Source of the DNA: a virus
Strand: one strand, 5' to 3'
IMG/VR virus record: IMGVR_UViG_3300042564_005954
Location: 1-62,553 of that record
DNA length: 62,553 bases
The translations under genes were made by a program, and so were the position numbers. Each line of letters begins with the position of its first letter. Within the stretch, counting starts at the first letter, position 1. The notes under the pieces are model-generated. The model was not told where the DNA came from, searched no databases, and was given only the letters and a program-made list of their open reading frames with translations. Positions 1 through 62,553 of the stretch are shown here, piece by piece.

Positions 1-65
1 GTATAGGAGAGCATGGCCTACTGGACAGAATTGAAGCGGTTGCCCTAACGGTTAAAGGGTACGAA
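1..65. other. Non-coding left edge, GC-richer
   Basis: No open reading frame is evident. The stretch is visibly richer in G and C than the coding sequence that follows, resembling the structured non-coding segment at 2286-2990. It may be the end of a similar element cut by the window edge. I do not recognise a tRNA in it. Confidence 0.3.
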
Positions 66-72
66 AAAAATT

Positions 73-130
73 AAAAAAAAGTTCCCAAAAAGTTTTACAA
101 TCCCAACTAAATTGTTTATATTTGTATATA
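73..130 (+). promoter_or_regulatory. Promoter P1, tripartite type
   Basis: AAAAAAGT ends at 82, TCCCAA starts at 101 and TATATTTG at 117. The last box fits the Bacteroidetes -7 consensus TAnnTTTG. The same three boxes recur at five other sites with identical spacing (offsets 19 and 35 from the T of AAAAAAGT). It would drive the ATPase gene at 149. Confidence 0.75.
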
Positions 131-148
131 ACAAAAAACGGAAAAAAT

Positions 149-1003
149 ATGAAAACGGAAACTCTTAATTTTACTCTAACCAAGATCAATAACGTTAACT
201 ACGAAAAGGGTCTATTTGAAGCTCATAAAACGGATACCCCACTAGACGGACTATTCTCTGTTAATGGTGGAGTACCTAAAGCAACTAACTGGATGATCGT
301 AGGAGATCCGGGAGTTGGTAAATCAACAGTAACACTGGATATCTTATCCAATGCAAAGAAGAATGGTAGTAAGGTACTGTTTATTTCAGCAGAGATGAAC
401 CAGGTGGACCTTTTCCTATATGTACAAAGGTACCCTAAATTTGGTGACCTAGACATCTTTTTCCCACAAGATATAGAAGAGGGACAAAATCCTAAACGTA
501 TACTAGAAGCAATACTTGACCAAGGCTGGGACCTTATCCTTATTGACTCCTTTGTGGAACTACAAGAAATTATTCGTGAAGAATGTTCTGTTACTAGAAA
601 TTCAGCCGAGAAATATCTCCTAGACCTTATGTATAAACATAATCTAGGCCAAAATAGCGCAAAGAGGTTTACATCATTCCTTAATATACAACAGGTAAAT
701 AAAGGTGGAGTATTTGTAGGATCGAATAAGCTAAAACATATGACCACTGGTATGATGGAAATCCGTTTTGTGGATGAACATAGCCAAGATGAACGCTATG
801 TGGTATTTTCAAAGAATCGTCGTGGCCATGTTGGTAAGCAAATGTTCTTTGATCTATCTGCTAAGGGAGATGTTACCTATGACACCGAAAGATTTAAAAA
901 GGCGGAAGGCCTTAAAGAACTTAAAAAGCGCGAAAAAGAACTAATAAAAGAACAAGGTATAGGATTTGATAAACTATTTGGCCTTGTGGAAGGGGACCAA
1001 TAA
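149..1003 (+). CDS. RecA/RadA-fold ATPase
   Basis: A 284-residue P-loop ATPase of the RecA superfamily. Walker A is GDPGVGKST (residues 52-60), followed by an SAEM strand with a glutamate (about E82) in the usual catalytic position, and Walker B LILIDS (129-134). RadA/Sms, DnaB-type helicases and RecA share this fold. No zinc finger, Lon-like domain or helicase N-domain is visible, so only the ATPase core is present, with a lysine/glutamate-rich tail. It likely acts on phage DNA in recombination or replication, but the exact role is inferred. An in-frame TTG at 122 lies inside the promoter -7 box; ATG 149 is the better start. Arg CGT/CGC and Leu CTA codons are much commoner here than in the tail genes. 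Confidence 0.75.
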   Translation: MKTETLNFTLTKINNVNYEKGLFEAHKTDTPLDGLFSVNGGVPKATNWMIVGDPGVGKSTVTLDILSNAKKNGSKVLFISAEMNQVDLFLYVQRYPKFGDLDIFFPQDIEEGQNPKRILEAILDQGWDLILIDSFVELQEIIREECSVTRNSAEKYLLDLMYKHNLGQNSAKRFTSFLNIQQVNKGGVFVGSNKLKHMTTGMMEIRFVDEHSQDERYVVFSKNRRGHVGKQMFFDLSAKGDVTYDTERFKKAEGLKELKKREKELIKEQGIGFDKLFGLVEGDQ

Positions 1004-1010
1004 ATACTGT

Positions 1011-1078
1011 AAGGGAAATGCGAGAGAAAAAGTGAGAAATATTTTCATTTTTAGCGAAAAAAGTCTCGCATTTCCTTT
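1011..1078. terminator. Long inverted repeat between genes
   Basis: GGAAATGCGAGA (1014-1025) is repeated in perfect inverted form at 1064-1075, giving a 12-bp stem (up to 15 bp with a wobble pair) and a 38-nt loop. It follows the ATPase stop at 1003, so it may be a terminator or 3' end stabiliser. Its right arm overlaps the upstream box of promoter P2, so it could also be a control element. Confidence 0.55.
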
Positions 1079-1112
1079 CAAATCCCAATAAAATTGATTA
1101 TATTTGTATATA
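1057..1112 (+). promoter_or_regulatory. Promoter P2, tripartite type
   Basis: AAAAAAGT 1057-1064, TCCCAA from 1083 and TATATTTG 1099-1106, with the same 19 and 35 offsets as the other copies. It drives the DUF932-like gene at 1131. The upstream box lies beside and partly within the right arm of the 1011-1078 inverted repeat. Confidence 0.75.
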
Positions 1113-1130
1113 CCAAAAAAATAAAACAAC

Positions 1131-2285
1131 ATGTTAACAACCCTTTCCAACCAAGTTTATCAAGAGAGAAAAGCTGAGGCTATTAAAAACCAAGTTCTAC
1201 GTAAAGAAGTAAACCTATCTGAACTAGACGTGGTAGACAATACTCATATACGCCTTGACGGTGTAACCATACAACTCTCTAACCACGCATTCGGTAAATT
1301 ACTAAGCCGCCTACGTATACCAAAGGCTTTCGCCAAAAGATTTGAAGATGGCTTCGGTAAAGACGGTTTACGCCAATTGGTACAAATGATGAAAACCATG
1401 AAGACCACAAATCGTGATCAAATGGTAACCCTACTGGTGGACCATAAAGAGAGAAAAATCTCTGATATACTACCTCATAATTATGCGTCTATATCTAACG
1501 AAAGTTTCGTTGATTTCGCTGAAGGCTATATAGATCAATACGGACTAGAAGTAACTCATATGGGATCAGATCCACGTGGTGGAGTAACCATTAATACAGT
1601 AAGCCCTAATGGTCTACTACAAATACCTGGTATGAAGGATGAACTATTCCATACTGGTGTAACTTTCCGCAATACACCTGAACGTGGACTAGAAGTCAGT
1701 CCTTTTCTTAATCGCCTAGTATGTACCAATGGTATGACTTCAACATCATTCTCTGAAACGTATGGTTTACACCAACTATCTGATAAAGGTATTAATGAAT
1801 TTAACGATCATATGCTTAGAATGGCCTCTACTGGATTCCAACCGGTTGGTATGGCTGATCAAATCCGTAAGGCCAATATAACCAATGCTTCTGTTGGGGA
1901 GGTAGAACAGGCCCTGAGCCGTGTATTAGGGTCCGATAAAAGCCTAGATTATGACTATATGCAACGCTATATACCACTAAATAGGGTAAATAACGCCTAT
2001 TCCAACAAAGGCGTAAATACAGCCGAATTAACCTCCAAACAACGCTCTACTGCTAACAGTGGTCTATCTGTCTGGGAATTGGTTAATGGTATTACCAATT
2101 TTGCTTCTAACGATACTAGATTTAATATATCTGACAATACTAGAGGTAATCTAATGGTAACCGCTGGTAACCTGTTAATGAAAAAGGATTACGATATGGA
2201 TGGTCTATTAACTGTGGATCCATTCCGTGGTGGTCAACTACTAAATACTCAAGAATCAAATCGTATTATGGGTAATCTTAACTAG
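1131..2285 (+). CDS. DUF932-like phage/plasmid protein
   Basis: A 384-residue protein of the DUF932 type (phage/plasmid-like protein family). The call rests on its length, overall layout and the LVCTNGM segment in its middle, which is typical of this family. The biochemical role of the family is not established; members are common on phages and plasmids and are often strongly expressed. It has its own promoter P2 and is followed by a long non-coding region, so it is probably monocistronic. Codon use is shifted to CTA (Leu) and CGT/CGC (Arg) compared with the AGA/TTA-rich tail genes, as in the ATPase gene upstream. Confidence 0.7.
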   Translation: MLTTLSNQVYQERKAEAIKNQVLRKEVNLSELDVVDNTHIRLDGVTIQLSNHAFGKLLSRLRIPKAFAKRFEDGFGKDGLRQLVQMMKTMKTTNRDQMVTLLVDHKERKISDILPHNYASISNESFVDFAEGYIDQYGLEVTHMGSDPRGGVTINTVSPNGLLQIPGMKDELFHTGVTFRNTPERGLEVSPFLNRLVCTNGMTSTSFSETYGLHQLSDKGINEFNDHMLRMASTGFQPVGMADQIRKANITNASVGEVEQALSRVLGSDKSLDYDYMQRYIPLNRVNNAYSNKGVNTAELTSKQRSTANSGLSVWELVNGITNFASNDTRFNISDNTRGNLMVTAGNLLMKKDYDMDGLLTVDPFRGGQLLNTQESNRIMGNLN

Positions 2286-2295
2286 GGCTATCCGC

Positions 2296-2348
2296 CGGGT
2301 GGTACTCTTTTTTCCGTTTCCGTTTCCGTTTCCCTAGGATACCACCCG
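2296..2348. repeat. Hairpin with TTTCCG repeats in the loop
   Basis: CGGGTGGTA (2296-2304) pairs perfectly with TACCACCCG (2340-2348). The loop holds three tandem TTTCCG hexamers (2311-2328) and a fourth near copy, TTTCCC. It lies 11 bases after the stop of the DUF932-like gene. The purine-free repeat in a closed loop suggests a protein- or RNA-binding site. Confidence 0.6.
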
Positions 2349-2372
2349 CCACCCTATTTAGGACCTCTTTAA

Positions 2373-2399
2373 GGGACTGCCATCAGGCGGTCCCCTTTT
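2373..2399 (+). terminator. Rho-independent terminator-like hairpin
   Basis: GGGACTGCC (2373-2381), loop ATCA, then GGCGGTCCC (2386-2394), a 9-bp stem with one T-G wobble, followed by C and TTTT. It is the best terminator candidate for transcripts from P2. Confidence 0.6.
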
Positions 2400-2487
2400 A
2401 GTCTCTATCCCTAAGGCAGTACCTTTAACATAGCCTAGGCGGTACCCACATAGTGCCTAAAGAGTATTATACTCTCAGGGGTATATT

Positions 2488-2519
2488 GCTCCTGTAGGTG
2501 GTCAAGTGACCGATGGAGC
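2488..2519. repeat. Two-part stem-loop
   Basis: GCTCC (2488-2492) pairs with GGAGC (2515-2519), and inside it GGTCA (2500-2504) pairs with TGACC (2507-2511), leaving asymmetric internal bulges. It has the look of a folded RNA rather than a terminator, as no T-run follows. Confidence 0.45.
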
Positions 2520-2541
2520 ATGCTCTTCTCCAGTTTTAAAA

Positions 2542-2800
2542 TTTTCCGGCCAGAATTTCTAGACCCTCTGGAACTCTCTCCCCTAAATTTTTCCAGCCAG
2601 AATTTTTAGACCTCTTGTAACTCTCTCCCCTAAATTTTTCCGGCCAGAATTTCTAGACCCTTTGGAACTCTCTCAGGTAAATTTTTCCGGTCAGAATTTT
2701 TGGTCCTTCCAAAACTCTCTCAGGTAAATTTTTCCGGCCAGAATCTGAAGCCCTTCTGGAACTCTCTGGGCTTTGGTACCTAAGGTTTTCCAGCCAGAAA
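2542..2800. repeat. 47-bp tandem repeat, five regular units plus one
   Basis: The core TTTTCCGGCCAGAA recurs with the CC of the core at 2546, 2593, 2640, 2687 and 2734, exactly 47 bases apart, then once more at 2790 (56 apart). Each unit continues through a variable TCTAGACC-like middle into a conserved AACTCTCT block. In units 1, 3 and 5, CCAGA can pair with TCTGG or TTTGG about 15 bases later. A period of 47 is not a multiple of three, so the repeat is not coding. There are no spacers as in CRISPR. Confidence 0.8.
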
Positions 2801-2990
2801 AGAGTGTCCCTATAAAAGGGTGTGCCAAGTAACTCTTAAAGAAGGGGGAGGGCCCTAAACCGTGTGCTGTTTATTGTAGGCCTTAAGACTAAGAGAGCTT
2901 ACAAAGGGTTCGGTACGCATAAGCCACCGGTAGACCCGCTAGGCGGGAGGCCGTGGTAATTCTATGATAAATAAAAGAAACACAATCAAG

Positions 2991-3164
2991 ATGAAATCTA
3001 TCGTAGACTTTGAGGCCTTTATGGGCGAGAGCCGTATTTATACTCCATTAGAACTTGAGAGAAAGAGCCGTGAACTCCTAAGAGACTTGGGTATCTCCAA
3101 TCCCACCAGTGACCAACTGGAGGTAATTGTAGATGCCATCCGCCAGGTGGTAGATCCAGAGTAG
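2991..3164 (+). CDS. Small protein with capsid-leader-like N-terminus
   Basis: A 57-residue protein. ATG 2991 is chosen over the in-frame ATG at 2964 because it begins MKSIVDFEAFMGES, which has the same pattern (MK-x4-FExF-x-x-E-A/S) as the leaders of the array just downstream. The rest is a short helical-looking body with no recognised domain. It sits at the end of the structured region, and no tripartite promoter is seen directly before it. The leader resemblance is weaker (M-G-E instead of L-x-E), so membership in the packaged set is inferred. Confidence 0.55.
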   Translation: MKSIVDFEAFMGESRIYTPLELERKSRELLRDLGISNPTSDQLEVIVDAIRQVVDPE

Positions 3165-3207
3165 AAGTGCTCTAGTGTGCCCGGTGTGCGAGAGAGACCT
3201 GTGAATA

Positions 3208-3219
3208 AAATATATAAAG
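3208..3219 (+). promoter_or_regulatory. Late-promoter-like motif before the cargo array
   Basis: AAATATATAAAG contains the AATATATAA core (3209-3217) found upstream of many structural genes. It lies just upstream of promoter P3, so the array may be read from both an early/middle and a late promoter. Confidence 0.4.
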
Positions 3220-3226
3220 TATAGAG

Positions 3227-3282
3227 AAAAAAGTTGAAAAAAAATTTTAAAATCCCAACTGGATTGATTATATTTATATTAT
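3227..3282 (+). promoter_or_regulatory. Promoter P3, tripartite type
   Basis: AAAAAAGT 3227-3234, TCCCAA from 3253 and TATATTTA from 3269, with the shared 19/35 spacing. It precedes the leader-tagged array that starts at 3299 and runs, with short gaps and one overlap, to the terminator at 6857. Confidence 0.75.
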
Positions 3283-3298
3283 AATAAAAAAGGAACAT

Positions 3299-3703
3299 AT
3301 GAAACGCATACACACATTTGAAAGCTTCTTAGTTGAAAGTTCACAAGACGTGTATGGAAAGATTGATGTGTTACCGGTAGGAAAGATTTTTAGCGATGCA
3401 AAAAAGATTGATGGTGTTTTTAAGAAAAGTCAGTATACCTGGAGTGAAGTAATAGAAGCCTTTGAAAAGAATAAAGAGTCTGCAAAACCACAATTTATAA
3501 ATATTAAAGACATTAAGATTACGCAACCTAATATTCAATCGGAGAAAGTAAAAAAGATGATTGATGACATAGACAAAGTGCCTCCTATCAATGTTGTACA
3601 ATTTAAGAATGGAGAAAAAGCTATTTATGATGGGCATCACCGCTTAATGGCAAACTGGGCATTAGGTGAAACTAAGATTAAAGTTAACCTGGTTAAATTA
3701 TAA
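3299..3703 (+). CDS. Leader-tagged ParB-like protein (putative internal head protein)
   Basis: A 134-residue protein. Residues 1-13 (MKRIHTFESFLVE) match the leader shared by the array, with an L-V-E site before serine that fits T4-type prohead protease cleavage (L/I-x-E). The mature part looks like a ParB/sulfiredoxin-fold domain: an IKITQPN segment, a helix, then PPINVVQFKNGEKAIYDGHH and RLMA, where DGHHR is the family's signature. Such domains bind or cut nucleic acid, bind nucleotides, or form part of toxins. It is the first gene after P3. If packaged, it would enter the host with the DNA. The fold call is moderate and the packaging is inferred. Confidence 0.65.
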   Translation: MKRIHTFESFLVESSQDVYGKIDVLPVGKIFSDAKKIDGVFKKSQYTWSEVIEAFEKNKESAKPQFINIKDIKITQPNIQSEKVKKMIDDIDKVPPINVVQFKNGEKAIYDGHHRLMANWALGETKIKVNLVKL

Positions 3704-3708
3704 AATAG

Positions 3709-4029
3709 ATGAAACACATACACACATTTGAAGGTTTCTTAAATGAAAGTTTTAGTACAAATTTCGACAAAGACATTCAAAAGTTAATAGATCTTCAGAT
3801 TAAAATTGCAAAGTCTGCTGATTTTGCAAGAAGCAGAAATCGACTTGAGGCATGGTGGGAGAATTCTGCTACCAGTAATTATGAAAGAAAATGGGAAGCC
3901 TTAATGACCAAACTTAGAGGATGGGCTACAAGAAGTTATGATGGTGGAGAGACCAATCCTGAATGGATTGAATACTGTGAAAAGAATGGGCTTTCATATG
4001 ATTACGATTTTGGCGATGTAATTGCATAA
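3709..4029 (+). CDS. Leader-tagged cargo protein, function unknown
   Basis: A 106-residue protein that begins MKHIHTFEGFLNES, with L-N-E as the predicted cleavage site. The mature part of about 93 residues is predicted helical and rich in Trp, Tyr, Arg and Glu, and has an acidic C-terminus. I recognise no domain. It lies 5 bases after the ParB-like gene and shares with it the HIH form of the leader, so the two may have duplicated their leaders together. Packaging in the head is inferred from the leader. Confidence 0.65.
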   Translation: MKHIHTFEGFLNESFSTNFDKDIQKLIDLQIKIAKSADFARSRNRLEAWWENSATSNYERKWEALMTKLRGWATRSYDGGETNPEWIEYCEKNGLSYDYDFGDVIA

Positions 4030-4050
4030 ATAAAATTTTAAATATAAACT

Positions 4051-4470
4051 ATGAAACACCTAAAAACATTCGAGAGCTTTTTAAATGAAGCTACAGTTGC
4101 TAACCAATGGGACATACAGTCTCATCATATAGGAATGCTACAAAAAGGCAAGGTGAATAAATTCACAGATGGTAGTAGTACTCCGTTTAGCTTAATTACC
4201 AGATTAGAGAGCGGTGTAAGTGATACGGATAAAAAATTAGTTGAACCTTTTGTTGATAGTGATCACCTGGTTATACAATTTTATCCAGCCGAAGATCCTA
4301 TAAATGATTCTATGTATGATGCAGTTCAGGCTGGCGGTATTAAGGTTATTGAAGACTTGATTAATCGTGAATACAGCCTAAAGCTAAAGAATGTACTTAA
4401 AGGGAAAAAGCATTGTGATCGTACAGGTGAAACATGTTCTGTATCTCAATATTTAGTTTTTGGTAAATAA
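4051..4470 (+). CDS. Leader-tagged cargo protein, function unknown
   Basis: A 139-residue protein with the canonical leader MKHLKTFESFLNEA; cleavage after LNE would leave about 126 residues. The body is mixed alpha/beta by eye. Near the C-terminus, CDRTGETCS holds two cysteines that could form a disulphide or bind metal. No known family is recognised. The gene is preceded by an A-rich, Shine-Dalgarno-free spacer, as are its neighbours. Confidence 0.65.
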   Translation: MKHLKTFESFLNEATVANQWDIQSHHIGMLQKGKVNKFTDGSSTPFSLITRLESGVSDTDKKLVEPFVDSDHLVIQFYPAEDPINDSMYDAVQAGGIKVIEDLINREYSLKLKNVLKGKKHCDRTGETCSVSQYLVFGK

Positions 4471-4481
4471 AAAAATATAAT

Positions 4482-4751
4482 ATGAAACACTTAAAAACAT
4501 TTCAAAGCTTTTTAAATGAAGCACAAAACATTGGTTTATCAGTAACGGATTTTGATGAATACGTAAATCCTGACTATGTTGAGGTAACACTATCAGATGG
4601 TCGTAAGTTACAGATAAAAAGAAAGACTATGAAAGGCGGTCAGAAAATGTATCAAACTATTTTACAAGCTTTAGATAGTTATAAATCTAATCCTAAGGCA
4701 AAGACTTTTATGGACAGCTTAGTAAATGCAATGATAAATAATTTAGATTAA
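4482..4751 (+). CDS. Leader-tagged cargo protein, function unknown
   Basis: An 89-residue protein whose leader is MKHLKTFQSFLNEA (Glu to Gln at position 8). After predicted cleavage about 76 residues remain: a beta-rich start (DYVEVTLSDGRKLQIKRKT) and a helical C-terminal half. The compact beta-then-helix layout suggests a small folded domain. I see no family match. It is 11 bases downstream of the previous array gene. Confidence 0.65.
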   Translation: MKHLKTFQSFLNEAQNIGLSVTDFDEYVNPDYVEVTLSDGRKLQIKRKTMKGGQKMYQTILQALDSYKSNPKAKTFMDSLVNAMINNLD

Positions 4752-4763
4752 AAAAATATAAAT

Positions 4764-4994
4764 ATGAAACACGTACAATCTTTTAACAATTATTCAGCCA
4801 ACGAAATGTTAGGCGAGGCATTTAGCAACCGCGATATTGAAATTGCAGTTGAAAATGGTATGGATGCATTTTGGGCAAGTGTTGCTAAAAAGTTTCCACA
4901 AGTAAAAAGCGGAGATTTTGGCCCAGAAGAAACTGGTAAATTGGAAAGTGCAATGAAAGCCGCAGTTTCAACATGGTTAAAAAATAATATGTAA
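4764..4994 (+). CDS. Cargo protein with diverged leader
   Basis: A 76-residue protein. The leader is the most diverged of the array: MKHVQSFNNYSANEMLGEAF. It keeps MKH, a phenylalanine at position 7 and an L-G-E-A site, but with the cleavage site five residues further on. The body is a short alpha-helical domain (about 58 residues) with conserved-looking Trp and hydrophobic spacing. No function is recognised. Its position between canonical members supports the same fate. Confidence 0.6.
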   Translation: MKHVQSFNNYSANEMLGEAFSNRDIEIAVENGMDAFWASVAKKFPQVKSGDFGPEETGKLESAMKAAVSTWLKNNM

Positions 4995-5001
4995 GCTAAA
5001 C

Positions 5002-5481
5002 ATGAAACACTTAAAAACATTTGAGAGCTTCTTAAATGAAGCAAAAGATTCAGTAACATTTTCAGTTAATGATGAAAAGCTAGATCAATTACTACATGAC
5101 TTTCACGAAAGAGAATTAGACTATGTTAAGGTTAAGGGCGATGATTTCTATAGTTTGCCTAAACGTGAATTTGATCGATTCATTGCTGCTGCTGATAGTA
5201 AAGGATTTGACGAGGAGTCTTGGAGCTATTATGAAGAATCTGTAAATTCAGTTAAAGAAGCAAAAAGCGAAAGTGGTTTAATGGTTTTTGGTAAAACTAA
5301 TCTTGACAATAATAAGATCGGTGATTGGCTAGATGATTCTGATTATACTGCCGAATGGAATGCTCGTGAAGGGTATTGGTTATTTCCTGAAGAAGAAGAT
5401 GGTTATGATGCATTAGAAGCAGAATTAGAAAAGGCTTTTACTAAGGCTAGAATTAATGCAAGATTTGAGGGAATCTTTTAA
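5002..5481 (+). CDS. Leader-tagged cargo protein, acidic
   Basis: A 159-residue protein with leader MKHLKTFESFLNEA. The mature part is strongly acidic, rich in Asp, Glu, Tyr and Trp. It looks like two segments joined by a short linker: residues about 18-75 and about 90-159. Both contain aromatic-acidic stretches (EESWSYYEE, EGYWLFPEEEDGYD). Such acidity is common in DNA-mimic or inhibitor proteins, but that is only a suggestion. No family is recognised. Confidence 0.65.
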   Translation: MKHLKTFESFLNEAKDSVTFSVNDEKLDQLLHDFHERELDYVKVKGDDFYSLPKREFDRFIAAADSKGFDEESWSYYEESVNSVKEAKSESGLMVFGKTNLDNNKIGDWLDDSDYTAEWNAREGYWLFPEEEDGYDALEAELEKAFTKARINARFEGIF

Positions 5482-5493
5482 AATAAAAATAAA

Positions 5494-6249
5494 GTGAAAC
5501 ACCTAAAAACATTTGAAAGTTTTCTTAATGAAGCAGAGAAAAAAGGAGACGGTTCTTTTGAATTGGCATATCCTGGTACTTACATTGCAAATTGGAAAAT
5601 CTCCGACGCGCCTAGCGACAAGAACACAGTTGCTAAAAGATTTAACTTTACTATCAAAGTAGAACACCCAGACTCTGTTATAACAGGAACTACTATTAAA
5701 GATTCTTTTACACTTGCATTTTCTAAAGACAGTCGCGGAATCTACAGTTTAGGAAAAGATGTAGAGAAATTCGTGGGAATACCTGAAGCAGATGCCATTA
5801 AGAATGTAGAAGACGGAAAAGAAAAGAAAGAAGACTCTCTTATAATGGGAATGTGTAACATTATGAACGGCGGTAAAGACATTTACTTTTGGAATAATGG
5901 ATTACGTATGATTGGCTCTGCCGAGTATGCAGGTGTATTAACAGCGGTGACTGAACAACTTTCACATGAAGCTGGTGTTCATCTTAACCGTTTAGTTTTA
6001 ACACGTCACATTGCAAATAAAAATGGTGTAAGTATTGGTAACGAAGATTGGATAACTTATAATTATGGTGCAGGCGAATACAGTTGGCCTGCAGTTGGAG
6101 ATCCTAATGATAATACGCCTAAGATCATTGCAATAGATGAAGAAACATTTGCAACTGTTGGTGGTGCTATTGTTTCTATGATTACTCCTACTTTTATTGA
6201 TATGGCATCAACATACATACCTCAATTAGAAAAAATTAAAAATATATGA
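5494..6249 (+). CDS. Leader-tagged cargo, largest member, HExxxH motif
   Basis: A 251-residue protein starting at GTG (5494), the only non-ATG start in the array; the leader MKHLKTFESFLNEA fixes this start. The mature part of about 237 residues has a beta-rich first half and, near residues 160-185, SHEAGVHLNRL within a helix. HExxxH could bind a metal, but it is not the classical HExxH of zinc peptidases. The end of the gene overlaps the next start by four bases (ATGA). Packaging and any enzymatic role are inferred. Confidence 0.65.
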   Translation: MKHLKTFESFLNEAEKKGDGSFELAYPGTYIANWKISDAPSDKNTVAKRFNFTIKVEHPDSVITGTTIKDSFTLAFSKDSRGIYSLGKDVEKFVGIPEADAIKNVEDGKEKKEDSLIMGMCNIMNGGKDIYFWNNGLRMIGSAEYAGVLTAVTEQLSHEAGVHLNRLVLTRHIANKNGVSIGNEDWITYNYGAGEYSWPAVGDPNDNTPKIIAIDEETFATVGGAIVSMITPTFIDMASTYIPQLEKIKNI

Positions 6250-6509
6250 AACACTTAAAAACATTTGAAAGTTTTCTTAATGAAGCAACAACATCATGGA
6301 CAAAAATGATGAAAGGCGTAAACAGTGGAGAAAGTGGTCCTTGGAGTTTAGTTGCCATTGAAAATAAAAAAGTTGTTGCACAAAAGATTAATATTAAAAC
6401 AAAGGAAGCAATTCCAGCAGCATTTGAAGATCTTAGAAAAAATTATCCTAAAGCATCTATTCGTATTGAAGATGCAACTGGACAGGTACTTTGGACAGAT
6501 AAAAAATAA
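6246..6509 (+). CDS. Leader-tagged cargo protein, small
   Basis: An 87-residue protein with leader MKHLKTFESFLNEA. The roughly 74-residue mature part has a beta-strand pattern (WSLVAIENKKVVAQKINI), a helix, and a final strand (SIRIEDATGQVLW), as in a small alpha/beta domain. No family is recognised. It overlaps the upstream gene by ATGA, suggesting translational coupling. Confidence 0.65.
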   Translation: MKHLKTFESFLNEATTSWTKMMKGVNSGESGPWSLVAIENKKVVAQKINIKTKEAIPAAFEDLRKNYPKASIRIEDATGQVLWTDKK

Positions 6510-6517
6510 AAATACAA

Positions 6518-6832
6518 ATGAAACACCTAAAAACATTTGAAAGATTTCTTAATGAAGCATATAAGCCAATCCCTTACAATGTAAAGATTTCCGGTAAGTA
6601 TGAAATTACAGTAGACGGTAAACCTGAAACTACTCTTGTTGCAGGATTTGAAAGACAAGACTCTGATAATGACAGCTTGTACTTAATGGACAGTGATCCA
6701 TTACGTTCTACTATAGGTTCTCTAATTGTAAAAAACAGTGATATGTTTAAATTAGAAAAGGGAACTAAAGTTAATGCAACAACTACCAAAGGTGGTAAAA
6801 GTGTTAAGATTAAGAGAGTAGGAGACCTGTAA
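6518..6832 (+). CDS. Leader-tagged cargo protein, last of the array
   Basis: A 104-residue protein with leader MKHLKTFERFLNEA (Ser to Arg at position 9). The body is all-beta by eye, with alternating strands (YNVKISGKYEITVDGK, TKVNATTTKGGKSVKIKRV), perhaps a small barrel such as an OB- or SH3-like fold. No family is recognised. A strong terminator follows at 6857-6889 and closes the array. Confidence 0.65.
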   Translation: MKHLKTFERFLNEAYKPIPYNVKISGKYEITVDGKPETTLVAGFERQDSDNDSLYLMDSDPLRSTIGSLIVKNSDMFKLEKGTKVNATTTKGGKSVKIKRVGDL

Positions 6833-6856
6833 AAATACACACAGATTCACATAGAT

Positions 6857-6889
6857 TGAGAGACCGTAATGGCCTCTCATTTTTTTTTT
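6857..6889 (+). terminator. Strong rho-independent terminator
   Basis: TGAGAGACC (6857-6865) pairs with GGCCTCTCA (6871-6879) with one mismatch, followed by ten T residues (6880-6889). It ends the leader-tagged array. Confidence 0.9.
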
Positions 6890-6900
6890 CATAAATAGAG

Positions 6901-6958
6901 AAAAAAGTTCACAAAATATTTTTATATCCCAACAAAATGTATTATATTTATATTATAA
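6901..6958 (+). promoter_or_regulatory. Promoter P4, tripartite type
   Basis: AAAAAAGT 6901-6908, TCCCAA from 6927 and TATATTTA 6943-6950, with the shared spacing. Its downstream leader (ATTATAATAATTAA and then TAATACAAA) is nearly the same as that of P6. It follows directly on the array terminator and drives the small-gene operon from 6985. Confidence 0.75.
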
Positions 6959-6984
6959 TAATTAAAACTAATACAAATAAAATT

Positions 6985-7149
6985 ATGGAAGCAACGGTCG
7001 GAAATTTAATCATTGAATTGAAAAAGGATTTAATCTTAATTAGAGAAAGAGTAAGTGGAGATTTATTAAAATGCAGAGAAGTATCTCCTTGTACTGCTGT
7101 AGAAAATTTTCAAGATTTAGTAAAAGCCCTTAAAGAAAAAAAGAAGTAA
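6985..7149 (+). CDS. Small phage protein, unknown
   Basis: A 54-residue protein. ATG 6985 is chosen because the longer in-frame start at 6937 lies inside promoter P4. The sequence is MEATVGNLIIELKKDLILIR and continues to a lysine-rich end (LVKALKEKKK). It looks like a small alpha/beta protein. First gene behind P4. No function is recognised. Confidence 0.5.
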   Translation: MEATVGNLIIELKKDLILIRERVSGDLLKCREVSPCTAVENFQDLVKALKEKKK

Positions 7150-7151
7150 TT

Positions 7152-7289
7152 ATGAAGACAGAAAATGAAGAAAGCAAACTTGCAGAAAAAATGGCAGATG
7201 ACATTCTTAAATCTTTAGGCCAAGAAGATAATCCGCTAAGAGTACTAATTGTAATGTATATTGAAAATCAACTTAAATCTTTAAAATAA
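7152..7289 (+). CDS. Small acidic helical protein
   Basis: A 45-residue frame, starting MKTENEESKLAEKMADDILK and ending NQLKSLK, two bases after the previous stop. The pattern is helical and amphipathic. It fits tightly in an operon of small genes, which supports it being real. Function unknown. Confidence 0.45.
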   Translation: MKTENEESKLAEKMADDILKSLGQEDNPLRVLIVMYIENQLKSLK

Positions 7290-7295
7290 AATAAA

Positions 7296-7643
7296 ATGAG
7301 AACATTAATTTTTTCAACACTATTTCTTTTAAGTTCATTTGTAACATTTGCCCAAAGTAATAAAGTTTACTTTTGTGTACAGGTTTGTTCAACTGAAAAC
7401 CCACATCTCTTAAAACCTGACATGGTTTCATTATTTTCAGCTGATACCGCAATGGTTGAATTGGCAGTCATAGAAAATAGAATGTTATCAAGAATCCTAT
7501 TTGTTTATGAAACTAAAGAAGAGCAAATAGCTGCTCATCAAAATTGGTTAAGATATTGGCCTGATGCTATGATGATTACGAGAACAGAGAGACAGGTTAA
7601 AAATTTATCTAAACTTTTCACAACAACTGAAAATGAAAACTAA
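7296..7643 (+). CDS. Exported small protein, SPOR-like
   Basis: A 115-residue protein with a clear Sec signal peptide: MRTLIFSTLFLLSSFVTFAQ, probable cleavage after TFA (residue 19). The mature part (VYFCVQVCSTENPHLL onward, with a second strand SRILFVYETKEEQIAAHQNW) resembles the layout of SPOR domains, which bind denuded peptidoglycan. This is only a pattern resemblance. An envelope role during infection, such as altering septal wall or superinfection, is possible. Confidence 0.55.
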   Translation: MRTLIFSTLFLLSSFVTFAQSNKVYFCVQVCSTENPHLLKPDMVSLFSADTAMVELAVIENRMLSRILFVYETKEEQIAAHQNWLRYWPDAMMITRTERQVKNLSKLFTTTENEN

Positions 7644-7809
7644 TACTGAAAAAACTTATCATTGTAATTATTATAATGTAAATGAAGAAACCGTTTGGAC
7701 ATACGGTATTAATATTGAAGCTAAAAACTATTCCCAAGCATTAAAATTATTAAGAGAAAGATTTGGGATACAAGAAAGTCAAATAATTTACCTAACTTGT
7801 AAAAATTAA
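7633..7809 (+). CDS. Small protein, unknown
   Basis: A 58-residue frame overlapping the previous gene by 11 bases. It starts MKTNTEKTYHCNYYNVNEET and contains a helix (YSQALKLLRERFG) followed by a strand (SQIIYLTC). The layout suggests a compact alpha/beta domain. Good operon spacing supports it. Function unknown. Confidence 0.45.
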   Translation: MKTNTEKTYHCNYYNVNEETVWTYGINIEAKNYSQALKLLRERFGIQESQIIYLTCKN

Positions 7810-7813
7810 TAAA

Positions 7814-8215
7814 ATGGGATTAGACATGTATACATACCGCACTTCGGTAAACTTTTCAAAACCTGTAGATTTTCAAGATGAGATTTATATGTTAAGTGAA
7901 AATGACGAAGATGCATATACTGAAATTGCATATTGGCGAAAACATCCTAATCTTCATGGATGGATGGAAGACCTTTATTATAAAAAAGGTGGTGTAAAAG
8001 AATCTTTTAATTGTGTACCTGTAGAACTTGAATTAGAGGATTTAGTTAACCTAGAAATTGCAATAAAAGAAAAAACCCTTCCTCATACATCAGGTTTCTT
8101 TTTTGGCGAATCTGGTACTGATAAAGAAAGTATAAAACAAGATCTTAAGTTTATAAAAGATGCAAAAGATGCAATTGCTGAAGGAGATCGCGTATTTTAT
8201 GATTCATGGTGGTAA
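7814..8215 (+). CDS. Conserved phage protein of the MGLDMY type
   Basis: A 133-residue protein starting MGLDMYTYRT, with AYWRKHPNLHGWM and later LPHTSGFFFGESG. These three blocks characterise a widely distributed small phage and bacterial protein family (YWRK, HxW, SGFFFG). No activity is firmly known for it. It is an ordinary accessory gene in the P4 operon, 4 bases after the preceding stop. Confidence 0.65.
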   Translation: MGLDMYTYRTSVNFSKPVDFQDEIYMLSENDEDAYTEIAYWRKHPNLHGWMEDLYYKKGGVKESFNCVPVELELEDLVNLEIAIKEKTLPHTSGFFFGESGTDKESIKQDLKFIKDAKDAIAEGDRVFYDSWW

Positions 8216-8226
8216 ACAAAAATAAT

Positions 8227-8439
8227 ATGAAAGAAGAAGCAAAAAATATCCTAATTAAAAAGATGCAAACATGCAATAACATTTTTGGTGATAACATTTT
8301 AACAGAAGGTCAAGCTAAAGGTTGTTTAATCGTTGCAGTAAACCTAGTCATAGATGCATTAGAGAATAAAGATGATCTTAATTGGTGGAAAGATTTTAAA
8401 GATGAAGTTAAAAAACATAATACCACTATTATTATATAG
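8227..8439 (+). CDS. Small protein, unknown
   Basis: A 70-residue protein starting MKEEAKNILIKKMQ. ATG 8227 is preferred to the in-frame ATG 8206, which overlaps the previous gene. Two cysteines and a Trp-Trp pair (LNWWKDF) are visible, and the pattern is helical. No family is recognised. Confidence 0.5.
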   Translation: MKEEAKNILIKKMQTCNNIFGDNILTEGQAKGCLIVAVNLVIDALENKDDLNWWKDFKDEVKKHNTTIII

Positions 8440-8495
8440 TGTTTATTTCACCTCTAGCATTATGACAATATATATTATAAAGGTTGGTTAAAAGT

Positions 8496-8756
8496 ATGAC
8501 CAGCCTTAATTTTATTAATTTAGTAAACTTTTTTATGAGCTGTTTAATTAAATTTTATTTAACATATTACTTAATAGGTATTTTATCTTGTGCATTTTTT
8601 GAGTTTTTGATTAATAAAGTAAAGAATGTTTTAAATGATAAAATAAGATCTATTACCTGGACTGATCGTTTTTGGTATACAAATCTTTGGCCTTCTTTCT
8701 TGGTGTTTTTCTTTATAACAATTTTTAAAACACTAAAAAACAAAGGAAATGATTAA
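8496..8756 (+). CDS. Small two-helix membrane protein
   Basis: An 86-residue protein with two hydrophobic segments: residues about 10-36 (FFMSCLIKFYLTYYLIGILS) and about 66-80 (LWPSFLVFFFITIF), with a basic loop between them. ATG 8496 is chosen over a TTG at 8484. The size and topology would suit a holin or a membrane-modifying accessory protein, but nothing specific proves this. A TA-rich motif resembling the late core lies at 8466-8479. Confidence 0.45.
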   Translation: MTSLNFINLVNFFMSCLIKFYLTYYLIGILSCAFFEFLINKVKNVLNDKIRSITWTDRFWYTNLWPSFLVFFFITIFKTLKNKGND

Positions 8757-8853
8757 TTATCAAATCTTGGTAGATACAGTATTAATAGGCATACTTTTTC
8801 TATGTGTTTCTTGTGTTATTTATGGAATACAAAACTTTTTTAAAAAAAGATAA
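8749..8853 (+). CDS. Single-pass mini membrane protein
   Basis: A 34-residue frame: MINYQILVDTVLIGILFLCV and then SCVIYGIQNFFKKR. It has one transmembrane helix followed by a basic end, which predicts a cytoplasmic C-terminus. It overlaps the end of the preceding membrane gene by eight bases. Its stop overlaps the start of promoter P5. The pair could work together. Confidence 0.4.
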   Translation: MINYQILVDTVLIGILFLCVSCVIYGIQNFFKKR

Positions 8854-8910
8854 AAAAAGTCTATAAAAAGTTTTAAAATCCCAATAATATTGTTTATATT
8901 TATATTATTA
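8853..8910 (+). promoter_or_regulatory. Promoter P5, tripartite type
   Basis: AAAAAAGT 8853-8860, TCCCAA from 8879 and TATATTTA 8895-8902, spacing as in the other five copies. It drives the BT4734-like gene at 8930. Confidence 0.75.
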
Positions 8911-8929
8911 AATAATAAACAAAACGGAA

Positions 8930-9460
8930 ATGCTAACAACAACATTTTTTACATCTCTTAAAAATACAACACCTTCAAAAGTTTGTAAATTGGAAGAAAT
9001 TTTCGGTATCATTAAATCTGAAAAGTATAAACCTATTGTCTCTAAAATAAGAGCAGAAGAATTACCTAGTAAATCGCCTCTAAAAAACAAAATACCTGTT
9101 TTTACTCCTACTGGCGTTTTTAACCACAGGTCTATTAAAGGATTGGAAGTTTATAACGGTATTATATGTTTAGATCTAGACAGTGTAGAAGATCCACAAT
9201 CTCTCAAGGAAATGTGTAAAACTTTACCTTATGTTTATGCTGCATTTATTACACCATCTGGTAAAGGGCTAAAGGTAATAATTAAAACATCTGCTAATAC
9301 TGATGAATATAAAGTAATGGAGGAATCGGTATCCAAAAGATTCTTTGATGATACCGGGTTTATGAGAGATAATCGTTGTAAGGATATTGCAAGAATACAG
9401 TTTCTTTCTTATGACCCAAATCTTTATTATAATGAGCAATCAGAATTTTTTAATATTTAA
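8930..9460 (+). CDS. BT4734/VirE N-terminal-like protein
   Basis: A 176-residue protein resembling the BT4734-like N-terminal domain that precedes VirE/primase-type domains on Bacteroidetes mobile elements. Matching features are IPVFTPTGVF near residue 52, YNGIICLDLDSVED, and FITPSGKGLKVIIKT. The conserved LDxD and SGKGLK pieces recall the archaeo-eukaryotic primase fold. Only this domain is present; no C-terminal helicase or VirE part follows. A replication-linked role is possible. The family supports a Bacteroidetes host. Confidence 0.65.
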   Translation: MLTTTFFTSLKNTTPSKVCKLEEIFGIIKSEKYKPIVSKIRAEELPSKSPLKNKIPVFTPTGVFNHRSIKGLEVYNGIICLDLDSVEDPQSLKEMCKTLPYVYAAFITPSGKGLKVIIKTSANTDEYKVMEESVSKRFFDDTGFMRDNRCKDIARIQFLSYDPNLYYNEQSEFFNI

Positions 9461-9471
9461 AATAAAAAGAC

Positions 9472-9807
9472 ATGTTTAAGATTACAGGTAAAAACGGTTT
9501 TCATTTAGTATTTGGAAATGACATATCAATATCGGTTATATGGGGTCCTGGCACATACAGTGATAACCGTGATAAACATAAATTTGTAGATGATGTAATT
9601 ATGACATCTAAAACTGCAGAGATTATGATATGGGATATGAAAAACGATAGAGATATTCTTTGGTGGGGTTCAGATGAAGTTATAGGATGGCTAACAGTGG
9701 ATGATGTTATAAAAATAATGGCTGTGTGCCAAGATTCTTCTTCATTAAGTGAAATCAGTAAAAAACTAGAAGTACTTAAATTTATAAAACCTAATTTGGA
9801 AAACTAA
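9472..9807 (+). CDS. Conserved hypothetical protein
   Basis: A 111-residue protein with a beta-rich N-terminal part (MFKITGKNGFHLVFGNDISI, then SVIWGPGTYSDNR) and a WWGSDEVIGWLTVDDV segment before a C-terminal helix. It follows the BT4734-like gene by 11 bases and so shares promoter P5. No function is recognised. Confidence 0.55.
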   Translation: MFKITGKNGFHLVFGNDISISVIWGPGTYSDNRDKHKFVDDVIMTSKTAEIMIWDMKNDRDILWWGSDEVIGWLTVDDVIKIMAVCQDSSSLSEISKKLEVLKFIKPNLEN

Positions 9808-9820
9808 AATAAAAAATATT

Positions 9821-9934
9821 ATGACCTATTGTATAGTGATACCTTTAATTATTCTTGTCATAAATCTTTTGGCTCTTCACCTAATGATAAGAAATGTACA
9901 AATAAAAGATAAAAAAGATGATGATAACATTTAG
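9821..9934 (+). CDS. Mini membrane protein
   Basis: A 37-residue frame: MTYCIVIPLIILVINLLALH followed by LMIRNVQIKDKKDDDNI. It has one N-terminal transmembrane helix and a charged tail. It lies 13 bases after the preceding gene. The small size makes the call tentative; the clear membrane pattern supports it. Confidence 0.4.
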   Translation: MTYCIVIPLIILVINLLALHLMIRNVQIKDKKDDDNI

Positions 9935-10001
9935 CACTCTTATGTATTTTAGTCCTGATGTTTGGTATAGTACCAATACATTAAATATTACCGTAAACTA
10001 T

Positions 10002-10025
10002 AATGGGAACCTATAGGTTCCCATT
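10002..10025. terminator. Bidirectional terminator between convergent genes
   Basis: AATGGGAACC (10002-10011), loop TATA, GGTTCCCATT (10016-10025), a perfect 10-bp stem, with T on one side and A-rich sequence on the other. It sits between the + strand P5 operon and the minus-strand gene ending at 10028, so it can serve both. Confidence 0.75.
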
Positions 10026-10027
10026 TG

Positions 10028-10435
10028 TTATCTTTTAATTTCGTTTTGAAGATATTCATTTGCAGCTAAAAGGTAGTCTTTTGCCTTAACTAATTTTGAC
10101 TGCCACCAATGAGGGAAATCAACCTCTCCCATATTTCCTAAAGTCATTAATGCCGATTTAAGTTCTTGCACCGATCTTTCCATTGTCATAAGATCCCCTA
10201 AGATCATTCCTACCTCGTCCTCCTCTCCTATCTCTACATCTTCTTCTACTTGTTCAGACCAATGCGGGCTTTTTACTTCACCTCTTGTTGGATATACATC
10301 ATAGCCTTGATATTCAGGCGAGTTATATGCATTTGTGTTTTTTCCAGCCTGTGCATCCCAAAAAGATTTAAAATCTTTAACACTTCCTTTAAAGTATCTT
10401 ATCTTTTCTAATTCTTCCGATTGCTTATTGTTCAT
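10028..10435 (-). CDS. Virion-structural-like protein
   Basis: A 135-residue protein. Start at 10435 (MNNKQSEELEKIRYFKGSVK) is preferred to a longer frame that runs deep into the upstream gene. The C-terminal part, FPHWWQSKLVKAKDYLLAAN, matches in form a short motif (W-x-x-SK-x-x-A-x-x-Y) seen in structural proteins of marine T4-like phages. The middle is acidic. It overlaps the upstream minus-strand gene by 11 bases. A capsid or head-core role is inferred. Confidence 0.5.
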   Translation of the reverse strand: MNNKQSEELEKIRYFKGSVKDFKSFWDAQAGKNTNAYNSPEYQGYDVYPTRGEVKSPHWSEQVEEDVEIGEEDEVGMILGDLMTMERSVQELKSALMTLGNMGEVDFPHWWQSKLVKAKDYLLAANEYLQNEIKR

Positions 10436-10967
10436 CCTTTTTAAATTGTTTTTTAAGTTCATGAATTGCATTTTGAACTTTAAGTTTTTCACGCTCTATT
10501 TTATCAATTTTTATTCTTAGTTGATAAAACTCAATTGCAAAATTATCTTGTCTTTCTTGAGCTGCTCTAAATCTTCTAAGATTCATTTCTTCTCTCTTTT
10601 CTAATCTTTCCAAAGTTTCATTAGGCTCAAATTCGTAATCTTCAGCTTCATAGACACTTTCATTTTTATCCATCATTTTTCGTGTTTCATACACTTCATC
10701 AATTCTTTTATCTATATGTTTTTTTACTTCAGATAAATATCCGTGTGCAGTGTGTTCAGGATTATCGTTACTTTCATATGTATATGCTTCATCTGCAATT
10801 TTAGATGCAGCTTCATTTATGTAACCTGTTATAGGTTGTAAACTATATCCTGTTACAGGAATTGTTGTTGATAGAGAATACGGCCTTAAATAGTTAGGAC
10901 CAAATCCTGCAATTACTACATCTTCATTAGTATTATTGAATTCTTCAAAGGAAACTACTTTGCTCAT
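10425..10967 (-). CDS. Coiled-coil protein with leader-like N-terminus
   Basis: A 180-residue protein. It begins MSKVVSFEEFNNTNED, recalling the F-E-x-F core of the capsid leader, though without a clear L-x-E site. The C-terminal half (about residues 110-180) is a charged coiled coil rich in Glu, Arg and Lys. A late-promoter-like motif lies 22 bases upstream on the minus strand. It could be a minor head-core or internal protein. No family match is recognised. Confidence 0.5.
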   Translation of the reverse strand: MSKVVSFEEFNNTNEDVVIAGFGPNYLRPYSLSTTIPVTGYSLQPITGYINEAASKIADEAYTYESNDNPEHTAHGYLSEVKKHIDKRIDEVYETRKMMDKNESVYEAEDYEFEPNETLERLEKREEMNLRRFRAAQERQDNFAIEFYQLRIKIDKIEREKLKVQNAIHELKKQFKKDEQ

Positions 10968-10988
10968 ATTTAGTTTTTATGTTGTTTT

Positions 10989-10998
10989 ATTATATATT
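10989..10998 (-). promoter_or_regulatory. Late-promoter-like motif, minus strand
   Basis: Read on the minus strand this is AATATATAAT, in the context GAATATATAATA. It is the same motif as upstream of the + strand structural genes, here facing the only minus-strand operon. Confidence 0.55.
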
Positions 10999-11043
10999 CT
11001 TAAACAATACCACTAGTAGATTATATAAAAATAAATAGTAATT

Positions 11044-11244
11044 ATGAATGATTTCTTTAAAACTTTAATAGGTCGTAAACTTTTTGAAAGTGATATACCT
11101 GATTTAATAAAAGCTTTGCATTCTTTATCAAAAGAACTAAAAACTTTAAACGAAAGAGAAGATAAAAAATTTAAGCTTGATGAAAGACTTAAAAGATTAC
11201 AGATAAAAGAACACCTTAATAAAGTAAATGAAAATACGAAATGA
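11044..11244 (+). CDS. Small helical protein, unknown
   Basis: A 66-residue protein, highly charged and predicted to be a helical coiled coil ([20 protein letters not shown]). Its stop overlaps the DnaJ start (ATGA), so the two are probably translationally coupled. It may be a partner of the chaperone. No family is recognised. Confidence 0.5.
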
Positions 11245-12047
11245 AAGATCCGTATTTTATTTTAGGTGTAAGCAAAAATTCAACAGATGATGAGATAAAA
11301 AAAGCTTATCGTAATCTTGCTATGAAATGGCATCCTGATAAGGAAGGCGGCAGCGAGGAAAAATTTAAAGAAATAGCAGATGCGTATGAAACCTTAAGTG
11401 ATTCTACAAAGAAAAGGAATTATGATAACAGAAATGCTTTTCATTTTGATGATAGTATTTTTGATGACATAATAAAAAGTGGCGGTTTTTCTGATATGTT
11501 TAACAATAGGTATGGCTTTACTAATGGTAAAGGTTCTGATGTTAAAGCAAATATTATGGTCTCTTTGGAAGAAGCTTATTTTGGCACAACTCGTGAAATA
11601 CGTATAGGTCTTAAAACAGTAAATGTTAATATTCCGCAAGGCATTAAGAATGGTATGAAATTAAGATTAAAGGGATTAGGACAAAGAGGACAAACTGAAG
11701 ATCTTAATGGTGACTTAATTCTTTCTGTTGAAGTTTTAGAAGATCCTAATTTTTTTATTGATAATATAGGCTTACATACCATACAAAAAATTAATGTATT
11801 TGATGCTATGTTAGGCTCAAAAAGTACTATAAAAGTATTTGATAGAAACATAACATATCAAATACCAGAAGGTACACAAAATGGAAAGGTGTTAAGAATA
11901 AAAGAAAAAGGATTTCCTGTGTATAATAGGCCTAATGAATATAACGATTTACTAATTACTATTATAATTGAAATACCTGAATCATTTGATGAACAAAGTA
12001 AAAAAGACTTAAAAGTAATAAAAGAAAGAATATATGGAAGATCCTAA
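11241..12047 (+). CDS. DnaJ-like co-chaperone without zinc finger
   Basis: A 268-residue J-domain protein. The J domain covers residues 1-65, with the HPD tripeptide at 31-33 (WHPDKEGG), which activates Hsp70. A short Gly/Phe-type linker follows, then two beta-rich client-binding domains (about 110-260). The CxxCxGxG zinc-finger repeats of classical DnaJ are absent, as in CbpA-type (class II) proteins. No DnaK is seen in the window, so it would recruit host DnaK, perhaps for replication or virion assembly. T4 encodes no DnaJ. Confidence 0.9.
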
Positions 12048-12303
12048 CAAAAAACAAAAAAGTATTGTTGAATCCTTAATGGGATATATGATGAAGCATC
12101 ATTATGAAGACTATATGAATCTTAAGTATGATGTTTTAATTAATACAACAGAAAGTGTCATAAGACAAAATTATGCTCCATTTGGTGAAGCGGTTTTTAA
12201 AGATATAATAACTTTCTTTGAGGAAAGAGAAGAATATGAAAAATGTCAAGCATTAGTAGATCTTAAGAAAAAAATTTTAAATAAAGAGAAAAAAGTTCAT
12301 TAA
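12034..12303 (+). CDS. Small helical protein, unknown
   Basis: An 89-residue protein overlapping the DnaJ gene by 14 bases. It is charged and helical, with a [11 protein letters not shown] segment and a C-terminal lysine-rich end. The upstream box of promoter P6 lies inside its last codons. No family is recognised. Its fixed overlap suggests co-expression with DnaJ. Confidence 0.5.
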
Positions 12304-12345
12304 AAATTTTAAAATCCTAACTATTTGTATTATTTTTATATTATA
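12289..12345 (+). promoter_or_regulatory. Promoter P6, tripartite type
   Basis: AAAAAAGT 12289-12296, TCCTAA (one mismatch) from 12315 and TATTTTTA from 12331, with the same 19/35 offsets. The upstream box is inside the 3' end of the gene at 12034. It drives DNA ligase, and its downstream leader closely resembles that of P4. Confidence 0.7.
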
Positions 12346-12360
12346 ATAATTAATACAAAC

Positions 12361-13671
12361 ATGAACGGAAACTTAATTAAAAACCTACAAACATTATTAG
12401 TATTTTTAGATGAAATGAATGCAAGTTCTTCAAATAATGCAAAACTTACAATCATCAAAAAATACTCAAACAATGAATTTATCGTAAAGGTATTTCAGTA
12501 CACATTTAACCATTATAAAAAATATGGTGTACATACAAAGGTTCTTAAAAAACATTCTAACCTTTGTTTAAGCGAATCCATTTATGATGACCTATTTCCT
12601 TTATTAGACGATTTAGCAGAAAGAAATATTACAGGCCACTCTGCTATACAAGCTGTTAATACATTCATAAATACTCTTCCTCAAGAACTTCATAAATTAA
12701 TTTATAGAATACTTGATAGAGATCTTCAAATGGGTGCATCTTTAACAAGTATTTTAAAAATAATCCCAGGTATTGTTCCTACATTTAAAGTTGCTCTTGC
12801 TCATCCGTATCATCCTAGCCGAGTTGATTTTCAAAATGAAATTTGGTACGGCAGTAGAAAATTGGATGGTGTTCGTTGTATTTGTAGAAAAGAAGGAAAT
12901 AGTGTAACATTCTTTTCAAGAAATGGCAAAGAATTTGAAACGTTAGGAAACCTTGAAAAAGAGATCCAAAAAATACCTGGCAACTTTATATTAGACGGAG
13001 AAGTCTGTATAGTGAATAAAAATGGAAAGGAAGATTTTCAAGGTATTATGAAAGAAATACGTCGCAAAGATCATACAATAGAAAATCCTAAATTTCTCGT
13101 ATTTGATTATCTTTCCATTGAACAGTTTGATGAAACTTCAGAATCCAATAATGCAAATCTTTCAATTAGATTAAGCTTATTAAATATTATTCTTTCTGAT
13201 TCAAATTCTTTATTTATTGAACCTATTTCGCAAGTTGTTATTAAAGATGAAACACAATTTACAGAAATGGTTAAAGAAGCTGAAACTGAAGGATATGAAG
13301 GAATTATGTTAAGAAAGGACCTACCATACGAAGGTACAAGATCTCATAACCTTTTAAAGGTTAAAAAATTCCACGATGCAGAGTATAAAGTGCTAAACAC
13401 AGTTAATGGAATTATACGTTGGATAGAAGGTGGAATAACTGTTCAAAGAGAAACGTTAAGTGCTATTATAATTGAACACAAAGGATGTTTAGTAAATGTA
13501 GGTAGCGGATTCTCTAAAGAACAGAGAGAAAGATATTATGCTAATCCTGGTGAACTGATTGGTAAAACTGTAACTATACAATATTTCGAAGAATCACAAA
13601 ATCAAATGGGAGGCTATAGTTTAAGATTCCCGGTGGTAAAACATATTTATGAAAACGGCAGAGATTGCTAA
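12361..13671 (+). CDS. ATP-dependent DNA ligase
   Basis: A 436-residue ligase that seals nicks in duplex DNA, joining Okazaki fragments and repair ends. Motif I KLDGVR has the adenylated lysine at about residue 167. Motif III is FILDGEV, motif IV EGIMLR, motif V LLKVKKF. An N-terminal helical DNA-binding region (1-150) precedes the catalytic core, as in T4 gp30. The first ATG after promoter P6 (12361) is used; an upstream in-frame start lies in the promoter. The next ORF overlaps its end, but its probable real start is downstream at 13685. Confidence 0.93.
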   Translation: MNGNLIKNLQTLLVFLDEMNASSSNNAKLTIIKKYSNNEFIVKVFQYTFNHYKKYGVHTKVLKKHSNLCLSESIYDDLFPLLDDLAERNITGHSAIQAVNTFINTLPQELHKLIYRILDRDLQMGASLTSILKIIPGIVPTFKVALAHPYHPSRVDFQNEIWYGSRKLDGVRCICRKEGNSVTFFSRNGKEFETLGNLEKEIQKIPGNFILDGEVCIVNKNGKEDFQGIMKEIRRKDHTIENPKFLVFDYLSIEQFDETSESNNANLSIRLSLLNIILSDSNSLFIEPISQVVIKDETQFTEMVKEAETEGYEGIMLRKDLPYEGTRSHNLLKVKKFHDAEYKVLNTVNGIIRWIEGGITVQRETLSAIIIEHKGCLVNVGSGFSKEQRERYYANPGELIGKTVTIQYFEESQNQMGGYSLRFPVVKHIYENGRDC

Positions 13672-13684
13672 TAAATTAAATTAT

Positions 13685-14533
13685 ATGAAAAAATTATCTT
13701 TATTATTCTTAGCATTTATTACATTAAGTTGTGCTGAGGAAAAAGCATTCCGTTGTGTAACCGATGATCATATACCATTGTCTGATTATGAAATTGTACA
13801 AGTTTCAAAATCATTTAATAAATCTAAAAGTAAGTCTTTAGGACAAGATGAAGAAAAGACTGAAGTATTTGCTGGCAGGTTTGATAATGTTAAAGGTTCT
13901 AAGTATAAAGGGATAGGATTTCCTAAAGGTAGAAAATGGTTAACAATAAGCGAATGGCGCGGTGAACATATTAAAGATAAAAATAAAAAGGAAAAGTTTT
14001 TACTTTGGAGAGAATACTATAAAGAGCAGTTTATTTATGAAATTAGCAAAGCTGCAATTGCAGAAAGTATGGTTTATAAAGATATTCCACCGTCACTTAT
14101 AGTTGCTCAAGTTATATTAGAAAGTAATTATGGTATGTCAAGACTTGCTGTTACTGCAAACAATTTCTTTGGCCATAAATATAATGGCAAAGATAAAGAA
14201 AAATTTATCATTGCAGCAGATGACTCGCCTACAGATAAATTTACTGTTTTTAGGTCTAGGTGGTATTGCATGAGAGCTCACAGTAAACTCTTAATGAGAA
14301 TGTATCATAAACGTGTTAAGGGCAAGCCTACCGTTGATAATTGGCTTAATGCTTTATGTGGAGGTTCTAATTTAAGTCAGAGTAAAAGATGGGTTAGAAA
14401 AGGTAACTATGTTTATGCAACGTCTTGTTATAATGGAAGTTCATGTTATGCCGATTTGTTAAAATCTATTATAGAAAAGCATAATCTAAAAAGACTTGAT
14501 AAAATAAGATATGAAAGAAGAAAAGCTGTATAA
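13685..14533 (+). CDS. Lipoprotein GH73-type glucosaminidase (putative lysin)
   Basis: A 282-residue peptidoglycan hydrolase. Start 13685 gives a lipoprotein signal: MKKLSLLFLAFITLSC with lipobox TLSC and lipidated Cys16. The C-terminal domain (about 125-280) is of the GH73/FlgJ glucosaminidase type: PPSLIVAQVILESNYG with the likely catalytic Glu146, then NNFFGHKY and YADLLKSII. An intervening FPKGRKWLTISEW region may be a linker. It could be the phage endolysin exported through the Sec/Lol route, or a wall-modifying protein. A lipid-anchored endolysin is unusual. Confidence 0.8.
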   Translation: MKKLSLLFLAFITLSCAEEKAFRCVTDDHIPLSDYEIVQVSKSFNKSKSKSLGQDEEKTEVFAGRFDNVKGSKYKGIGFPKGRKWLTISEWRGEHIKDKNKKEKFLLWREYYKEQFIYEISKAAIAESMVYKDIPPSLIVAQVILESNYGMSRLAVTANNFFGHKYNGKDKEKFIIAADDSPTDKFTVFRSRWYCMRAHSKLLMRMYHKRVKGKPTVDNWLNALCGGSNLSQSKRWVRKGNYVYATSCYNGSSCYADLLKSIIEKHNLKRLDKIRYERRKAV

Positions 14534-14984
14534 AAAAATAAATGTTTTTAAAAATGTCCTATTATCAATAAAAGAACTATCTGTATCTTCAACAACAAAG
14601 GTTGGCTGTATAGCTCTTAAAAAGGACTTTAGTAAAATAGCAAGTTTTGGTTATAATGGTTCATATAGCGGTGCATCAATAAATCCTACAACAGGAACTG
14701 AAGAAGAAAGTTTAGAGCCAGGTAAGAGTGGATTTATTCATGCTGAAATTAATATGATAGCAAAATTTAAAGAGAATGATCCTGAAAACTACATTATATT
14801 ACTAACACTTTCTCCATGTGATATGTGTACTAAAATTTTAGTAAATGCTGGATTTAAGAGCGTTTATTGGCTTGAAAATTACAGACAGATGGATCACTTA
14901 TCAATTTTTAAAAATTGTAAAATTAATCATGGTAATTTAGAAGACCTGGAAAAAGACTATCATAATATATACAATAAAGCATAG
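14511..14984 (+). CDS. dCMP/cytidine deaminase family protein
   Basis: A 157-residue zinc-dependent deaminase. The zinc site is visible as HAE (His77, Glu79 in FIHAEINMIAKF) and SPCDMC (Cys103, Cys106). Length and the NG-x4-G substrate region (GYNGSYSGA) suit dCMP deaminase, which makes dUMP for dTTP synthesis, as in T4 cd. The gene overlaps the lysin by 23 bases. No thymidylate synthase is seen in the window. Confidence 0.85.
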   Translation: MKEEKLYKKINVFKNVLLSIKELSVSSTTKVGCIALKKDFSKIASFGYNGSYSGASINPTTGTEEESLEPGKSGFIHAEINMIAKFKENDPENYIILLTLSPCDMCTKILVNAGFKSVYWLENYRQMDHLSIFKNCKINHGNLEDLEKDYHNIYNKA

Positions 14985-14986
14985 TC

Positions 14987-15562
14987 TTGATTTTAGAAGC
15001 AATAAGTTTTAAATTAGCATTAGACTTCTTTATTTACTTAAAGAAGAACGGCATAGTTTCAAATACAATTAAGGTTGATTTTTTTGATAGAGTTAAACAT
15101 GAATATGTTAACTATAGCTCTATTGAAGATATGCAATCATATTTTAATTTAAACTATGTACCTATAGATCCATGTAATCTTGGTGATCTATGTTCTATTC
15201 AATCATTTCTCTCAATAAGTAATACTTATAACTTTAGCATTAATTATAAAGTAAATGATGTTATAGGTAATTTAAGTATTAACCAAGGTTCAGGATTTGA
15301 CATTCAGAGGAATAGTCAAAGAGATGTGTTTAAACAAAGACAGCTCAATCTTGTAAAAAATACAATAGGTGAATATCTTTCATTTTATAATGAAATAAAA
15401 AAGATATACATAACAGGAATTTATTCCCCGTGTTATGCAGTACCAGGTTGGTCAGAAAATACTTGGTATCTTAACTCATTAAAAAGTGCAATAACAGCAC
15501 CTAATAATCTTTCTCAATTTCCATATAGGGATAAAAAAATAGAGACAAAACCACCTAAATAA
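14987..15562 (+). CDS. Phage protein of unknown function
   Basis: A 191-residue protein with probable TTG start at 14987, two bases after the deaminase stop; no upstream ATG is available. The N-terminal part (EAISFKLALDFFIYLKKNGI) is helical; the rest is mixed with several aromatic residues. It ends directly before the tail-fibre-like gene. The first part of the tail block may include it, but no family is recognised. Confidence 0.5.
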   Translation: MILEAISFKLALDFFIYLKKNGIVSNTIKVDFFDRVKHEYVNYSSIEDMQSYFNLNYVPIDPCNLGDLCSIQSFLSISNTYNFSINYKVNDVIGNLSINQGSGFDIQRNSQRDVFKQRQLNLVKNTIGEYLSFYNEIKKIYITGIYSPCYAVPGWSENTWYLNSLKSAITAPNNLSQFPYRDKKIETKPPK

Positions 15563-15581
15563 ATAAAAAAACAAAAATAAG

Positions 15582-18272
15582 ATGTCATTTAATTTAAAGG
15601 AATACATTCTTTATAGAACTGAAATAAAAAGAGAGTTATTTAATACTGAGGTTGATAATAACTTTAAGATGGTTGCAAATCCTTGGGCAGAAGAAAGAGT
15701 ATATGAAGAAGGAAATATTGTTTATCATCCTGTTGTTGTTGAACCAGTCACAGGCATACCTCAACCTACAGGCGGTGGTTCGCAATCACTTGCTTGGTGG
15801 AGAGCTAATAAAAGAACTACAAAGGGAGTTTTTCTTTTAGACGAATGGGATCTTGTTGGAGGAGTAGGAACAGGAGATCTTTCTGTTCAAGGGGCAGATG
15901 GATTTGGTAAAATTCTTGTAAATTATTCAGGACCTACTGGTTCTTTTCAAGGTGGTCCTAATGGATTAATCACATCGCCTAACCCTAATGCAACTATAAA
16001 TTATATTGCAGGTGCTGGTATGCAATTACAATGGGATCAAAGTAGTAACTCAATTAAGTTTATAAATGTAACTGCAGGTGGCGAAGTAAATCACGGACTT
16101 AACATAGGAACTGGTAATGCAGTATATGCAGGCTTAAGTGGAACTGATTTGCAATTCAGAGGTTTTTCTGCTTCTAATACATCAAGTAATCCTGCATTAA
16201 CCACTACAATAAATAGCTTTACAAGTAACATAAATTATAACTTAGACTCAGGAGAAATATTCTTAGGTGAATTAAGTGGAGGCAATCCTACAGCAGATGA
16301 ACTTAGCGATATTACCTATCCATCAGGTCTTCCTACAAATGGTGATCTTTTACAATGGAGTTCTTCTCTGGGATCTTGGATTCCAGTTTCAATAAGTTTA
16401 TTAGGTGTAAATAATATTTATGATAACAGTGCAGTAATAGCAAATGCAACAAGAACGGTTACTCTTAATAGTACTGTTGGTGGCAGTTTAAATTTTCAAT
16501 CATCTGCTGGTGTGTCTGGGCTTAGAATTAACAATGCTGGTACTGGATTTGTAATAGGAACGGTTTTAGGTACATCACCAACATCACTTCTTGACTTAAG
16601 ACCTAATGATACTAATCCTTATCAATTTATGATTGATCAAAAAAGTGGAGGAGGCGATTCAGTCATTAGTGTTGGAAATGAAGTAGGCACGCCCGGTAGA
16701 AAATTTCTTTTAGGCTATGATACAAGTCAAACGTCGTTTGGTATAAATGGTGGATCTGCGTTTACAGGGTTTTCTTCTTTGCAAGGTAAAGGAGTTGATT
16801 TTTTAACAATATCAAATAGCGGTACATTTTACATACCTTATCTAGGTGCTCCTACAGTATCTGCTTTAGGAAATGATCAATTTTTAACATTTGCTGAAAA
16901 TGATTCACAGGGTTTAGACACAAAAGGAACAATCAGATCTGAGAGAGATCTTACATGGACATATGATGGTACAAATGGTTTACTAAGTACTGCTAAACAA
17001 TTTAGAATAAATTCTACAGATCCTTTTAGAACAGCTGCTGGTTATAAGTCAGGTTTGTGGGTTCAAAATGTAAGACTTAATAATACTGGAACCAATGACT
17101 TTAGTATACACTCAAGGGTGGTGCAATCAGACAGTCCGTTAAACGTTGAAGTAACAGGTATTTATTCTACATTAGAAGAAGATGGTTTAGGAGATACAAT
17201 CAATTCACAAGTTAACCGTTATGAAAAACAAAGTGCTGGTAGTTCTGAAATAAATCTTTCAGGATTTGAAACCGTAATAAGAGATAGTGGGGCAAATAAA
17301 TCATTCGGTGCTTTGCTAGGATCTGAAAGTACAACTGTTTCACAACAATGGGGTTTAGGCGTTTATTGGATTGACACTGCTGTTGCTGATAGCAAAATTG
17401 GTATTTTTTCAGATACTGCAAATATTTACTCTAGCAAATTTGATATTTATGAAAACGGCGAAACATGGTCAGGTTTATTTAGAGGGTGTGTAGCTGTAAA
17501 AGATGGCGGACTTGTTCTTGATACGTTTTCATCTACACCAAATTGTAACGTTACGCCTAGCGGTGAAATTCCTTATGAAGATAGGACTCTTTGGATTAAT
17601 GAAAATAATGGACACTTGTACAGAGGCACACAAGATTTAGAAGCAGCATTAGGTGGTTCATTTAAAACTGTTTTAGCAAGTTCAAGTTTTAGAGTTTCCA
17701 GTGATTCTAATAATTTTGCGAGTGATCCTTATGTTATAGGGTTTCCGACCGAACTTTCATTTGGTGGAGATCATGACTTATTTTCACCTTCTGATTTTCC
17801 TGGTAGCTGGGACAGTAATGCTTGGAACGATTGTTATAATGTAACTGTAACTACAACACCTGGCAGTTTAAGTTCAATTGATTCTAATGGATACGGCTGT
17901 TTAATACCTGTTCCTTATCCTTTAGCAATAGGGCAAAAATTAAAATTAACAAGTTTAGGCAGACTTTCCTATAATGCATACCAAGTCGGTACAGTATTTA
18001 AACAAGCAGTTTTACATGTTGATCAAAATGACTTCTTGGATATAACTGGTAATAATACAACCGTTGAGGTTTTAGGAAGTGATTCATATCTTGCTGATGT
18101 TAATAATAGTCCAGTTGCAATTTTTAATACTTCATTGGATATTACATTAACCAAAAACTTAGCAGCTGGCGATTACTTAATGGTAGGGTTTGGTCTTAAT
18201 GACTACAATTCAAGTGCTACACCATCAAATCGTTTAACTGTTTCTTGGACATTAAGCGCATCTGATTCTTAA
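15582..18272 (+). CDS. Tail fibre-like structural protein
   Basis: An 896-residue protein, Gly/Ser/Thr/Asn-rich with repeated short beta strands, typical of trimeric tail fibres. The N-terminal portion (EERVYEEGNIVYHP, later AWWRANKRT) resembles a small carbohydrate-binding module of the CBM5/12 type, with aromatic residues in the expected places. The C-terminal 150 residues look like a separate beta-sandwich receptor domain (DYLMVGFGLNDY). It is probably a host-recognition protein located on the baseplate. It is distant from the other fibres at 36-50 kb. Confidence 0.6.
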   Translation: MSFNLKEYILYRTEIKRELFNTEVDNNFKMVANPWAEERVYEEGNIVYHPVVVEPVTGIPQPTGGGSQSLAWWRANKRTTKGVFLLDEWDLVGGVGTGDLSVQGADGFGKILVNYSGPTGSFQGGPNGLITSPNPNATINYIAGAGMQLQWDQSSNSIKFINVTAGGEVNHGLNIGTGNAVYAGLSGTDLQFRGFSASNTSSNPALTTTINSFTSNINYNLDSGEIFLGELSGGNPTADELSDITYPSGLPTNGDLLQWSSSLGSWIPVSISLLGVNNIYDNSAVIANATRTVTLNSTVGGSLNFQSSAGVSGLRINNAGTGFVIGTVLGTSPTSLLDLRPNDTNPYQFMIDQKSGGGDSVISVGNEVGTPGRKFLLGYDTSQTSFGINGGSAFTGFSSLQGKGVDFLTISNSGTFYIPYLGAPTVSALGNDQFLTFAENDSQGLDTKGTIRSERDLTWTYDGTNGLLSTAKQFRINSTDPFRTAAGYKSGLWVQNVRLNNTGTNDFSIHSRVVQSDSPLNVEVTGIYSTLEEDGLGDTINSQVNRYEKQSAGSSEINLSGFETVIRDSGANKSFGALLGSESTTVSQQWGLGVYWIDTAVADSKIGIFSDTANIYSSKFDIYENGETWSGLFRGCVAVKDGGLVLDTFSSTPNCNVTPSGEIPYEDRTLWINENNGHLYRGTQDLEAALGGSFKTVLASSSFRVSSDSNNFASDPYVIGFPTELSFGGDHDLFSPSDFPGSWDSNAWNDCYNVTVTTTPGSLSSIDSNGYGCLIPVPYPLAIGQKLKLTSLGRLSYNAYQVGTVFKQAVLHVDQNDFLDITGNNTTVEVLGSDSYLADVNNSPVAIFNTSLDITLTKNLAAGDYLMVGFGLNDYNSSATPSNRLTVSWTLSASDS

Positions 18273-18327
18273 TAAATTTCTTTCAGATTTATAAGTTTCT
18301 TTTTATTTTTTATTTAAACAACGTTTT

Positions 18328-18795
18328 ATGGAAATTACAAAATACCAATGGATAAAAGGTGATAAGATTGGCAATGTTGAAGACATAATTGATTATGGCC
18401 AAGAATGGATAACCTTTAAAAATGGTGGTAGAATAGCATCATCTTTATTAAATGAGTTTATGGTTCCAATACAATGGGATAACCAAATAATGGATTTTAG
18501 TTCACAAACTGAAGTTCCAAAGCAGCCTCAAAAAATAACAAAAAGAGAAGAAAAACCACAAACATCATTTCTGTATGATCTTATTGATAATATAAAGGTA
18601 AAGGAAAATCATACAACAGAATTTGAAATAAATTTTAAACTTCCTAAAAAGGAAATGATTAATGTTTTAGTATCATCTTATGCCGAGGAAGAAGTGTTAC
18701 TTACTCTTAAAGAATATGTTCTTAATCAAATTGATATGAAATCTTTACACGAAACAATAAAGAGTAAATTTAGTGATATATCTATTTTTCTATAA
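18328..18795 (+). CDS. Hypothetical protein
   Basis: A 155-residue protein. The N-terminal part forms a small beta domain (YQWIKGDKIGNVEDIIDYGQ); after a charged, proline-containing linker (about 65-85) comes a helical C-terminal domain. This suggests an adaptor with two parts. No family is recognised. It sits between the fibre gene and the late promoter at 18830. Confidence 0.5.
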   Translation: MEITKYQWIKGDKIGNVEDIIDYGQEWITFKNGGRIASSLLNEFMVPIQWDNQIMDFSSQTEVPKQPQKITKREEKPQTSFLYDLIDNIKVKENHTTEFEINFKLPKKEMINVLVSSYAEEEVLLTLKEYVLNQIDMKSLHETIKSKFSDISIFL

Positions 18796-18829
18796 TGTTA
18801 ATCTTACATCTAGCACACTTATTAATCTA

Positions 18830-18840
18830 TAATATATAAT
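18830..18840 (+). promoter_or_regulatory. Late-promoter-like motif
   Basis: TAATATATAAT, 15 bases before the start at 18855. Same core as the other structural-gene motifs. Confidence 0.5.
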
Positions 18841-18854
18841 TCAAATACCAACAT

Positions 18855-19241
18855 ATGCAAACATTACCAAATCGTTTTACAAGAAGAAAAATTAATAAAT
18901 ATAATGGATTTGTAAACCTAAAAAGAAAACTTTTATTTTCAGCATGGTGTAAATTTGTTTTAAATTTACAAAAAGGTGGAAACGAATTACATAATTCAAA
19001 TGTAGACAGACAAGATAAAATTTACCATGAAATTTTAGAAGCAAGAGAATTGGTAAAAATTGAATTTTGGAAAAACTTAGGTCATACCGAAGAAGAAATA
19101 AAAAATCTTAGAATTGCATTTGCAATTACTGCTGTTAAAAATAGAGATACTTGGCAAACTGATAAAAAGGTTGCAAGAAAAATCTTTAAAGAAACTGCAG
19201 AGTCTTTAAGAAAAAGAAAACAAGAAGGTATTACTAAATAA
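18855..19241 (+). CDS. Basic hypothetical protein
   Basis: A 128-residue, strongly basic, helical protein (MQTLPNRFTRRKINKYNGF). It contains aromatic-basic helices and a TWQTDKKVARKIFKE segment. A late motif directly precedes it, and its stop abuts the next start (19241). Charge suggests nucleic-acid contact or assembly, but no family is recognised. Confidence 0.5.
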   Translation: MQTLPNRFTRRKINKYNGFVNLKRKLLFSAWCKFVLNLQKGGNELHNSNVDRQDKIYHEILEARELVKIEFWKNLGHTEEEIKNLRIAFAITAVKNRDTWQTDKKVARKIFKETAESLRKRKQEGITK

Positions 19242-19627
19242 TGGAAGAACTGTTAGAAGTTAATTTTGTTTATGCAAATGAACCTTATAAAGTAAAGTCT
19301 TTCTTGGAAAGAATTCCAAGAAATATAGAATGTATTAATTACATTGACATTTACGATAAATTAGCAAAAAATGATTACTATGATCATAAGCCTTCTGATG
19401 CTGTTGTTTCTACATATCTTATAAAGCAGATTCAATATGTTATAGAAAAAGATCTACGATCTGTTTATTATGTGTTAGGCTGTATTGAAAAAGAAAGTGT
19501 ACAAAATATACAACGCTATATGCAATCTTTAACAAATAAAAGTATAGTGTTTAACATATATCATTCTGTAGATATAAACTTAAATGGTTCAAGTAAACTT
19601 TTTCAAGAGTTAAGAGAATTTGAATGA
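19241..19627 (+). CDS. Hypothetical protein
   Basis: A 128-residue protein. It overlaps the next gene by four bases (ATGA), so it is likely coupled to it. The sequence is mixed alpha/beta, with a YYVLGCIEKESVQNIQRYM segment that resembles part of a P-loop-free nucleotide-handling or RNase-like fold only loosely. No function is assigned. Confidence 0.45.
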   Translation: MEELLEVNFVYANEPYKVKSFLERIPRNIECINYIDIYDKLAKNDYYDHKPSDAVVSTYLIKQIQYVIEKDLRSVYYVLGCIEKESVQNIQRYMQSLTNKSIVFNIYHSVDINLNGSSKLFQELREFE

Positions 19628-20187
19628 AAAAACACAGAGTCTTTAATAAGGGTGAGTATGTTTATTGTCTTTTGGCATCATATACTAACCCTGATATGCT
19701 TATTCCAATAAAAGGGATAATCATTGATACAAAATGGGATCTTGTGAATCCTCTTTATAAAATAAAAATTATTAAGTTTTACGATAACATAAACTTTTTA
19801 AAGAAGCATTTTTTTGATATGCTTTTTAAGTGTTCGTTTGACAAGAGATCTAAACCATTAGCATTAAAGGCAGAAAATTTTAATCGTGTTATTGATTTAG
19901 AAGAAAGACTAAATGAAAAAGATAGCCACCGCTTTCATGTTGTAGTGGAATCTGTTATGTGTACAAAAACTTCACCTGAATTAAAAGAACTATTTAATAG
20001 AGTACAGTTCTTTTTAATATCAAGAAACCTAAAAGAAATTAGAGAATTTTCGTCAAGGGCTTTTTATAAAGGCCCTTTCTCTATTGATAGCATACCTGAA
20101 TTTAATAAAAGATTTAAAGCAGGTTGGGAAGACAAGTTTAAAAAGGAAAATCTTGACATAGATAAATACCTTGATACACTTTCTTAA
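19624..20187 (+). CDS. Hypothetical protein
   Basis: A 187-residue protein. The N-terminal part has a short beta-barrel look (FNKGEYVYCLLASY, MLIPIKGIIIDTKWD), as in SH3- or KOW-like modules; the rest is helical and charged. Third gene of a tightly packed trio (18855-20187) with four- and one-base overlaps. No family is recognised. Its stop codon is part of the next late motif. Confidence 0.45.
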   Translation: MKKHRVFNKGEYVYCLLASYTNPDMLIPIKGIIIDTKWDLVNPLYKIKIIKFYDNINFLKKHFFDMLFKCSFDKRSKPLALKAENFNRVIDLEERLNEKDSHRFHVVVESVMCTKTSPELKELFNRVQFFLISRNLKEIREFSSRAFYKGPFSIDSIPEFNKRFKAGWEDKFKKENLDIDKYLDTLS

Positions 20188-20195
20188 TATATAAA
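20185..20195 (+). promoter_or_regulatory. Late-promoter-like motif
   Basis: TAATATATAAA, overlapping the preceding stop codon and 15-25 bases before the large structural gene at 20210. Confidence 0.5.
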
Positions 20196-20209
20196 ATAAA
20201 TAGGTTGGA

Positions 20210-22000
20210 ATGCCAGATAATAATAATACGGTAACAAGTATAAATAGTGCTTTACCTCAACCTCAGCAATTTTCAGATAGAAATACAACATTAGGTGTTT
20301 TTGGTGGTGAATCATTTGGATTTGCATCTTCCGTTGAATCAAGATATGCTTCAAACTTTTATGTTAACAGAGTACAACCTGATGGGTTAACTGTACCTAA
20401 AGCATTTAATGATTTTTTACCTCGTTCAATTTTTAATCAGTATGCACTTTTTAATTATAGAGGTTTATACGGTGGTCTATTAGGAAGTACTGCTAATGGT
20501 TATTTTGATAATGGAAATAGAGGAAGTCTTAGCGGTGAAAATGCAGCAAGAGAAATATCAGTTTCAAAAATTATAGAATTTTATAACACATATTACCCTA
20601 AAATTTCATACGATCCTTCAAATTTTTTATATTCAAAATATTATAAAAAAATACCACCTAATCATCTTATAACATTAAGAAGATTCCCTCTTCCTGTAAA
20701 TGATAATATTTTTGATTTATTTGCAACTCCAGGAACAAAAGATCCTGAAACAAAAGCATTACCCGATGCTGTTGATGTTAATCAAGTTGCAGGTGTTACT
20801 GCAATAACATACTTAGGAGAAACTGCAGGCAATCCTATTGATCAACTTCTTTCTTTTACATTTGGTTTAAAATGGAAAGAAGTTAACTCTGAAATGGAAT
20901 CAATATCCACCGGTGATAAAGGATATACTAGTCAACCTTTTTATAATAAGATAGGCCCATTAGGTAGAGCAACTGCAGATTCACTTAAAGGTATAGATGC
21001 AGGTACTAAATTTAGAAGGGAGATTTCTCCTAATGGAGATCCGTTAGGTCAAACATATGCAAACTTTGTATTAGGACCTATAAATGTCATAGATCAAACA
21101 ACTTCAAGAGATAGAGGTCTTAAATTTGACCAAGACATGAAACTTATTTTTGAATATGAGTTAAGATCTCTTAATTATGTTAATCCTAAAATAGCAATGA
21201 TTGATGTAATAAGTAATATGTTAACAATGACCACAAACAATGCTCAATTTTTTGGAGGTGGACAAAGATATTATGGATCACAAGGTTTTGTTGCTAGCCA
21301 ATTTGGTGATATAAATAAGTTAAGACAGGGAGATTTTTCAGGATATATAGGAAGTGTTGTTAATGATGTTTCAACTGGATTTAAAGGATTATTTGGTAAT
21401 GCATCAGGAGGATTTGATGCAGCTAGTTTAGGTTCAGGATTACTCACAGCAGGAAAAACACTATTAGGAAATATATTAGGTGGATTTTTATCAAGTGAAG
21501 TAGGCGCAGTGGAAGGTGTACAAGCAAGTAAAGCATTAATAAGCGGTGAACCTACTGGTAATTGGCATGTTACAATAGGAAATCCTCTTAATCCTATACT
21601 TGTTATGGGTAATATGTATTGTGATAATGCTGTTATGACATTAGGTAAAGGATTAGGATTTGATGATTTCCCGATGGAGGCAAAGTTTGAAATTAGCGTT
21701 AAACATGGTAAGCCTAGAGATAAGGGGGATATAGAAAATATGTTTAATGCAGGTAGAGGTAGAATATATGCATCAGCGGCTAATGAAGAAGATGTTTTAA
21801 ATTTAGCAGGTAAAGATCCAGTAGTTTTCGGTGCAGTCCAACAGAACATAGGTAATGTTAATCTTCAACCTACACAATCAGACAATGGACCAACACCGTC
21901 TAGCTTAGAGAAAAATAAAGCATCAACTACTTCTAGCAAGCAAGAACCTGCACCAGGAAGTTACATTAGCAATCTTGTCAGTATGATGATTGATTCTTAA
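20210..22000 (+). CDS. Baseplate/tail structural protein
   Basis: A 596-residue virion protein. The middle part contains IPPNHLITLRRFPLPVNDNI and ISNMLTMTTNNAQFFGG; the C-terminal part (NWHVTIGNPLNPILVMGNMY) has a tail-tube-like beta pattern. Such a pattern suits a tube-initiator or baseplate protein. Low-complexity Gly/Ser/Asn regions lie between. It leads the run of gp53-, gp27- and gp5-like genes, supporting a central baseplate position. Exact T4 counterpart not assigned. Confidence 0.6.
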   Translation: MPDNNNTVTSINSALPQPQQFSDRNTTLGVFGGESFGFASSVESRYASNFYVNRVQPDGLTVPKAFNDFLPRSIFNQYALFNYRGLYGGLLGSTANGYFDNGNRGSLSGENAAREISVSKIIEFYNTYYPKISYDPSNFLYSKYYKKIPPNHLITLRRFPLPVNDNIFDLFATPGTKDPETKALPDAVDVNQVAGVTAITYLGETAGNPIDQLLSFTFGLKWKEVNSEMESISTGDKGYTSQPFYNKIGPLGRATADSLKGIDAGTKFRREISPNGDPLGQTYANFVLGPINVIDQTTSRDRGLKFDQDMKLIFEYELRSLNYVNPKIAMIDVISNMLTMTTNNAQFFGGGQRYYGSQGFVASQFGDINKLRQGDFSGYIGSVVNDVSTGFKGLFGNASGGFDAASLGSGLLTAGKTLLGNILGGFLSSEVGAVEGVQASKALISGEPTGNWHVTIGNPLNPILVMGNMYCDNAVMTLGKGLGFDDFPMEAKFEISVKHGKPRDKGDIENMFNAGRGRIYASAANEEDVLNLAGKDPVVFGAVQQNIGNVNLQPTQSDNGPTPSSLEKNKASTTSSKQEPAPGSYISNLVSMMIDS

Positions 22001-22012
22001 AAAATATTTAAT

Positions 22013-22549
22013 ATGAATATAAAGTCTCTTTCTCTTAAGAATACATTAATAAATGAAAGTACTGGTGAAAACTACTTTGATTTAACGGCCCCTTCTTTTA
22101 CATATGATGTAAATGCAGGAATTAAAGCTCTTCATTATGTAACCTTAGATCAAATAGGTAGAATAGATAAAATATCTGAACTTTATTTTGGTACCGGCGA
22201 ATATGTTGATGCTATATGTGTAATCAATAATATCTTTAATCCCTTCAGTATAAATGAAGGCGATTTTATTGTAATACCTAATTTAAGTAGAGAAGACTTA
22301 TTTTATAAAAGACCTAATACGATTAGTAGACCTAATGCTGTACAAGGGCCTTATATAAATACTGATGTACAATCAACTAAAGATCAGTCAAGAATACAGA
22401 GATTAATACAAAAGGCAAAAAATAAAAAATCAGGTGTTAACACGCCGCTGCCTCCTAATATGTTACAGCAAGGTCAATCTGCTAATACATTCCAAAATGG
22501 AAAAATAATTTTAGGTTCAAATCTTAATACCAGAAATACTGAAGAATAA
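22013..22549 (+). CDS. gp53-like baseplate wedge protein (LysM-type)
   Basis: A 178-residue protein. Residues about 45-100 (IDKISELYFGTGEYVDAICV, INEGDFIVIPNL) follow the LysM/gp53 pattern: a strand, a helix with small residues, Asn-rich turn, and a GDxIxIP strand. T4 gp53 joins baseplate wedges to the hub, and this gene sits directly before the hub gene. The C-terminal third is disordered and Asn/Gln-rich. Its stop overlaps the next start. Confidence 0.7.
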   Translation: MNIKSLSLKNTLINESTGENYFDLTAPSFTYDVNAGIKALHYVTLDQIGRIDKISELYFGTGEYVDAICVINNIFNPFSINEGDFIVIPNLSREDLFYKRPNTISRPNAVQGPYINTDVQSTKDQSRIQRLIQKAKNKKSGVNTPLPPNMLQQGQSANTFQNGKIILGSNLNTRNTEE

Positions 22550-24030
22550 TGGCAACTAACCAAATAGAAAGAAATATCTTAACTATTATTGAACCTACGA
22601 TAGAGTTAGATGAATTAAGTATTCCTGATGTTGAAAGCGGTACTGAAAATTCTAATGGGCAAACTATAAAGGAAAAACCTTCCAAGTTTTCTCAAATGAT
22701 TCCTGAGATACGTATAAATGGTTATGATGTACAAGGAGACAGATTAGAATTTTTTAGATTAAGAAATACAGAATTTTATCCTACCTGTAGGATTATTTTT
22801 TCTGATGTTGACGGTTTCTTTTTGGCAAGATTTTTTCCAAAAGATGGTGATCTTATACAGGTACACATAAGATCTCAAGGAGATGAAACTACATTTAAAC
22901 CAATAAGAATTGATTTTCTTGTTACTTATATAAGTCCAGCAGGTGGCGGTGGTAATGTGTCAGCAAATAAATTTATAGTAGAAGGTAGAATGAATGTACC
23001 TAATTTATTTACTGAAAGAGCTGCCTTTTATGAAGACACTAGTTGGAATACACTATTAACAATAGCAGAAGAATTACAGTTAGGTTATGCATCAAATGTA
23101 GAAGATACTGCTGATAGTATGACATGGATAAATCCAAATGATACTGCTGAAAAGTTTATATTGGATACTATTGCAAATTCATATCTTAATGATGATACAT
23201 TTTTTACTGCATATATAGATCCTTATTATTATTTAACATTTGTTGATGTTAACAGACTTTTTAACCAAGAAGGCGATATTGAAGTAAGTCAAGCTTACGC
23301 ACAAAATGCAGGTGATACTATGGGTGCTGAGGATGCATCTGGTCAAGTTGATGAATACCCTAATTTTTTAGGCAATATGTTACAAATGCAAGGGAGTGCA
23401 AGATATATTTCAAAATATGAAATGATTAGTGAAACAGGCGCAGTTAGTAAAGATAACGGTTATAAAAGATATGCTCAATACTGGGATTTGGAAGCAAAGG
23501 AATTTGTAAGTGAATTTATTGATCCTTTAACTGATAACACACCAGGTATGATTCCTGTTACAAAGGGGAGAATAATAAACGGAGAACCCGAAGGACCGAG
23601 AGATAATCAAAATAGGTTTAAGTACTTAGGCATGAGTGGTGATAATGTTCATGATGAATATATGTACAGCGTAATTTTAAACTACCAAAATTTAGTTGAA
23701 GTCACTAAAATGGGAATGATTATTGAATTAGATACAATTAATCCTGCTCTTGTTAGGTATTCAAGAATATATTGTCAAATTTTAGAATTTGCACAACCTA
23801 TAAAAGATGTTTTACTAAATCCTAGTACGTCTGAACAAAATCCTAATCCAAATTCTCAACAAAGAGATATCAATCCTTTATTGGATGATACATCTACTGA
23901 AAACGGTGTTATAAATGAATTTCTTAGTGGTTTTTATGTAATAAATGGCTTGGAGTATATTTTAACAACGCCGGGTGGTATAAGAATGAAATTATATTTA
24001 CAAAGAAGAGAATTTACTCCTAGTACATAA
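22549..24030 (+). CDS. gp27-like baseplate hub protein
   Basis: A 493-residue protein resembling phage hub proteins of the gp27/gpD type, which form the trimeric ring that holds the spike at the tail tip. The N-terminal half has the two tube-like beta domains (RLEFFRLRNTEFYPTCRIIF, DGDLIQVHIRSQGDE); later parts are mixed. It lies two genes before the gp5-like spike, as expected. A Gln/Asn/Ser-rich insertion lies near residue 430. Confidence 0.7.
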   Translation: MATNQIERNILTIIEPTIELDELSIPDVESGTENSNGQTIKEKPSKFSQMIPEIRINGYDVQGDRLEFFRLRNTEFYPTCRIIFSDVDGFFLARFFPKDGDLIQVHIRSQGDETTFKPIRIDFLVTYISPAGGGGNVSANKFIVEGRMNVPNLFTERAAFYEDTSWNTLLTIAEELQLGYASNVEDTADSMTWINPNDTAEKFILDTIANSYLNDDTFFTAYIDPYYYLTFVDVNRLFNQEGDIEVSQAYAQNAGDTMGAEDASGQVDEYPNFLGNMLQMQGSARYISKYEMISETGAVSKDNGYKRYAQYWDLEAKEFVSEFIDPLTDNTPGMIPVTKGRIINGEPEGPRDNQNRFKYLGMSGDNVHDEYMYSVILNYQNLVEVTKMGMIIELDTINPALVRYSRIYCQILEFAQPIKDVLLNPSTSEQNPNPNSQQRDINPLLDDTSTENGVINEFLSGFYVINGLEYILTTPGGIRMKLYLQRREFTPST

Positions 24031-24034
24031 TCTG

Positions 24035-24045
24035 TAATATATAAA
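24035..24045 (+). promoter_or_regulatory. Late-promoter-like motif
   Basis: TAATATATAAA, 15 bases before the start at 24060. Confidence 0.5.
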
Positions 24046-24059
24046 CTAATAACTTAAAA

Positions 24060-25505
24060 ATGCCTAATATACAATTTCCTAGTTCATATTCTTTTGCAAA
24101 AAGATTTGTTTCATCGTCATTTACAACAGTTGGCGGTGGTAATGGTGTTACTGCATTTGATGATCCTACGTATTTAGGTTTTACTTTAGTTTTTGATAGA
24201 ACCAGTCCATTATTTAATGGTGCCGATAAAGGAGAAACTCAACCGGCAAATTCTCAATTAGGTTCTCAACAAAGTCCTACACAAGGTGGTGGTCAAGTTA
24301 ATCTAAATTTGCCTGATTCTCCACCACAAGGCGGCCAGGCAAAAACAATACCAGGTGGAGAATCTGCAGTTGGATATTTAGAGGCCATTGGTGAAAAAAC
24401 TAGAGCAACATATCTTAGATCATTTATACAAGGTTTATTGGAAATAAATGATACACGTCCATATTATTGGCAGTCAATAAGCGGTTTAGTTGAAGCATGG
24501 GAAAAAACATTTAATTTTGATGATCCTTATATAGGAACAAAAATAGGTGAAACTGGTGAAGGTATTCAAATAGATTGTTTAGAAGCCATAGATTTAAAAA
24601 TGTCTGCATTATTTACGCTGTATAAAATGGCAGTGTATGATAATAAGTATAGGAGATATATTCTACCTAAAAATCTTATGTACTTTGATGCTTATGTTTA
24701 TGTACAAGAAATAAGAAAATTTAATACACTGTTAGATGTTACAGATAGAGAAATAAAAACAGGTGAATTTGTTAACCAAAACACTTCACAAATTTGTTTT
24801 AAGTTTGGGCAATGTACATGGATACCAATAGTAGCAAGTAAAGTTTTTGATGGTGTAAAAAATTCAGGTGGTAATGAAGTTGCGGCCAGTTCTATTAAAT
24901 GGGGTTATAGCACGATAGAAATGATTTCTCAGTTTTCAGGTTATAACTCTTCTTTAAATGAAAGCAGAAAACAAACTGGATCAGATATTAGTACTGGTAA
25001 CCCTTCCTTAGGAAGTAAGCTATTTCCTAAAAGTCCAGTGGTAACAGATGCAAAATTTGTTGATCAATTAAAACAAACATTGCGAGATCAATTTGGTGTA
25101 TTTGAAGATAACTTTAACAGATTATCAACAAAAGAAAATTTAGGCAATACATTCTCTGGCGAATTAAGTAGATTACGAAATGTTGCTTTACAAAGAATAA
25201 GTTTGGGAAATATTTTTGGTATAAGAAATCAACTTTTACAGAATATACAAAATCCTCAACTTTTACAAAATGCAGTTAATGGTGCAGCATTTCAAATAGC
25301 AGAAACAATAAGAAATAGAAATAGAAGAGGGCCTAGTATAGGTGATAATCCTTTAGGCGATGGTATTGAGCCTAGAAATACTATATCCGCAGGTAGTATA
25401 TTTCCGGACTTACCAGATCAAACTAATTTAGGATCAAGCAATATTTTTGGATCTGCTCCATCAGGTCCTCCACCTTTAGATTCAACTAATGTATTTGGCC
25501 AATGA
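24060..25505 (+). CDS. Baseplate-region structural protein
   Basis: A 481-residue virion protein. It has a helical core (residues about 110-230, AIGEKTRATYLRSFIQGLLE, DLKMSALFTLYKMAVYDNKY) between low-complexity Gly/Gln/Pro-rich regions at both ends. It lies between the hub and spike genes and overlaps the spike gene by four bases. A role as tube-baseplate adaptor (T4 gp48/gp54 position) is possible but no sequence signature confirms it. Confidence 0.55.
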   Translation: MPNIQFPSSYSFAKRFVSSSFTTVGGGNGVTAFDDPTYLGFTLVFDRTSPLFNGADKGETQPANSQLGSQQSPTQGGGQVNLNLPDSPPQGGQAKTIPGGESAVGYLEAIGEKTRATYLRSFIQGLLEINDTRPYYWQSISGLVEAWEKTFNFDDPYIGTKIGETGEGIQIDCLEAIDLKMSALFTLYKMAVYDNKYRRYILPKNLMYFDAYVYVQEIRKFNTLLDVTDREIKTGEFVNQNTSQICFKFGQCTWIPIVASKVFDGVKNSGGNEVAASSIKWGYSTIEMISQFSGYNSSLNESRKQTGSDISTGNPSLGSKLFPKSPVVTDAKFVDQLKQTLRDQFGVFEDNFNRLSTKENLGNTFSGELSRLRNVALQRISLGNIFGIRNQLLQNIQNPQLLQNAVNGAAFQIAETIRNRNRRGPSIGDNPLGDGIEPRNTISAGSIFPDLPDQTNLGSSNIFGSAPSGPPPLDSTNVFGQ

Positions 25506-26407
25506 AAATAAATGTAAAAGATTTAATAAGTGATAATCTTATAGGTACACAATGGGTAGGTGTAATAGAAGATACTGAAGATCCTCTTTTTGAAGGAAGA
25601 TGTCGCATTAGAGTTTTTGGTAAATTTGATATGAGACAAGATTTAGAAGATCCTCAGAGTGACTTTATTATACCTAGTGATAAATTACCATGGGCAAGAC
25701 CTGGTAATCTTTATAGTGGTGGAAGTAACACCGGTTCTGGTACTTTTTCTGTTCCTAAGCTAGGTTCTTTTGTAAAAGTTACGTTTGATAGTGGTAATGT
25801 ATATTCTCCTATTTATCATGAAACTGTTTATCCATCTGATGAATTAAAGGCAGAAGTACAAGGATCTTATCAAAATTCTCATGTTCTTATTTATGATACA
25901 GCGTTCGGTTTAACAAAAGATGATAATGATCAAATAAGTAATAACAGAGAAGGCGAAGGTATTAAAGTTTTTTTTACCGAAGAAAGCGGTTTAGTTCTTG
26001 ATTATGCAACCGCCGATGGTTCTTCAATTATAAACATAAGACCTGATAACACGATTTATATTGAACATGCTGGTGGAAAGGCAATACATATTCAAAGGGA
26101 TAAAATAAGCATAGGCAAAGAAACTGAAAGTGATGAACCTGCAGTATTAGGAAATAAAAATGTAGATGCTTTAACTGCTTTGGCAGATCAAATAAATGCT
26201 CTTTCTAGGTCTTTACAAACATTTGCAACTCAACAAGCATCTATTGCATCTTCTGTTTATTTTTTAGCCCCCTTAGCTCCAGCATTAACACAATTAGGCG
26301 TTGACCAAGGTCCTATTCAAACTCAAATAGAATCTCCAATAAAAGCAACTACAATCCCACAGACAAGAAGTTCAACGGTTTCTATTGATGGCCCTTCTAT
26401 CACATAA
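25502..26407 (+). CDS. gp5-like spike protein without lysozyme domain
   Basis: A 301-residue protein. An OB-fold N-terminal domain (TQWVGVIEDTEDPLFEGRCR, then IRVFGKFD) is followed by a PxxGSFVKVTFDSGN strand region, the layout of T4 gp5 and VgrG-type spikes. After it comes a beta-helix-like stretch (GGKAIHIQRDKISIG). No lysozyme domain is inserted, unlike T4 gp5, so wall digestion would need another protein. The end is Thr/Gln/Pro-rich. It overlaps the upstream gene. Confidence 0.75.
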   Translation: MKINVKDLISDNLIGTQWVGVIEDTEDPLFEGRCRIRVFGKFDMRQDLEDPQSDFIIPSDKLPWARPGNLYSGGSNTGSGTFSVPKLGSFVKVTFDSGNVYSPIYHETVYPSDELKAEVQGSYQNSHVLIYDTAFGLTKDDNDQISNNREGEGIKVFFTEESGLVLDYATADGSSIINIRPDNTIYIEHAGGKAIHIQRDKISIGKETESDEPAVLGNKNVDALTALADQINALSRSLQTFATQQASIASSVYFLAPLAPALTQLGVDQGPIQTQIESPIKATTIPQTRSSTVSIDGPSIT

Positions 26408-26416
26408 TATATAATA
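26405..26416 (+). promoter_or_regulatory. Late-promoter-like motif
   Basis: TAATATATAATA, starting in the stop codon of the spike gene and 19 bases before the start at 26435. Confidence 0.5.
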
Positions 26417-26434
26417 TAGTTAAAACAAATAAAC

Positions 26435-26818
26435 ATGGCACTAGTTCCAGCAACTCTTTTTCAAACATTGTTTCCTGCATTTAAAGATGCTGCTAAAGAA
26501 GCAATGATTTTATATAATAGGTCAATAGATCCTAATGATAATGGCACTGAAACCATAACAACAAATTTTGGCCCACCTGTAATTATTAATCTTAATACAG
26601 AGAGTGGCAATAAAAAAGTTGATTTATCAAAAGCTTCGGAAGTATTTGGAGATGCTCTTGCTGCAAAGTTAGTTCCAATACTTGTTAACCAAATAGATAC
26701 ATATATCAAAACAGCTGGAGTTACTATTCCACCAGGTCAAGCAATCGCAGGTACAAGTCCAGCAGGTCCTGTAACAGGTGCAGCAATATCACCATCTCCA
26801 ATAGGTACAATTTCATAA
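26435..26818 (+). CDS. Small tail-associated protein
   Basis: A 127-residue protein, with an alpha-helical front (LFQTLFPAFKDAAKEAMILY) and a C-terminal low-complexity Gly/Ala/Pro tail (AIAGTSPAGPVTGAA). Its position straight after the spike gene suggests a spike tip or baseplate accessory. No family is recognised. Confidence 0.5.
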   Translation: MALVPATLFQTLFPAFKDAAKEAMILYNRSIDPNDNGTETITTNFGPPVIINLNTESGNKKVDLSKASEVFGDALAAKLVPILVNQIDTYIKTAGVTIPPGQAIAGTSPAGPVTGAAISPSPIGTIS

Positions 26819-26857
26819 TTATTAATAAACTTTTTATAAACTTTTTAAAATAAAAAA

Positions 26858-28009
26858 ATGATTGAGCAAGAAATTTTAATTCAATTAAGTGATGATCCAT
26901 TTGATACTAAAATTTATAAAGTTGCAATTCCTCATGATGTAAAACTAATGAAAGGAAAAACTTATACTTTAGAATCTTTAGAATTTTTAAAACAATATTT
27001 TTCTCACGAAAGTTCTATTGATCACCCTTCAGTATTAAGAAATAGCGACACCGTTAATGGAAGTGTTGAATCGATTATAGAAAAAGCAGGTGTGCCAACA
27101 GAAGCTTTAATAAATGTTAATCAAAAATATACATTAAGCTGCTCTCTTTTAAGTGAACCTAAGGAAATAGTTAATCAGCTTAAAGAAGGAATGAACCTTA
27201 GCGTTAAGGTAAAAACAGTTCAAGGTGGTAGAATGGTTGCTTCAATAGGTGATGCAATACATGAAGTTAAAGTAAAAGAACTTCTTTCTTCTATAGGAGA
27301 TAAATCAGTTGCATTTACATGTAAAGTTGAAGAACTTATACATGGAGGGTACTGGGTAAATATTGGTGGAATAAAATGTTTTATGCCAGGATCTCTTGCA
27401 GGTTTAAATAAACTTTATGATTTTGAAATGATTTTAGGTAAAGAGTTAATTGTTATGGCAGTAACATTTTCTAAAGAAAAAAATACCATTGTCGTTTCGC
27501 ATAGAGAATATTTAAGAACACTTATTCCAGATGCAGTTGACAATCTTAAAGAAACTATAAAAATAGAACGTGAAGGTTTTGTAACAGGTTGCACAGATTT
27601 CGGAATTTTTGTAGAATTTGATAGTTGTTTAACAGGTCTTATACCTTCTTCTGAATTAAATGAAGAAACGTTTAAAAGATTTAATAGCAAGGAAATAAAA
27701 GCTGGCAATAGTATAAAATTTTGGGTAAAAGAAATAATTTCTAGCAATAAAATTATTCTTTCACAAAGCGGCCCTATAGTTGATTTATGGGATGGTATAA
27801 GTGAAAAGTATAAACCTATGATGATTGTTGAAGGTAAAGTTTCTAAAGTAACAAATTATGGAATTTTTGTTGAATTAGAAAAAGGTATAAGTGGTCTTAT
27901 ACATAAATCTAAAATTAAAGATATTACCTTTAATAGAGGAGATAGCATTAATGTTAAGATTACCAGTGTTAACGAAAGTGAAAGAAAAATAACAATGTCG
28001 ATTATTTAA
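26858..28009 (+). CDS. S1-domain RNA-binding protein (ribosomal protein S1-like)
   Basis: A 383-residue protein with three recognisable S1 OB-fold repeats: about 150-215 (GGYWVNIGGIKCFMPGSLAG), 235-305 (GCTDFGIFVEFDSCLTGLIP) and 320-383 (VTNYGIFVELEKGISGLIH). A weaker one may precede them at 108-145. Repeat spacing and the VSHRE segment recall ribosomal protein bS1, which carries mRNA to the ribosome. The phage version could redirect host ribosomes to phage mRNAs, which here lack Shine-Dalgarno sequences. It is embedded between tail genes, so late expression is expected. Confidence 0.8.
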   Translation: MIEQEILIQLSDDPFDTKIYKVAIPHDVKLMKGKTYTLESLEFLKQYFSHESSIDHPSVLRNSDTVNGSVESIIEKAGVPTEALINVNQKYTLSCSLLSEPKEIVNQLKEGMNLSVKVKTVQGGRMVASIGDAIHEVKVKELLSSIGDKSVAFTCKVEELIHGGYWVNIGGIKCFMPGSLAGLNKLYDFEMILGKELIVMAVTFSKEKNTIVVSHREYLRTLIPDAVDNLKETIKIEREGFVTGCTDFGIFVEFDSCLTGLIPSSELNEETFKRFNSKEIKAGNSIKFWVKEIISSNKIILSQSGPIVDLWDGISEKYKPMMIVEGKVSKVTNYGIFVELEKGISGLIHKSKIKDITFNRGDSINVKITSVNESERKITMSII

Positions 28010-28017
28010 TTTAGATG

Positions 28018-28053
28018 GCCCGGTTTATCTCTAATATATAGAATAAACCGGGC
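28018..28053 (+). promoter_or_regulatory. Hairpin with a late-promoter motif in its loop
   Basis: GCCCGGTTTAT (28018-28028) and ATAAACCGGGC (28043-28053) form a perfect 11-bp stem, and the 14-nt loop contains TAATATATA (28032-28040). A TTTAA run follows. It could terminate the S1-gene transcript while exposing a promoter for the amidoligase gene at 28060. Confidence 0.6.
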
Positions 28054-28059
28054 TTTAAT

Positions 28060-29355
28060 ATGTACACCAACGAACAACTTAATGCTATTCACTATTCTAA
28101 AATAGGAATTGAATTTGAGTTCTTTTCTAATTTTGATCTTAAAAAAACAAAAGAAGAATTAAGTAATCTTTTAGGTAAAAAAATTAGAATAGAAGAAAAG
28201 GCTCATAGTGATTTTACTCCTACTTATGATACCTGGAAAATGGAACCTGATAATTCAGGCGGTTCTGGAATGATAGAGTTAGTAACTGGCTCGCTTCCTT
28301 ATGCAGAAACGAAGATTGTAATTGCAAAAATGTTAAAGTGGATAAAAGAAAACGGTTCAACAAATGATAAGTGTTCTATACATATAAACATATCATTTGA
28401 TGGAGAAAAATTAGGTCCAGTTGCAAACATATCCAAACTTGATATAGGTAAATTTGTACTTAACTTTGATGAAGAAGCAGTATATAATGCATTCCCTAAT
28501 CGTAGGGATTCAGTTTATGCAAAGACAATTAAATTTATAGTACCTCTTAGTGGAATGACACAACCTTCTTCTGCTAACACTCTTTGGAAAAATTACATGT
28601 TTGTAAAAGAAAAATATTATGGTGTAAATTTTTCTAAAATACCAAAGAATTATATTGAATTTAGATACTTAGGAGGAAAGGATTACCAATTAAAATATGA
28701 CACCATTATGAAAATGGTTAATCATTTTATTGTGTCTCTTTACGATACTTTAACAAATCCAACTTATACTAAGGAAGATAAAGAAAAATTGGAAAAGATA
28801 CTTAAGCAGCATGAAGAAGTAGTTAAGTCTTACAAATCTTATAGTAATTTTAAAAAATACTTTCCTGACATAAAGTTATTGGTAGATTTAAGAACAGCAG
28901 ATCAATTAGTTGAAATGTTTTATCCTAAAATTAGAGAAAAGATTTTTGATCTTTTAACTAAAGCAGATATGAAAGAAGGCCTAATCAATTATGATAGTGA
29001 TTTAGGGCGCATACAGATAAAAGATACAGAACTTTTAAAATGTTTTGAAATTCAAGGAGTTGATATTGTTGATTCAAAGGTTCAAGGCAATATAATTGAA
29101 TGTGATCTTTTTAATTGCGACATTCTTAATTCATCAATTATGAGATGCAATGTGTTTGGATCATCAGAAATTAAAGATTGTAAAGTTGAAGATTGTTATG
29201 TTAATAAAAATGTAACATGTTCGAACTCTTACGTATTTGGTAAAATAGGTGTTTTTAGCGGTGATATGAAAGGAGGTATATTTAGACAAGGGCGTGTAAC
29301 TAAATTTGCAAGATTTGATGATAAGGCAGAAATTATTGAAATGGAAAAAATTTAA
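28060..29355 (+). CDS. Amidoligase-like enzyme with beta-helix tail
   Basis: A 431-residue protein. Residues 1-250 match the putative amidoligase (ATP-grasp-like COOH-NH2 ligase) pattern: KIGIEFEFF (14-22), ELVTGSLPY (73-81), SIHINIS (106-112) and IEFRYLGG (199-206). Family members are predicted to form amide bonds. From about 325, short repeats (VDIVDSKVQGNIIECDLFNC) predict a right-handed beta-helix. The fusion sits in the tail operon behind its own promoter hairpin. It may modify a virion protein or the host wall peptide; neither is proven. Confidence 0.7.
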   Translation: MYTNEQLNAIHYSKIGIEFEFFSNFDLKKTKEELSNLLGKKIRIEEKAHSDFTPTYDTWKMEPDNSGGSGMIELVTGSLPYAETKIVIAKMLKWIKENGSTNDKCSIHINISFDGEKLGPVANISKLDIGKFVLNFDEEAVYNAFPNRRDSVYAKTIKFIVPLSGMTQPSSANTLWKNYMFVKEKYYGVNFSKIPKNYIEFRYLGGKDYQLKYDTIMKMVNHFIVSLYDTLTNPTYTKEDKEKLEKILKQHEEVVKSYKSYSNFKKYFPDIKLLVDLRTADQLVEMFYPKIREKIFDLLTKADMKEGLINYDSDLGRIQIKDTELLKCFEIQGVDIVDSKVQGNIIECDLFNCDILNSSIMRCNVFGSSEIKDCKVEDCYVNKNVTCSNSYVFGKIGVFSGDMKGGIFRQGRVTKFARFDDKAEIIEMEKI

Positions 29356-29358
29356 TAT

Positions 29359-30201
29359 ATGAAAAATAACTATTGTAGTAATCCTGAAGATGAAGCATGT
29401 CTTAATGAACTTATTAATGAAATTAATGATGAGTTAACTATTGCATGCCAAATACCTTTTACCGTTCCTAAGAAACAAATTATGAGAATTGTTGATAGGG
29501 CAAAGCAATATTTTTATAAAATATATGAAGATAGTGTAGAAGAAATGTACATCGGTTTACCAAGAGGAGCTGTACAAAAAGCTTCGTTTGTCGGCGGCAT
29601 ACAAAATAATAATGATGAATTAAGTAATGCAAGTTTAGAAAATACAAGAGGAATCATACCTATGCCTGATAGAGTGTGGTCTGTAAATAATGTTTTTGAA
29701 ATTAATAGATTTAGCGGAGAAGATGGTGGTTTTGGAACAAATTCATTTTCAGGATTAGATCCAGACTTTGCACTTGATAAATTTATTTATAGTGATGTTT
29801 ATGGTGCAGGTATAGGCTCAGAAAATCTTATGTATTATGTTGTAAATGAATTATTTATTGATAATGCTAGACAAGTTTTACAGCCTCAAATATCTTACTC
29901 GTATAATAGGTTATCCAAAAAATTTAGATTTCAAGGAGAGTTACCACAAAATGCGGTCATATTCCAAGTTTATGTTACTATACAAGACTGCGATCTTTTT
30001 AATGATGAAGTTTTTATACGTTACTGTATTGCACAGGCAAAAATATCTTTAGGTAGAATACTAGGAACATTCGATTATAATTTACCAGGTAATATAAAAA
30101 TAAATTATGATCTTGTTAAGTCTGAAGGACAAGAAGAATTGCAGGCAATAATAGAAGAAATAAAAGGAGATGAAGGTGTTGATTATTTCTTTACAGGATA
30201 A
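29359..30201 (+). CDS. Structural protein, neck or tail-completion type
   Basis: A 280-residue protein with a helical start, a MPDRVWSVNNVFEINRFSGE centre and a C-terminal half with regular strands and a helix (YCIAQAKISLGRILGTFDYN). Its location before gp25 and gp6 and its layout suggest a neck, connector or completion protein. No specific T4 counterpart is assigned. It follows the amidoligase by three bases. Confidence 0.45.
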   Translation: MKNNYCSNPEDEACLNELINEINDELTIACQIPFTVPKKQIMRIVDRAKQYFYKIYEDSVEEMYIGLPRGAVQKASFVGGIQNNNDELSNASLENTRGIIPMPDRVWSVNNVFEINRFSGEDGGFGTNSFSGLDPDFALDKFIYSDVYGAGIGSENLMYYVVNELFIDNARQVLQPQISYSYNRLSKKFRFQGELPQNAVIFQVYVTIQDCDLFNDEVFIRYCIAQAKISLGRILGTFDYNLPGNIKINYDLVKSEGQEELQAIIEEIKGDEGVDYFFTG

Positions 30202-30230
30202 TGTATTATAAATCTAATAAGATTTTCTTA

Positions 30231-30242
30231 TAATATATAATA
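30231..30242 (+). promoter_or_regulatory. Late-promoter-like motif
   Basis: TAATATATAATA, ten bases before the gp25-like gene at 30252. Confidence 0.5.
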
Positions 30243-30251
30243 AAAAGAATA

Positions 30252-30614
30252 ATGATTAAGGATATTTATAGCAGAGATATTGATTCACCTAAATATAGTC
30301 CTACTACTTTAGAGGTCAGTGATAATATATCCCAACTTATTCTTAAGATAGAAAATGTTCTTTTTTCAAGAAAGGGTGATGTATTAGGATCGCCTAATAT
30401 GGGATGCAATTTAGATGATTTAATTTTTTCATTAGTATTAAATGAATCTTATATAGAAAATGTTATTAATTCGCAAATACAAACATATTGTTTAAACGGT
30501 GATCAAACATTTTCAGTTAACACAAGTGTTACATTTTTTACTGTTAATGAATCAAACGGAGCTTTGGTTGATATTTTTGTAAATGAACAGAGAGTAATAG
30601 GAGCTCTTTTTTAA
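30252..30614 (+). CDS. gp25-like baseplate wedge protein
   Basis: A 120-residue protein of the gp25/GpW family: helical start, then FSRKGDVLGSPNMGCNLDDL (the conserved turn with P and G-C-x-L) and a beta-rich C-terminus. In contractile tails this small protein sits at the baseplate-sheath junction and starts sheath assembly. Its neighbour is the gp6/J-like wedge, the usual order. Confidence 0.85.
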   Translation: MIKDIYSRDIDSPKYSPTTLEVSDNISQLILKIENVLFSRKGDVLGSPNMGCNLDDLIFSLVLNESYIENVINSQIQTYCLNGDQTFSVNTSVTFFTVNESNGALVDIFVNEQRVIGALF

Positions 30615-30627
30615 AAAAACATGACAG

Positions 30628-32487
30628 ATGTCATTCTTTAGTAAAACACGCATAAAAGCAACAGAATTATTTTCTGACGCATTTCAATATTTGCAAAGAA
30701 CATACGATCAAGCAATTGATGTATTTACACCTGCTTCTCCATTTGGCCAAATCTTAACAGTTGTTGCAAATTTAGGAGAACTTATTCTTTTTTATATTGA
30801 GGCTGTTGCAACTGAACTCAATATTACAAGAGCAAGAAATATAGAGTCTATTTATGGTTTATCAAGATTAACAGGCCATAATCCATCAAGAGGTATATCT
30901 GCAAGAGGTATAATAGGATTAAGACTTAATACATCTGCATCTACGCTTGTTAATGGAAATTATTTACAAATACAAAACGGTGCAAAGGTTGAATTAGGAA
31001 ATAATGGTTTTACATACTTTTTGAGATTTAACAGTGATTTTATTAGACTTGAAAAAACTGATAAAAATTTTACAAACGTTGAATTGATACAAGGAGAAAT
31101 TGAAACTCAAAATTTTACAGGTAGCGGTTTATCAATACAAAGCTATAATCTTATAACAAAAGAAGGTACTGATAATGATCTTGTTAAAGTTACAGTCGAT
31201 GGTGAACTTTATAAGAATGCTGATTCACTTTATGATATGGGTCCTAATGAAAAAGCCGTGTTAATAAAAACAAGTATAACAGGAGGGTTAACAATATTTT
31301 TTGGAACTGGACAATTCGGTTACATACCACCTATAGGATCAAGAATAATTGTAGAATATGTTAGGACAAGAGGCCAATCTGGTAACATTGGTGGTAAAAA
31401 TTTAGAGTTTAAATTTGTAGATTTTGGAACTGATGTAAGTGGTGAAAATATCGATCTTAATGAAGTTTTAGCAATTAATATAGTAAGAGCACCTAACTTT
31501 GGTTCAAATTCAGAAGATCCTTCATTTACTAGACTTATTGCACCTTACCAAAGTAACTCATTTGTTTTGGCAAATCCAAATAATTACATTTATTATTTAA
31601 GTAAATATGATTTCTTTTCATTTATAGATGCATATAATACAAAGGATGATCAATATATAAATGATGACAATATAATTTATCTTTTTCTTGTTCCTGACAT
31701 TAAAAAGAAAATAACTTCAGATACTGATTACTTTAATGTAAATGAATCGGAATTTACTTTAACAGTAGATGAAAAAGATCAAGTTTTAGAAATTCTTAAT
31801 AAGAGTGGTAGACAAGTTGTTACAGCAGAGGTTAGAATAGTTGATGCAGCAATTAAAAGATATGCTCTTAATATTATTTTAAGATATTTTGAAAACTATG
31901 ATAAAGATGAGCTAAGAGTAGAAATAAGAAAAAATCTTAATGACTATTTCTTAAATGTTAATCGTAGAGATAGAATACCGCGTTCTGATATTATTTCTAT
32001 ACTTGAAGGTATTGATGGTATTGATAGTGTTAATGTTTTCTTTATATCTGAAGAAAATGAAAATGCAATAAAAAATGGCTACTATTTTGTACCTGTTTAC
32101 GGAACCGATCCTGCTACAGATCAAAAGGTCCTAATAGAAAATAAAAAAATTGTATTAGCAGAAAATGAAGATCCGCAATTAGGGTTAGATAGTTTTGGCG
32201 ATATTAAAATAGGTAATAATGAAATAGCAATAATAAGAGGTAATTGGTTTGATAGAAATAATAATTTTTATGAAGAAGTACCTCTTCCAAATACGCTGTG
32301 TTCTCTTAATGTATTTTTTAAGGATGTTGTTGCAAATAATTTATATAATAAAACACAACAGGATAAATTTAATGAATTAAGAAGAAATAGAGGTACAACA
32401 CTAGCAACTGGAAATAATTCAAGAGGATCAAATACAGGTAGGCTTGTAGGTACACCTGTCCAAAAATCATTTAAGAATCTAAAATGA
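30628..32487 (+). CDS. gp6-like (baseplate J) wedge protein
   Basis: A 619-residue baseplate wedge protein. The N-terminal helical part (IEAVATELNITRARNIESIY) and the C-terminal segment (RIPRSDIISILEGIDGIDSV) with V-D-A before it are the hallmarks of the J/gp6 family. It forms the wedge ring around the hub. ATG 30628 is used; an ATG at 30621 leads to an immediate stop. The last 50 residues are Asn/Arg/Gly-rich and disordered. Confidence 0.85.
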   Translation: MSFFSKTRIKATELFSDAFQYLQRTYDQAIDVFTPASPFGQILTVVANLGELILFYIEAVATELNITRARNIESIYGLSRLTGHNPSRGISARGIIGLRLNTSASTLVNGNYLQIQNGAKVELGNNGFTYFLRFNSDFIRLEKTDKNFTNVELIQGEIETQNFTGSGLSIQSYNLITKEGTDNDLVKVTVDGELYKNADSLYDMGPNEKAVLIKTSITGGLTIFFGTGQFGYIPPIGSRIIVEYVRTRGQSGNIGGKNLEFKFVDFGTDVSGENIDLNEVLAINIVRAPNFGSNSEDPSFTRLIAPYQSNSFVLANPNNYIYYLSKYDFFSFIDAYNTKDDQYINDDNIIYLFLVPDIKKKITSDTDYFNVNESEFTLTVDEKDQVLEILNKSGRQVVTAEVRIVDAAIKRYALNIILRYFENYDKDELRVEIRKNLNDYFLNVNRRDRIPRSDIISILEGIDGIDSVNVFFISEENENAIKNGYYFVPVYGTDPATDQKVLIENKKIVLAENEDPQLGLDSFGDIKIGNNEIAIIRGNWFDRNNNFYEEVPLPNTLCSLNVFFKDVVANNLYNKTQQDKFNELRRNRGTTLATGNNSRGSNTGRLVGTPVQKSFKNLK

Positions 32488-32750
32488 GTGCAACTGATAA
32501 AAGAGTAGGATTTCCAAGTTTATATAAAGCTGCATATGAAGATGGCTGGGAATTAAAAAATCTTGGTAATGATTATACTGATACATTACTAAAAAGATCT
32601 ATGTCAAATTATATGTTTAGAAATCCTAATCTTAGTACTTTTTTACAAGACTATCTTAATCCTATTATGGTGTTTTTTGTAAATCGTGTTAAATTTTTAA
32701 GAATTTACTATAACTACGGTGTACCTAAAGATTACGAAAAAATAAACTAA
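32484..32750 (+). CDS. Small baseplate-operon protein
   Basis: An 88-residue helical protein with many aromatic residues (SMSNYMFRNPNLSTFLQDYL). It overlaps the gp6-like gene by four bases (ATGA) and adjoins the next gene without a gap. It is likely a minor wedge component. No family is recognised. Confidence 0.5.
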   Translation: MSATDKRVGFPSLYKAAYEDGWELKNLGNDYTDTLLKRSMSNYMFRNPNLSTFLQDYLNPIMVFFVNRVKFLRIYYNYGVPKDYEKIN

Positions 32751-35700
32751 ATGGCAAAGAATTGGGAACATCTTTACTTTTTTGATAAAAGTGGAAAGTA
32801 TTATAATTTTGATTATGACAGTGCGCAGGATAAGTGGACTGGCAATATATACCTACCTCAAGTTTCAACAAATCTTTTTGAAGTTGCTCAAATTTTTGTT
32901 TTAGAAAAATTTATTGATAAAAATAGTAATGCTTTTAAATTTGGGTTTCCACATGAACCAGTAGATCCTGTTGTAACAGGCGGTCCTACGGGTGGATGCG
33001 GTTGGGAGATTGAATGGTTAGAAGATGATCCTAATGTATTTCTTTTATTTCAATTTAATTTTAACTTTTCAACAGCTACTCAGTCAGCACTTGTCATTGA
33101 AAATGATGGTCCTATTATAGAAAAGTATGATAAGATAGATGTTACACTTGATTTTGATCCAACACAAACTATTAATAGCCAAGGATATATTGTTACTTCT
33201 TTAATTAAGTCAGAAGCTTTACAAATAAATCTTGCAATAAATTCTCCTGATGAAAATACCTACAAAAGAACTCTTTTAATTAGAGATACATGTACAGGTA
33301 CTATTGTTGCAGAATTAACTGTTTATGGAGAAACTGTAGGTGAAGACGAAAGACTAAGAACTCTTACTCAAAATTTTGGATATAATATTTTAGAACAAGA
33401 TAGCACGATATTTAAAAATACCAACATAAAAGAAATACTTCCAGATTTTATTGAGGTTAATCTCAAGAGAAAGGAAATAATGTTAGAAGGACATAACATA
33501 TATCCTTTTATAGGATCATATAAAGGTTTAATTAATGCAATAAGATTTTTCGGTTATACTGATCTTGAAATTAGAGAATTTTGGAAAAATGTAAATAAGT
33601 CATCTCCTAGTTATGGTAAGTATATTCAAAGTAATCCTATAAGTATTTTTAGTCCTACCGTTGAACTTAATGACAAAAGCATAACACTACCTAATAAAAA
33701 TTTTAGAAAAACAAGTATGTTTAGTCTTATTTATAAAATTAATAAGATTAAGCCAGATTTTTTTAGTAGTGATGATTTGCCTTTAACAGAAGAAGTGTTT
33801 GAATACACTATAGAAGAAGCAGTCATAAAACTGTTTGGTCTTAAAAGAAAACTTGAAAAGGAGTTTCTTCCACTAAATGCTCACATAAAGGATATTACAG
33901 GTGAAGCTGATTTTTTCGGTCTTCTTAATCTTACAAACACAATAAGCAGAAATGACCGTAACACTATAGTTGCAGGAATAGATGCAGATTTTAAAGTTAG
34001 TCCTAGCGGATGTGTACTTATGCAAGATCTTAGAGATATAAATCAGCTTATATATGATTTTACATTTCAGCCTCCTAAAAATCTAGTATTAGGACCTTAT
34101 AACACAGGAGAAACTATTCCTCCTCCACCTATAGGACCTGACCCTAATGGACCGTTAGGATCTCCAGTTGACGGGAATGATTTTACAATTGGCGATTTAG
34201 CAGATTATTACTTAGCTTATTTTAGCAGATTTGCACCTAACATAAATACTTTAGAATATATTGAAGGTAGATCTTCTAATCGTTTACCAGATAAGCCAGG
34301 CATACCTGTTGGTGCACCTGTAGTTTTGGAAAATACAAGCTTTGGTACAATATACTGGGATAATATTGATTCTACTTGGGATCAGTTAAATAACGCAAAT
34401 AGGTACTATACGTTTGACTTTCAACCGGTTAGCCCTTCGGTAGGCGATGTATTTATAATAGAAGATCCAATAACAAACACTGGAGCAACATATACTGCGC
34501 AGGCATTAGATAATGATGTAACAGTAAGAAACCAATTGTTAACACAATTAACATCACTAAAAACTTCATTTACAGATCCTTGGCTTTTTTATGATCTGTC
34601 TGCACAAGCAACAGTGACAGGCCCTGTAGTTAGAATTTTTGGGGATAACGTTTCAAGATTAAATGTATCAGTTATAAAAGCATCAGTTTTAAGTAATGCA
34701 GAATTTAAAAAGGAACAACAAATAGATGCCCAGCTTTATACGTGGGACGGCTTATATAGGTCTAACTTTACTGAAATAGAGTGGACTGTTTATAAAGAAC
34801 AAACTGATATATCTCCAAGCTTTTTTTATACTATAAGAGGAGATATAAATGATTATGATAAATTACCTATTGTATTGCCTTATGTAGGTAATTATACGGT
34901 TGAAATAAAACTTTTTGATCTTTATAATAATATTTCTTCAAAGGTAAAAATAGAAGAAGTTTGTGTTGAGGGCAGAGAAGTTGAATATTCAGGATGGTAT
35001 CAATCAAGAAATTTAGATTATACTTGGCAGAGTGAAGGTAAATATGTTTGGGGTGATTATGGCGCATTTTGGGATTTAGCCATTTCTCCTGAAGTTACGT
35101 GGGAAGAAGAAACACCTGCTCTTTATGATTCTCTTGATCGTGTTAATGCTATACTTAATAATTTTGGATTAGGTGCAACACCAGATTTTCATTTACTTAA
35201 TTTTCAGAATAATGGTAAAGCAAGTTTTAAAGGACCTTATTATTGGAATAATTTACCTATAGGCGGATGGAACGATACATATCATCTTTGGTGGGATATG
35301 ACAATGACAAGTGGAGACACACCTGCATTTTTTGAATTTAAAAAGGTTGTTCCAAATACATACCTAAGAATAGAAGATCTTAACGGTAATGTAGGAGAAC
35401 ACTATTTTGATTTAAGTACAACAACTTTAACACAAGCTAAAAGACAACTTAATGCTAGCTTAGATCCTATTATAAGTAAATATGTTTATAACCTAGTTTT
35501 AAATACTGCATCGAAAGAAATTTATATACAAGCAGTTGCTAAGTATTTTGGTTTAAACGGAGATTTTACAGATGTAGACATGGTTGATGTAAACGGTAAT
35601 AGAATTTGCGATTACCCTGTAACTGGACAAATACCAAGTACTGCAACAGGCTGTGAAAGTATTATTTTTAGAAAGGGAAATAGTATAACAAGTAATCCTA

Positions 35701-35975
35701 CTTGGAATACTGCCAAGTTTATAAATGATGGTAAAGTTTTACCAAAAATGACTTGGATTATGTTTGTTTATGATAAATGTAAAATATCAGGTAAAGATGC
35801 TCCGCGTTGGAGAATACGAAATACAACAGACCCTACATTTGCCGATATATATTTTGAAAGTAAGTACTTAACATATCTATTTAAGAAACCTGGAAAATAT
35901 CAAATCCAATTAGAATTAAAAGATTCTAATGGAAATAAATATAAAAAGGAAAGAAATATCTTAATAATAAAATAA
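32751..35975 (+). CDS. Large baseplate wedge-like protein with PKD-like domains
   Basis: A 1074-residue virion protein. Its place after gp25- and gp6-like genes is that of T4 gp7. Residues about 230-400 are mixed helical (FIGSYKGLINAIRFFGYTDL). At least two segments (YVGNYTVEIKLFDLYNNISS, KPGKYQIQLELKDSNGNKYK) look like PKD/Ig-type beta sandwiches; the second ends the protein. Proline/glycine linkers separate parts. Probably peripheral wedge; the T4 match is positional only. Confidence 0.55.
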   Translation: MAKNWEHLYFFDKSGKYYNFDYDSAQDKWTGNIYLPQVSTNLFEVAQIFVLEKFIDKNSNAFKFGFPHEPVDPVVTGGPTGGCGWEIEWLEDDPNVFLLFQFNFNFSTATQSALVIENDGPIIEKYDKIDVTLDFDPTQTINSQGYIVTSLIKSEALQINLAINSPDENTYKRTLLIRDTCTGTIVAELTVYGETVGEDERLRTLTQNFGYNILEQDSTIFKNTNIKEILPDFIEVNLKRKEIMLEGHNIYPFIGSYKGLINAIRFFGYTDLEIREFWKNVNKSSPSYGKYIQSNPISIFSPTVELNDKSITLPNKNFRKTSMFSLIYKINKIKPDFFSSDDLPLTEEVFEYTIEEAVIKLFGLKRKLEKEFLPLNAHIKDITGEADFFGLLNLTNTISRNDRNTIVAGIDADFKVSPSGCVLMQDLRDINQLIYDFTFQPPKNLVLGPYNTGETIPPPPIGPDPNGPLGSPVDGNDFTIGDLADYYLAYFSRFAPNINTLEYIEGRSSNRLPDKPGIPVGAPVVLENTSFGTIYWDNIDSTWDQLNNANRYYTFDFQPVSPSVGDVFIIEDPITNTGATYTAQALDNDVTVRNQLLTQLTSLKTSFTDPWLFYDLSAQATVTGPVVRIFGDNVSRLNVSVIKASVLSNAEFKKEQQIDAQLYTWDGLYRSNFTEIEWTVYKEQTDISPSFFYTIRGDINDYDKLPIVLPYVGNYTVEIKLFDLYNNISSKVKIEEVCVEGREVEYSGWYQSRNLDYTWQSEGKYVWGDYGAFWDLAISPEVTWEEETPALYDSLDRVNAILNNFGLGATPDFHLLNFQNNGKASFKGPYYWNNLPIGGWNDTYHLWWDMTMTSGDTPAFFEFKKVVPNTYLRIEDLNGNVGEHYFDLSTTTLTQAKRQLNASLDPIISKYVYNLVLNTASKEIYIQAVAKYFGLNGDFTDVDMVDVNGNRICDYPVTGQIPSTATGCESIIFRKGNSITSNPTWNTAKFINDGKVLPKMTWIMFVYDKCKISGKDAPRWRIRNTTDPTFADIYFESKYLTYLFKKPGKYQIQLELKDSNGNKYKKERNILIIK

Positions 35976-35982
35976 AAAAACA

Positions 35983-36633
35983 ATGGCTATATCAGTAACA
36001 GAAATTTTAGGAACAGATTCTTTATCAGGATCTAGACTTGTCATTAATGATAATTTTAATATTTTGGCAAGTGAAATTAATGCAATTGAGGTTTATTTTA
36101 ATCCTACAGCAGGAACAATTACAAATCTTAATGATGTAAAAACAGAAGCTCTTCGAGTTGGATTAAGTACTATACTTCTTGATATTAATGCAAGTACATT
36201 TGATATCCTAACAAATGTTAATATGACAGGTAACCTTAACCTAAACGGTGGAGGTCTTGTTAGAAATGATGTAGATCCTAACACTATAAATGACATCTTT
36301 GTAGGTCCTTCACTTAACTATAATATAGGAACAAGTACAGCACAACCACCTTATACAATTGTAAGAGTTGGAAATTCAAATACCGCTGCACTTACTCTTA
36401 ACCTTAATGATGGTGTTATTGGTCAAGAAATCTTTTTCTTTTATGCTGATGCAACAACAGGTTCTGTTGATATTATAGGTGCAGTTAATCCACTTATTCT
36501 TCCAGGTGCTGGTGCTACTCCGACAGTTACGCTTGATCAAAAAGGTACATCTGTACATCTTCTTTGTATTGATGATGGCACAGGTAATGGAGATTGGTAC
36601 ATTGCAGGCGGAATAGGTTATACTATATCATAA
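35983..36633 (+). CDS. Short fibre-like protein
   Basis: A 216-residue beta-rich protein (LNLNGGG, TLDQKGTSVHLLCIDDGTGN) typical of a trimeric fibre head or tip. Its first 40 residues (ISVTEILGTDSLSGSRLVIN, then DNFNIL) resemble the start of the collagen-type fibre at 47304 (ITIKELLASDTISQATDKIN, then FNFDQL), suggesting a common attachment module for the baseplate. Confidence 0.55.
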   Translation: MAISVTEILGTDSLSGSRLVINDNFNILASEINAIEVYFNPTAGTITNLNDVKTEALRVGLSTILLDINASTFDILTNVNMTGNLNLNGGGLVRNDVDPNTINDIFVGPSLNYNIGTSTAQPPYTIVRVGNSNTAALTLNLNDGVIGQEIFFFYADATTGSVDIIGAVNPLILPGAGATPTVTLDQKGTSVHLLCIDDGTGNGDWYIAGGIGYTIS

Positions 36634-36643
36634 AAATTAATAA

Positions 36644-38758
36644 ATGGCAACATCACCTTTAATAAAAACACCGCAAGTAGATGGCGGTACATTTTATACA
36701 TTTTCATCTTCTGCTAGGGATTTATCTAAGACTCTCAATAACGAGAATCTTAGATTTGTCTTTTCTAAGTTTGTGCTTTTAAATATACCTGATTTTGATA
36801 GATTAGATCCTAACACATTTTCTAATTTTCAAAACTATATGCAGTTTGATACTATTGATGGTATGATTGCAAGTGGAGGTTTAAAAGGTGATCCTAATGT
36901 TAATTGGACGGAAAGCTTACAAAATTATGCTCTTAATATTGAGGAACTTATTATAAGTGATCCTGCATATGATAACACGACTAATCGTTCAGTTTCAGAA
37001 AGAGTATTTTTTAAATGGCTTAAAGAAACTGGTGCTATAAGATTTAGAAATGCAACAAATCTTGAAAAGAACCAAGGTGTAGTTAGACCTCTTTTTGTTG
37101 AAGAAGATGAAAAAACTACAGGGACTACTCAGTACAGAAGAGTTGTAAAATATATAGGTGAAATAGACATCGTAAATAATGTAGATAAGGCCGGAGAAGC
37201 TTATACGGAATTATATATTAATGTGCCAACAGAAGTGGGTGGTACTCCTACTATACTCTTTGATGCAGTTGTAGATAATAATTATCAACCAAGTTTAAAA
37301 ATACAAGGTACTAGTGAATTTATATTAGGTAGAAATACTGCAACTATTCATCCACAAGGTTTAAGTATAAATGCCTTTTACGATTATGACCAAGCTCTGT
37401 TAGGTCCTGGTCCTGCAGGTTATACTGATCCTAATGCAAATTGGATGAATGAATCTACTCCTCCTACTACCACAGATTCATATTTTACTGAACCTACATC
37501 TTTCATAGATCCTACTAATGTTAATATAAGAAAATATCCTGCGGATTATGGCAATCCAATAGGTTTTACTGGTGTTGCTTATGTTAGATCAAGTCTTGAT
37601 GGAATTAGCGTTGATTTTAATGCAACAGATTACCAACAAATTGTAAGTGATCCTACTATATCTACTATACAACAATTTAACGGAATACCTCTTGCATCAA
37701 CTTTTGAATTTAATGCAGTTCTTGTTTACTACGATCTTGTTGATTTAAGTAACCAAGCAAATAATGCAACTAATCTATATGGTATACTTATTCTTGATAA
37801 TATTACACCTACTATAGATGGTGGATTTATACAGAGATATCCTAAATATAAGCCTAATCGTGTAACAGGACAAAATGGTAATAGTTATGGATTTAAAATA
37901 AATTTAAGATTTGATGCATCACCTGGTACATCAGGTATAGATACAATTGTGAATGATTATAACACATTCTCTATGGGTCTCTTTGCTGATGCAACTGCTC
38001 AATTACAAGAATCTGTTAAAATATTCACAAGACAACAAATAGAAATTTCTGAAATTAACCAGAGATTAACGGGACTTGAAAACAGAGGAGATTCTGTTAG
38101 TACTATTTCTTCTTTACAGCAACAAATAACGAGTGTACAAAATCAAGTTAATAACGCTTCACTTGCATTTGCTAACCAAACTACTCTTTTAGATCTTATT
38201 GCTAAAAATGCAGATGATATACAAGCATTAGCAAATGGACAAGTTACAACAACTCTTCAGTATAACACAAGTGTAATTAGAAGAGGGGCTGGAATTGAAA
38301 TTAATACAAATACACCTAATCAAATACAAATATCACAAACTACGCAGGCATATTCATTTATGGTTCCTAAAAATAACAGTGGTATTGAAATTAACTCTAC
38401 GAATCCTATTAATATTAATGTTGCAACCCCTAGTATATTTGCAGAACTTAGAAATTTTACAAATATGTTAAGACTTGACACCGTTAATCAAGCTGGCGGT
38501 GATATTTTAATTTACATAGATGATACTGCTATTCAGTTTAAAACTGGACAAGTAATAAGATTAACATTTAATAATAACTTAAATATAGGTTCAAGAAATA
38601 TAAGAGTTTATACGGATGCTCCTAATAGACTTAACGGAGGAAGTTACGGTAAATTAATAGCAAATATAACAAATGATCAAATAAGTACTAGACCTATTGT
38701 AGATATTATTTGTACTGAACAAGGAGTACTTAACTTTGTATATGATGTTATTAAATAA
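36644..38758 (+). CDS. Baseplate/tail structural protein
   Basis: A 704-residue virion protein, with a mixed first part and a C-terminal third that includes a heptad-like stretch (SSLQQQITSVQNQVNNASLA) followed by a beta-rich end, as in fibrous trimers. No specific family is recognised. It belongs to a run of large structural genes with spacing of 7-20 bases. Confidence 0.5.
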   Translation: MATSPLIKTPQVDGGTFYTFSSSARDLSKTLNNENLRFVFSKFVLLNIPDFDRLDPNTFSNFQNYMQFDTIDGMIASGGLKGDPNVNWTESLQNYALNIEELIISDPAYDNTTNRSVSERVFFKWLKETGAIRFRNATNLEKNQGVVRPLFVEEDEKTTGTTQYRRVVKYIGEIDIVNNVDKAGEAYTELYINVPTEVGGTPTILFDAVVDNNYQPSLKIQGTSEFILGRNTATIHPQGLSINAFYDYDQALLGPGPAGYTDPNANWMNESTPPTTTDSYFTEPTSFIDPTNVNIRKYPADYGNPIGFTGVAYVRSSLDGISVDFNATDYQQIVSDPTISTIQQFNGIPLASTFEFNAVLVYYDLVDLSNQANNATNLYGILILDNITPTIDGGFIQRYPKYKPNRVTGQNGNSYGFKINLRFDASPGTSGIDTIVNDYNTFSMGLFADATAQLQESVKIFTRQQIEISEINQRLTGLENRGDSVSTISSLQQQITSVQNQVNNASLAFANQTTLLDLIAKNADDIQALANGQVTTTLQYNTSVIRRGAGIEINTNTPNQIQISQTTQAYSFMVPKNNSGIEINSTNPININVATPSIFAELRNFTNMLRLDTVNQAGGDILIYIDDTAIQFKTGQVIRLTFNNNLNIGSRNIRVYTDAPNRLNGGSYGKLIANITNDQISTRPIVDIICTEQGVLNFVYDVIK

Positions 38759-38778
38759 ATATAAAAAGCAAAAGCATA

Positions 38779-41700
38779 ATGGCTGAAAATAATTCAATTT
38801 CAACTCTTTTACCTCAATTACTTAGACTTTTCAATAATTCTTTAGAAGGATTTGAAAAGGTTAACGAAGCAATAACTTCAAGTAAAGAGTCTGTTACTAT
38901 TGATGTACAAAATGAAGATGGTACTATACAAAGATTAACAATACCTAGTTTTGGTTATCTTAAGAATACTGTTGATAGACTTAACAAAAATTTTCAGACA
39001 TTAACTAATATAGGCGGTGGTGATAGTTCAGTTAGACTTGCTGATGGAACATTTAGAAAACTTGTTCTTGCAAAATTGCCTACAGAAGCCAGTGATATAA
39101 CTTCTCTTAATTCAATAAATGAATTTAGTGTAAAACCTAATTGGTTCTTTGAAGAACTTATTAATCCACTTCTTTATGTAAAATTTGATATAACTGGTCA
39201 AGCTCCTATTACAACAGAACAAGCAATAGTAAGAAGATATATTCTTGATACAGTTTCTCAAAGTCAAATTAATTATTTTAATTCTGAACTTAACGGTAGA
39301 AACGATATTAATTTTGATGATTTTTTACAAAACATTGTAGATAGAAACATTTCATATGTTCTTGATGAAGCTGTTGTAGATGTACCACCTAGAGAAAAAA
39401 GATACTCTGGTAATTTTAGTGTAATAAGAATTTCAACAGTTGATGTAACTGAAGAAATTAATGGTGTTTCGGTTACTACACAAAAGAAGCTTTACAAATT
39501 AAATAAACTTAATTACACTGATGTTGATGCACAGTTTCCTGATACAATAAGTCTTAAAGTTGGAGATAGCCTAGATGTTATTTCAGATCCTATTGATACA
39601 AGATATGTTGTCAAGCAAGTTGATAGCAGTACAAATTCTGTTGTGCTTGAACTCATTGAAGGTTCTAAAGGAATTCCTATTGGAGCAGATGTTTTAAAAA
39701 TTGGAGCAAATCAATCAGATCAACTTTTTGTTGATGTAACTGTAGGATTTAATGAAAGATGTGTTACATTTATAAAAACAGTAGATCCTAATTCAAGAAT
39801 ACCTGCAGTTAATTGGTCTCCAGGCAGTGCATTTTTTACAAGTGATCTTATAACTATTAATACTGAAGGCACACAACAAACATTAGCTGAATTCTATAAA
39901 GACACTGCTTTAGATTTTGGTAGGTATCTTTTATCTTTTGCCAAAGATAAGTACATTACAACAGCAGAAGGTGTTGTACCTAATGCACCAACTTTAAACA
40001 CAAGTGACTTTTCAGTTAAACTTATTAATGCTCAATTAACAAATTCAAATGCAATAGTACAATTACAAGACTTAAATAATCAAAAGTTAACTCTTGAGTC
40101 TTCTATTAAAGAATTGGATTCTGCTATAGCAAAGAAAAAGACAAAAATACAAACAACTAATTATGCAACTGAGGTTGAAAGAGATGCTGATAAAAATGCT
40201 CTTCAAGGTCTTATCACTGATCGATCAACTCAATCAGAACTTTATTCTTCCGTTGTAAAGGAAATAGATGCAAAGGGAAAGGACAGTTCAGTTGCAAGTA
40301 TTCTTCCTAAATATAGAGTAAGAGGATTTTGGCCTTTGCCTGAAGAAAAATCTACCCCTGAAACAGGTCCTCAAAAAATAGTAAAATTTGTTGTAAGATA
40401 TCGTTATCTTTCAGAAGATGGTGCTGCAAATCCTGTTGATCAGTTTACCTATGTTGATGGAACTGGACAAAGTCAAGGTGCATTTTCAAATTATGTAGAA
40501 GTTGAAAGTGTTGTCAGACCAAGAATTAAAAATAACATAACAGGTAAATATGAATGGGCTCCTATTAATGATAGTGATGCAAATGCAATTAATATAAATC
40601 AACTTGATATTCCTATTTCAAAGGGTGAACAGGTTGAAATACAAGTTAAAACAGTCTCTGAGGCAGGTTGGCCATCCAATCCGTTGGAAAGTATTTACTC
40701 TGCTCCTGTTAGAATTTCGTTTCCAGCAAACCTAAGTTCAGATAGTGTTGTAGAATCAATTCTTGAACAAAATAGAGAAGATCTTGCAAAAGTAAATCTT
40801 GAAAGTGATCTAAATGCAAAAGGCATTGATCAACACCTTGCAAGTTCATTTATAGCAAATTCTAATTATTTTGCACATAGTGCAAGTTTTATTGCATCAG
40901 GATTTTTATCCGATAATCAAACACCGATTGACTTATTTACAAAGTTAAGTCAAATACAGGCTCAGCTTAATGAGTTTAACGAAATACTTAAACGTGCAAG
41001 TGGCGAACTAGTTGTAAATCTCGTAGACGATTTAGGAAATGTTATAAAGTTAGCAAGAAATTCAGTAACAAAGGTTTTTGCAGGTTTTTATTCTCAACAA
41101 GTTAAAGATCTTGATGATCCTAGAGGTGCAATTATTTCTAAAACATATTTTGTAAATTTAGCAAATAGTAATCAAACAGGTTTACAACTTATTGCAAGAG
41201 TTGCAGGAAGTCGCGGTAGAATGGTTAAGCAATCAGAAAATCCAAATGCTACATCTGCTGAAATTGCTAATGGTTCAGTTATTTTACCTGCTACGTATTC
41301 ATGGCTTAATAATAGTTACTTAAATCAAAGTGACGGAAGACAAACATTTAATACAAATGATTCTGATTATAACATAATTAGAAAATACGATCTTACACCT
41401 ATAAGTCTTTCTAATCCTGATGTTATAACAGGTGAAAACTATGGACAAATTAAATCGTTTCCTCCTTTTCAATCAACTCAAAACAAAAATCAGTTTATTT
41501 ATTGCAGATTTAAAGATGTCTCATCTGAAGACGTTTTTTATAATTATATAAATCCAGATTTTGATGAAGGTATTACTTCAGCAGTTAGATACACAATTAA
41601 TCTTGACACAGCAGAAAACTTTTATAGTAGACCTTCTCAACAAACTGCATCTTCTGGTTTTATTTGGGGCGGAGGTTTTGACAATGCAGGATTACCTACA

Positions 41701-42627
41701 TTAGCAACAGGATACGTTCTTCCTGCAAATGATCAAGCAGTTGATGTACAAATAACTCATCCTTTTTTACAAAATTACGCAGCATATAGAAATGCTTATA
41801 TAGCATTAACAGGTGATACTACAACATTACCAGTAGGTGTTGGTGCAGGTGTTGATTGTACAGGTGCAGGTAATGATACTGCATCAATTTTATTTAGACA
41901 ATCAAAATTTGCACCATTAACAATTGATAAACCAAAAGGAAAACAACAGGCTATTTACTTAAATGAAAATCTTGTAGATCTTACATCATTTTCAGCAAGT
42001 AATCCAATTTCATTTAATTTTAACGGTGTAACAACAAGTCAAAATTTACAAGCAAGTCCAAGTCTTACCGCGATTGCAAATTTATCAACGGTTGATTATG
42101 AAAGAAATGTAAAAAATTCATTTGATACATTTGATCAATATCTTTTAGGTAAGCAATCATGTGGATCTTATCTTTTCTTATCATCTGATGATCATAAAAA
42201 TATTCAAGTTGATGGAGATTCAATACAATCTACAAAACTTATTCAATTTGGAAGTTCAAATTCTATAAACGTTCCTCTTGTTTTCCAATACAGAATGACT
42301 GATTACTACGGAGCTGGAGATGGTACTTCTGGCGGATTAGGTAATGTTGGTGGAGATGTTACTGGAGCAATAACAAATTTAACATACTCTAAAAAAATAG
42401 GTATCGACATATATCCTAATGGAACTGATGTTTATCAATACGATATAGAGGTTTCTTCAAAATATAGATCTGATAATCTTAACCTAGATGTATTTCCATC
42501 TGCAAGTGTATCTACAAGTTTAGGCGATTTGGAGAGAGTACTTAATACACTTAATCCTAGCGTAACTGAAACTAAGGTTAATCAGGCAGTTAATACTGGT
42601 AATACATCAGGATTAAACATAGGTTAA
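38779..42627 (+). CDS. Large tail/baseplate structural protein
   Basis: A 1282-residue virion protein. It contains a coiled-coil segment (VQLQDLNNQKLTLESSIKEL, about residues 425-460), several beta-sandwich-like regions, and a C-terminal Gly-rich end (TGNTSGLNIG). Fibronectin-like spacing is seen around residues 520-640. Likely a peripheral baseplate or long-fibre base protein. No family recognised. Confidence 0.5.
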   Translation: MAENNSISTLLPQLLRLFNNSLEGFEKVNEAITSSKESVTIDVQNEDGTIQRLTIPSFGYLKNTVDRLNKNFQTLTNIGGGDSSVRLADGTFRKLVLAKLPTEASDITSLNSINEFSVKPNWFFEELINPLLYVKFDITGQAPITTEQAIVRRYILDTVSQSQINYFNSELNGRNDINFDDFLQNIVDRNISYVLDEAVVDVPPREKRYSGNFSVIRISTVDVTEEINGVSVTTQKKLYKLNKLNYTDVDAQFPDTISLKVGDSLDVISDPIDTRYVVKQVDSSTNSVVLELIEGSKGIPIGADVLKIGANQSDQLFVDVTVGFNERCVTFIKTVDPNSRIPAVNWSPGSAFFTSDLITINTEGTQQTLAEFYKDTALDFGRYLLSFAKDKYITTAEGVVPNAPTLNTSDFSVKLINAQLTNSNAIVQLQDLNNQKLTLESSIKELDSAIAKKKTKIQTTNYATEVERDADKNALQGLITDRSTQSELYSSVVKEIDAKGKDSSVASILPKYRVRGFWPLPEEKSTPETGPQKIVKFVVRYRYLSEDGAANPVDQFTYVDGTGQSQGAFSNYVEVESVVRPRIKNNITGKYEWAPINDSDANAININQLDIPISKGEQVEIQVKTVSEAGWPSNPLESIYSAPVRISFPANLSSDSVVESILEQNREDLAKVNLESDLNAKGIDQHLASSFIANSNYFAHSASFIASGFLSDNQTPIDLFTKLSQIQAQLNEFNEILKRASGELVVNLVDDLGNVIKLARNSVTKVFAGFYSQQVKDLDDPRGAIISKTYFVNLANSNQTGLQLIARVAGSRGRMVKQSENPNATSAEIANGSVILPATYSWLNNSYLNQSDGRQTFNTNDSDYNIIRKYDLTPISLSNPDVITGENYGQIKSFPPFQSTQNKNQFIYCRFKDVSSEDVFYNYINPDFDEGITSAVRYTINLDTAENFYSRPSQQTASSGFIWGGGFDNAGLPTLATGYVLPANDQAVDVQITHPFLQNYAAYRNAYIALTGDTTTLPVGVGAGVDCTGAGNDTASILFRQSKFAPLTIDKPKGKQQAIYLNENLVDLTSFSASNPISFNFNGVTTSQNLQASPSLTAIANLSTVDYERNVKNSFDTFDQYLLGKQSCGSYLFLSSDDHKNIQVDGDSIQSTKLIQFGSSNSINVPLVFQYRMTDYYGAGDGTSGGLGNVGGDVTGAITNLTYSKKIGIDIYPNGTDVYQYDIEVSSKYRSDNLNLDVFPSASVSTSLGDLERVLNTLNPSVTETKVNQAVNTGNTSGLNIG

Positions 42628-42669
42628 TATAATAGCTTTGTTAAGAATAAATAAAAAAAGTAAAGATAA

Positions 42670-45600
42670 ATGGTCGAGAAATTACTTGACAAAGCATCAT
42701 ATAGTCTTGTTCGTACAAATCCTAAACTTACAGCAAATGTTAAATTAATAAGTAATGGTAATGACATTTACCTAGAATCTTTTAGTGCTAATAATGCGCT
42801 GTCGTCTTCTTCTTTTAAAGCATTTAAAGTTGATGAATCTTCAACATATGATCAAGATGTTTTTAGGTTTTTTCAAAAAGGTAAATTTCCTATTGACTTA
42901 GCATTTGAAGTATTTCAAGAATTTAGTGATACTTCAGTTCTTAATTCATACAATAATCAGTATGAAATGTTTTATAGTGCAGGGGCTAGATCAATTAATT
43001 CTGAGGTTTATACTGAAGATTTAGGAATTCTTGCACCTCTTTGGTTAGATGAACAAATACCTAATTATTTTGTTATTTTCAGACTGGACAATCCTGCTGC
43101 AGTAAATAATCTTTATGCTTCTTTTGCAAATGAAAATGCAGAATTGGCACAAACTTCAGTAGATTTTGTTCAAAATGTTTTAGAAAATTGTACAGCAATA
43201 AAAACATTTGATTTAACAACTGCATCTCCTTTAGGAAGATATATTAGAAATTACAGAAATCAAGAATCATTTCCAAAGGCTTCTCTATTTACAACCTGGA
43301 GAAATGATCAGCCTTTTCTTTGGAATGGTATATCTTATTATGGTGGAGGATTTACATCTAGTGGTAATTTTGTTTATGATGATCTTGTAACAAAAGATGC
43401 AACAATTATACAAAATGAATATTACGTAACACAAGGTTTTCAAAGAAATGGTGTTATACTTGCAAATTTATTAAACCTTGAGTTTCTTTTTACTGATGAT
43501 TATGCAAGTGATTATTCAGTAAATAGATACTTTGGACTTTATGTTAATGAAGTAGAAGAAGGACTGTTTGATATATCTGGAACTTCATTTTATAAAAATT
43601 CAGAAAAATCACAACTACCAAAAATAAAGTCAGATAAAGAAGTTTCAGAACTTCTTAACACAACATTTGAATTAACAAATCCAAATGGCATTGTTCTCTA
43701 TCTTGATCCTTCTAAAGTTACAACATCTACTGGGTTACCTACACCACAGAGAGTTTCAGAAGTAGAGTCAATCTTTTATGTAAAAGATAAAACAGGTTCA
43801 TTTCATACAGTTAAGAAAGGCTCAACATGGGGTAATAACCAAATAAGACTTTTTGATACGAAAGTTGATATTTCACTTTTTGCAGGCTTTAAACAACCTG
43901 ATACATTTGCAGATGCAACCGTTTTAAGTAGAAAGGGATATGCACTGTCTAGTTTTAAAGTGTTAGGTGAAGTTCCAGATGGAGCAAAGATAACATTTTA
44001 TGACGGTGTAACTTATGTAGGAGAAATTTCTGCAAATCTTTCATTAACAAATGGTCCAGGTACAAGCAGTTTTCAATTTTTTAATCCAACAGGAACATCG
44101 CAAGAAATAGTAAAAGCAATGACATCTGCTCTTAATATAGGTATACCTGAAAATAAAAGATTTTTTACAGGATCATATAATAATGATGTACTTTACGTTA
44201 AAAGTAGATTTGCTGGTACACGTTTTAACAGATTAAATTTTACAATTGATTGGGACACATATCCTGATATTAACATTCAAAGTTTCCCTGAAACATCTGA
44301 ACTAATAACAAATGCAAATTTTGTAGGAGGTAATGACAAACCTAATAGTATTCTTAAAGTAAATGCTGGAGATCAAGAAAGATTTACGTTAGGTAACTAT
44401 GTACAAACAAAGGGAGGTTTTACTGTAATATTAGGATCTACTCCTTATTTAGATGAGCCTATATTTGATCCGTTTGGTACAATAATAGGTTATACTGATA
44501 TTGATAAATATGCAATTATAACACTTAATGACGATCAGGTACAAGTAACAAGAAATGGACAAGTTGCACTTTATTCTGATTATAGGCCTTCATTTGGTAG
44601 ATTTTCATTTTTTCCAGTAAGAGATTTTGATTTTGATTTTTATAGTACACAATATAGTCAATTAGGTGAACTTAACTATGAGATTGAATATTATAACCAA
44701 ACAATACCTGGAAGTGTTCCTCCAATTTATACAGGTATAAGTAGCAATCCTGACATTAGATCATTTTTTACAAACGGAGGATTTTCTAATCTTGTTGGTC
44801 TTATAAGAGAAACTGATGTTAACCAAAGTCAAAATCTTTTAGTAACATCTGAATACCAAAGATTAGAAGAAAACTATTTAAAAGAACAAGCAATTGCTTC
44901 AAGAGTAATACCTTACATAAATAAATGGTCTTACTATAATGATGGCAAAGACGTAAGAAATAATCCTTATCGTTTTGATTTAAGCGAATCTTTTGGCAGA
45001 TATAATTTTGCACCTTCTAAATGGACAGTAGGTCAAAATCCTGAAGGCTTTACACATGAATGGTTTTATCTTTGTGAATTTCCTGAATACTTTACGCAAG
45101 AAGCAATTGAGAGTTCATGGAGTTATATTGATGTTGCACCATTTGATACAATAGAAGAAAATCCTTTTACAAATACAGCATACACGCCTGGAACATTTCA
45201 AAATGTTACTACAAATAATTTTGATAAGTATTTTATTATTGATAAATTTGAAACAGGTGGCATAACTTTAATTGACAGACAATTAAGATATGGTAGATTT
45301 TCAGGTGGAGATTCTGAAAATTATGCAGAATCATTTTTAAGAGGTGTTAGAATAATAGCAAAATCAAAATCAAAATTTGATCAATTTATAAACTTTAATG
45401 CTAGTAAAATAGCATATGTAAAAAATGGAGATTTTAATGATTACAAATTTTCTGTTATCTTAATACCTAATAATCCTGTCAAGCCTGAACAACAGATAAA
45501 ATTTGTTAAAAATGAAAAGTGGAAAACAATTACCATGATGGTTTTTGTTACAATTGAAAATGATTGTGTAACATTTGGTAAACAGTCTATAGATAGAACT

Positions 45601-47295
45601 TCTCTTTATTCTTTAGAAAGTAATTTTATAACTAACCAAGATTGTTCTCCTCTTATAACAACTGAATCTTCTTATCAATATTCAAATGGAAAAATGCAAG
45701 GTAGTATATCATTTACTTCTTCTTCATTTGATACCACCATAGGTCTTTATACTATCCAAGGACTTCCTGATATAAATGGAATACCTACTGATTTTATTAA
45801 TGATATACAAGTTGGGTATGATGGTAATTATACTCCAATAGAATTTCAAATTGATGGAGATACTTATAAAATAGAAGGTATCGCAAGAGTACTTACAACA
45901 AATGTTTTATTAGCATCTACGATATTAAAAAATGGTGTTCCTTATAGTTTACCTAATCCCTTTCCATCAGCTAGTAAATTAAGATCTGCTACTTATAATG
46001 TAGTAGGTGGTGGCTACAGAGAATTTTCTTATAGAATGAGTTATGTTGGTTTTGCATCAATATTTAATGCGGTAAATCAAGGAGATCCTAATATTGTATA
46101 TGAAACCGTTTTGGAAAATGGACAAAGAGCATTAAACAGTGATGGAACATTTGCACAAACTTTTTCTATAGAATTAAGATCACAAGATGATATTCTTAAA
46201 TCGGTGTACTTAGGAGTTTTACCTGATCCTAATAAACCTACTGCCTTTAACCTAACTGATGTTATAGGTTACAATCTTTCTTTGCAAAAGGTTCCTAGGG
46301 TAACACCCATTGCTAGACATAGTGGATATTATGAACCACTTTCTTATGATCTTTTTAAATTTAGAGATCCTTATCTTAATGTTGATTTTAATGGAAATGT
46401 AACAGGATCATTTACAGGTTCTACAGGAGGCGGTTTTATTCCTGATCAAGAATATAAAGAAAAGGTTTTAGCATTAACAAGATATGCAAATACACAATTT
46501 TATAGCCAAGATGTTTTATTTGGTCAAATAAAAAACCTATTTTACCATAAAGTAAATCAAGAAGACCCTTCAACAATATTAGAGCTTTCTAATAATAGTG
46601 CATATAAAAGTCTTTATCCACTTATTAATGAAGTAGGTATTTTAAGTAGAAATTTTTATACGTTTTCTTCTAATTGGGAACCTGGTTATTTTGTAAAAAG
46701 CATTGATAAAACTGCAATCGCTGAAGTGATAGGTACAAGATCAATGTTAGAAAAGAAATCATTCTTTGGTTCAAAATATCTAAAGGTGCCACAACAAATA
46801 ACATTACAGACATTTACTCCTAGCGAATTTCAAAAAGCTGCTATAAATCAACCTAGTCTTATTGGTGGAAATTTTATGGTTAATGAAACATCTTCTACTC
46901 TTGACTTTTACTTATTTATACAAAAAAGACTTATAGAAATTTTGTTTAATCCTATAAAGGAAACATTTCAAAAATATATTAATCCTCTTTATAGTTTTGG
47001 TAGTGAACAAACAATTGATGATGATGTAACAGAATACATTACACAAAATATATTGCAATTATATAAAGTACAAAATGTAGAACTTTACGTAAGAAACACA
47101 AGACAACCTATAGGAAATATTTACACAACAGCTGAATTAAATAATAGTGATAAATTAGCAGCAGGTCTTAATCCTACAGGTTCTTTTTCTTCAAAAATTC
47201 TTAATACTAATCCATTTGATTTAAGGTTAATATATAATAAAAATGCAGGATTTTCAGAATCTTTTGGATTTAGCATAACTATAGTTAAAAAATAA
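42670..47295 (+). CDS. Very large tail/baseplate structural protein
   Basis: A 1541-residue virion protein, the longest in the window. It has repeated beta-rich segments, FQKGKFPIDLAFEVFQEFSD near the start and many aromatic residues. The C-terminus is KNAGFSESFGFSITIVKK. No enzymatic motif is seen. By size and position it is likely a major peripheral baseplate or fibre-network component. A late motif for the next gene lies inside its 3' end. Confidence 0.5.
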   Translation: MVEKLLDKASYSLVRTNPKLTANVKLISNGNDIYLESFSANNALSSSSFKAFKVDESSTYDQDVFRFFQKGKFPIDLAFEVFQEFSDTSVLNSYNNQYEMFYSAGARSINSEVYTEDLGILAPLWLDEQIPNYFVIFRLDNPAAVNNLYASFANENAELAQTSVDFVQNVLENCTAIKTFDLTTASPLGRYIRNYRNQESFPKASLFTTWRNDQPFLWNGISYYGGGFTSSGNFVYDDLVTKDATIIQNEYYVTQGFQRNGVILANLLNLEFLFTDDYASDYSVNRYFGLYVNEVEEGLFDISGTSFYKNSEKSQLPKIKSDKEVSELLNTTFELTNPNGIVLYLDPSKVTTSTGLPTPQRVSEVESIFYVKDKTGSFHTVKKGSTWGNNQIRLFDTKVDISLFAGFKQPDTFADATVLSRKGYALSSFKVLGEVPDGAKITFYDGVTYVGEISANLSLTNGPGTSSFQFFNPTGTSQEIVKAMTSALNIGIPENKRFFTGSYNNDVLYVKSRFAGTRFNRLNFTIDWDTYPDINIQSFPETSELITNANFVGGNDKPNSILKVNAGDQERFTLGNYVQTKGGFTVILGSTPYLDEPIFDPFGTIIGYTDIDKYAIITLNDDQVQVTRNGQVALYSDYRPSFGRFSFFPVRDFDFDFYSTQYSQLGELNYEIEYYNQTIPGSVPPIYTGISSNPDIRSFFTNGGFSNLVGLIRETDVNQSQNLLVTSEYQRLEENYLKEQAIASRVIPYINKWSYYNDGKDVRNNPYRFDLSESFGRYNFAPSKWTVGQNPEGFTHEWFYLCEFPEYFTQEAIESSWSYIDVAPFDTIEENPFTNTAYTPGTFQNVTTNNFDKYFIIDKFETGGITLIDRQLRYGRFSGGDSENYAESFLRGVRIIAKSKSKFDQFINFNASKIAYVKNGDFNDYKFSVILIPNNPVKPEQQIKFVKNEKWKTITMMVFVTIENDCVTFGKQSIDRTSLYSLESNFITNQDCSPLITTESSYQYSNGKMQGSISFTSSSFDTTIGLYTIQGLPDINGIPTDFINDIQVGYDGNYTPIEFQIDGDTYKIEGIARVLTTNVLLASTILKNGVPYSLPNPFPSASKLRSATYNVVGGGYREFSYRMSYVGFASIFNAVNQGDPNIVYETVLENGQRALNSDGTFAQTFSIELRSQDDILKSVYLGVLPDPNKPTAFNLTDVIGYNLSLQKVPRVTPIARHSGYYEPLSYDLFKFRDPYLNVDFNGNVTGSFTGSTGGGFIPDQEYKEKVLALTRYANTQFYSQDVLFGQIKNLFYHKVNQEDPSTILELSNNSAYKSLYPLINEVGILSRNFYTFSSNWEPGYFVKSIDKTAIAEVIGTRSMLEKKSFFGSKYLKVPQQITLQTFTPSEFQKAAINQPSLIGGNFMVNETSSTLDFYLFIQKRLIEILFNPIKETFQKYINPLYSFGSEQTIDDDVTEYITQNILQLYKVQNVELYVRNTRQPIGNIYTTAELNNSDKLAAGLNPTGSFSSKILNTNPFDLRLIYNKNAGFSESFGFSITIVKK
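47228..47239 (+). promoter_or_regulatory. Late-promoter-like motif inside a coding region
   Basis: TAATATATAATA, 65-76 bases before the fibre gene at 47304 and inside the 3' end of the gene at 42670. Same core as the intergenic copies. Confidence 0.4.
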
Positions 47296-47303
47296 AATAA
47301 GAG

Positions 47304-49871
47304 ATGCCTATAACCATAAAGGAGCTTTTAGCGTCAGATACTATTTCTCAGGCAACTGATAAGATAAATTTTAATTTTGATCAACTTCTATTAAATGGAG
47401 GTGGGCCAGAAGGTCCAATTGGTCCATTAGGCCCTCAAGGGCCAGTTGGTGGAAGAGGTCTTAGAGGTACTCAATGGTATGAAGATCCTGCTGCATCGCC
47501 AGGTACTAATCCTAACAGTCTTATTTTTATTAATCTTTTAGAAGGAGATTCATATCTTCAATCTGATGGAACTGTATGGGAATATAATGGTACCGTATGG
47601 ATTGTTACTGCTGTTAATTTAACAGGTCCTCAAGGTTTACCTGGTATTTCTGCCGGGTTTGGCTATTTTGGACAAACTGCATTAGTAAATGAAAACACTA
47701 TTTATCCTAATGTTATGCCAAGTGGTATAGGTGGTGGTGCTAATACAGTAAATCAAGGTGTACCTGCTGTTATGTTAGGCGGTGTGGTTTCTAACACTAC
47801 ACCTGTACCTAGTATTTCTTTTACTACTGCATATCAAATTGATAATAATATTGCACAATCTATTGGAAGTGAAATAACATCACTCTTTATTCATCAAAAA
47901 GATTCAACATCTTCAAGTATAACATTTCATGGCGGTGGTTTTTTAGCAACAGACAAGTTTGAACAAAATATTATAGGAAACCTTTCAACAATAGGATTAG
48001 GTATAGATGATAGATTAGTATTTACGGTTCCTAAACCTGCAACAACTCCTACACAAATAGACGATTTAGTAGGTCTTGAATTTATTACTACTAAAAAGGG
48101 TCAAAGATCATACTCAGGTAAAGCAATAGAACATTACACTGGATTAGATACCACAACACCTGTATTAGGTAGTGAATATTCAGATTATAGAATAGTAGTT
48201 GGTCAAAGTAATCCTAGCATTCAACCTAAATTTAGTGTTTCAGTTTCTACACCTTCTAGCACTCTTCAATTAGGAGGAAGTATTACGTTTCCAGGAAATC
48301 CAACAATTTCTTCTGCAGTAGGTAGTAGATTTTTACTTGATGTTGTTAATGCGCAAATACTTACTTCTGGACAAAATCTTATAGTGGCAAATGATGTTAT
48401 AACAATTAGATCTAATAATTCTAATGTTGATACAACTGCTTTAGGTAATATCAGTCATGTATCTGCAAATTTAATAAATACGGTTACTTCTGGAATTTCT
48501 AATAATGTAACCTCTAGCGGTAATATAACTCATACTATTTTTAACGGTGCGTTTTCATCAAGAGCAAGTGCAGGTTCTTTAAGTCAAGCTAATACACCTC
48601 TTAACTTAGTAGGATGGTCTTATCTTTACTCAAGAAATGGTATAGACCTAAATGCTAATGCAACAGGTAGCCAAATTCTTTTAACATCTCAAGGTAGTGT
48701 TGGATTAACTGCAGTTACACAAAATATAACATTAACTGCATCTTCTGCAAATGTTCAGGTTAATGCTCCTGCTGGCCAAATAGACTTAACCGGATTAAGA
48801 GTAAACATACAAGCTACTGGAGCTGCGGGCGGAAGTGGTGGTAGAATAGACCTAACAACATCGTTTGATGATATTAATATAGTATCCGCAAGAGGTGTTA
48901 ATATACTTACAGGTACAACAGGTGCAACACAAACCTTTGATGTTGGTGCAGGAACTATTGATATCTTTTCTAATTTAAACACTACTATAAATGCAGGTGG
49001 GGCTTCTAGCATTTTAAGTTTGCTTTCAGGAAATAACATAGTTCTTACTGCAACAAATATAATTGATGTTAATTGTAATAATTTAGATATTGATGCAACT
49101 GCATTTATTACAATAGATGGGTCACTTATTGCTTTAACATCTACATTAGGAACATTAATACAATCAAGCGCATCAGTTACAATAAGTGGTACATCATCAA
49201 GTAGCCAAGTAACAATTCAAAATTCAAAAAGTAGAACAAGTGCAGCCGCAAACACAACATTACCAACCCTGCCTATTCAAATAGTTGGCGAAGTTTCTCC
49301 TAGTATAACATCTTTAACTGGTGTTGGGCGAGGTATTATTGTTACAAGAACTACTCCTGTAATTGCCAGTGGCACATGTACATATACTGCAGTAGGTTCA
49401 ATTGATGATTGCGTAATAAATTGGATAAAAATAGGATCTATAGTTCAAGTAAATGGGTATGTTGATTATAATACTGGGACCGGTAATGGCGTAGGTTTAG
49501 GTCTTATTCCACTACCTATTATCATGGCAAGCTCATCTGATATAAATGGTCTTTATGGTAATGGCACTGCTTATATAGAAAGTTACATAGGAGGTGGTGG
49601 TAATTCATATGCTGCTAAAATGGTTCCGGTCGAAGTAAAACAGGGGCAAACTGGGGTTGATAAATTTTATTTTGTTTGTGTACATGAACCTACAACTACA
49701 GCAAGTGGTGGCGATACCGATGCTAGGTTTGCATCAAGTTTACAGGTAGAACAAGGTGTTTTTAATGGTGTAAGACAACCGAAAGATTCCAGCAGTGTTG
49801 GAGGATGGACAAATGTTATAAATGCAAAATCAAATATTAGATTTAGTTTTAGTTATAGATTAGAACCTTAA
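47304..49871 (+). CDS. Collagen-like tail fibre protein
   Basis: An 855-residue fibre. After an attachment-like head (1-32) come Gly-X-Y collagen triplets (GPEGPIGPLGPQGPVGGRG, 34-52, and a short second GPQGLPG later). A long Ser/Thr/Asn-rich beta-helix-like shaft follows (about 350-650) and then a globular C-terminal domain, probably receptor-binding. The collagen element implies a trimer. The N-terminus shares a pattern with the gene at 35983. Confidence 0.7.
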   Translation: MPITIKELLASDTISQATDKINFNFDQLLLNGGGPEGPIGPLGPQGPVGGRGLRGTQWYEDPAASPGTNPNSLIFINLLEGDSYLQSDGTVWEYNGTVWIVTAVNLTGPQGLPGISAGFGYFGQTALVNENTIYPNVMPSGIGGGANTVNQGVPAVMLGGVVSNTTPVPSISFTTAYQIDNNIAQSIGSEITSLFIHQKDSTSSSITFHGGGFLATDKFEQNIIGNLSTIGLGIDDRLVFTVPKPATTPTQIDDLVGLEFITTKKGQRSYSGKAIEHYTGLDTTTPVLGSEYSDYRIVVGQSNPSIQPKFSVSVSTPSSTLQLGGSITFPGNPTISSAVGSRFLLDVVNAQILTSGQNLIVANDVITIRSNNSNVDTTALGNISHVSANLINTVTSGISNNVTSSGNITHTIFNGAFSSRASAGSLSQANTPLNLVGWSYLYSRNGIDLNANATGSQILLTSQGSVGLTAVTQNITLTASSANVQVNAPAGQIDLTGLRVNIQATGAAGGSGGRIDLTTSFDDINIVSARGVNILTGTTGATQTFDVGAGTIDIFSNLNTTINAGGASSILSLLSGNNIVLTATNIIDVNCNNLDIDATAFITIDGSLIALTSTLGTLIQSSASVTISGTSSSSQVTIQNSKSRTSAAANTTLPTLPIQIVGEVSPSITSLTGVGRGIIVTRTTPVIASGTCTYTAVGSIDDCVINWIKIGSIVQVNGYVDYNTGTGNGVGLGLIPLPIIMASSSDINGLYGNGTAYIESYIGGGGNSYAAKMVPVEVKQGQTGVDKFYFVCVHEPTTTASGGDTDARFASSLQVEQGVFNGVRQPKDSSSVGGWTNVINAKSNIRFSFSYRLEP

Positions 49872-49875
49872 AATT

Positions 49876-50112
49876 ATGACACAACAAGAAATTTTAGAAC
49901 TTAACGGATTTGTTAAAAGATATAGTGAAATACAAATCTCTATTGAAACAATGCAGAACACTATAGAGAGTTTAGCCAGAAAGCGTGATCTTCTTTTTGA
50001 TGAATTGGATGAAATGAAAACAAAAGAAGAACAGTTTATGACAAGTCTTATAGAAAAATATGGAGCTAGCGAAGTGACTCCTAATAAATTACTTAAATGG
50101 ATAAATGATTAA
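49876..50112 (+). CDS. Short coiled-coil protein
   Basis: A 78-residue protein with a heptad pattern (IQISIETMQNTIESLARKRD and onward) over about 50 residues. It overlaps the next gene by 8 bases. It could be a fibre chaperone, connector or an accessory of the lysis protein downstream. No family is recognised. Confidence 0.5.
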   Translation: MTQQEILELNGFVKRYSEIQISIETMQNTIESLARKRDLLFDELDEMKTKEEQFMTSLIEKYGASEVTPNKLLKWIND

Positions 50113-50893
50113 CATAATTAATACCACAATTAAGATCCTAACAGATCGTAGAACAACAAGAGCATTATTAGCTGCAATAATAGCTATTCTTGTATTCTTA
50201 TTAATGCAACAATGCGAAAGCACTTCTGCTGCAAAAAAAGATCTAACAAGACTTAAGAATAATTCCAAAGCTCTTCAAGATACCGTTAGAAATTATAAAG
50301 ATAAGTGGGGTAATTCAGTTGGAGAAATAAGAGGTCTTAATCTTACACTTAAAGAATTAGGAAATGCTATTAAATACGAAAAAGGTAGACCACCTATTAC
50401 AATTATTGATGTTAGAACTGAAATAGTAGAAAGAATAAAAGAAATACCTGTTTATATTAAAGATACACTAATTGTACAAGATACACTTAAGTTTGAATCC
50501 GAATTGTTTATATCTGAAAGTGATACATTTGGAAAAAGTAGCAGATCAATTTCAGTAGGCATACCGTTTAGTGTTAAAGATAAACTTAAGTTTGGTAAAG
50601 CAAATATAGAACTTAAACAAAACATTTGGTTGAGTGCATCTATATTACAGGATAAAAAGACAAAGGAAGTTTTTGTTCAAGTTAAAAGTGATTATCCAAA
50701 TGCAACTTTTAATAACTTAAAAGGAATATTTATAGATCAAAAAAGTAAAGAGTTTAAAAGTTTAAAAAATTCTTACAGAAAAAGTTTTGGTTTAGGTATA
50801 AATTTAGGAATGGGATATATGCCACTTACCAATAATTTTGCTCCTTTTGTTGGTGTAGGTATTTCTTATACACCTAAGTTTTTACAATGGTAA
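50105..50893 (+). CDS. Spanin-like membrane/outer-membrane protein
   Basis: A 262-residue protein. A positively charged N-terminus and one transmembrane helix (19-35, ALLAAIIAILVFLLMQQ) precede a periplasmic coiled coil (about 40-90). Later strands end in GLGINLGMGYMPLTNNFAPF and VGVGISYTPKFLQW, which look like outer-membrane beta strands with an aromatic C-terminus. This layout, inner-membrane anchor, coil and outer-membrane end, would suit a unimolecular spanin that joins the two membranes in lysis. Similar proteins occur in other Bacteroidetes phages. The function is inferred. Confidence 0.5.
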   Translation: MINIINTTIKILTDRRTTRALLAAIIAILVFLLMQQCESTSAAKKDLTRLKNNSKALQDTVRNYKDKWGNSVGEIRGLNLTLKELGNAIKYEKGRPPITIIDVRTEIVERIKEIPVYIKDTLIVQDTLKFESELFISESDTFGKSSRSISVGIPFSVKDKLKFGKANIELKQNIWLSASILQDKKTKEVFVQVKSDYPNATFNNLKGIFIDQKSKEFKSLKNSYRKSFGLGINLGMGYMPLTNNFAPFVGVGISYTPKFLQW

Positions 50894-50905
50894 ATAAATA
50901 TAGTA

Positions 50906-52270
50906 ATGGAATCATCTAGGTTTATACAATTAAGTCCGCAAATACTTGTTGAGTATGTTTATACAGACCCAACAAATCCTACCATATTTAATACGGCAGG
51001 ATATCCTATTGAAATAATGAGAGACCTTCATACAGGAGGATCTTATTTTTTTAATACAATAGGTGTTGCTGCAACCATGGGTAATTACAGAGATATCTCT
51101 GCTGCATCTATTACTCCAAATAATACCAAATATGCTTATCTTAATACTAGTGTAGGCGTACCTTATAATGATTTTGATCCTAAATTAACACCTACTGTAA
51201 ATTTACTTCAAACATTTTCACCGCAACTTAATGTACAGTATGATAGAGTTCGTGTTCATTTTATTGCAGGCTTTAATTTTGAGGATTATGATGGTATAAT
51301 ATTTGAAGTAACGGTTCCACGTAGAGATGGTACGCCTCTTAATCTTTCTTCTATTAATTTCTTAAAAACAGATACTCCTGTTTTTAATCCTGATCCGTTT
51401 CTTTCAGGAGATAAGCTTTATTCAACCTATATTGAATGGCGTGTCCCTTCTCTGTTTTACATGAATAATACATTCTTAAAAACAGACTCAAACGGTTTAG
51501 GATGGAAATTAACACAAGGACAAGGATTTTTAGGAACTCCGCCTATCACTATTAAAGCTAGTGGAATTTATCTTACAACAATAGAAAACTCTTATAGTAT
51601 TTATGATGTTCAAGAAATAAATTCTGTAAGTATTCTTAATAGAGATATTTATGATAATCTTTTTGCGCAAGTAGTTGAATCAGAGGCAGGCGACTATTTT
51701 GAATTAAGTGGACAAGTTACAGGATCAACATTTGCAAATTTTATAGCACAACTTAATTCATCAGGCGGCAACTATGTTGTATTTCATGAAGTAGTAGTAT
51801 CAGAACAAATAGGTACAGGATTTGTACAAACAAGTAATCAGGTCTTTACACAAACAACAAATTTTGATGAACCTATACTTCTTAGACCAATTATTCTTAA
51901 CAGTTCAATTGCAGTTTCATTTGCAATAAATTATATTTTAAGACTTTATAACAGAGACGATAATACACAAATAATTAAGAATGCTAGACTTATATCATTT
52001 GATCCTAAAAAATATGGAAGAAGAATACTTCAAATAAATTTAGGAGTTGTTCCTCGTGTTGCAAATGTTTATAATAAATTAAATAATGATACAGGCCAAC
52101 AAATAGTTGTAGGTGGAAATGGTATAACAAGTGCAGATTTATCTAGAGAAATTGCTGAAAGTTTAGTTGTAAGAACACAATACGTGACTTCATTTAGGGA
52201 TAGAATAAATATTAAAGCAGCAGTATCTTCTGCTAAAATACAAGATGTTACAAATGGAAATACAAACTAA
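50906..52270 (+). CDS. Tail/virion structural protein
   Basis: A 454-residue beta-rich protein with a helical C-terminal part (ADLSREIAESLVVRTQYVTS). It contains no enzymatic motif. Its position between the fibre block and the tube-like gene, and its overlap with the following gene, suggest it is a virion component, perhaps a sheath- or fibre-attachment protein. No family is recognised. Confidence 0.45.
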   Translation: MESSRFIQLSPQILVEYVYTDPTNPTIFNTAGYPIEIMRDLHTGGSYFFNTIGVAATMGNYRDISAASITPNNTKYAYLNTSVGVPYNDFDPKLTPTVNLLQTFSPQLNVQYDRVRVHFIAGFNFEDYDGIIFEVTVPRRDGTPLNLSSINFLKTDTPVFNPDPFLSGDKLYSTYIEWRVPSLFYMNNTFLKTDSNGLGWKLTQGQGFLGTPPITIKASGIYLTTIENSYSIYDVQEINSVSILNRDIYDNLFAQVVESEAGDYFELSGQVTGSTFANFIAQLNSSGGNYVVFHEVVVSEQIGTGFVQTSNQVFTQTTNFDEPILLRPIILNSSIAVSFAINYILRLYNRDDNTQIIKNARLISFDPKKYGRRILQINLGVVPRVANVYNKLNNDTGQQIVVGGNGITSADLSREIAESLVVRTQYVTSFRDRINIKAAVSSAKIQDVTNGNTN

Positions 52271-53042
52271 TATTCCTTTAACTGCAACTGAGTCTAAAAT
52301 TTATAAAAAATTTACAACTCTTTCTGTTAATGAAGCGCCACTTCCACAGGGAGATGCGGTTATAAAAATATCACCGTTTGACGATTACTATGTTTTTACT
52401 CTATATGATGATACTGGTGGTGAAAATACACCAATAGATTTATCTAATGTAGGTTCTCTTTTTCTTTCATTTATTGGAGAAAACGATGAAATAAAAATAC
52501 CGTATTATACAAAAGTTTTAGACATTGATATGGCGCAAGGCCAAGTTCTTTTTAGAATAAGTAAAGATAACTCTAAAAAGATACTTGCATTAAATAATGA
52601 TAATTTTTATGTTTCTTCACAAATGATAGCGGCTGATGGGAGTGTTTCGGATGAAACTGTTTTATACACAGGCAAATTCAAATCTTTAGATGTAGCTGTA
52701 TCAGAAGCACTTACCACAAAATTAGAAAATGCTGCTGTAGAATATGCAAAAGAATTAGCTATATTAACTGATGAAGTTGCAAAATTAAGACAAGAAAACG
52801 GTACACTTAGAGCAATAGGAGCACAACTTAATTTAACAATACAACAACTTAGAGCAAGCAATCAACAATTAAGTAATGAATTAGCAAATGTTTCTGCTGA
52901 TATGCCAGAGTATTCAGATCCTAAAAAGGCTTTACAAGCTTCTGCAGAATTACAGTCTAAAACTGAAGGTGTTAAACCAACAGTCGTTACTAACAGTACC
53001 GTAATAAAAGTTAATGCAAAAAACCTAGAAAAGTATTTTTAA
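52254..53042 (+). CDS. Beta domain plus coiled coil structural protein
   Basis: A 262-residue protein. ATG 52254 is chosen to limit overlap; an in-frame ATG at 52245 also exists. Residues 1-140 form a beta-sandwich pattern (DDYYVFTLYDDTGGENTPID) that resembles baseplate upper-protein (BppU) N-terminal modules. Residues about 160-215 are a coiled coil (AKLRQENGTLRAIGAQLNLT). This suggests a fibre or baseplate adaptor. The fold is inferred. Confidence 0.5.
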   Translation: MEIQTNIPLTATESKIYKKFTTLSVNEAPLPQGDAVIKISPFDDYYVFTLYDDTGGENTPIDLSNVGSLFLSFIGENDEIKIPYYTKVLDIDMAQGQVLFRISKDNSKKILALNNDNFYVSSQMIAADGSVSDETVLYTGKFKSLDVAVSEALTTKLENAAVEYAKELAILTDEVAKLRQENGTLRAIGAQLNLTIQQLRASNQQLSNELANVSADMPEYSDPKKALQASAELQSKTEGVKPTVVTNSTVIKVNAKNLEKYF

Positions 53043-53045
53043 CCT

Positions 53046-53600
53046 ATGTTTTTAACTGGAAGAAATAATCAATTTAGGTTTGAGTTTCCAAGAATCTTTA
53101 TTCCTAAAGAAATTGCTGATAGATACAGACCTTATATTAATAGGATTCCAGGTTCTATGATTAAAGAACCTATTGATCTTTTTAATTATACAATACAATC
53201 CATAAATCTGCCAGGCCCTTCTTATGATCCAGTAACACAAACAGACTTTCCTGGTAATACAAGAAGTTTTAAAAGTGCTCAACCTTTTCAACAAAATTTT
53301 GATAGAGCTCTTAACGTTACTTGCAAAGCTATAGATGGATATGTTAATTATTGGATGTGTATAGAAGTTTTTAATTACTACTATTCATTAGGTGGAAATA
53401 AAAATTTATACATACCGCCTGTTCATATACAAATGTTAGATGCAGAAGGAAATAATATAGTAACATGTTTTTTGGATCAAATCATATTTAATTCAGTTGG
53501 AGCATTAGATTTAAACTTTTCTTCTAACACAATTGAATTCCAAACATTTGAATTAAATTTCACATACAATATTTTAGATATAAAAGTTAATATTGTTTAA
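53046..53600 (+). CDS. Tail tube-like protein
   Basis: A 184-residue protein. The region YTIQSINLPGPSYDPVTQTD, followed by RALNVTCKAIDGYVNYWMCI and the final beta strands (TIEFQTFELNFTYNILDI), has the pattern of phage tail tube (gp19-type) proteins: a loop after the first strand, long hairpin and closing sheet. It could be the main tube or a related tube-terminal protein. The sheath protein was not seen in the window. Confidence 0.55.
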   Translation: MFLTGRNNQFRFEFPRIFIPKEIADRYRPYINRIPGSMIKEPIDLFNYTIQSINLPGPSYDPVTQTDFPGNTRSFKSAQPFQQNFDRALNVTCKAIDGYVNYWMCIEVFNYYYSLGGNKNLYIPPVHIQMLDAEGNNIVTCFLDQIIFNSVGALDLNFSSNTIEFQTFELNFTYNILDIKVNIV

Positions 53601-53611
53601 ACTTAAACTTA

Positions 53612-54256
53612 ATGACATACATAGGAATTGATTTTTCTCTAAATAGTCCAGGCGTTTGCGTACAAAGCCAAACAGGTGACTACGAATTTATTTCTTTTTT
53701 TAATTTTGGTAATAGAAAGTGGGGTACAAAAATACCTAAAGCATTTAGTGTTCATGAAGAACTTATGAATGCTGGAATTATACACGGAGTTTATTATAAT
53801 AGAGAAGTTGAAAATAAAGATTTCCTAAAAAGAGAACGTGAAAAACTTGTAGATGCACAAAAAATTTCAAATGTTATTATAGATAAGATAACTGATTTTA
53901 TAGATGAAAGTAGTGTTAGACTTTCACTTGAAGGGTTTTCGTACGGATCAAAAGGAAATTCATTTATTGATATAATTCAGTACAATACATTCTTAAGATA
54001 TAACCTTATGCAAAGATACGGTATATCTAACCTATCAATATATCAACCTTCACATATAAAAAAATTAGCAGGAAAGGGTAATGCTAATAAGTTCTATATG
54101 ATAAAAGCATTTCAAGATAATGTCTTAAATGATAAGAACCTTAAAAGATCTCCATTTTGGAAGTGGATAAAGGATAAAGATTTTAGTAACAATATTTGTA
54201 AACCCGTGGATGATTTGGTAGACAGTTATTTTATACTTAATGCTTGTAAGTCTTAA
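53612..54256 (+). CDS. RuvC-like RNase H-fold nuclease
   Basis: A 214-residue protein with the RuvC-type catalytic layout: YIGIDFSLNSPGVCV (Asp7), LSLEGFSYGSKG (Glu107) and KPVDDLVDSYFI (Asp200/201 and Asp204). These acidic residues bind Mg2+. RuvC-like enzymes resolve branched DNA such as Holliday junctions. In T4 the unrelated gp49 does this. It likely clears branches before packaging. It starts the replication/recombination block. Confidence 0.75.
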   Translation: MTYIGIDFSLNSPGVCVQSQTGDYEFISFFNFGNRKWGTKIPKAFSVHEELMNAGIIHGVYYNREVENKDFLKREREKLVDAQKISNVIIDKITDFIDESSVRLSLEGFSYGSKGNSFIDIIQYNTFLRYNLMQRYGISNLSIYQPSHIKKLAGKGNANKFYMIKAFQDNVLNDKNLKRSPFWKWIKDKDFSNNICKPVDDLVDSYFILNACKS

Positions 54257-54258
54257 TT

Positions 54259-54306
54259 ACTTAATGCTAATAAAGCTTAAAATACTTAAATACTTAAATG
54301 CTAATA
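54259..54306 (+). repeat. Short direct repeat ACTTAATGCTAATA
   Basis: ACTTAATGCTAATA at 54259-54272 recurs as ACTTAAATGCTAATA at 54292-54306, with further TACTTAAA copies between. It is in the untranslated gap after the nuclease gene. It may be the trace of slippage or a binding site. Confidence 0.5.
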
Positions 54307-54378
54307 TAATAATACTTTTCTAACAAAACCAGATAAATTTTATATATAGATTTTTAAAATTAGTTTCAGAAATATTTT

Positions 54379-54642
54379 ATGAAAGCACTAAATAATAGAA
54401 TTTTTTTAAAAAAAGATGAAGATTCTGGTAAAATAGGTGAATTTTTTGTACCAAAGAAAGAAGGTATGTATGCACCACCATATACAGGAACTATTATATC
54501 AGTAGGTTCTAATGTTACAGACTTAGATTTTAAAGAAGGAATTAAGGTTGCATTTCACGATTTAGCAGGTGTAGAATTAAACATCGAAGGCGAAAAGATT
54601 TTTTCAATAAGAGATATAGATGTTGCAGCAATTTTATTTTAG
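54379..54642 (+). CDS. GroES-type co-chaperonin
   Basis: An 87-residue co-chaperonin: KALNNRIFLKK, a mobile-loop region (PKKEGMYAPPYTG), GTIISVGSNV, KVAFHDLAGVELNIEGEKIF and the final RDIDVAAIL strand. It follows GroES, with length slightly under the usual 95-100. T4 uses gp31 in place of GroES to fold its capsid protein with host GroEL. This gene probably does the same. No GroEL is seen in the window. Confidence 0.88.
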   Translation: MKALNNRIFLKKDEDSGKIGEFFVPKKEGMYAPPYTGTIISVGSNVTDLDFKEGIKVAFHDLAGVELNIEGEKIFSIRDIDVAAILF

Positions 54643-54668
54643 AAATTCTTAAAACAAATATAATTAAG

Positions 54669-54678
54669 AATATATAAT
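54669..54678 (+). promoter_or_regulatory. Late-promoter-like motif
   Basis: AATATATAAT, in the context GAATATATAATCT, about 135 bases before the SSB start. The transcript would carry the GGCAAT leader. Confidence 0.4.
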
Positions 54679-54712
54679 CTATATAGGAATTAAATAATTC
54701 TTATGTATCAAC

Positions 54713-54820
54713 GGCAATAACAACGGCAATTTTATTAAGGCAATCCCGGGCAGCAATTAATTAAGTAATCGTGGTTAGGCAATTTTATAATTTTAAAAAA
54801 AGGCAATTTATTATGGCAAA
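54713..54820 (+). promoter_or_regulatory. GGCAAT-repeat leader of the SSB gene
   Basis: GGCAAT occurs at 54713, 54725, 54739, 54778 and 54802, with AGCAAT at 54752 and GGCAAA overlapping the start codon at 54815. Five exact copies of a hexamer in under 100 bases just before a gp32-type gene suggest a translational operator. T4 gp32 binds its own mRNA leader to stop translation; here the repeat may play that part. Confidence 0.6.
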
Positions 54821-55733
54821 CGAATTTGATATTTTTAACATTAGTGTATCTGATTTAGATACAGGAGAAAAGCCCTCTCAGAGCAGTGATTTATATTCTC
54901 CAAAACCTGATCAAGGACAAGACGGAACATATCGTTCTTTGATTAGATTTCTACCAAACGCAAAAAATCCAAGAAAACCTTACGTTAGAAAATTTAACTA
55001 TTGGTTAGAAGACAGAGAAGGCAATGGCTTTTATATTGACTCTCCATCAACCGTTGGAGAAAAATGTCCTATCCAAGATGCATTCTTTAAACTTAGAAAC
55101 TCTGAATCTGCTTTAGATAAAAAAATGGCAGAATCTCTAAAAAGAAGAGAAGTTTTTTATGCTCTTGTACAAATTGTTAAAGATCCACAAAACAGAGATC
55201 TTGAAGGACAGGTTAAAGTTTTTAAATTTGGTTATAAAATTAAGGCAAAAATTGACGAAGAGCTTAATCCTCAATTTGATGAACCTACACAAATCTTTGA
55301 TCCATTTGAAGGTAAAAACTTTGAATTAGTAATTTCTAAAAAGGCTGGTTTTGCAAATTATGATTCTTCTAAATTTCAAGGCAGTAGATCTCCTATGACA
55401 TTAGGCGGATCTCAAATTGAAAATACAGAATCAGGTAGAAAACAAATTTTGGAATATTTACAAAAGGCTCCAGATTTAGGAAACTTTGATTATAAAGCAT
55501 GGACTGATGAACAGAGATCTAAGGTAATGAACGTTTTATCTCAATACACATCACCAGGTGAATCTATTGCAACAGTAACTAAAACAAAAGAAGCTCCTAA
55601 GAAACAAAAAGTTGAGGAGCAGAAAACTAAATATTCTGCTGAAGAAGACTTCTCACATGAACCTACGGTAACAGAAAGTTATGGAAGTTCTGATGATAAC
55701 TTAGATGACTTTATCAATGGTTTAGATCTATAA
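54813..55733 (+). CDS. Single-stranded DNA-binding protein, gp32-like
   Basis: A 306-residue SSB. Features shared with T4 gp32: KNPRKPYVRKFNYWLED, a CPIQDAFFKL segment, KVFKFGYKIKAKID, then FDPFEGKNFELVISKKAGFA and NYDSSKF. An acidic C-terminal tail ends DDNLDDFINGLDL, which recruits replication partners. The CxxC zinc site of gp32 is not complete here. ATG 54813 is chosen; a GTG at 54771 extends into the GGCAAT leader. It is followed by primase with one-base spacing. Confidence 0.88.
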   Translation: MANEFDIFNISVSDLDTGEKPSQSSDLYSPKPDQGQDGTYRSLIRFLPNAKNPRKPYVRKFNYWLEDREGNGFYIDSPSTVGEKCPIQDAFFKLRNSESALDKKMAESLKRREVFYALVQIVKDPQNRDLEGQVKVFKFGYKIKAKIDEELNPQFDEPTQIFDPFEGKNFELVISKKAGFANYDSSKFQGSRSPMTLGGSQIENTESGRKQILEYLQKAPDLGNFDYKAWTDEQRSKVMNVLSQYTSPGESIATVTKTKEAPKKQKVEEQKTKYSAEEDFSHEPTVTESYGSSDDNLDDFINGLDL

Positions 55734-55734
55734 T

Positions 55735-56796
55735 ATGACTCAGGTAACAACTGAACAAAAGACTCGGATTATCGATAAGGTAGTCCGGGTTCTTTTTAAG
55801 AATCATAATCACCCTGAAAAGAGAAAACCTTTAGAAGGTAGAGACAGACTAAATTTTGCATGTCCTTATTGTGGTGATAGTACTACAAGTCCAAGAAAGA
55901 AGAGAGGAAACATTTATTGGGATGATCTATATTTTCATTGCTATAATTGTTCAACTCATAAATCTGTTGATTTATTTCTTTCTGACTTTGGACTTAATTT
56001 TGAAGGAGAAGAAAGAATAAGTATACTTAATTTAATAAAAGAAAACCGTAAAGAATATTCTTTAGGCGAATCTCTTGATTTTTATCTTTTTGAGAAAATT
56101 AATGAATTGGCACTAACACATGCTGAAATTGAATTGGCATTTAATGCATATCCTATAAATTCATTAACTTATCGTGCTTATCCTTATCTTAAGTCTAGGT
56201 TTCTTCATAATAAGCTTGAAAACTTTGCATATGATCCAAGAAGAAAAGAACTTTATGTTTTTAATTTAACGGTAGATAATAAGATAATAGGTTTCCAAAC
56301 TAGAGCTTTAGAAGGAAATGGCCCAAAATATAAAACATGGAACATACAAAGAATTTATGATAGATTAGGTAAACAATTAGATGTTGAAGGTGAAGAGTTA
56401 GATAATCTTAATAAGATATCAATGCTATTTAACATTTTAAAGGTTGATTTTTCTAGAGTATTTACAATATTTGAAGGACCTATTGATGCAATGTTTATGA
56501 GTAATAGTATAGGATTAACAGGTGTAAAAAAACAAATATCTGATTTTAATGAAATACCTACAGCAAGATACTTTTTTGATAATGATTTTGAAGGAAAGGG
56601 CAGAATGATAGAAAAATTAAAAGAAGGGCAATCCGTTTTTATGTGGGATAAATTTTGTAAGGATTTTAAAATAACACCTAAATATACTAAAGATTTAAAT
56701 GATCTTGTTAAGTATGAGTTTAAAGAAAAAACTGGTTGTTTTTCTGAGCTTAATAAATATTTTACTAATAAACCACTTGACATAATATATGTTTAA
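55735..56796 (+). CDS. DNA primase, zinc-ribbon and TOPRIM type
   Basis: A 353-residue primase. Zinc ribbon: CPYCGDS (Cys43, Cys46) and CYNC (Cys69, Cys72). A TOPRIM-type centre has Glu247 in FTIFEGPIDAMFM and FDND (Asp282, Asp284). It makes RNA primers for lagging-strand synthesis and works with a DnaB-type helicase (T4 gp61/gp41). Length is near T4 gp61. It lies directly after the SSB gene and overlaps the next gene by 8 bases. Confidence 0.88.
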   Translation: MTQVTTEQKTRIIDKVVRVLFKNHNHPEKRKPLEGRDRLNFACPYCGDSTTSPRKKRGNIYWDDLYFHCYNCSTHKSVDLFLSDFGLNFEGEERISILNLIKENRKEYSLGESLDFYLFEKINELALTHAEIELAFNAYPINSLTYRAYPYLKSRFLHNKLENFAYDPRRKELYVFNLTVDNKIIGFQTRALEGNGPKYKTWNIQRIYDRLGKQLDVEGEELDNLNKISMLFNILKVDFSRVFTIFEGPIDAMFMSNSIGLTGVKKQISDFNEIPTARYFFDNDFEGKGRMIEKLKEGQSVFMWDKFCKDFKITPKYTKDLNDLVKYEFKEKTGCFSELNKYFTNKPLDIIYV

Positions 56797-57016
56797 AAAT
56801 AATGATAGCTTTGTGATTGATGAAACCAATGATTTTTTACGGGATTTTTTTAATAGCAACAAAAGATTAAAATTATTTTCAAACTTTGGAAAATTTGATT
56901 TTGAACATAGCGGAAAAGAAATGGAAATAGAAATTCCTAAAAAGAAATTTGTATCCAAGGTGACAAATGTTAACCTTAAAAAGGATAAATCTAATAACCA
57001 TAAAAACATTTTTTAA
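56789..57016 (+). CDS. Small basic protein, unknown
   Basis: A 75-residue protein with an acidic-aromatic first half (DETNDFLRDFFNSNKR) and a lysine-rich end (NLKKDKSNNHKN). It overlaps primase and abuts UvsY. Its location suits a small replication or late-transcription accessory (in T4, small factors sit near these genes), but there is no sequence match to name it. Confidence 0.5.
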   Translation: MFKNNDSFVIDETNDFLRDFFNSNKRLKLFSNFGKFDFEHSGKEMEIEIPKKKFVSKVTNVNLKKDKSNNHKNIF

Positions 57017-57465
57017 TGTCATTTGATGATACAAAGATAAAAGAAGCCAATGAAGAATTGGAAACGCGTTTAGCAAAAGATAGAAGTGATTGGAAAACAA
57101 GTATACAAGAACTTGTACAAAAATTAAAAAATGTTAGAGAACTTTCCGACTGTCAAGTTAATATGCTTTCATACAGACAAATGCTTTTAGACAAAATAAC
57201 AGATCTTAAAAGTGTTATTTATAGAAGAAATACTACATATGAAAAATACTATAAAACTCAGTATAGAGAGTATACATTAAATTATGATTTAAAGTTGACT
57301 AGCGGTGAAAAACACCAGTTCATAAAAGCAGATTTAGGTTCTTTACGTAATCAAATAGATATATTACAATCTCATATTGATTACTATCAAGAATGTATAA
57401 GAACACTTGATAATATGGCATTTGCAATTAGAAACCGAATAAGATTAGAAGAAGAACAAATATGA
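57016..57465 (+). CDS. uvsY: UvsY-like recombination mediator
   Basis: A 149-residue, helical protein. Its last third (KADLGSLRNQIDILQSHIDY, YQECIRTLDNMAFAIRNRI) follows T4 UvsY closely in spacing (x-AD-x-V/L ... L-x-Y ... L-D-x-I-x-x-R-x-FAI). UvsY loads the recombinase UvsX on SSB-covered DNA. It lies right before UvsW, as in T4-type genomes. UvsX itself is not clearly seen here, though the RecA-fold ATPase at 149 is a distant candidate. Confidence 0.7.
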   Translation: MSFDDTKIKEANEELETRLAKDRSDWKTSIQELVQKLKNVRELSDCQVNMLSYRQMLLDKITDLKSVIYRRNTTYEKYYKTQYREYTLNYDLKLTSGEKHQFIKADLGSLRNQIDILQSHIDYYQECIRTLDNMAFAIRNRIRLEEEQI

Positions 57466-58964
57466 ATTTAACACTTTCTGACAATAAAATGTTTTTAGTT
57501 ATTGATTCTTGTACTGAATTAGAATACGAGCAATTAAAAACATCATTAACTAAAAAAATCGAAGGCTGGAGATTTCATCCACTTGTAAAACGAAAATTAT
57601 GGGATGGGAATATTTCATTTATAAAAAAGAATAAAATTCCAGCTGGACTTTGGAAAGAGGTTATTGATATATGTAAAGAATACGATTTAGAATTTAGCTT
57701 AAATGGAATAACAAATGTTTTTGATACTGACATAACAGAAGAATCATTTAATAACTGGGTTGAAGATTTTTTTAAAAACAGTGATATAAAACCAAGAGAC
57801 TATCAAATAAGTGCTGCATTTAAAATACTTAAATACAGAAGATGTTTAGCTGAGTTAGCAACATCAGCAGGTAAAACTCTTATTTCATTTATGGTTATAG
57901 CTTACTTAATGGAAGTTTTAGGAAAAAAGAAAATCCTAATGATCGTGCCTAATGTAAGTTTAGTAGTTCAAGCTTCAGGCGATTTTGAAGAATACAACCG
58001 TCAGCGTGTTTCATTAAAAATACAACAAATTTATTCAGGAGTAAAACTTAGACCTAGTTCAAATATTGTTATAGGAACATACCAATCTCTTGTAAAAAAT
58101 GATGAAGAATATTTTAAACAATTTGATGCAGTATTAGTAGATGAAACACATAAAGCTAAAGCAGCTTCTATACAAACCATAATGGACAAATGTTGGCATT
58201 GTGATTATAGATTTGGTTTAAGTGGAACAATACCTAAAAGAGGAACTGTTGATAGGTTAAGTCTTATGTCTGCAATGGGCCCTCTCGTTACGCAAGTAAA
58301 AGCAAATTATTTACAAGAAGAAGGACATATAGCACAATGTAAAGTTATACAATTTCACATGGATTATGCTACACTTGAACAGAAGACAGCATTTGCAGAA
58401 CTTTCTAAAAATTCTTATGATAGACAACGCCTATTTGGTTTAGAACAAAATTTTATAAACCAGGATGAAAAGAGACTTAATTTTATTTCACAAATAATAA
58501 AAAAGAGTACAAGTAATTCATTAGTGTTATTTCATAAAATAGATTATGGCGAAAAGATATATCAAAAACTTCGTGAAATAACTGATAAAAGAATTTATTA
58601 CGTTGATGGTGGAGTTAGTCCTGAACTAAGAGAAGAGTTTAAATCTAGGATGGAAAAGAACAATGATGTAATAATTGTAGCATCATACGGTACATTTTCA
58701 ACTGGTATTTCAATTAAAAATATACATAATATATTTTTTACAGAATCTTTTAAAAGTGAAGTAATAATTAGACAAAGTATAGGTAGAGGTTTAAGAAAAC
58801 ATCATGAAAAGGAAACTGTAAAAATATATGATTTTATTGATGATCTTAGATATAAAGATGAAACTGTAGATTGGTCTAATTATACGTTTAGACATGGAAT
58901 AGAAAGAAGAAAAATTTATAAAGAAGAAAAGTTTCCGTTTGAAGTTCACGACATAAAATTTTAA
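57462..58964 (+). CDS. uvsW: UvsW-like SF2 helicase
   Basis: A 500-residue helicase. Walker A SAGKT (135-139), motif II DETH (227-230), motif III LSGT (253-256) and motif VI RQSIGRGLRK near 433-442 are all present. The N-terminal 100 residues match the UvsW DNA-binding domain (WRFHPLVKRKLWDGNISFI). UvsW branch-migrates stalled forks and R-loops and helps switch from origin to recombination-dependent replication. It overlaps UvsY by four bases. Confidence 0.88.
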   Translation: MNLTLSDNKMFLVIDSCTELEYEQLKTSLTKKIEGWRFHPLVKRKLWDGNISFIKKNKIPAGLWKEVIDICKEYDLEFSLNGITNVFDTDITEESFNNWVEDFFKNSDIKPRDYQISAAFKILKYRRCLAELATSAGKTLISFMVIAYLMEVLGKKKILMIVPNVSLVVQASGDFEEYNRQRVSLKIQQIYSGVKLRPSSNIVIGTYQSLVKNDEEYFKQFDAVLVDETHKAKAASIQTIMDKCWHCDYRFGLSGTIPKRGTVDRLSLMSAMGPLVTQVKANYLQEEGHIAQCKVIQFHMDYATLEQKTAFAELSKNSYDRQRLFGLEQNFINQDEKRLNFISQIIKKSTSNSLVLFHKIDYGEKIYQKLREITDKRIYYVDGGVSPELREEFKSRMEKNNDVIIVASYGTFSTGISIKNIHNIFFTESFKSEVIIRQSIGRGLRKHHEKETVKIYDFIDDLRYKDETVDWSNYTFRHGIERRKIYKEEKFPFEVHDIKF

Positions 58965-58982
58965 CTTAAAAACATTTCATTG

Positions 58983-58992
58983 AATATATAAT
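58983..58992 (+). promoter_or_regulatory. Late-promoter-like motif
   Basis: AATATATAAT in the context GAATATATAATA, 17 bases before the start at 59009. Confidence 0.55.
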
Positions 58993-59008
58993 AAAAAATG
59001 TACTAAAA

Positions 59009-60184
59009 ATGAGCAAAATTAAAAAATTCTCTAACATAGTTTCTGCAAAAATAATTTCAGAATCTACAGAAACTGAAAAAGGACAAGCTGCTGTAGAAGC
59101 CTTAATTAAAAAAATGGGTTATAATAGTATTGAAGAACTTAAGCGTGAAAAAACACTTATTTCTAAATTAGAAAATCTTATGAAAGAGTTTTCTCCAAAG
59201 AATGATATAAGCGAGGATGAAGCTGAAGATATTGAAGATGAAGTTGTAAAAAGAGGTGAGCCTAAGTCTTTGGAAGGAGATGCTGGTAAAAAAGAAGAAG
59301 GTGGAGAAGTTGGTACAGAAGATGATGAAATTACTGAAGATGAAGCAGAAGATATTGAAGCTGAAGTAGTTAAAAGAGGTGAACCTAAAGAATTAGATGA
59401 TGAAGATGAAGACGATGACGATGATGACGACATTGAAGAAGATAAAGCCGAAGATATTGAAGCTGAAGTTATAAAAAGAGGAAAGCCTAAGAGTTTAGTA
59501 GAAGATGAAGCAGAAGATATTGAAGACGAAGTTTTAAAGAGAGGTGAGCCTAAAGATAAATCAGCTGAATTGGAAGATGAATTGGAAGATAAGGTTACTG
59601 TGAAAGGCAAAGAAGTTAAAAAGAAAGATGGCGCAGTATTAAAAACAAGTAAAAGAATACTTTCATTTGATGAATTTATTGCAGAAGAAACTGTAAATAA
59701 AAATGTTTCTTATCAAGACGACGAAGAAGAAACTGAAGACAATGCAGTTCCAGTTGCTGCTTCTTATCAACATAAAGGCGGTAAAAGTGTAAATGAAAAA
59801 AAGGAAGTTGCAGGTAAAGACGCAGGAAATCTTATTAAAGGTGCAGGCACTGGAAAAAAACTTATGATTGATGATATTACTTATATATGTCTAGGCGGTG
59901 GTAAGTGGAAAAATGAAAACAGTGGAGAAAAATTAAATTGGATTCAACTATCAGCAATGGCATCTGCATTAGGTAATAAAGAAGTAATTTTTGAAGGTGA
60001 AGTAAATGAAGCAGAGATTAAAAGTGATGAAGAATTTAAAGAATACACTACTACAGTTTTAAAGAAAGCCTTTGGCGATAAATTTGATCAAGCAAAAGCA
60101 GACGAAGTAGCTGATGGTTTAATTAGTAAGCACAGCGGAGATTACGGCGCAATGGTAGGCGCTCTTCAGGCTTCTTTAGGATAA
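59009..60184 (+). CDS. Repetitive acidic protein with cleavage-like sites (putative head-core protein)
   Basis: A 391-residue, very acidic protein. Four copies of a roughly 20-residue repeat with core EDEAEDIEDEVVKRGEPKSL lie between residues 66 and 183, each led by an I/L-x-E tripeptide (ISE 67, ITE 108, IEE 142, LVE 163). A D/E tract occupies 130-145. Residues 217-227 (ILSFDEFIAEE) resemble the T4 capsid-targeting form. The C-terminal helical domain (about 335-391) is a separate unit. T4 head-core proteins are cut at L/I-x-E into small acidic peptides; the same fate is suggested here. It precedes the leader-bearing gene at 60196. Confidence 0.6.
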   Translation: MSKIKKFSNIVSAKIISESTETEKGQAAVEALIKKMGYNSIEELKREKTLISKLENLMKEFSPKNDISEDEAEDIEDEVVKRGEPKSLEGDAGKKEEGGEVGTEDDEITEDEAEDIEAEVVKRGEPKELDDEDEDDDDDDDIEEDKAEDIEAEVIKRGKPKSLVEDEAEDIEDEVLKRGEPKDKSAELEDELEDKVTVKGKEVKKKDGAVLKTSKRILSFDEFIAEETVNKNVSYQDDEEETEDNAVPVAASYQHKGGKSVNEKKEVAGKDAGNLIKGAGTGKKLMIDDITYICLGGGKWKNENSGEKLNWIQLSAMASALGNKEVIFEGEVNEAEIKSDEEFKEYTTTVLKKAFGDKFDQAKADEVADGLISKHSGDYGAMVGALQASLG

Positions 60185-60195
60185 TAAAATATACT

Positions 60196-61467
60196 ATGAA
60201 ATACGTAAAACTATTTGAACAATGGCTGGCGGATCAAAGCCAGCCATTTTTATTTGAAGGTGGTGCAGCAGGGCATATGATGCATCCTTTTGATGATAGT
60301 GAATTAACATTTGGGGATTTTAAACAAATGATTAATTCTGGACTTATGGGTGAACTTAATTTTGAAGAAGCACCTACTGAAAAAACAGATGGTCAAAATC
60401 TTTTTGTTACAATAAAAGATGGTAAAGTACTATTTTCAAGAAATAAAGGTGAACTTAAAGTTCCTATGACACTTCAGGAATTTAAGCAAAAATTCCAAGA
60501 TCACCCATCTGAAATGGTAAGAGATACTTTTCAATTTGCAGCCGAAGACCTAGCTAATCAGTTAGTTAAATTACCTGCATCAGATCAAATAAAATTCTTT
60601 AATGACGGTAAGGATTTTATGAATATGGAACTTATTTATTCTCTTAATCCTAATGTTATCAATTATGATACTGATGTTATCCAATTTCATGGTATTAAAA
60701 AGACAGACGGTCAAGGTAATGTTATAGGTGAAGATTCAAAACCTGCTAAGGAAGTTGCAACCATTTTACAAAAGGTAAATGCAGATATTGGAAAAACTTT
60801 TAAAATTATTCCACCAAAAGAAATACAAATACAAAAGGATTTAGATTTTTCAACTAATCGTGATAAATTTATTAAAAAGGTTGAAGATCTTAAAAATAGG
60901 TATAAACTTTCAGACGGCGATGAAGTTTCAAGATATCATGAAATGTGGTGGAGAGAACTTATTGATAAAGAATTTCCTAATATATCGCAAGATCATAAAG
61001 AAGGACTTTTACAGAGATGGGCATATGATGATAAAAAGACCCTTAATATGAGATCTCTTGATAAAGAGCTTACACCACAAGAAGCTGAAAAGATTAAGAA
61101 ATTTGATAAAGAGGATGTAAAGAAAAAGTATAAAGAAAACATAAGACCTTTTGAAGATCTATTTTTAGAATTAGGTTCAACAATTTTAAAGAATGCAAGT
61201 AATTTTCTTGCTGCAAATCCAACAGAAGAAGCTAAAAGGTTAAGATCGCAAATTGAATCTGAGGCAAATAAAATAAGATTAGGTGGTGGTGAAGACCAAA
61301 TAAAAAAGGTTGAGGCTGAATTGGATAGACTTAACAGAATAGGAGGTTTAGAATCAATTTATCCTACAGAAGGTATTGTGTTTAAATATAAAGGAAAGAC
61401 CTATAAATTAACAGGTACTTTTGCTGCATTAAATCAATTATTAGGAATAATAAAATACGGCAGATAA
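60196..61467 (+). CDS. Ligase-type nucleotidyltransferase with leader-like N-terminus
   Basis: A 423-residue protein. It begins MKYVKLFEQWLADQSQ, then FLFEGGAAGHMMHPFDD, a form widespread in T4-like marine phages. EKTDGQNLFV near residue 63 is nucleotidyltransferase motif I (KxDG, lysine to be adenylated) and EGIVFKYKGKTYKLTG near residue 396 resembles motifs IV/V. The N-terminal 14 residues recall the capsid leader, with L-F-E as a possible cut. It may be a packaged RNA/DNA-ligase-type enzyme. Substrate unknown. Confidence 0.65.
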   Translation: MKYVKLFEQWLADQSQPFLFEGGAAGHMMHPFDDSELTFGDFKQMINSGLMGELNFEEAPTEKTDGQNLFVTIKDGKVLFSRNKGELKVPMTLQEFKQKFQDHPSEMVRDTFQFAAEDLANQLVKLPASDQIKFFNDGKDFMNMELIYSLNPNVINYDTDVIQFHGIKKTDGQGNVIGEDSKPAKEVATILQKVNADIGKTFKIIPPKEIQIQKDLDFSTNRDKFIKKVEDLKNRYKLSDGDEVSRYHEMWWRELIDKEFPNISQDHKEGLLQRWAYDDKKTLNMRSLDKELTPQEAEKIKKFDKEDVKKKYKENIRPFEDLFLELGSTILKNASNFLAANPTEEAKRLRSQIESEANKIRLGGGEDQIKKVEAELDRLNRIGGLESIYPTEGIVFKYKGKTYKLTGTFAALNQLLGIIKYGR

Positions 61468-61488
61468 ATAAAAAAACACGTACGTAAA

Positions 61489-62112
61489 ATGTTAGAAATG
61501 ATATTAGAAACTCCGGTACTTGTTGCTTTTATTTCAGGTGTAATAGGTCCTATCTTGGTAATGGTAGCAAAAGAAAGATTGGAAAAATCAAAAAAGAAGC
61601 CAGACATGGTTGTAGATACTTTAGCAGTCAGTGAAAAGATTTCTAAAAAACTGGATGACATAAAGGACGAATTCAAAGCAGATCGTGTTTGGTTATCACA
61701 ATTTCATAATGGTGGTCACTTTTATCCAACTGGTAAATCTATTGCTAAATTTAGCATGGTATATGAAACCGTTGAATTAAATGTAAAATCTATACAAACA
61801 AGTTATCAAAATATACCAGTGAGTCTTTTTAGTAAGTCAATAAATCATTTATTAGAACATGATGTAATTGAGATTAATGATTTTAAAGATGAGACTATTG
61901 CTACATACGGCTTAAAATATGTTGCAGAAGAAGCAGGTACAAAATCTACATATCTTTTTGCAATAAAAACATTTGAAGGTAAATTTATAGGTTGTATTGC
62001 TATTGATTATACTAAGAAAAAGGTTAAGTTATCGCAAGATGATATTTATCATTTACAAAATAAAGCAACTGCTATAGGTGGTGTTTTAATAACTCATTTA
62101 AACAGTAAGTAA
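61489..62112 (+). CDS. Membrane-anchored GAF-like protein
   Basis: A 207-residue protein. One transmembrane helix lies at residues about 8-27 (TPVLVAFISGVIGPILVMVA), followed by a charged linker and a GAF-like domain (about 60-205) with VWLSQFHNGGHFYPTGKSIA and FIGCIAIDYT near the end. GAF domains bind small molecules. Similar proteins occur in T4-like phages of marine bacteria, without proven function. A sensor or lysis-timing role is possible. Confidence 0.55.
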   Translation: MLEMILETPVLVAFISGVIGPILVMVAKERLEKSKKKPDMVVDTLAVSEKISKKLDDIKDEFKADRVWLSQFHNGGHFYPTGKSIAKFSMVYETVELNVKSIQTSYQNIPVSLFSKSINHLLEHDVIEINDFKDETIATYGLKYVAEEAGTKSTYLFAIKTFEGKFIGCIAIDYTKKKVKLSQDDIYHLQNKATAIGGVLITHLNSK

Positions 62113-62176
62113 TTATTTACAATTTTATTCTAGATGTACTTTTAAATAGTTTATATGTAAATATATTAATGATATT

Positions 62177-62200
62177 AATGACCTCTCTAGAGGTCATTTT
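62177..62200 (+). terminator. Terminator-like perfect hairpin
   Basis: AATGACCTCT (62177-62186), loop CT, AGAGGTCATT (62189-62198) and then TT. A perfect 10-bp stem, 65 bases after the gene ending at 62112. Confidence 0.7.
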
Positions 62201-62227
62201 AGTTAAACAAAATCATAAAAAACTATA

Positions 62228-62237
62228 AATATATAAA
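62228..62237 (+). promoter_or_regulatory. Late-promoter-like motif
   Basis: AATATATAAA in the context AAATATATAAATT, about 18 bases before the partial gene at 62255. Confidence 0.4.
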
Positions 62238-62254
62238 TTGAAACAAAATACTTT

Positions 62255-62553
62255 ATGGAAGAACTTTCTAAAATTTATAAGCAAATAGGTGAAAGGTTTA
62301 TTAATGAACTTTTTAATGATTATGTAATTGTAACAGAAAAACTATCAGGTTCTTCTTTTTCTTTTCAAAAAAGCGGAAATGGTATAACTTTTTATAAAGG
62401 TTCTAGTGATAAGCCTATAAATCTTATTGATAGAACACTTATGGTTTATTATGAAAAACCTATAAAGCATATAGAAAATGTTTCTTTAAATATATTAAAT
62501 GCAATACCAGAAAATTGGAGATTTTGTTTTCAATTTTTTGTAAATAATAAACC
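62255..62553 (+). CDS. Ligase-type nucleotidyltransferase, partial
   Basis: The first 99 residues of a protein cut off by the window edge. VTEKLSGSSFSF near residue 27 has the KxxG form of ligase/capping-type nucleotidyltransferase motif I, and WRFCFQFFVNNK near residue 89 resembles motif III. INLIDRTLMVYYEKPI lies between. Similar proteins are found beside the gene type at 60196 in T4-like phages. Function not known. Confidence 0.55.
   Translation, partial: MEELSKIYKQIGERFINELFNDYVIVTEKLSGSSFSFQKSGNGITFYKGSSDKPINLIDRTLMVYYEKPIKHIENVSLNILNAIPENWRFCFQFFVNNK

Follow-up and report, generated by a model that had tools for sequence, protein, structure and literature searches.

The window analysed here, the whole 62,553-nt stretch of the viral record IMGVR_UViG_3300042564_005954, carries a gene for an SSB of the gp32 family (Table 1), preceded by a Cpn10-like gene and followed by a primase-like ORF and a UvsW-like helicase. 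The preliminary description of this DNA had called the gene gp32-like, and the searches agree: the product matches PF08804 with 79.7 bits against a cut-off of 26.8 (E = 4.1e-22, profile search) and the T4 gp32 structure 8gme with E = 1.6e-19 (PDB search). At the sequence level, the match to the gp32 core is clear despite the loss of two zinc-ligand cysteines; in the alignment to the gp32 structure, one of the three zinc-ligand cysteines of T4 (ETC..DSCPVC) is kept in the window SSB (KCPIQ). A basic KRKST-like N-terminal motif is a feature of T4 gp32. The SSBs of the window and its relatives lack such an N-terminus as well as most T4 zinc-ligand cysteines, and most of them have an acidic DDFINGLDL-like C-terminal tail. 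An AlphaFold model of the SSB, built from 17 sequences, reached a pLDDT of 44 and was set aside. An in-frame extension of ssb from an upstream GTG was rejected, because the frame closes soon upstream and the conserved start is the ATG GCA at 54813. The primase-like ORF was recognized by eye from its zinc-finger and toprim-like motifs and had no Pfam match. Elsewhere in the window, the ORF at 59009–60184 has acidic repeats of the EDEAEDIEDEVVKRGEPK type.

Gene starts in the window and in a 181-kb relative are A/T-rich and almost free of Shine-Dalgarno sequences (4 SD-like among 269). Some left-end promoters of the window read TATATTTG, in agreement with the Bacteroidota promoter consensus, and the ribosomal protein bS21 is encoded in 7 of 13 related contigs (L364–L370). 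Because of these three features, we consider a host in Bacteroidota likely for these T4-related phages. This agrees with a report, cited in PMC9976891, that myoviruses encoding bS21 infect mainly Bacteroidia. A host search in GTDB genome contigs found no relative. Several of the bS21 genes lie directly after a tRNA-like sequence, and the readable ones are without Shine-Dalgarno sequences, unlike the rpsU of Flavobacteriales hosts. Two promoter classes are present in the window. The left-end genes have promoter-like TTG..TATATTT(G/A) sequences close to gene starts (upstream of 149, 1131, and 8930), and the structural genes have AATATATAA late-type elements. Elements resembling the one upstream of ssb also precede further late genes in the window, for example at 18833, 20188, 24038, 26408, 30234, and 58985, and an ssb-specific transcript presumably starts at the late-type promoter in front of the leader.

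Table 1. The ssb leader and gene in the window.
Feature	Position	Strand	Basis
Late-type promoter element, AATATATAATCT region	54668–54679	+	AATATATAAT / TATATAAATA element ~13 nt upstream of P1 in related leaders sharing the architecture
P1, 5' hairpin (ATATAGGAATTA..TAATTCTTATGTAT)	54681–54708	+	MFE fold; compensatory changes in relatives
GGCA box 1 (GGCAAT), base of P2	54713–54716	+	Exact match, spacing
P2/P3 hairpin: P2 UAACAACGG / UCGUGGUUA, P3 AUUUUAUUAA / UUAAUUAAGU	54718–54777	+	MFE fold; covariance model R1
GGCA box 2, in or beside P2	54725–54728	+	GGC of the box paired with GCU in most relatives
Apical loop GGCAATCCCGGGCA, GGCA boxes 3 and 4 around a 6-nt palindrome	54739–54752	+	Same loop anatomy in relatives
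GGCA box 5, immediately 3' of P2	54778–54781	+	Exact match, spacing
A/U-rich unstructured stretch before the start	54782–54801	+	Low folding energy; A/T content
GGCA box 6 at −11, after AAAAAAA	54802–54805	+	GGCA 4–8 nt before ATG in 66/66 leaders
ssb gene, gp32 family	54813–55733	+	PF08804 and PDB gp32 matches; ATGGC invariant in 66 distinct starts

Five exact copies of GGCAAT and two near copies running into the gene start had been described earlier, and their positions bear this out. The exact copies begin at 54713, 54725, 54739, 54778, and 54802, directly before the ATG. Of the two near copies, one is CCCGGGCAGC, with its GGCA at 54749, and the other is ATGGCAAAC at the start codon, which contains GGCA box 7 at +3. 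The hexamer is not over-represented over the whole window (23 found, 26 expected). The leader array is the densest 108-nt cluster among window hexamers with at least three G/C, and when the leader was dinucleotide-shuffled 5000 times, five copies of GGCAAT or of any such hexamer were never reached. The box 6 region doubles as an AAAGG Shine-Dalgarno-like match.

Leaders from related phages, whose SSBs are 52–75% identical to that of the window, were collected by IMG/VR scans. The first query returned 529 stretches, and further scans added more divergent loci; a query with a distant huge-phage SSB returned one record, identical to the query. The scans gave 333 leader copies, of which many share a contig; they comprise 66 distinct leaders in 23 clusters below 90% similarity. 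All 66 show an A-rich run, GGCA, 4–8 nt, and then ATGGC, and each has 3–7 GGCR boxes, mostly spaced 10–13 nt apart; the reverse complement of these boxes occurs in none of the 23 cluster representatives. The boxes fall into two groups: the hairpin region has 3–5 of them, and most leaders add a pair 10–14 nt apart around the AUG. Since the number of GGCAAT copies varies from 0 to 5 among the leaders, conservation applies to GGCA, and the window stands out for its many copies of the full hexamer. The hexamer array is thus real, but its conserved unit in relatives is shorter than first given, and the full element (about 54668–54825) exceeds the interval of 54713–54820 to which it had been assigned.

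The array is also specific to ssb. The window and the 181-kb relative (G001) together have 269 ORFs, of which the two ssb genes alone are preceded by at least five boxes (5 or 6); the others have at most three. A pattern search of 12 contigs for AAAGGCA near an ATG found ssb and scattered matches, somewhat above the backward control. The check for conservation in relatives proposed with the preliminary description was run, and refutation by non-conservation failed, GGCA leaders being present at ssb in every distinct leader. The start region resembles the 5' strand of P2 (GGCAAUUAACAUGGCAAAU versus GGCGAUAACAAGGCAAAAU in L029), with weak secondary model matches.

Most leaders continue from the late-type promoter into P1 (AAAGG..CUUU in most), P2 (UAACAAGGC/GCUUUGUUA and variants), and P3, whose apical loop opens with GGCAAU, often followed by CCCGGGCA. 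Leader length is roughly 130 nt, of which the A/U-rich tail takes about 35–55 nt in most relatives. The 45 nt before the ATG are at least 71% A/T (mean 81%, 23 clusters), and the segment from −40 to +12 folds at only −1.5 kcal/mol in the window and at −0.2 to −5.1 kcal/mol across clusters. In L249, L331, and similar divergent clades, P1, P2, and P3 are rebuilt from different letters and the boxes are kept.

The fold was evaluated by alignment and by covariance models. In an unfitted alignment (A2), 83% of cells are paired, compared with 34–51% when slid, and 50 cells carry double changes, compared with 21.9 ± 5.6 in shuffles, in which sequence relatedness remains, and 7–22 in slid controls. 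A model-fitted alignment has two-sided changes in 17 of 21 pairs against 8.7 ± 1.6, the fitting itself favouring structure. A covariance model (R1) built with the window left out scores 27.7 bits at 54676–54781, with a genome-wide E of 6e-4, and also recovers six further divergent leaders that had been held out. In 12 of 13 contigs, the 181-kb one among them, it finds a single copy of the structure per genome. Scores of held-out leaders with and without structure are 60 versus 43 bits for L233, 38 versus 24 for L331, and 28 versus 22 for the window. A sequence-only model of the same alignment gives a lower score in 7 of 8 cases, and L249 is found only with structure; L084 scores better without it, and L082 and L261 have no clear match to the covariance model. 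In up to half of the aligned sequences, P3 and the inner pairs of P2 are disrupted.

Minimum free energy of single sequences was rejected as proof of structure, as it is not significant (mean z −0.6 over 23 clusters, −0.26 in the window). Rfam gave no significant match for the window leader (best E 0.99, far below gathering) or for the leaders of seven relatives. A pseudoknot between the apical loop and the start region was set aside, since the comparison of relatives gave no conserved complementarity of at least 5 bp linking the loop to the tail or start region. An on-off switch between the 3' strand of P2 and the start codon is suggestive in the L029 group (UAACAUGGC versus GCUUUGUUA) and was likewise set aside, the pairing being lost, by eye, in the window, L249, and L334.

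The loop between boxes 3 and 4 contains the palindrome CCCGGG at 54745–54750, replaced by CCTAGG or TCTAGA in some relatives and by CTCGAG in L261. A 6-nt palindrome is present in the P3 apical loop of 15 of 21 clusters, against 4 expected, and is absent from clades with A/U-rich loops. In L249, L331, L133, and L261 it changes as a palindrome, which suggests kissing-loop dimerization. That the SSB would read GGCA boxes phased at 10–13 nt on the folded leader with the palindromic loops kissing, so that the operator is an RNA dimer, is a rather unlikely elaboration.

Taken in order, the layout comprises the late-type promoter, P1, P2/P3 with boxed loops, the A/U-rich tail, and a box pair 12–13 nt apart straddling the AUG. 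We think it fairly probable that this leader is a cis-acting translational operator through which the gp32-type SSB represses its own translation. The operator reading proposed in the preliminary description finds partial support in the conserved, ssb-specific leader, but it had overlooked the covarying structured RNA and the boxes on both sides of the AUG. We infer that the SSB is the protein that binds the GGCA leader because of the gene adjacency, the restriction of the array to ssb, and what gp32 is known to do. When in excess of single-stranded DNA, the SSB would bind the boxed hairpin first and then extend through the unstructured tail as far as the two boxes around the start codon, whose coverage would block 30S access; once DNA takes up the SSB, the leader would be freed and translation would resume. 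P1 probably shields the 5' end of the ssb mRNA. Against an SSB operator count the ordinary folding energies, the disrupted pairs in P2 and P3, and the poor fit of L084, L082, and L261, as well as the facts that the T4 operator has no GGCA array and that gp32 is largely sequence-nonspecific.

In the first alternative, the leader is a structured cis-regulator of ssb, but GGCA is read by an RNA-binding protein of the phage or host other than the SSB. GGCA is a specific motif, unlike the UUAAA/UAAA of gp32 (PMC535899), and the boxes are conserved both paired and unpaired; a dedicated regulator should, however, act on several targets, and the array precedes no other ORF of the 269. RegA, the T4 translational repressor, was considered as this ligand and dropped, its family PF01818 being unmatched in the 13 contigs in a search whose control was likewise silent. 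Overall, a ligand other than the SSB seems unlikely.

The boxes could instead serve initiation, with AAAAAAGG at −11 acting as a Shine-Dalgarno-like sequence in a host that seldom uses one, possibly linked to phage bS21, and the hairpin acting as an mRNA stabilizer. Only 6 of 269 ORFs have AAAGG just before the ATG, whereas at ssb it is fixed, over half of the related contigs encode bS21 (7 of 13), and in Bacteroidia the use of Shine-Dalgarno sequences is blocked by bS21, with extended ones controlling rpsU (PMC9976891). We nevertheless judge this explanation quite improbable: it accounts for one of the five to seven boxes only, leaves the C and A of GGCA unpaired with the anti-Shine-Dalgarno, and relies on a short AAAGG where an extended sequence is said to be required (PMC9976891), and the readable phage bS21 genes themselves have no Shine-Dalgarno. 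A DNA-level element, either sites for a transcription regulator or replication iterons, would suit a regular spacing of 10–13 nt, which resembles one DNA turn, and the palindromes within the array. It is very improbable, as the boxes lie downstream of the promoter in a single orientation and reach into the start codon, and compensatory changes keep the RNA helices with wholly different sequences (e.g., in L249). A functionless chance cluster in an AT-rich leader, for which the lack of genome-wide GGCAAT enrichment might speak, is hardly credible and already refuted because the array is conserved in relatives (66/66), besides the shuffles (0/5000), the single copy per genome, and the ssb-only array.

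Autogenous translational control by an SSB raises the question, posed by the T4 work (PMC535899), of how a sequence-nonspecific protein singles out its own mRNA. Because dozens of distinct leaders have the same regular code of boxes and a fold that covaries, specificity is testable here box by box. Uncultured phages of this group can also be annotated with the leader as a well-defined RNA motif, and translation is probably controlled through it in hosts that make little use of Shine-Dalgarno sequences. A literature search found no paper on such an ssb leader. Judged from sequence comparison, what appears new is the structure and conservation of the leader, with the SSB as its presumed ligand; autogenous control of a gp32-type SSB is already known.

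Among known systems, the gene V protein of filamentous phages, an SSB, represses gene II mRNA through a short G-rich leader site. In both cases, a phage SSB would repress translation by way of a leader element that contains G; the target of the gene V protein is another gene, whereas here it would be the ssb leader itself, and the C and A of GGCA are also conserved, which a G-quadruplex would not need. The autoregulation of Flavobacterium rpsU by bS21-lacking ribosomes (PMC9976891) shares an A-run and GG before the start in an SD-poor lineage, but has an extended Shine-Dalgarno that is absent here and does not account for the upstream boxes and hairpins.

The closest parallel is the gene 32 operator of T4 and RB69 (PMC535899). 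Experiments have established that T4 gp32 represses its own translation: it first binds a folded element at the 5' end and from there covers an unstructured, repeat-bearing tail across the ribosome-binding site, its known RNA specificity being for UUAAA/UAAA repeats; the operator regions of T4-like phages are highly divergent, and conserved features are hard to find (PMC535899). Both systems have the leader of a homologous SSB gene, in which a folded 5' part gives way to about 45 nt of unstructured, A/U-rich sequence with short repeats over the ribosome-binding site, and this T4-type stretch up to the AUG is present in our leaders. The differences lie in the parts. A pseudoknot of ~28 nt in T4 and RB69 corresponds to extended P1 and P2/P3 hairpins here, with no conserved loop-to-tail pairing found, and the UUAAA/UAAA repeats correspond to GGCA boxes every 10–13 nt, which lie inside the folded part and straddle the AUG. 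UUAAA itself has, as a raw count, 0–1 copies in 16 of 23 clusters and forms no array. The regulatory logic would therefore be that of T4 gp32, executed with different helices and a different recognition code.
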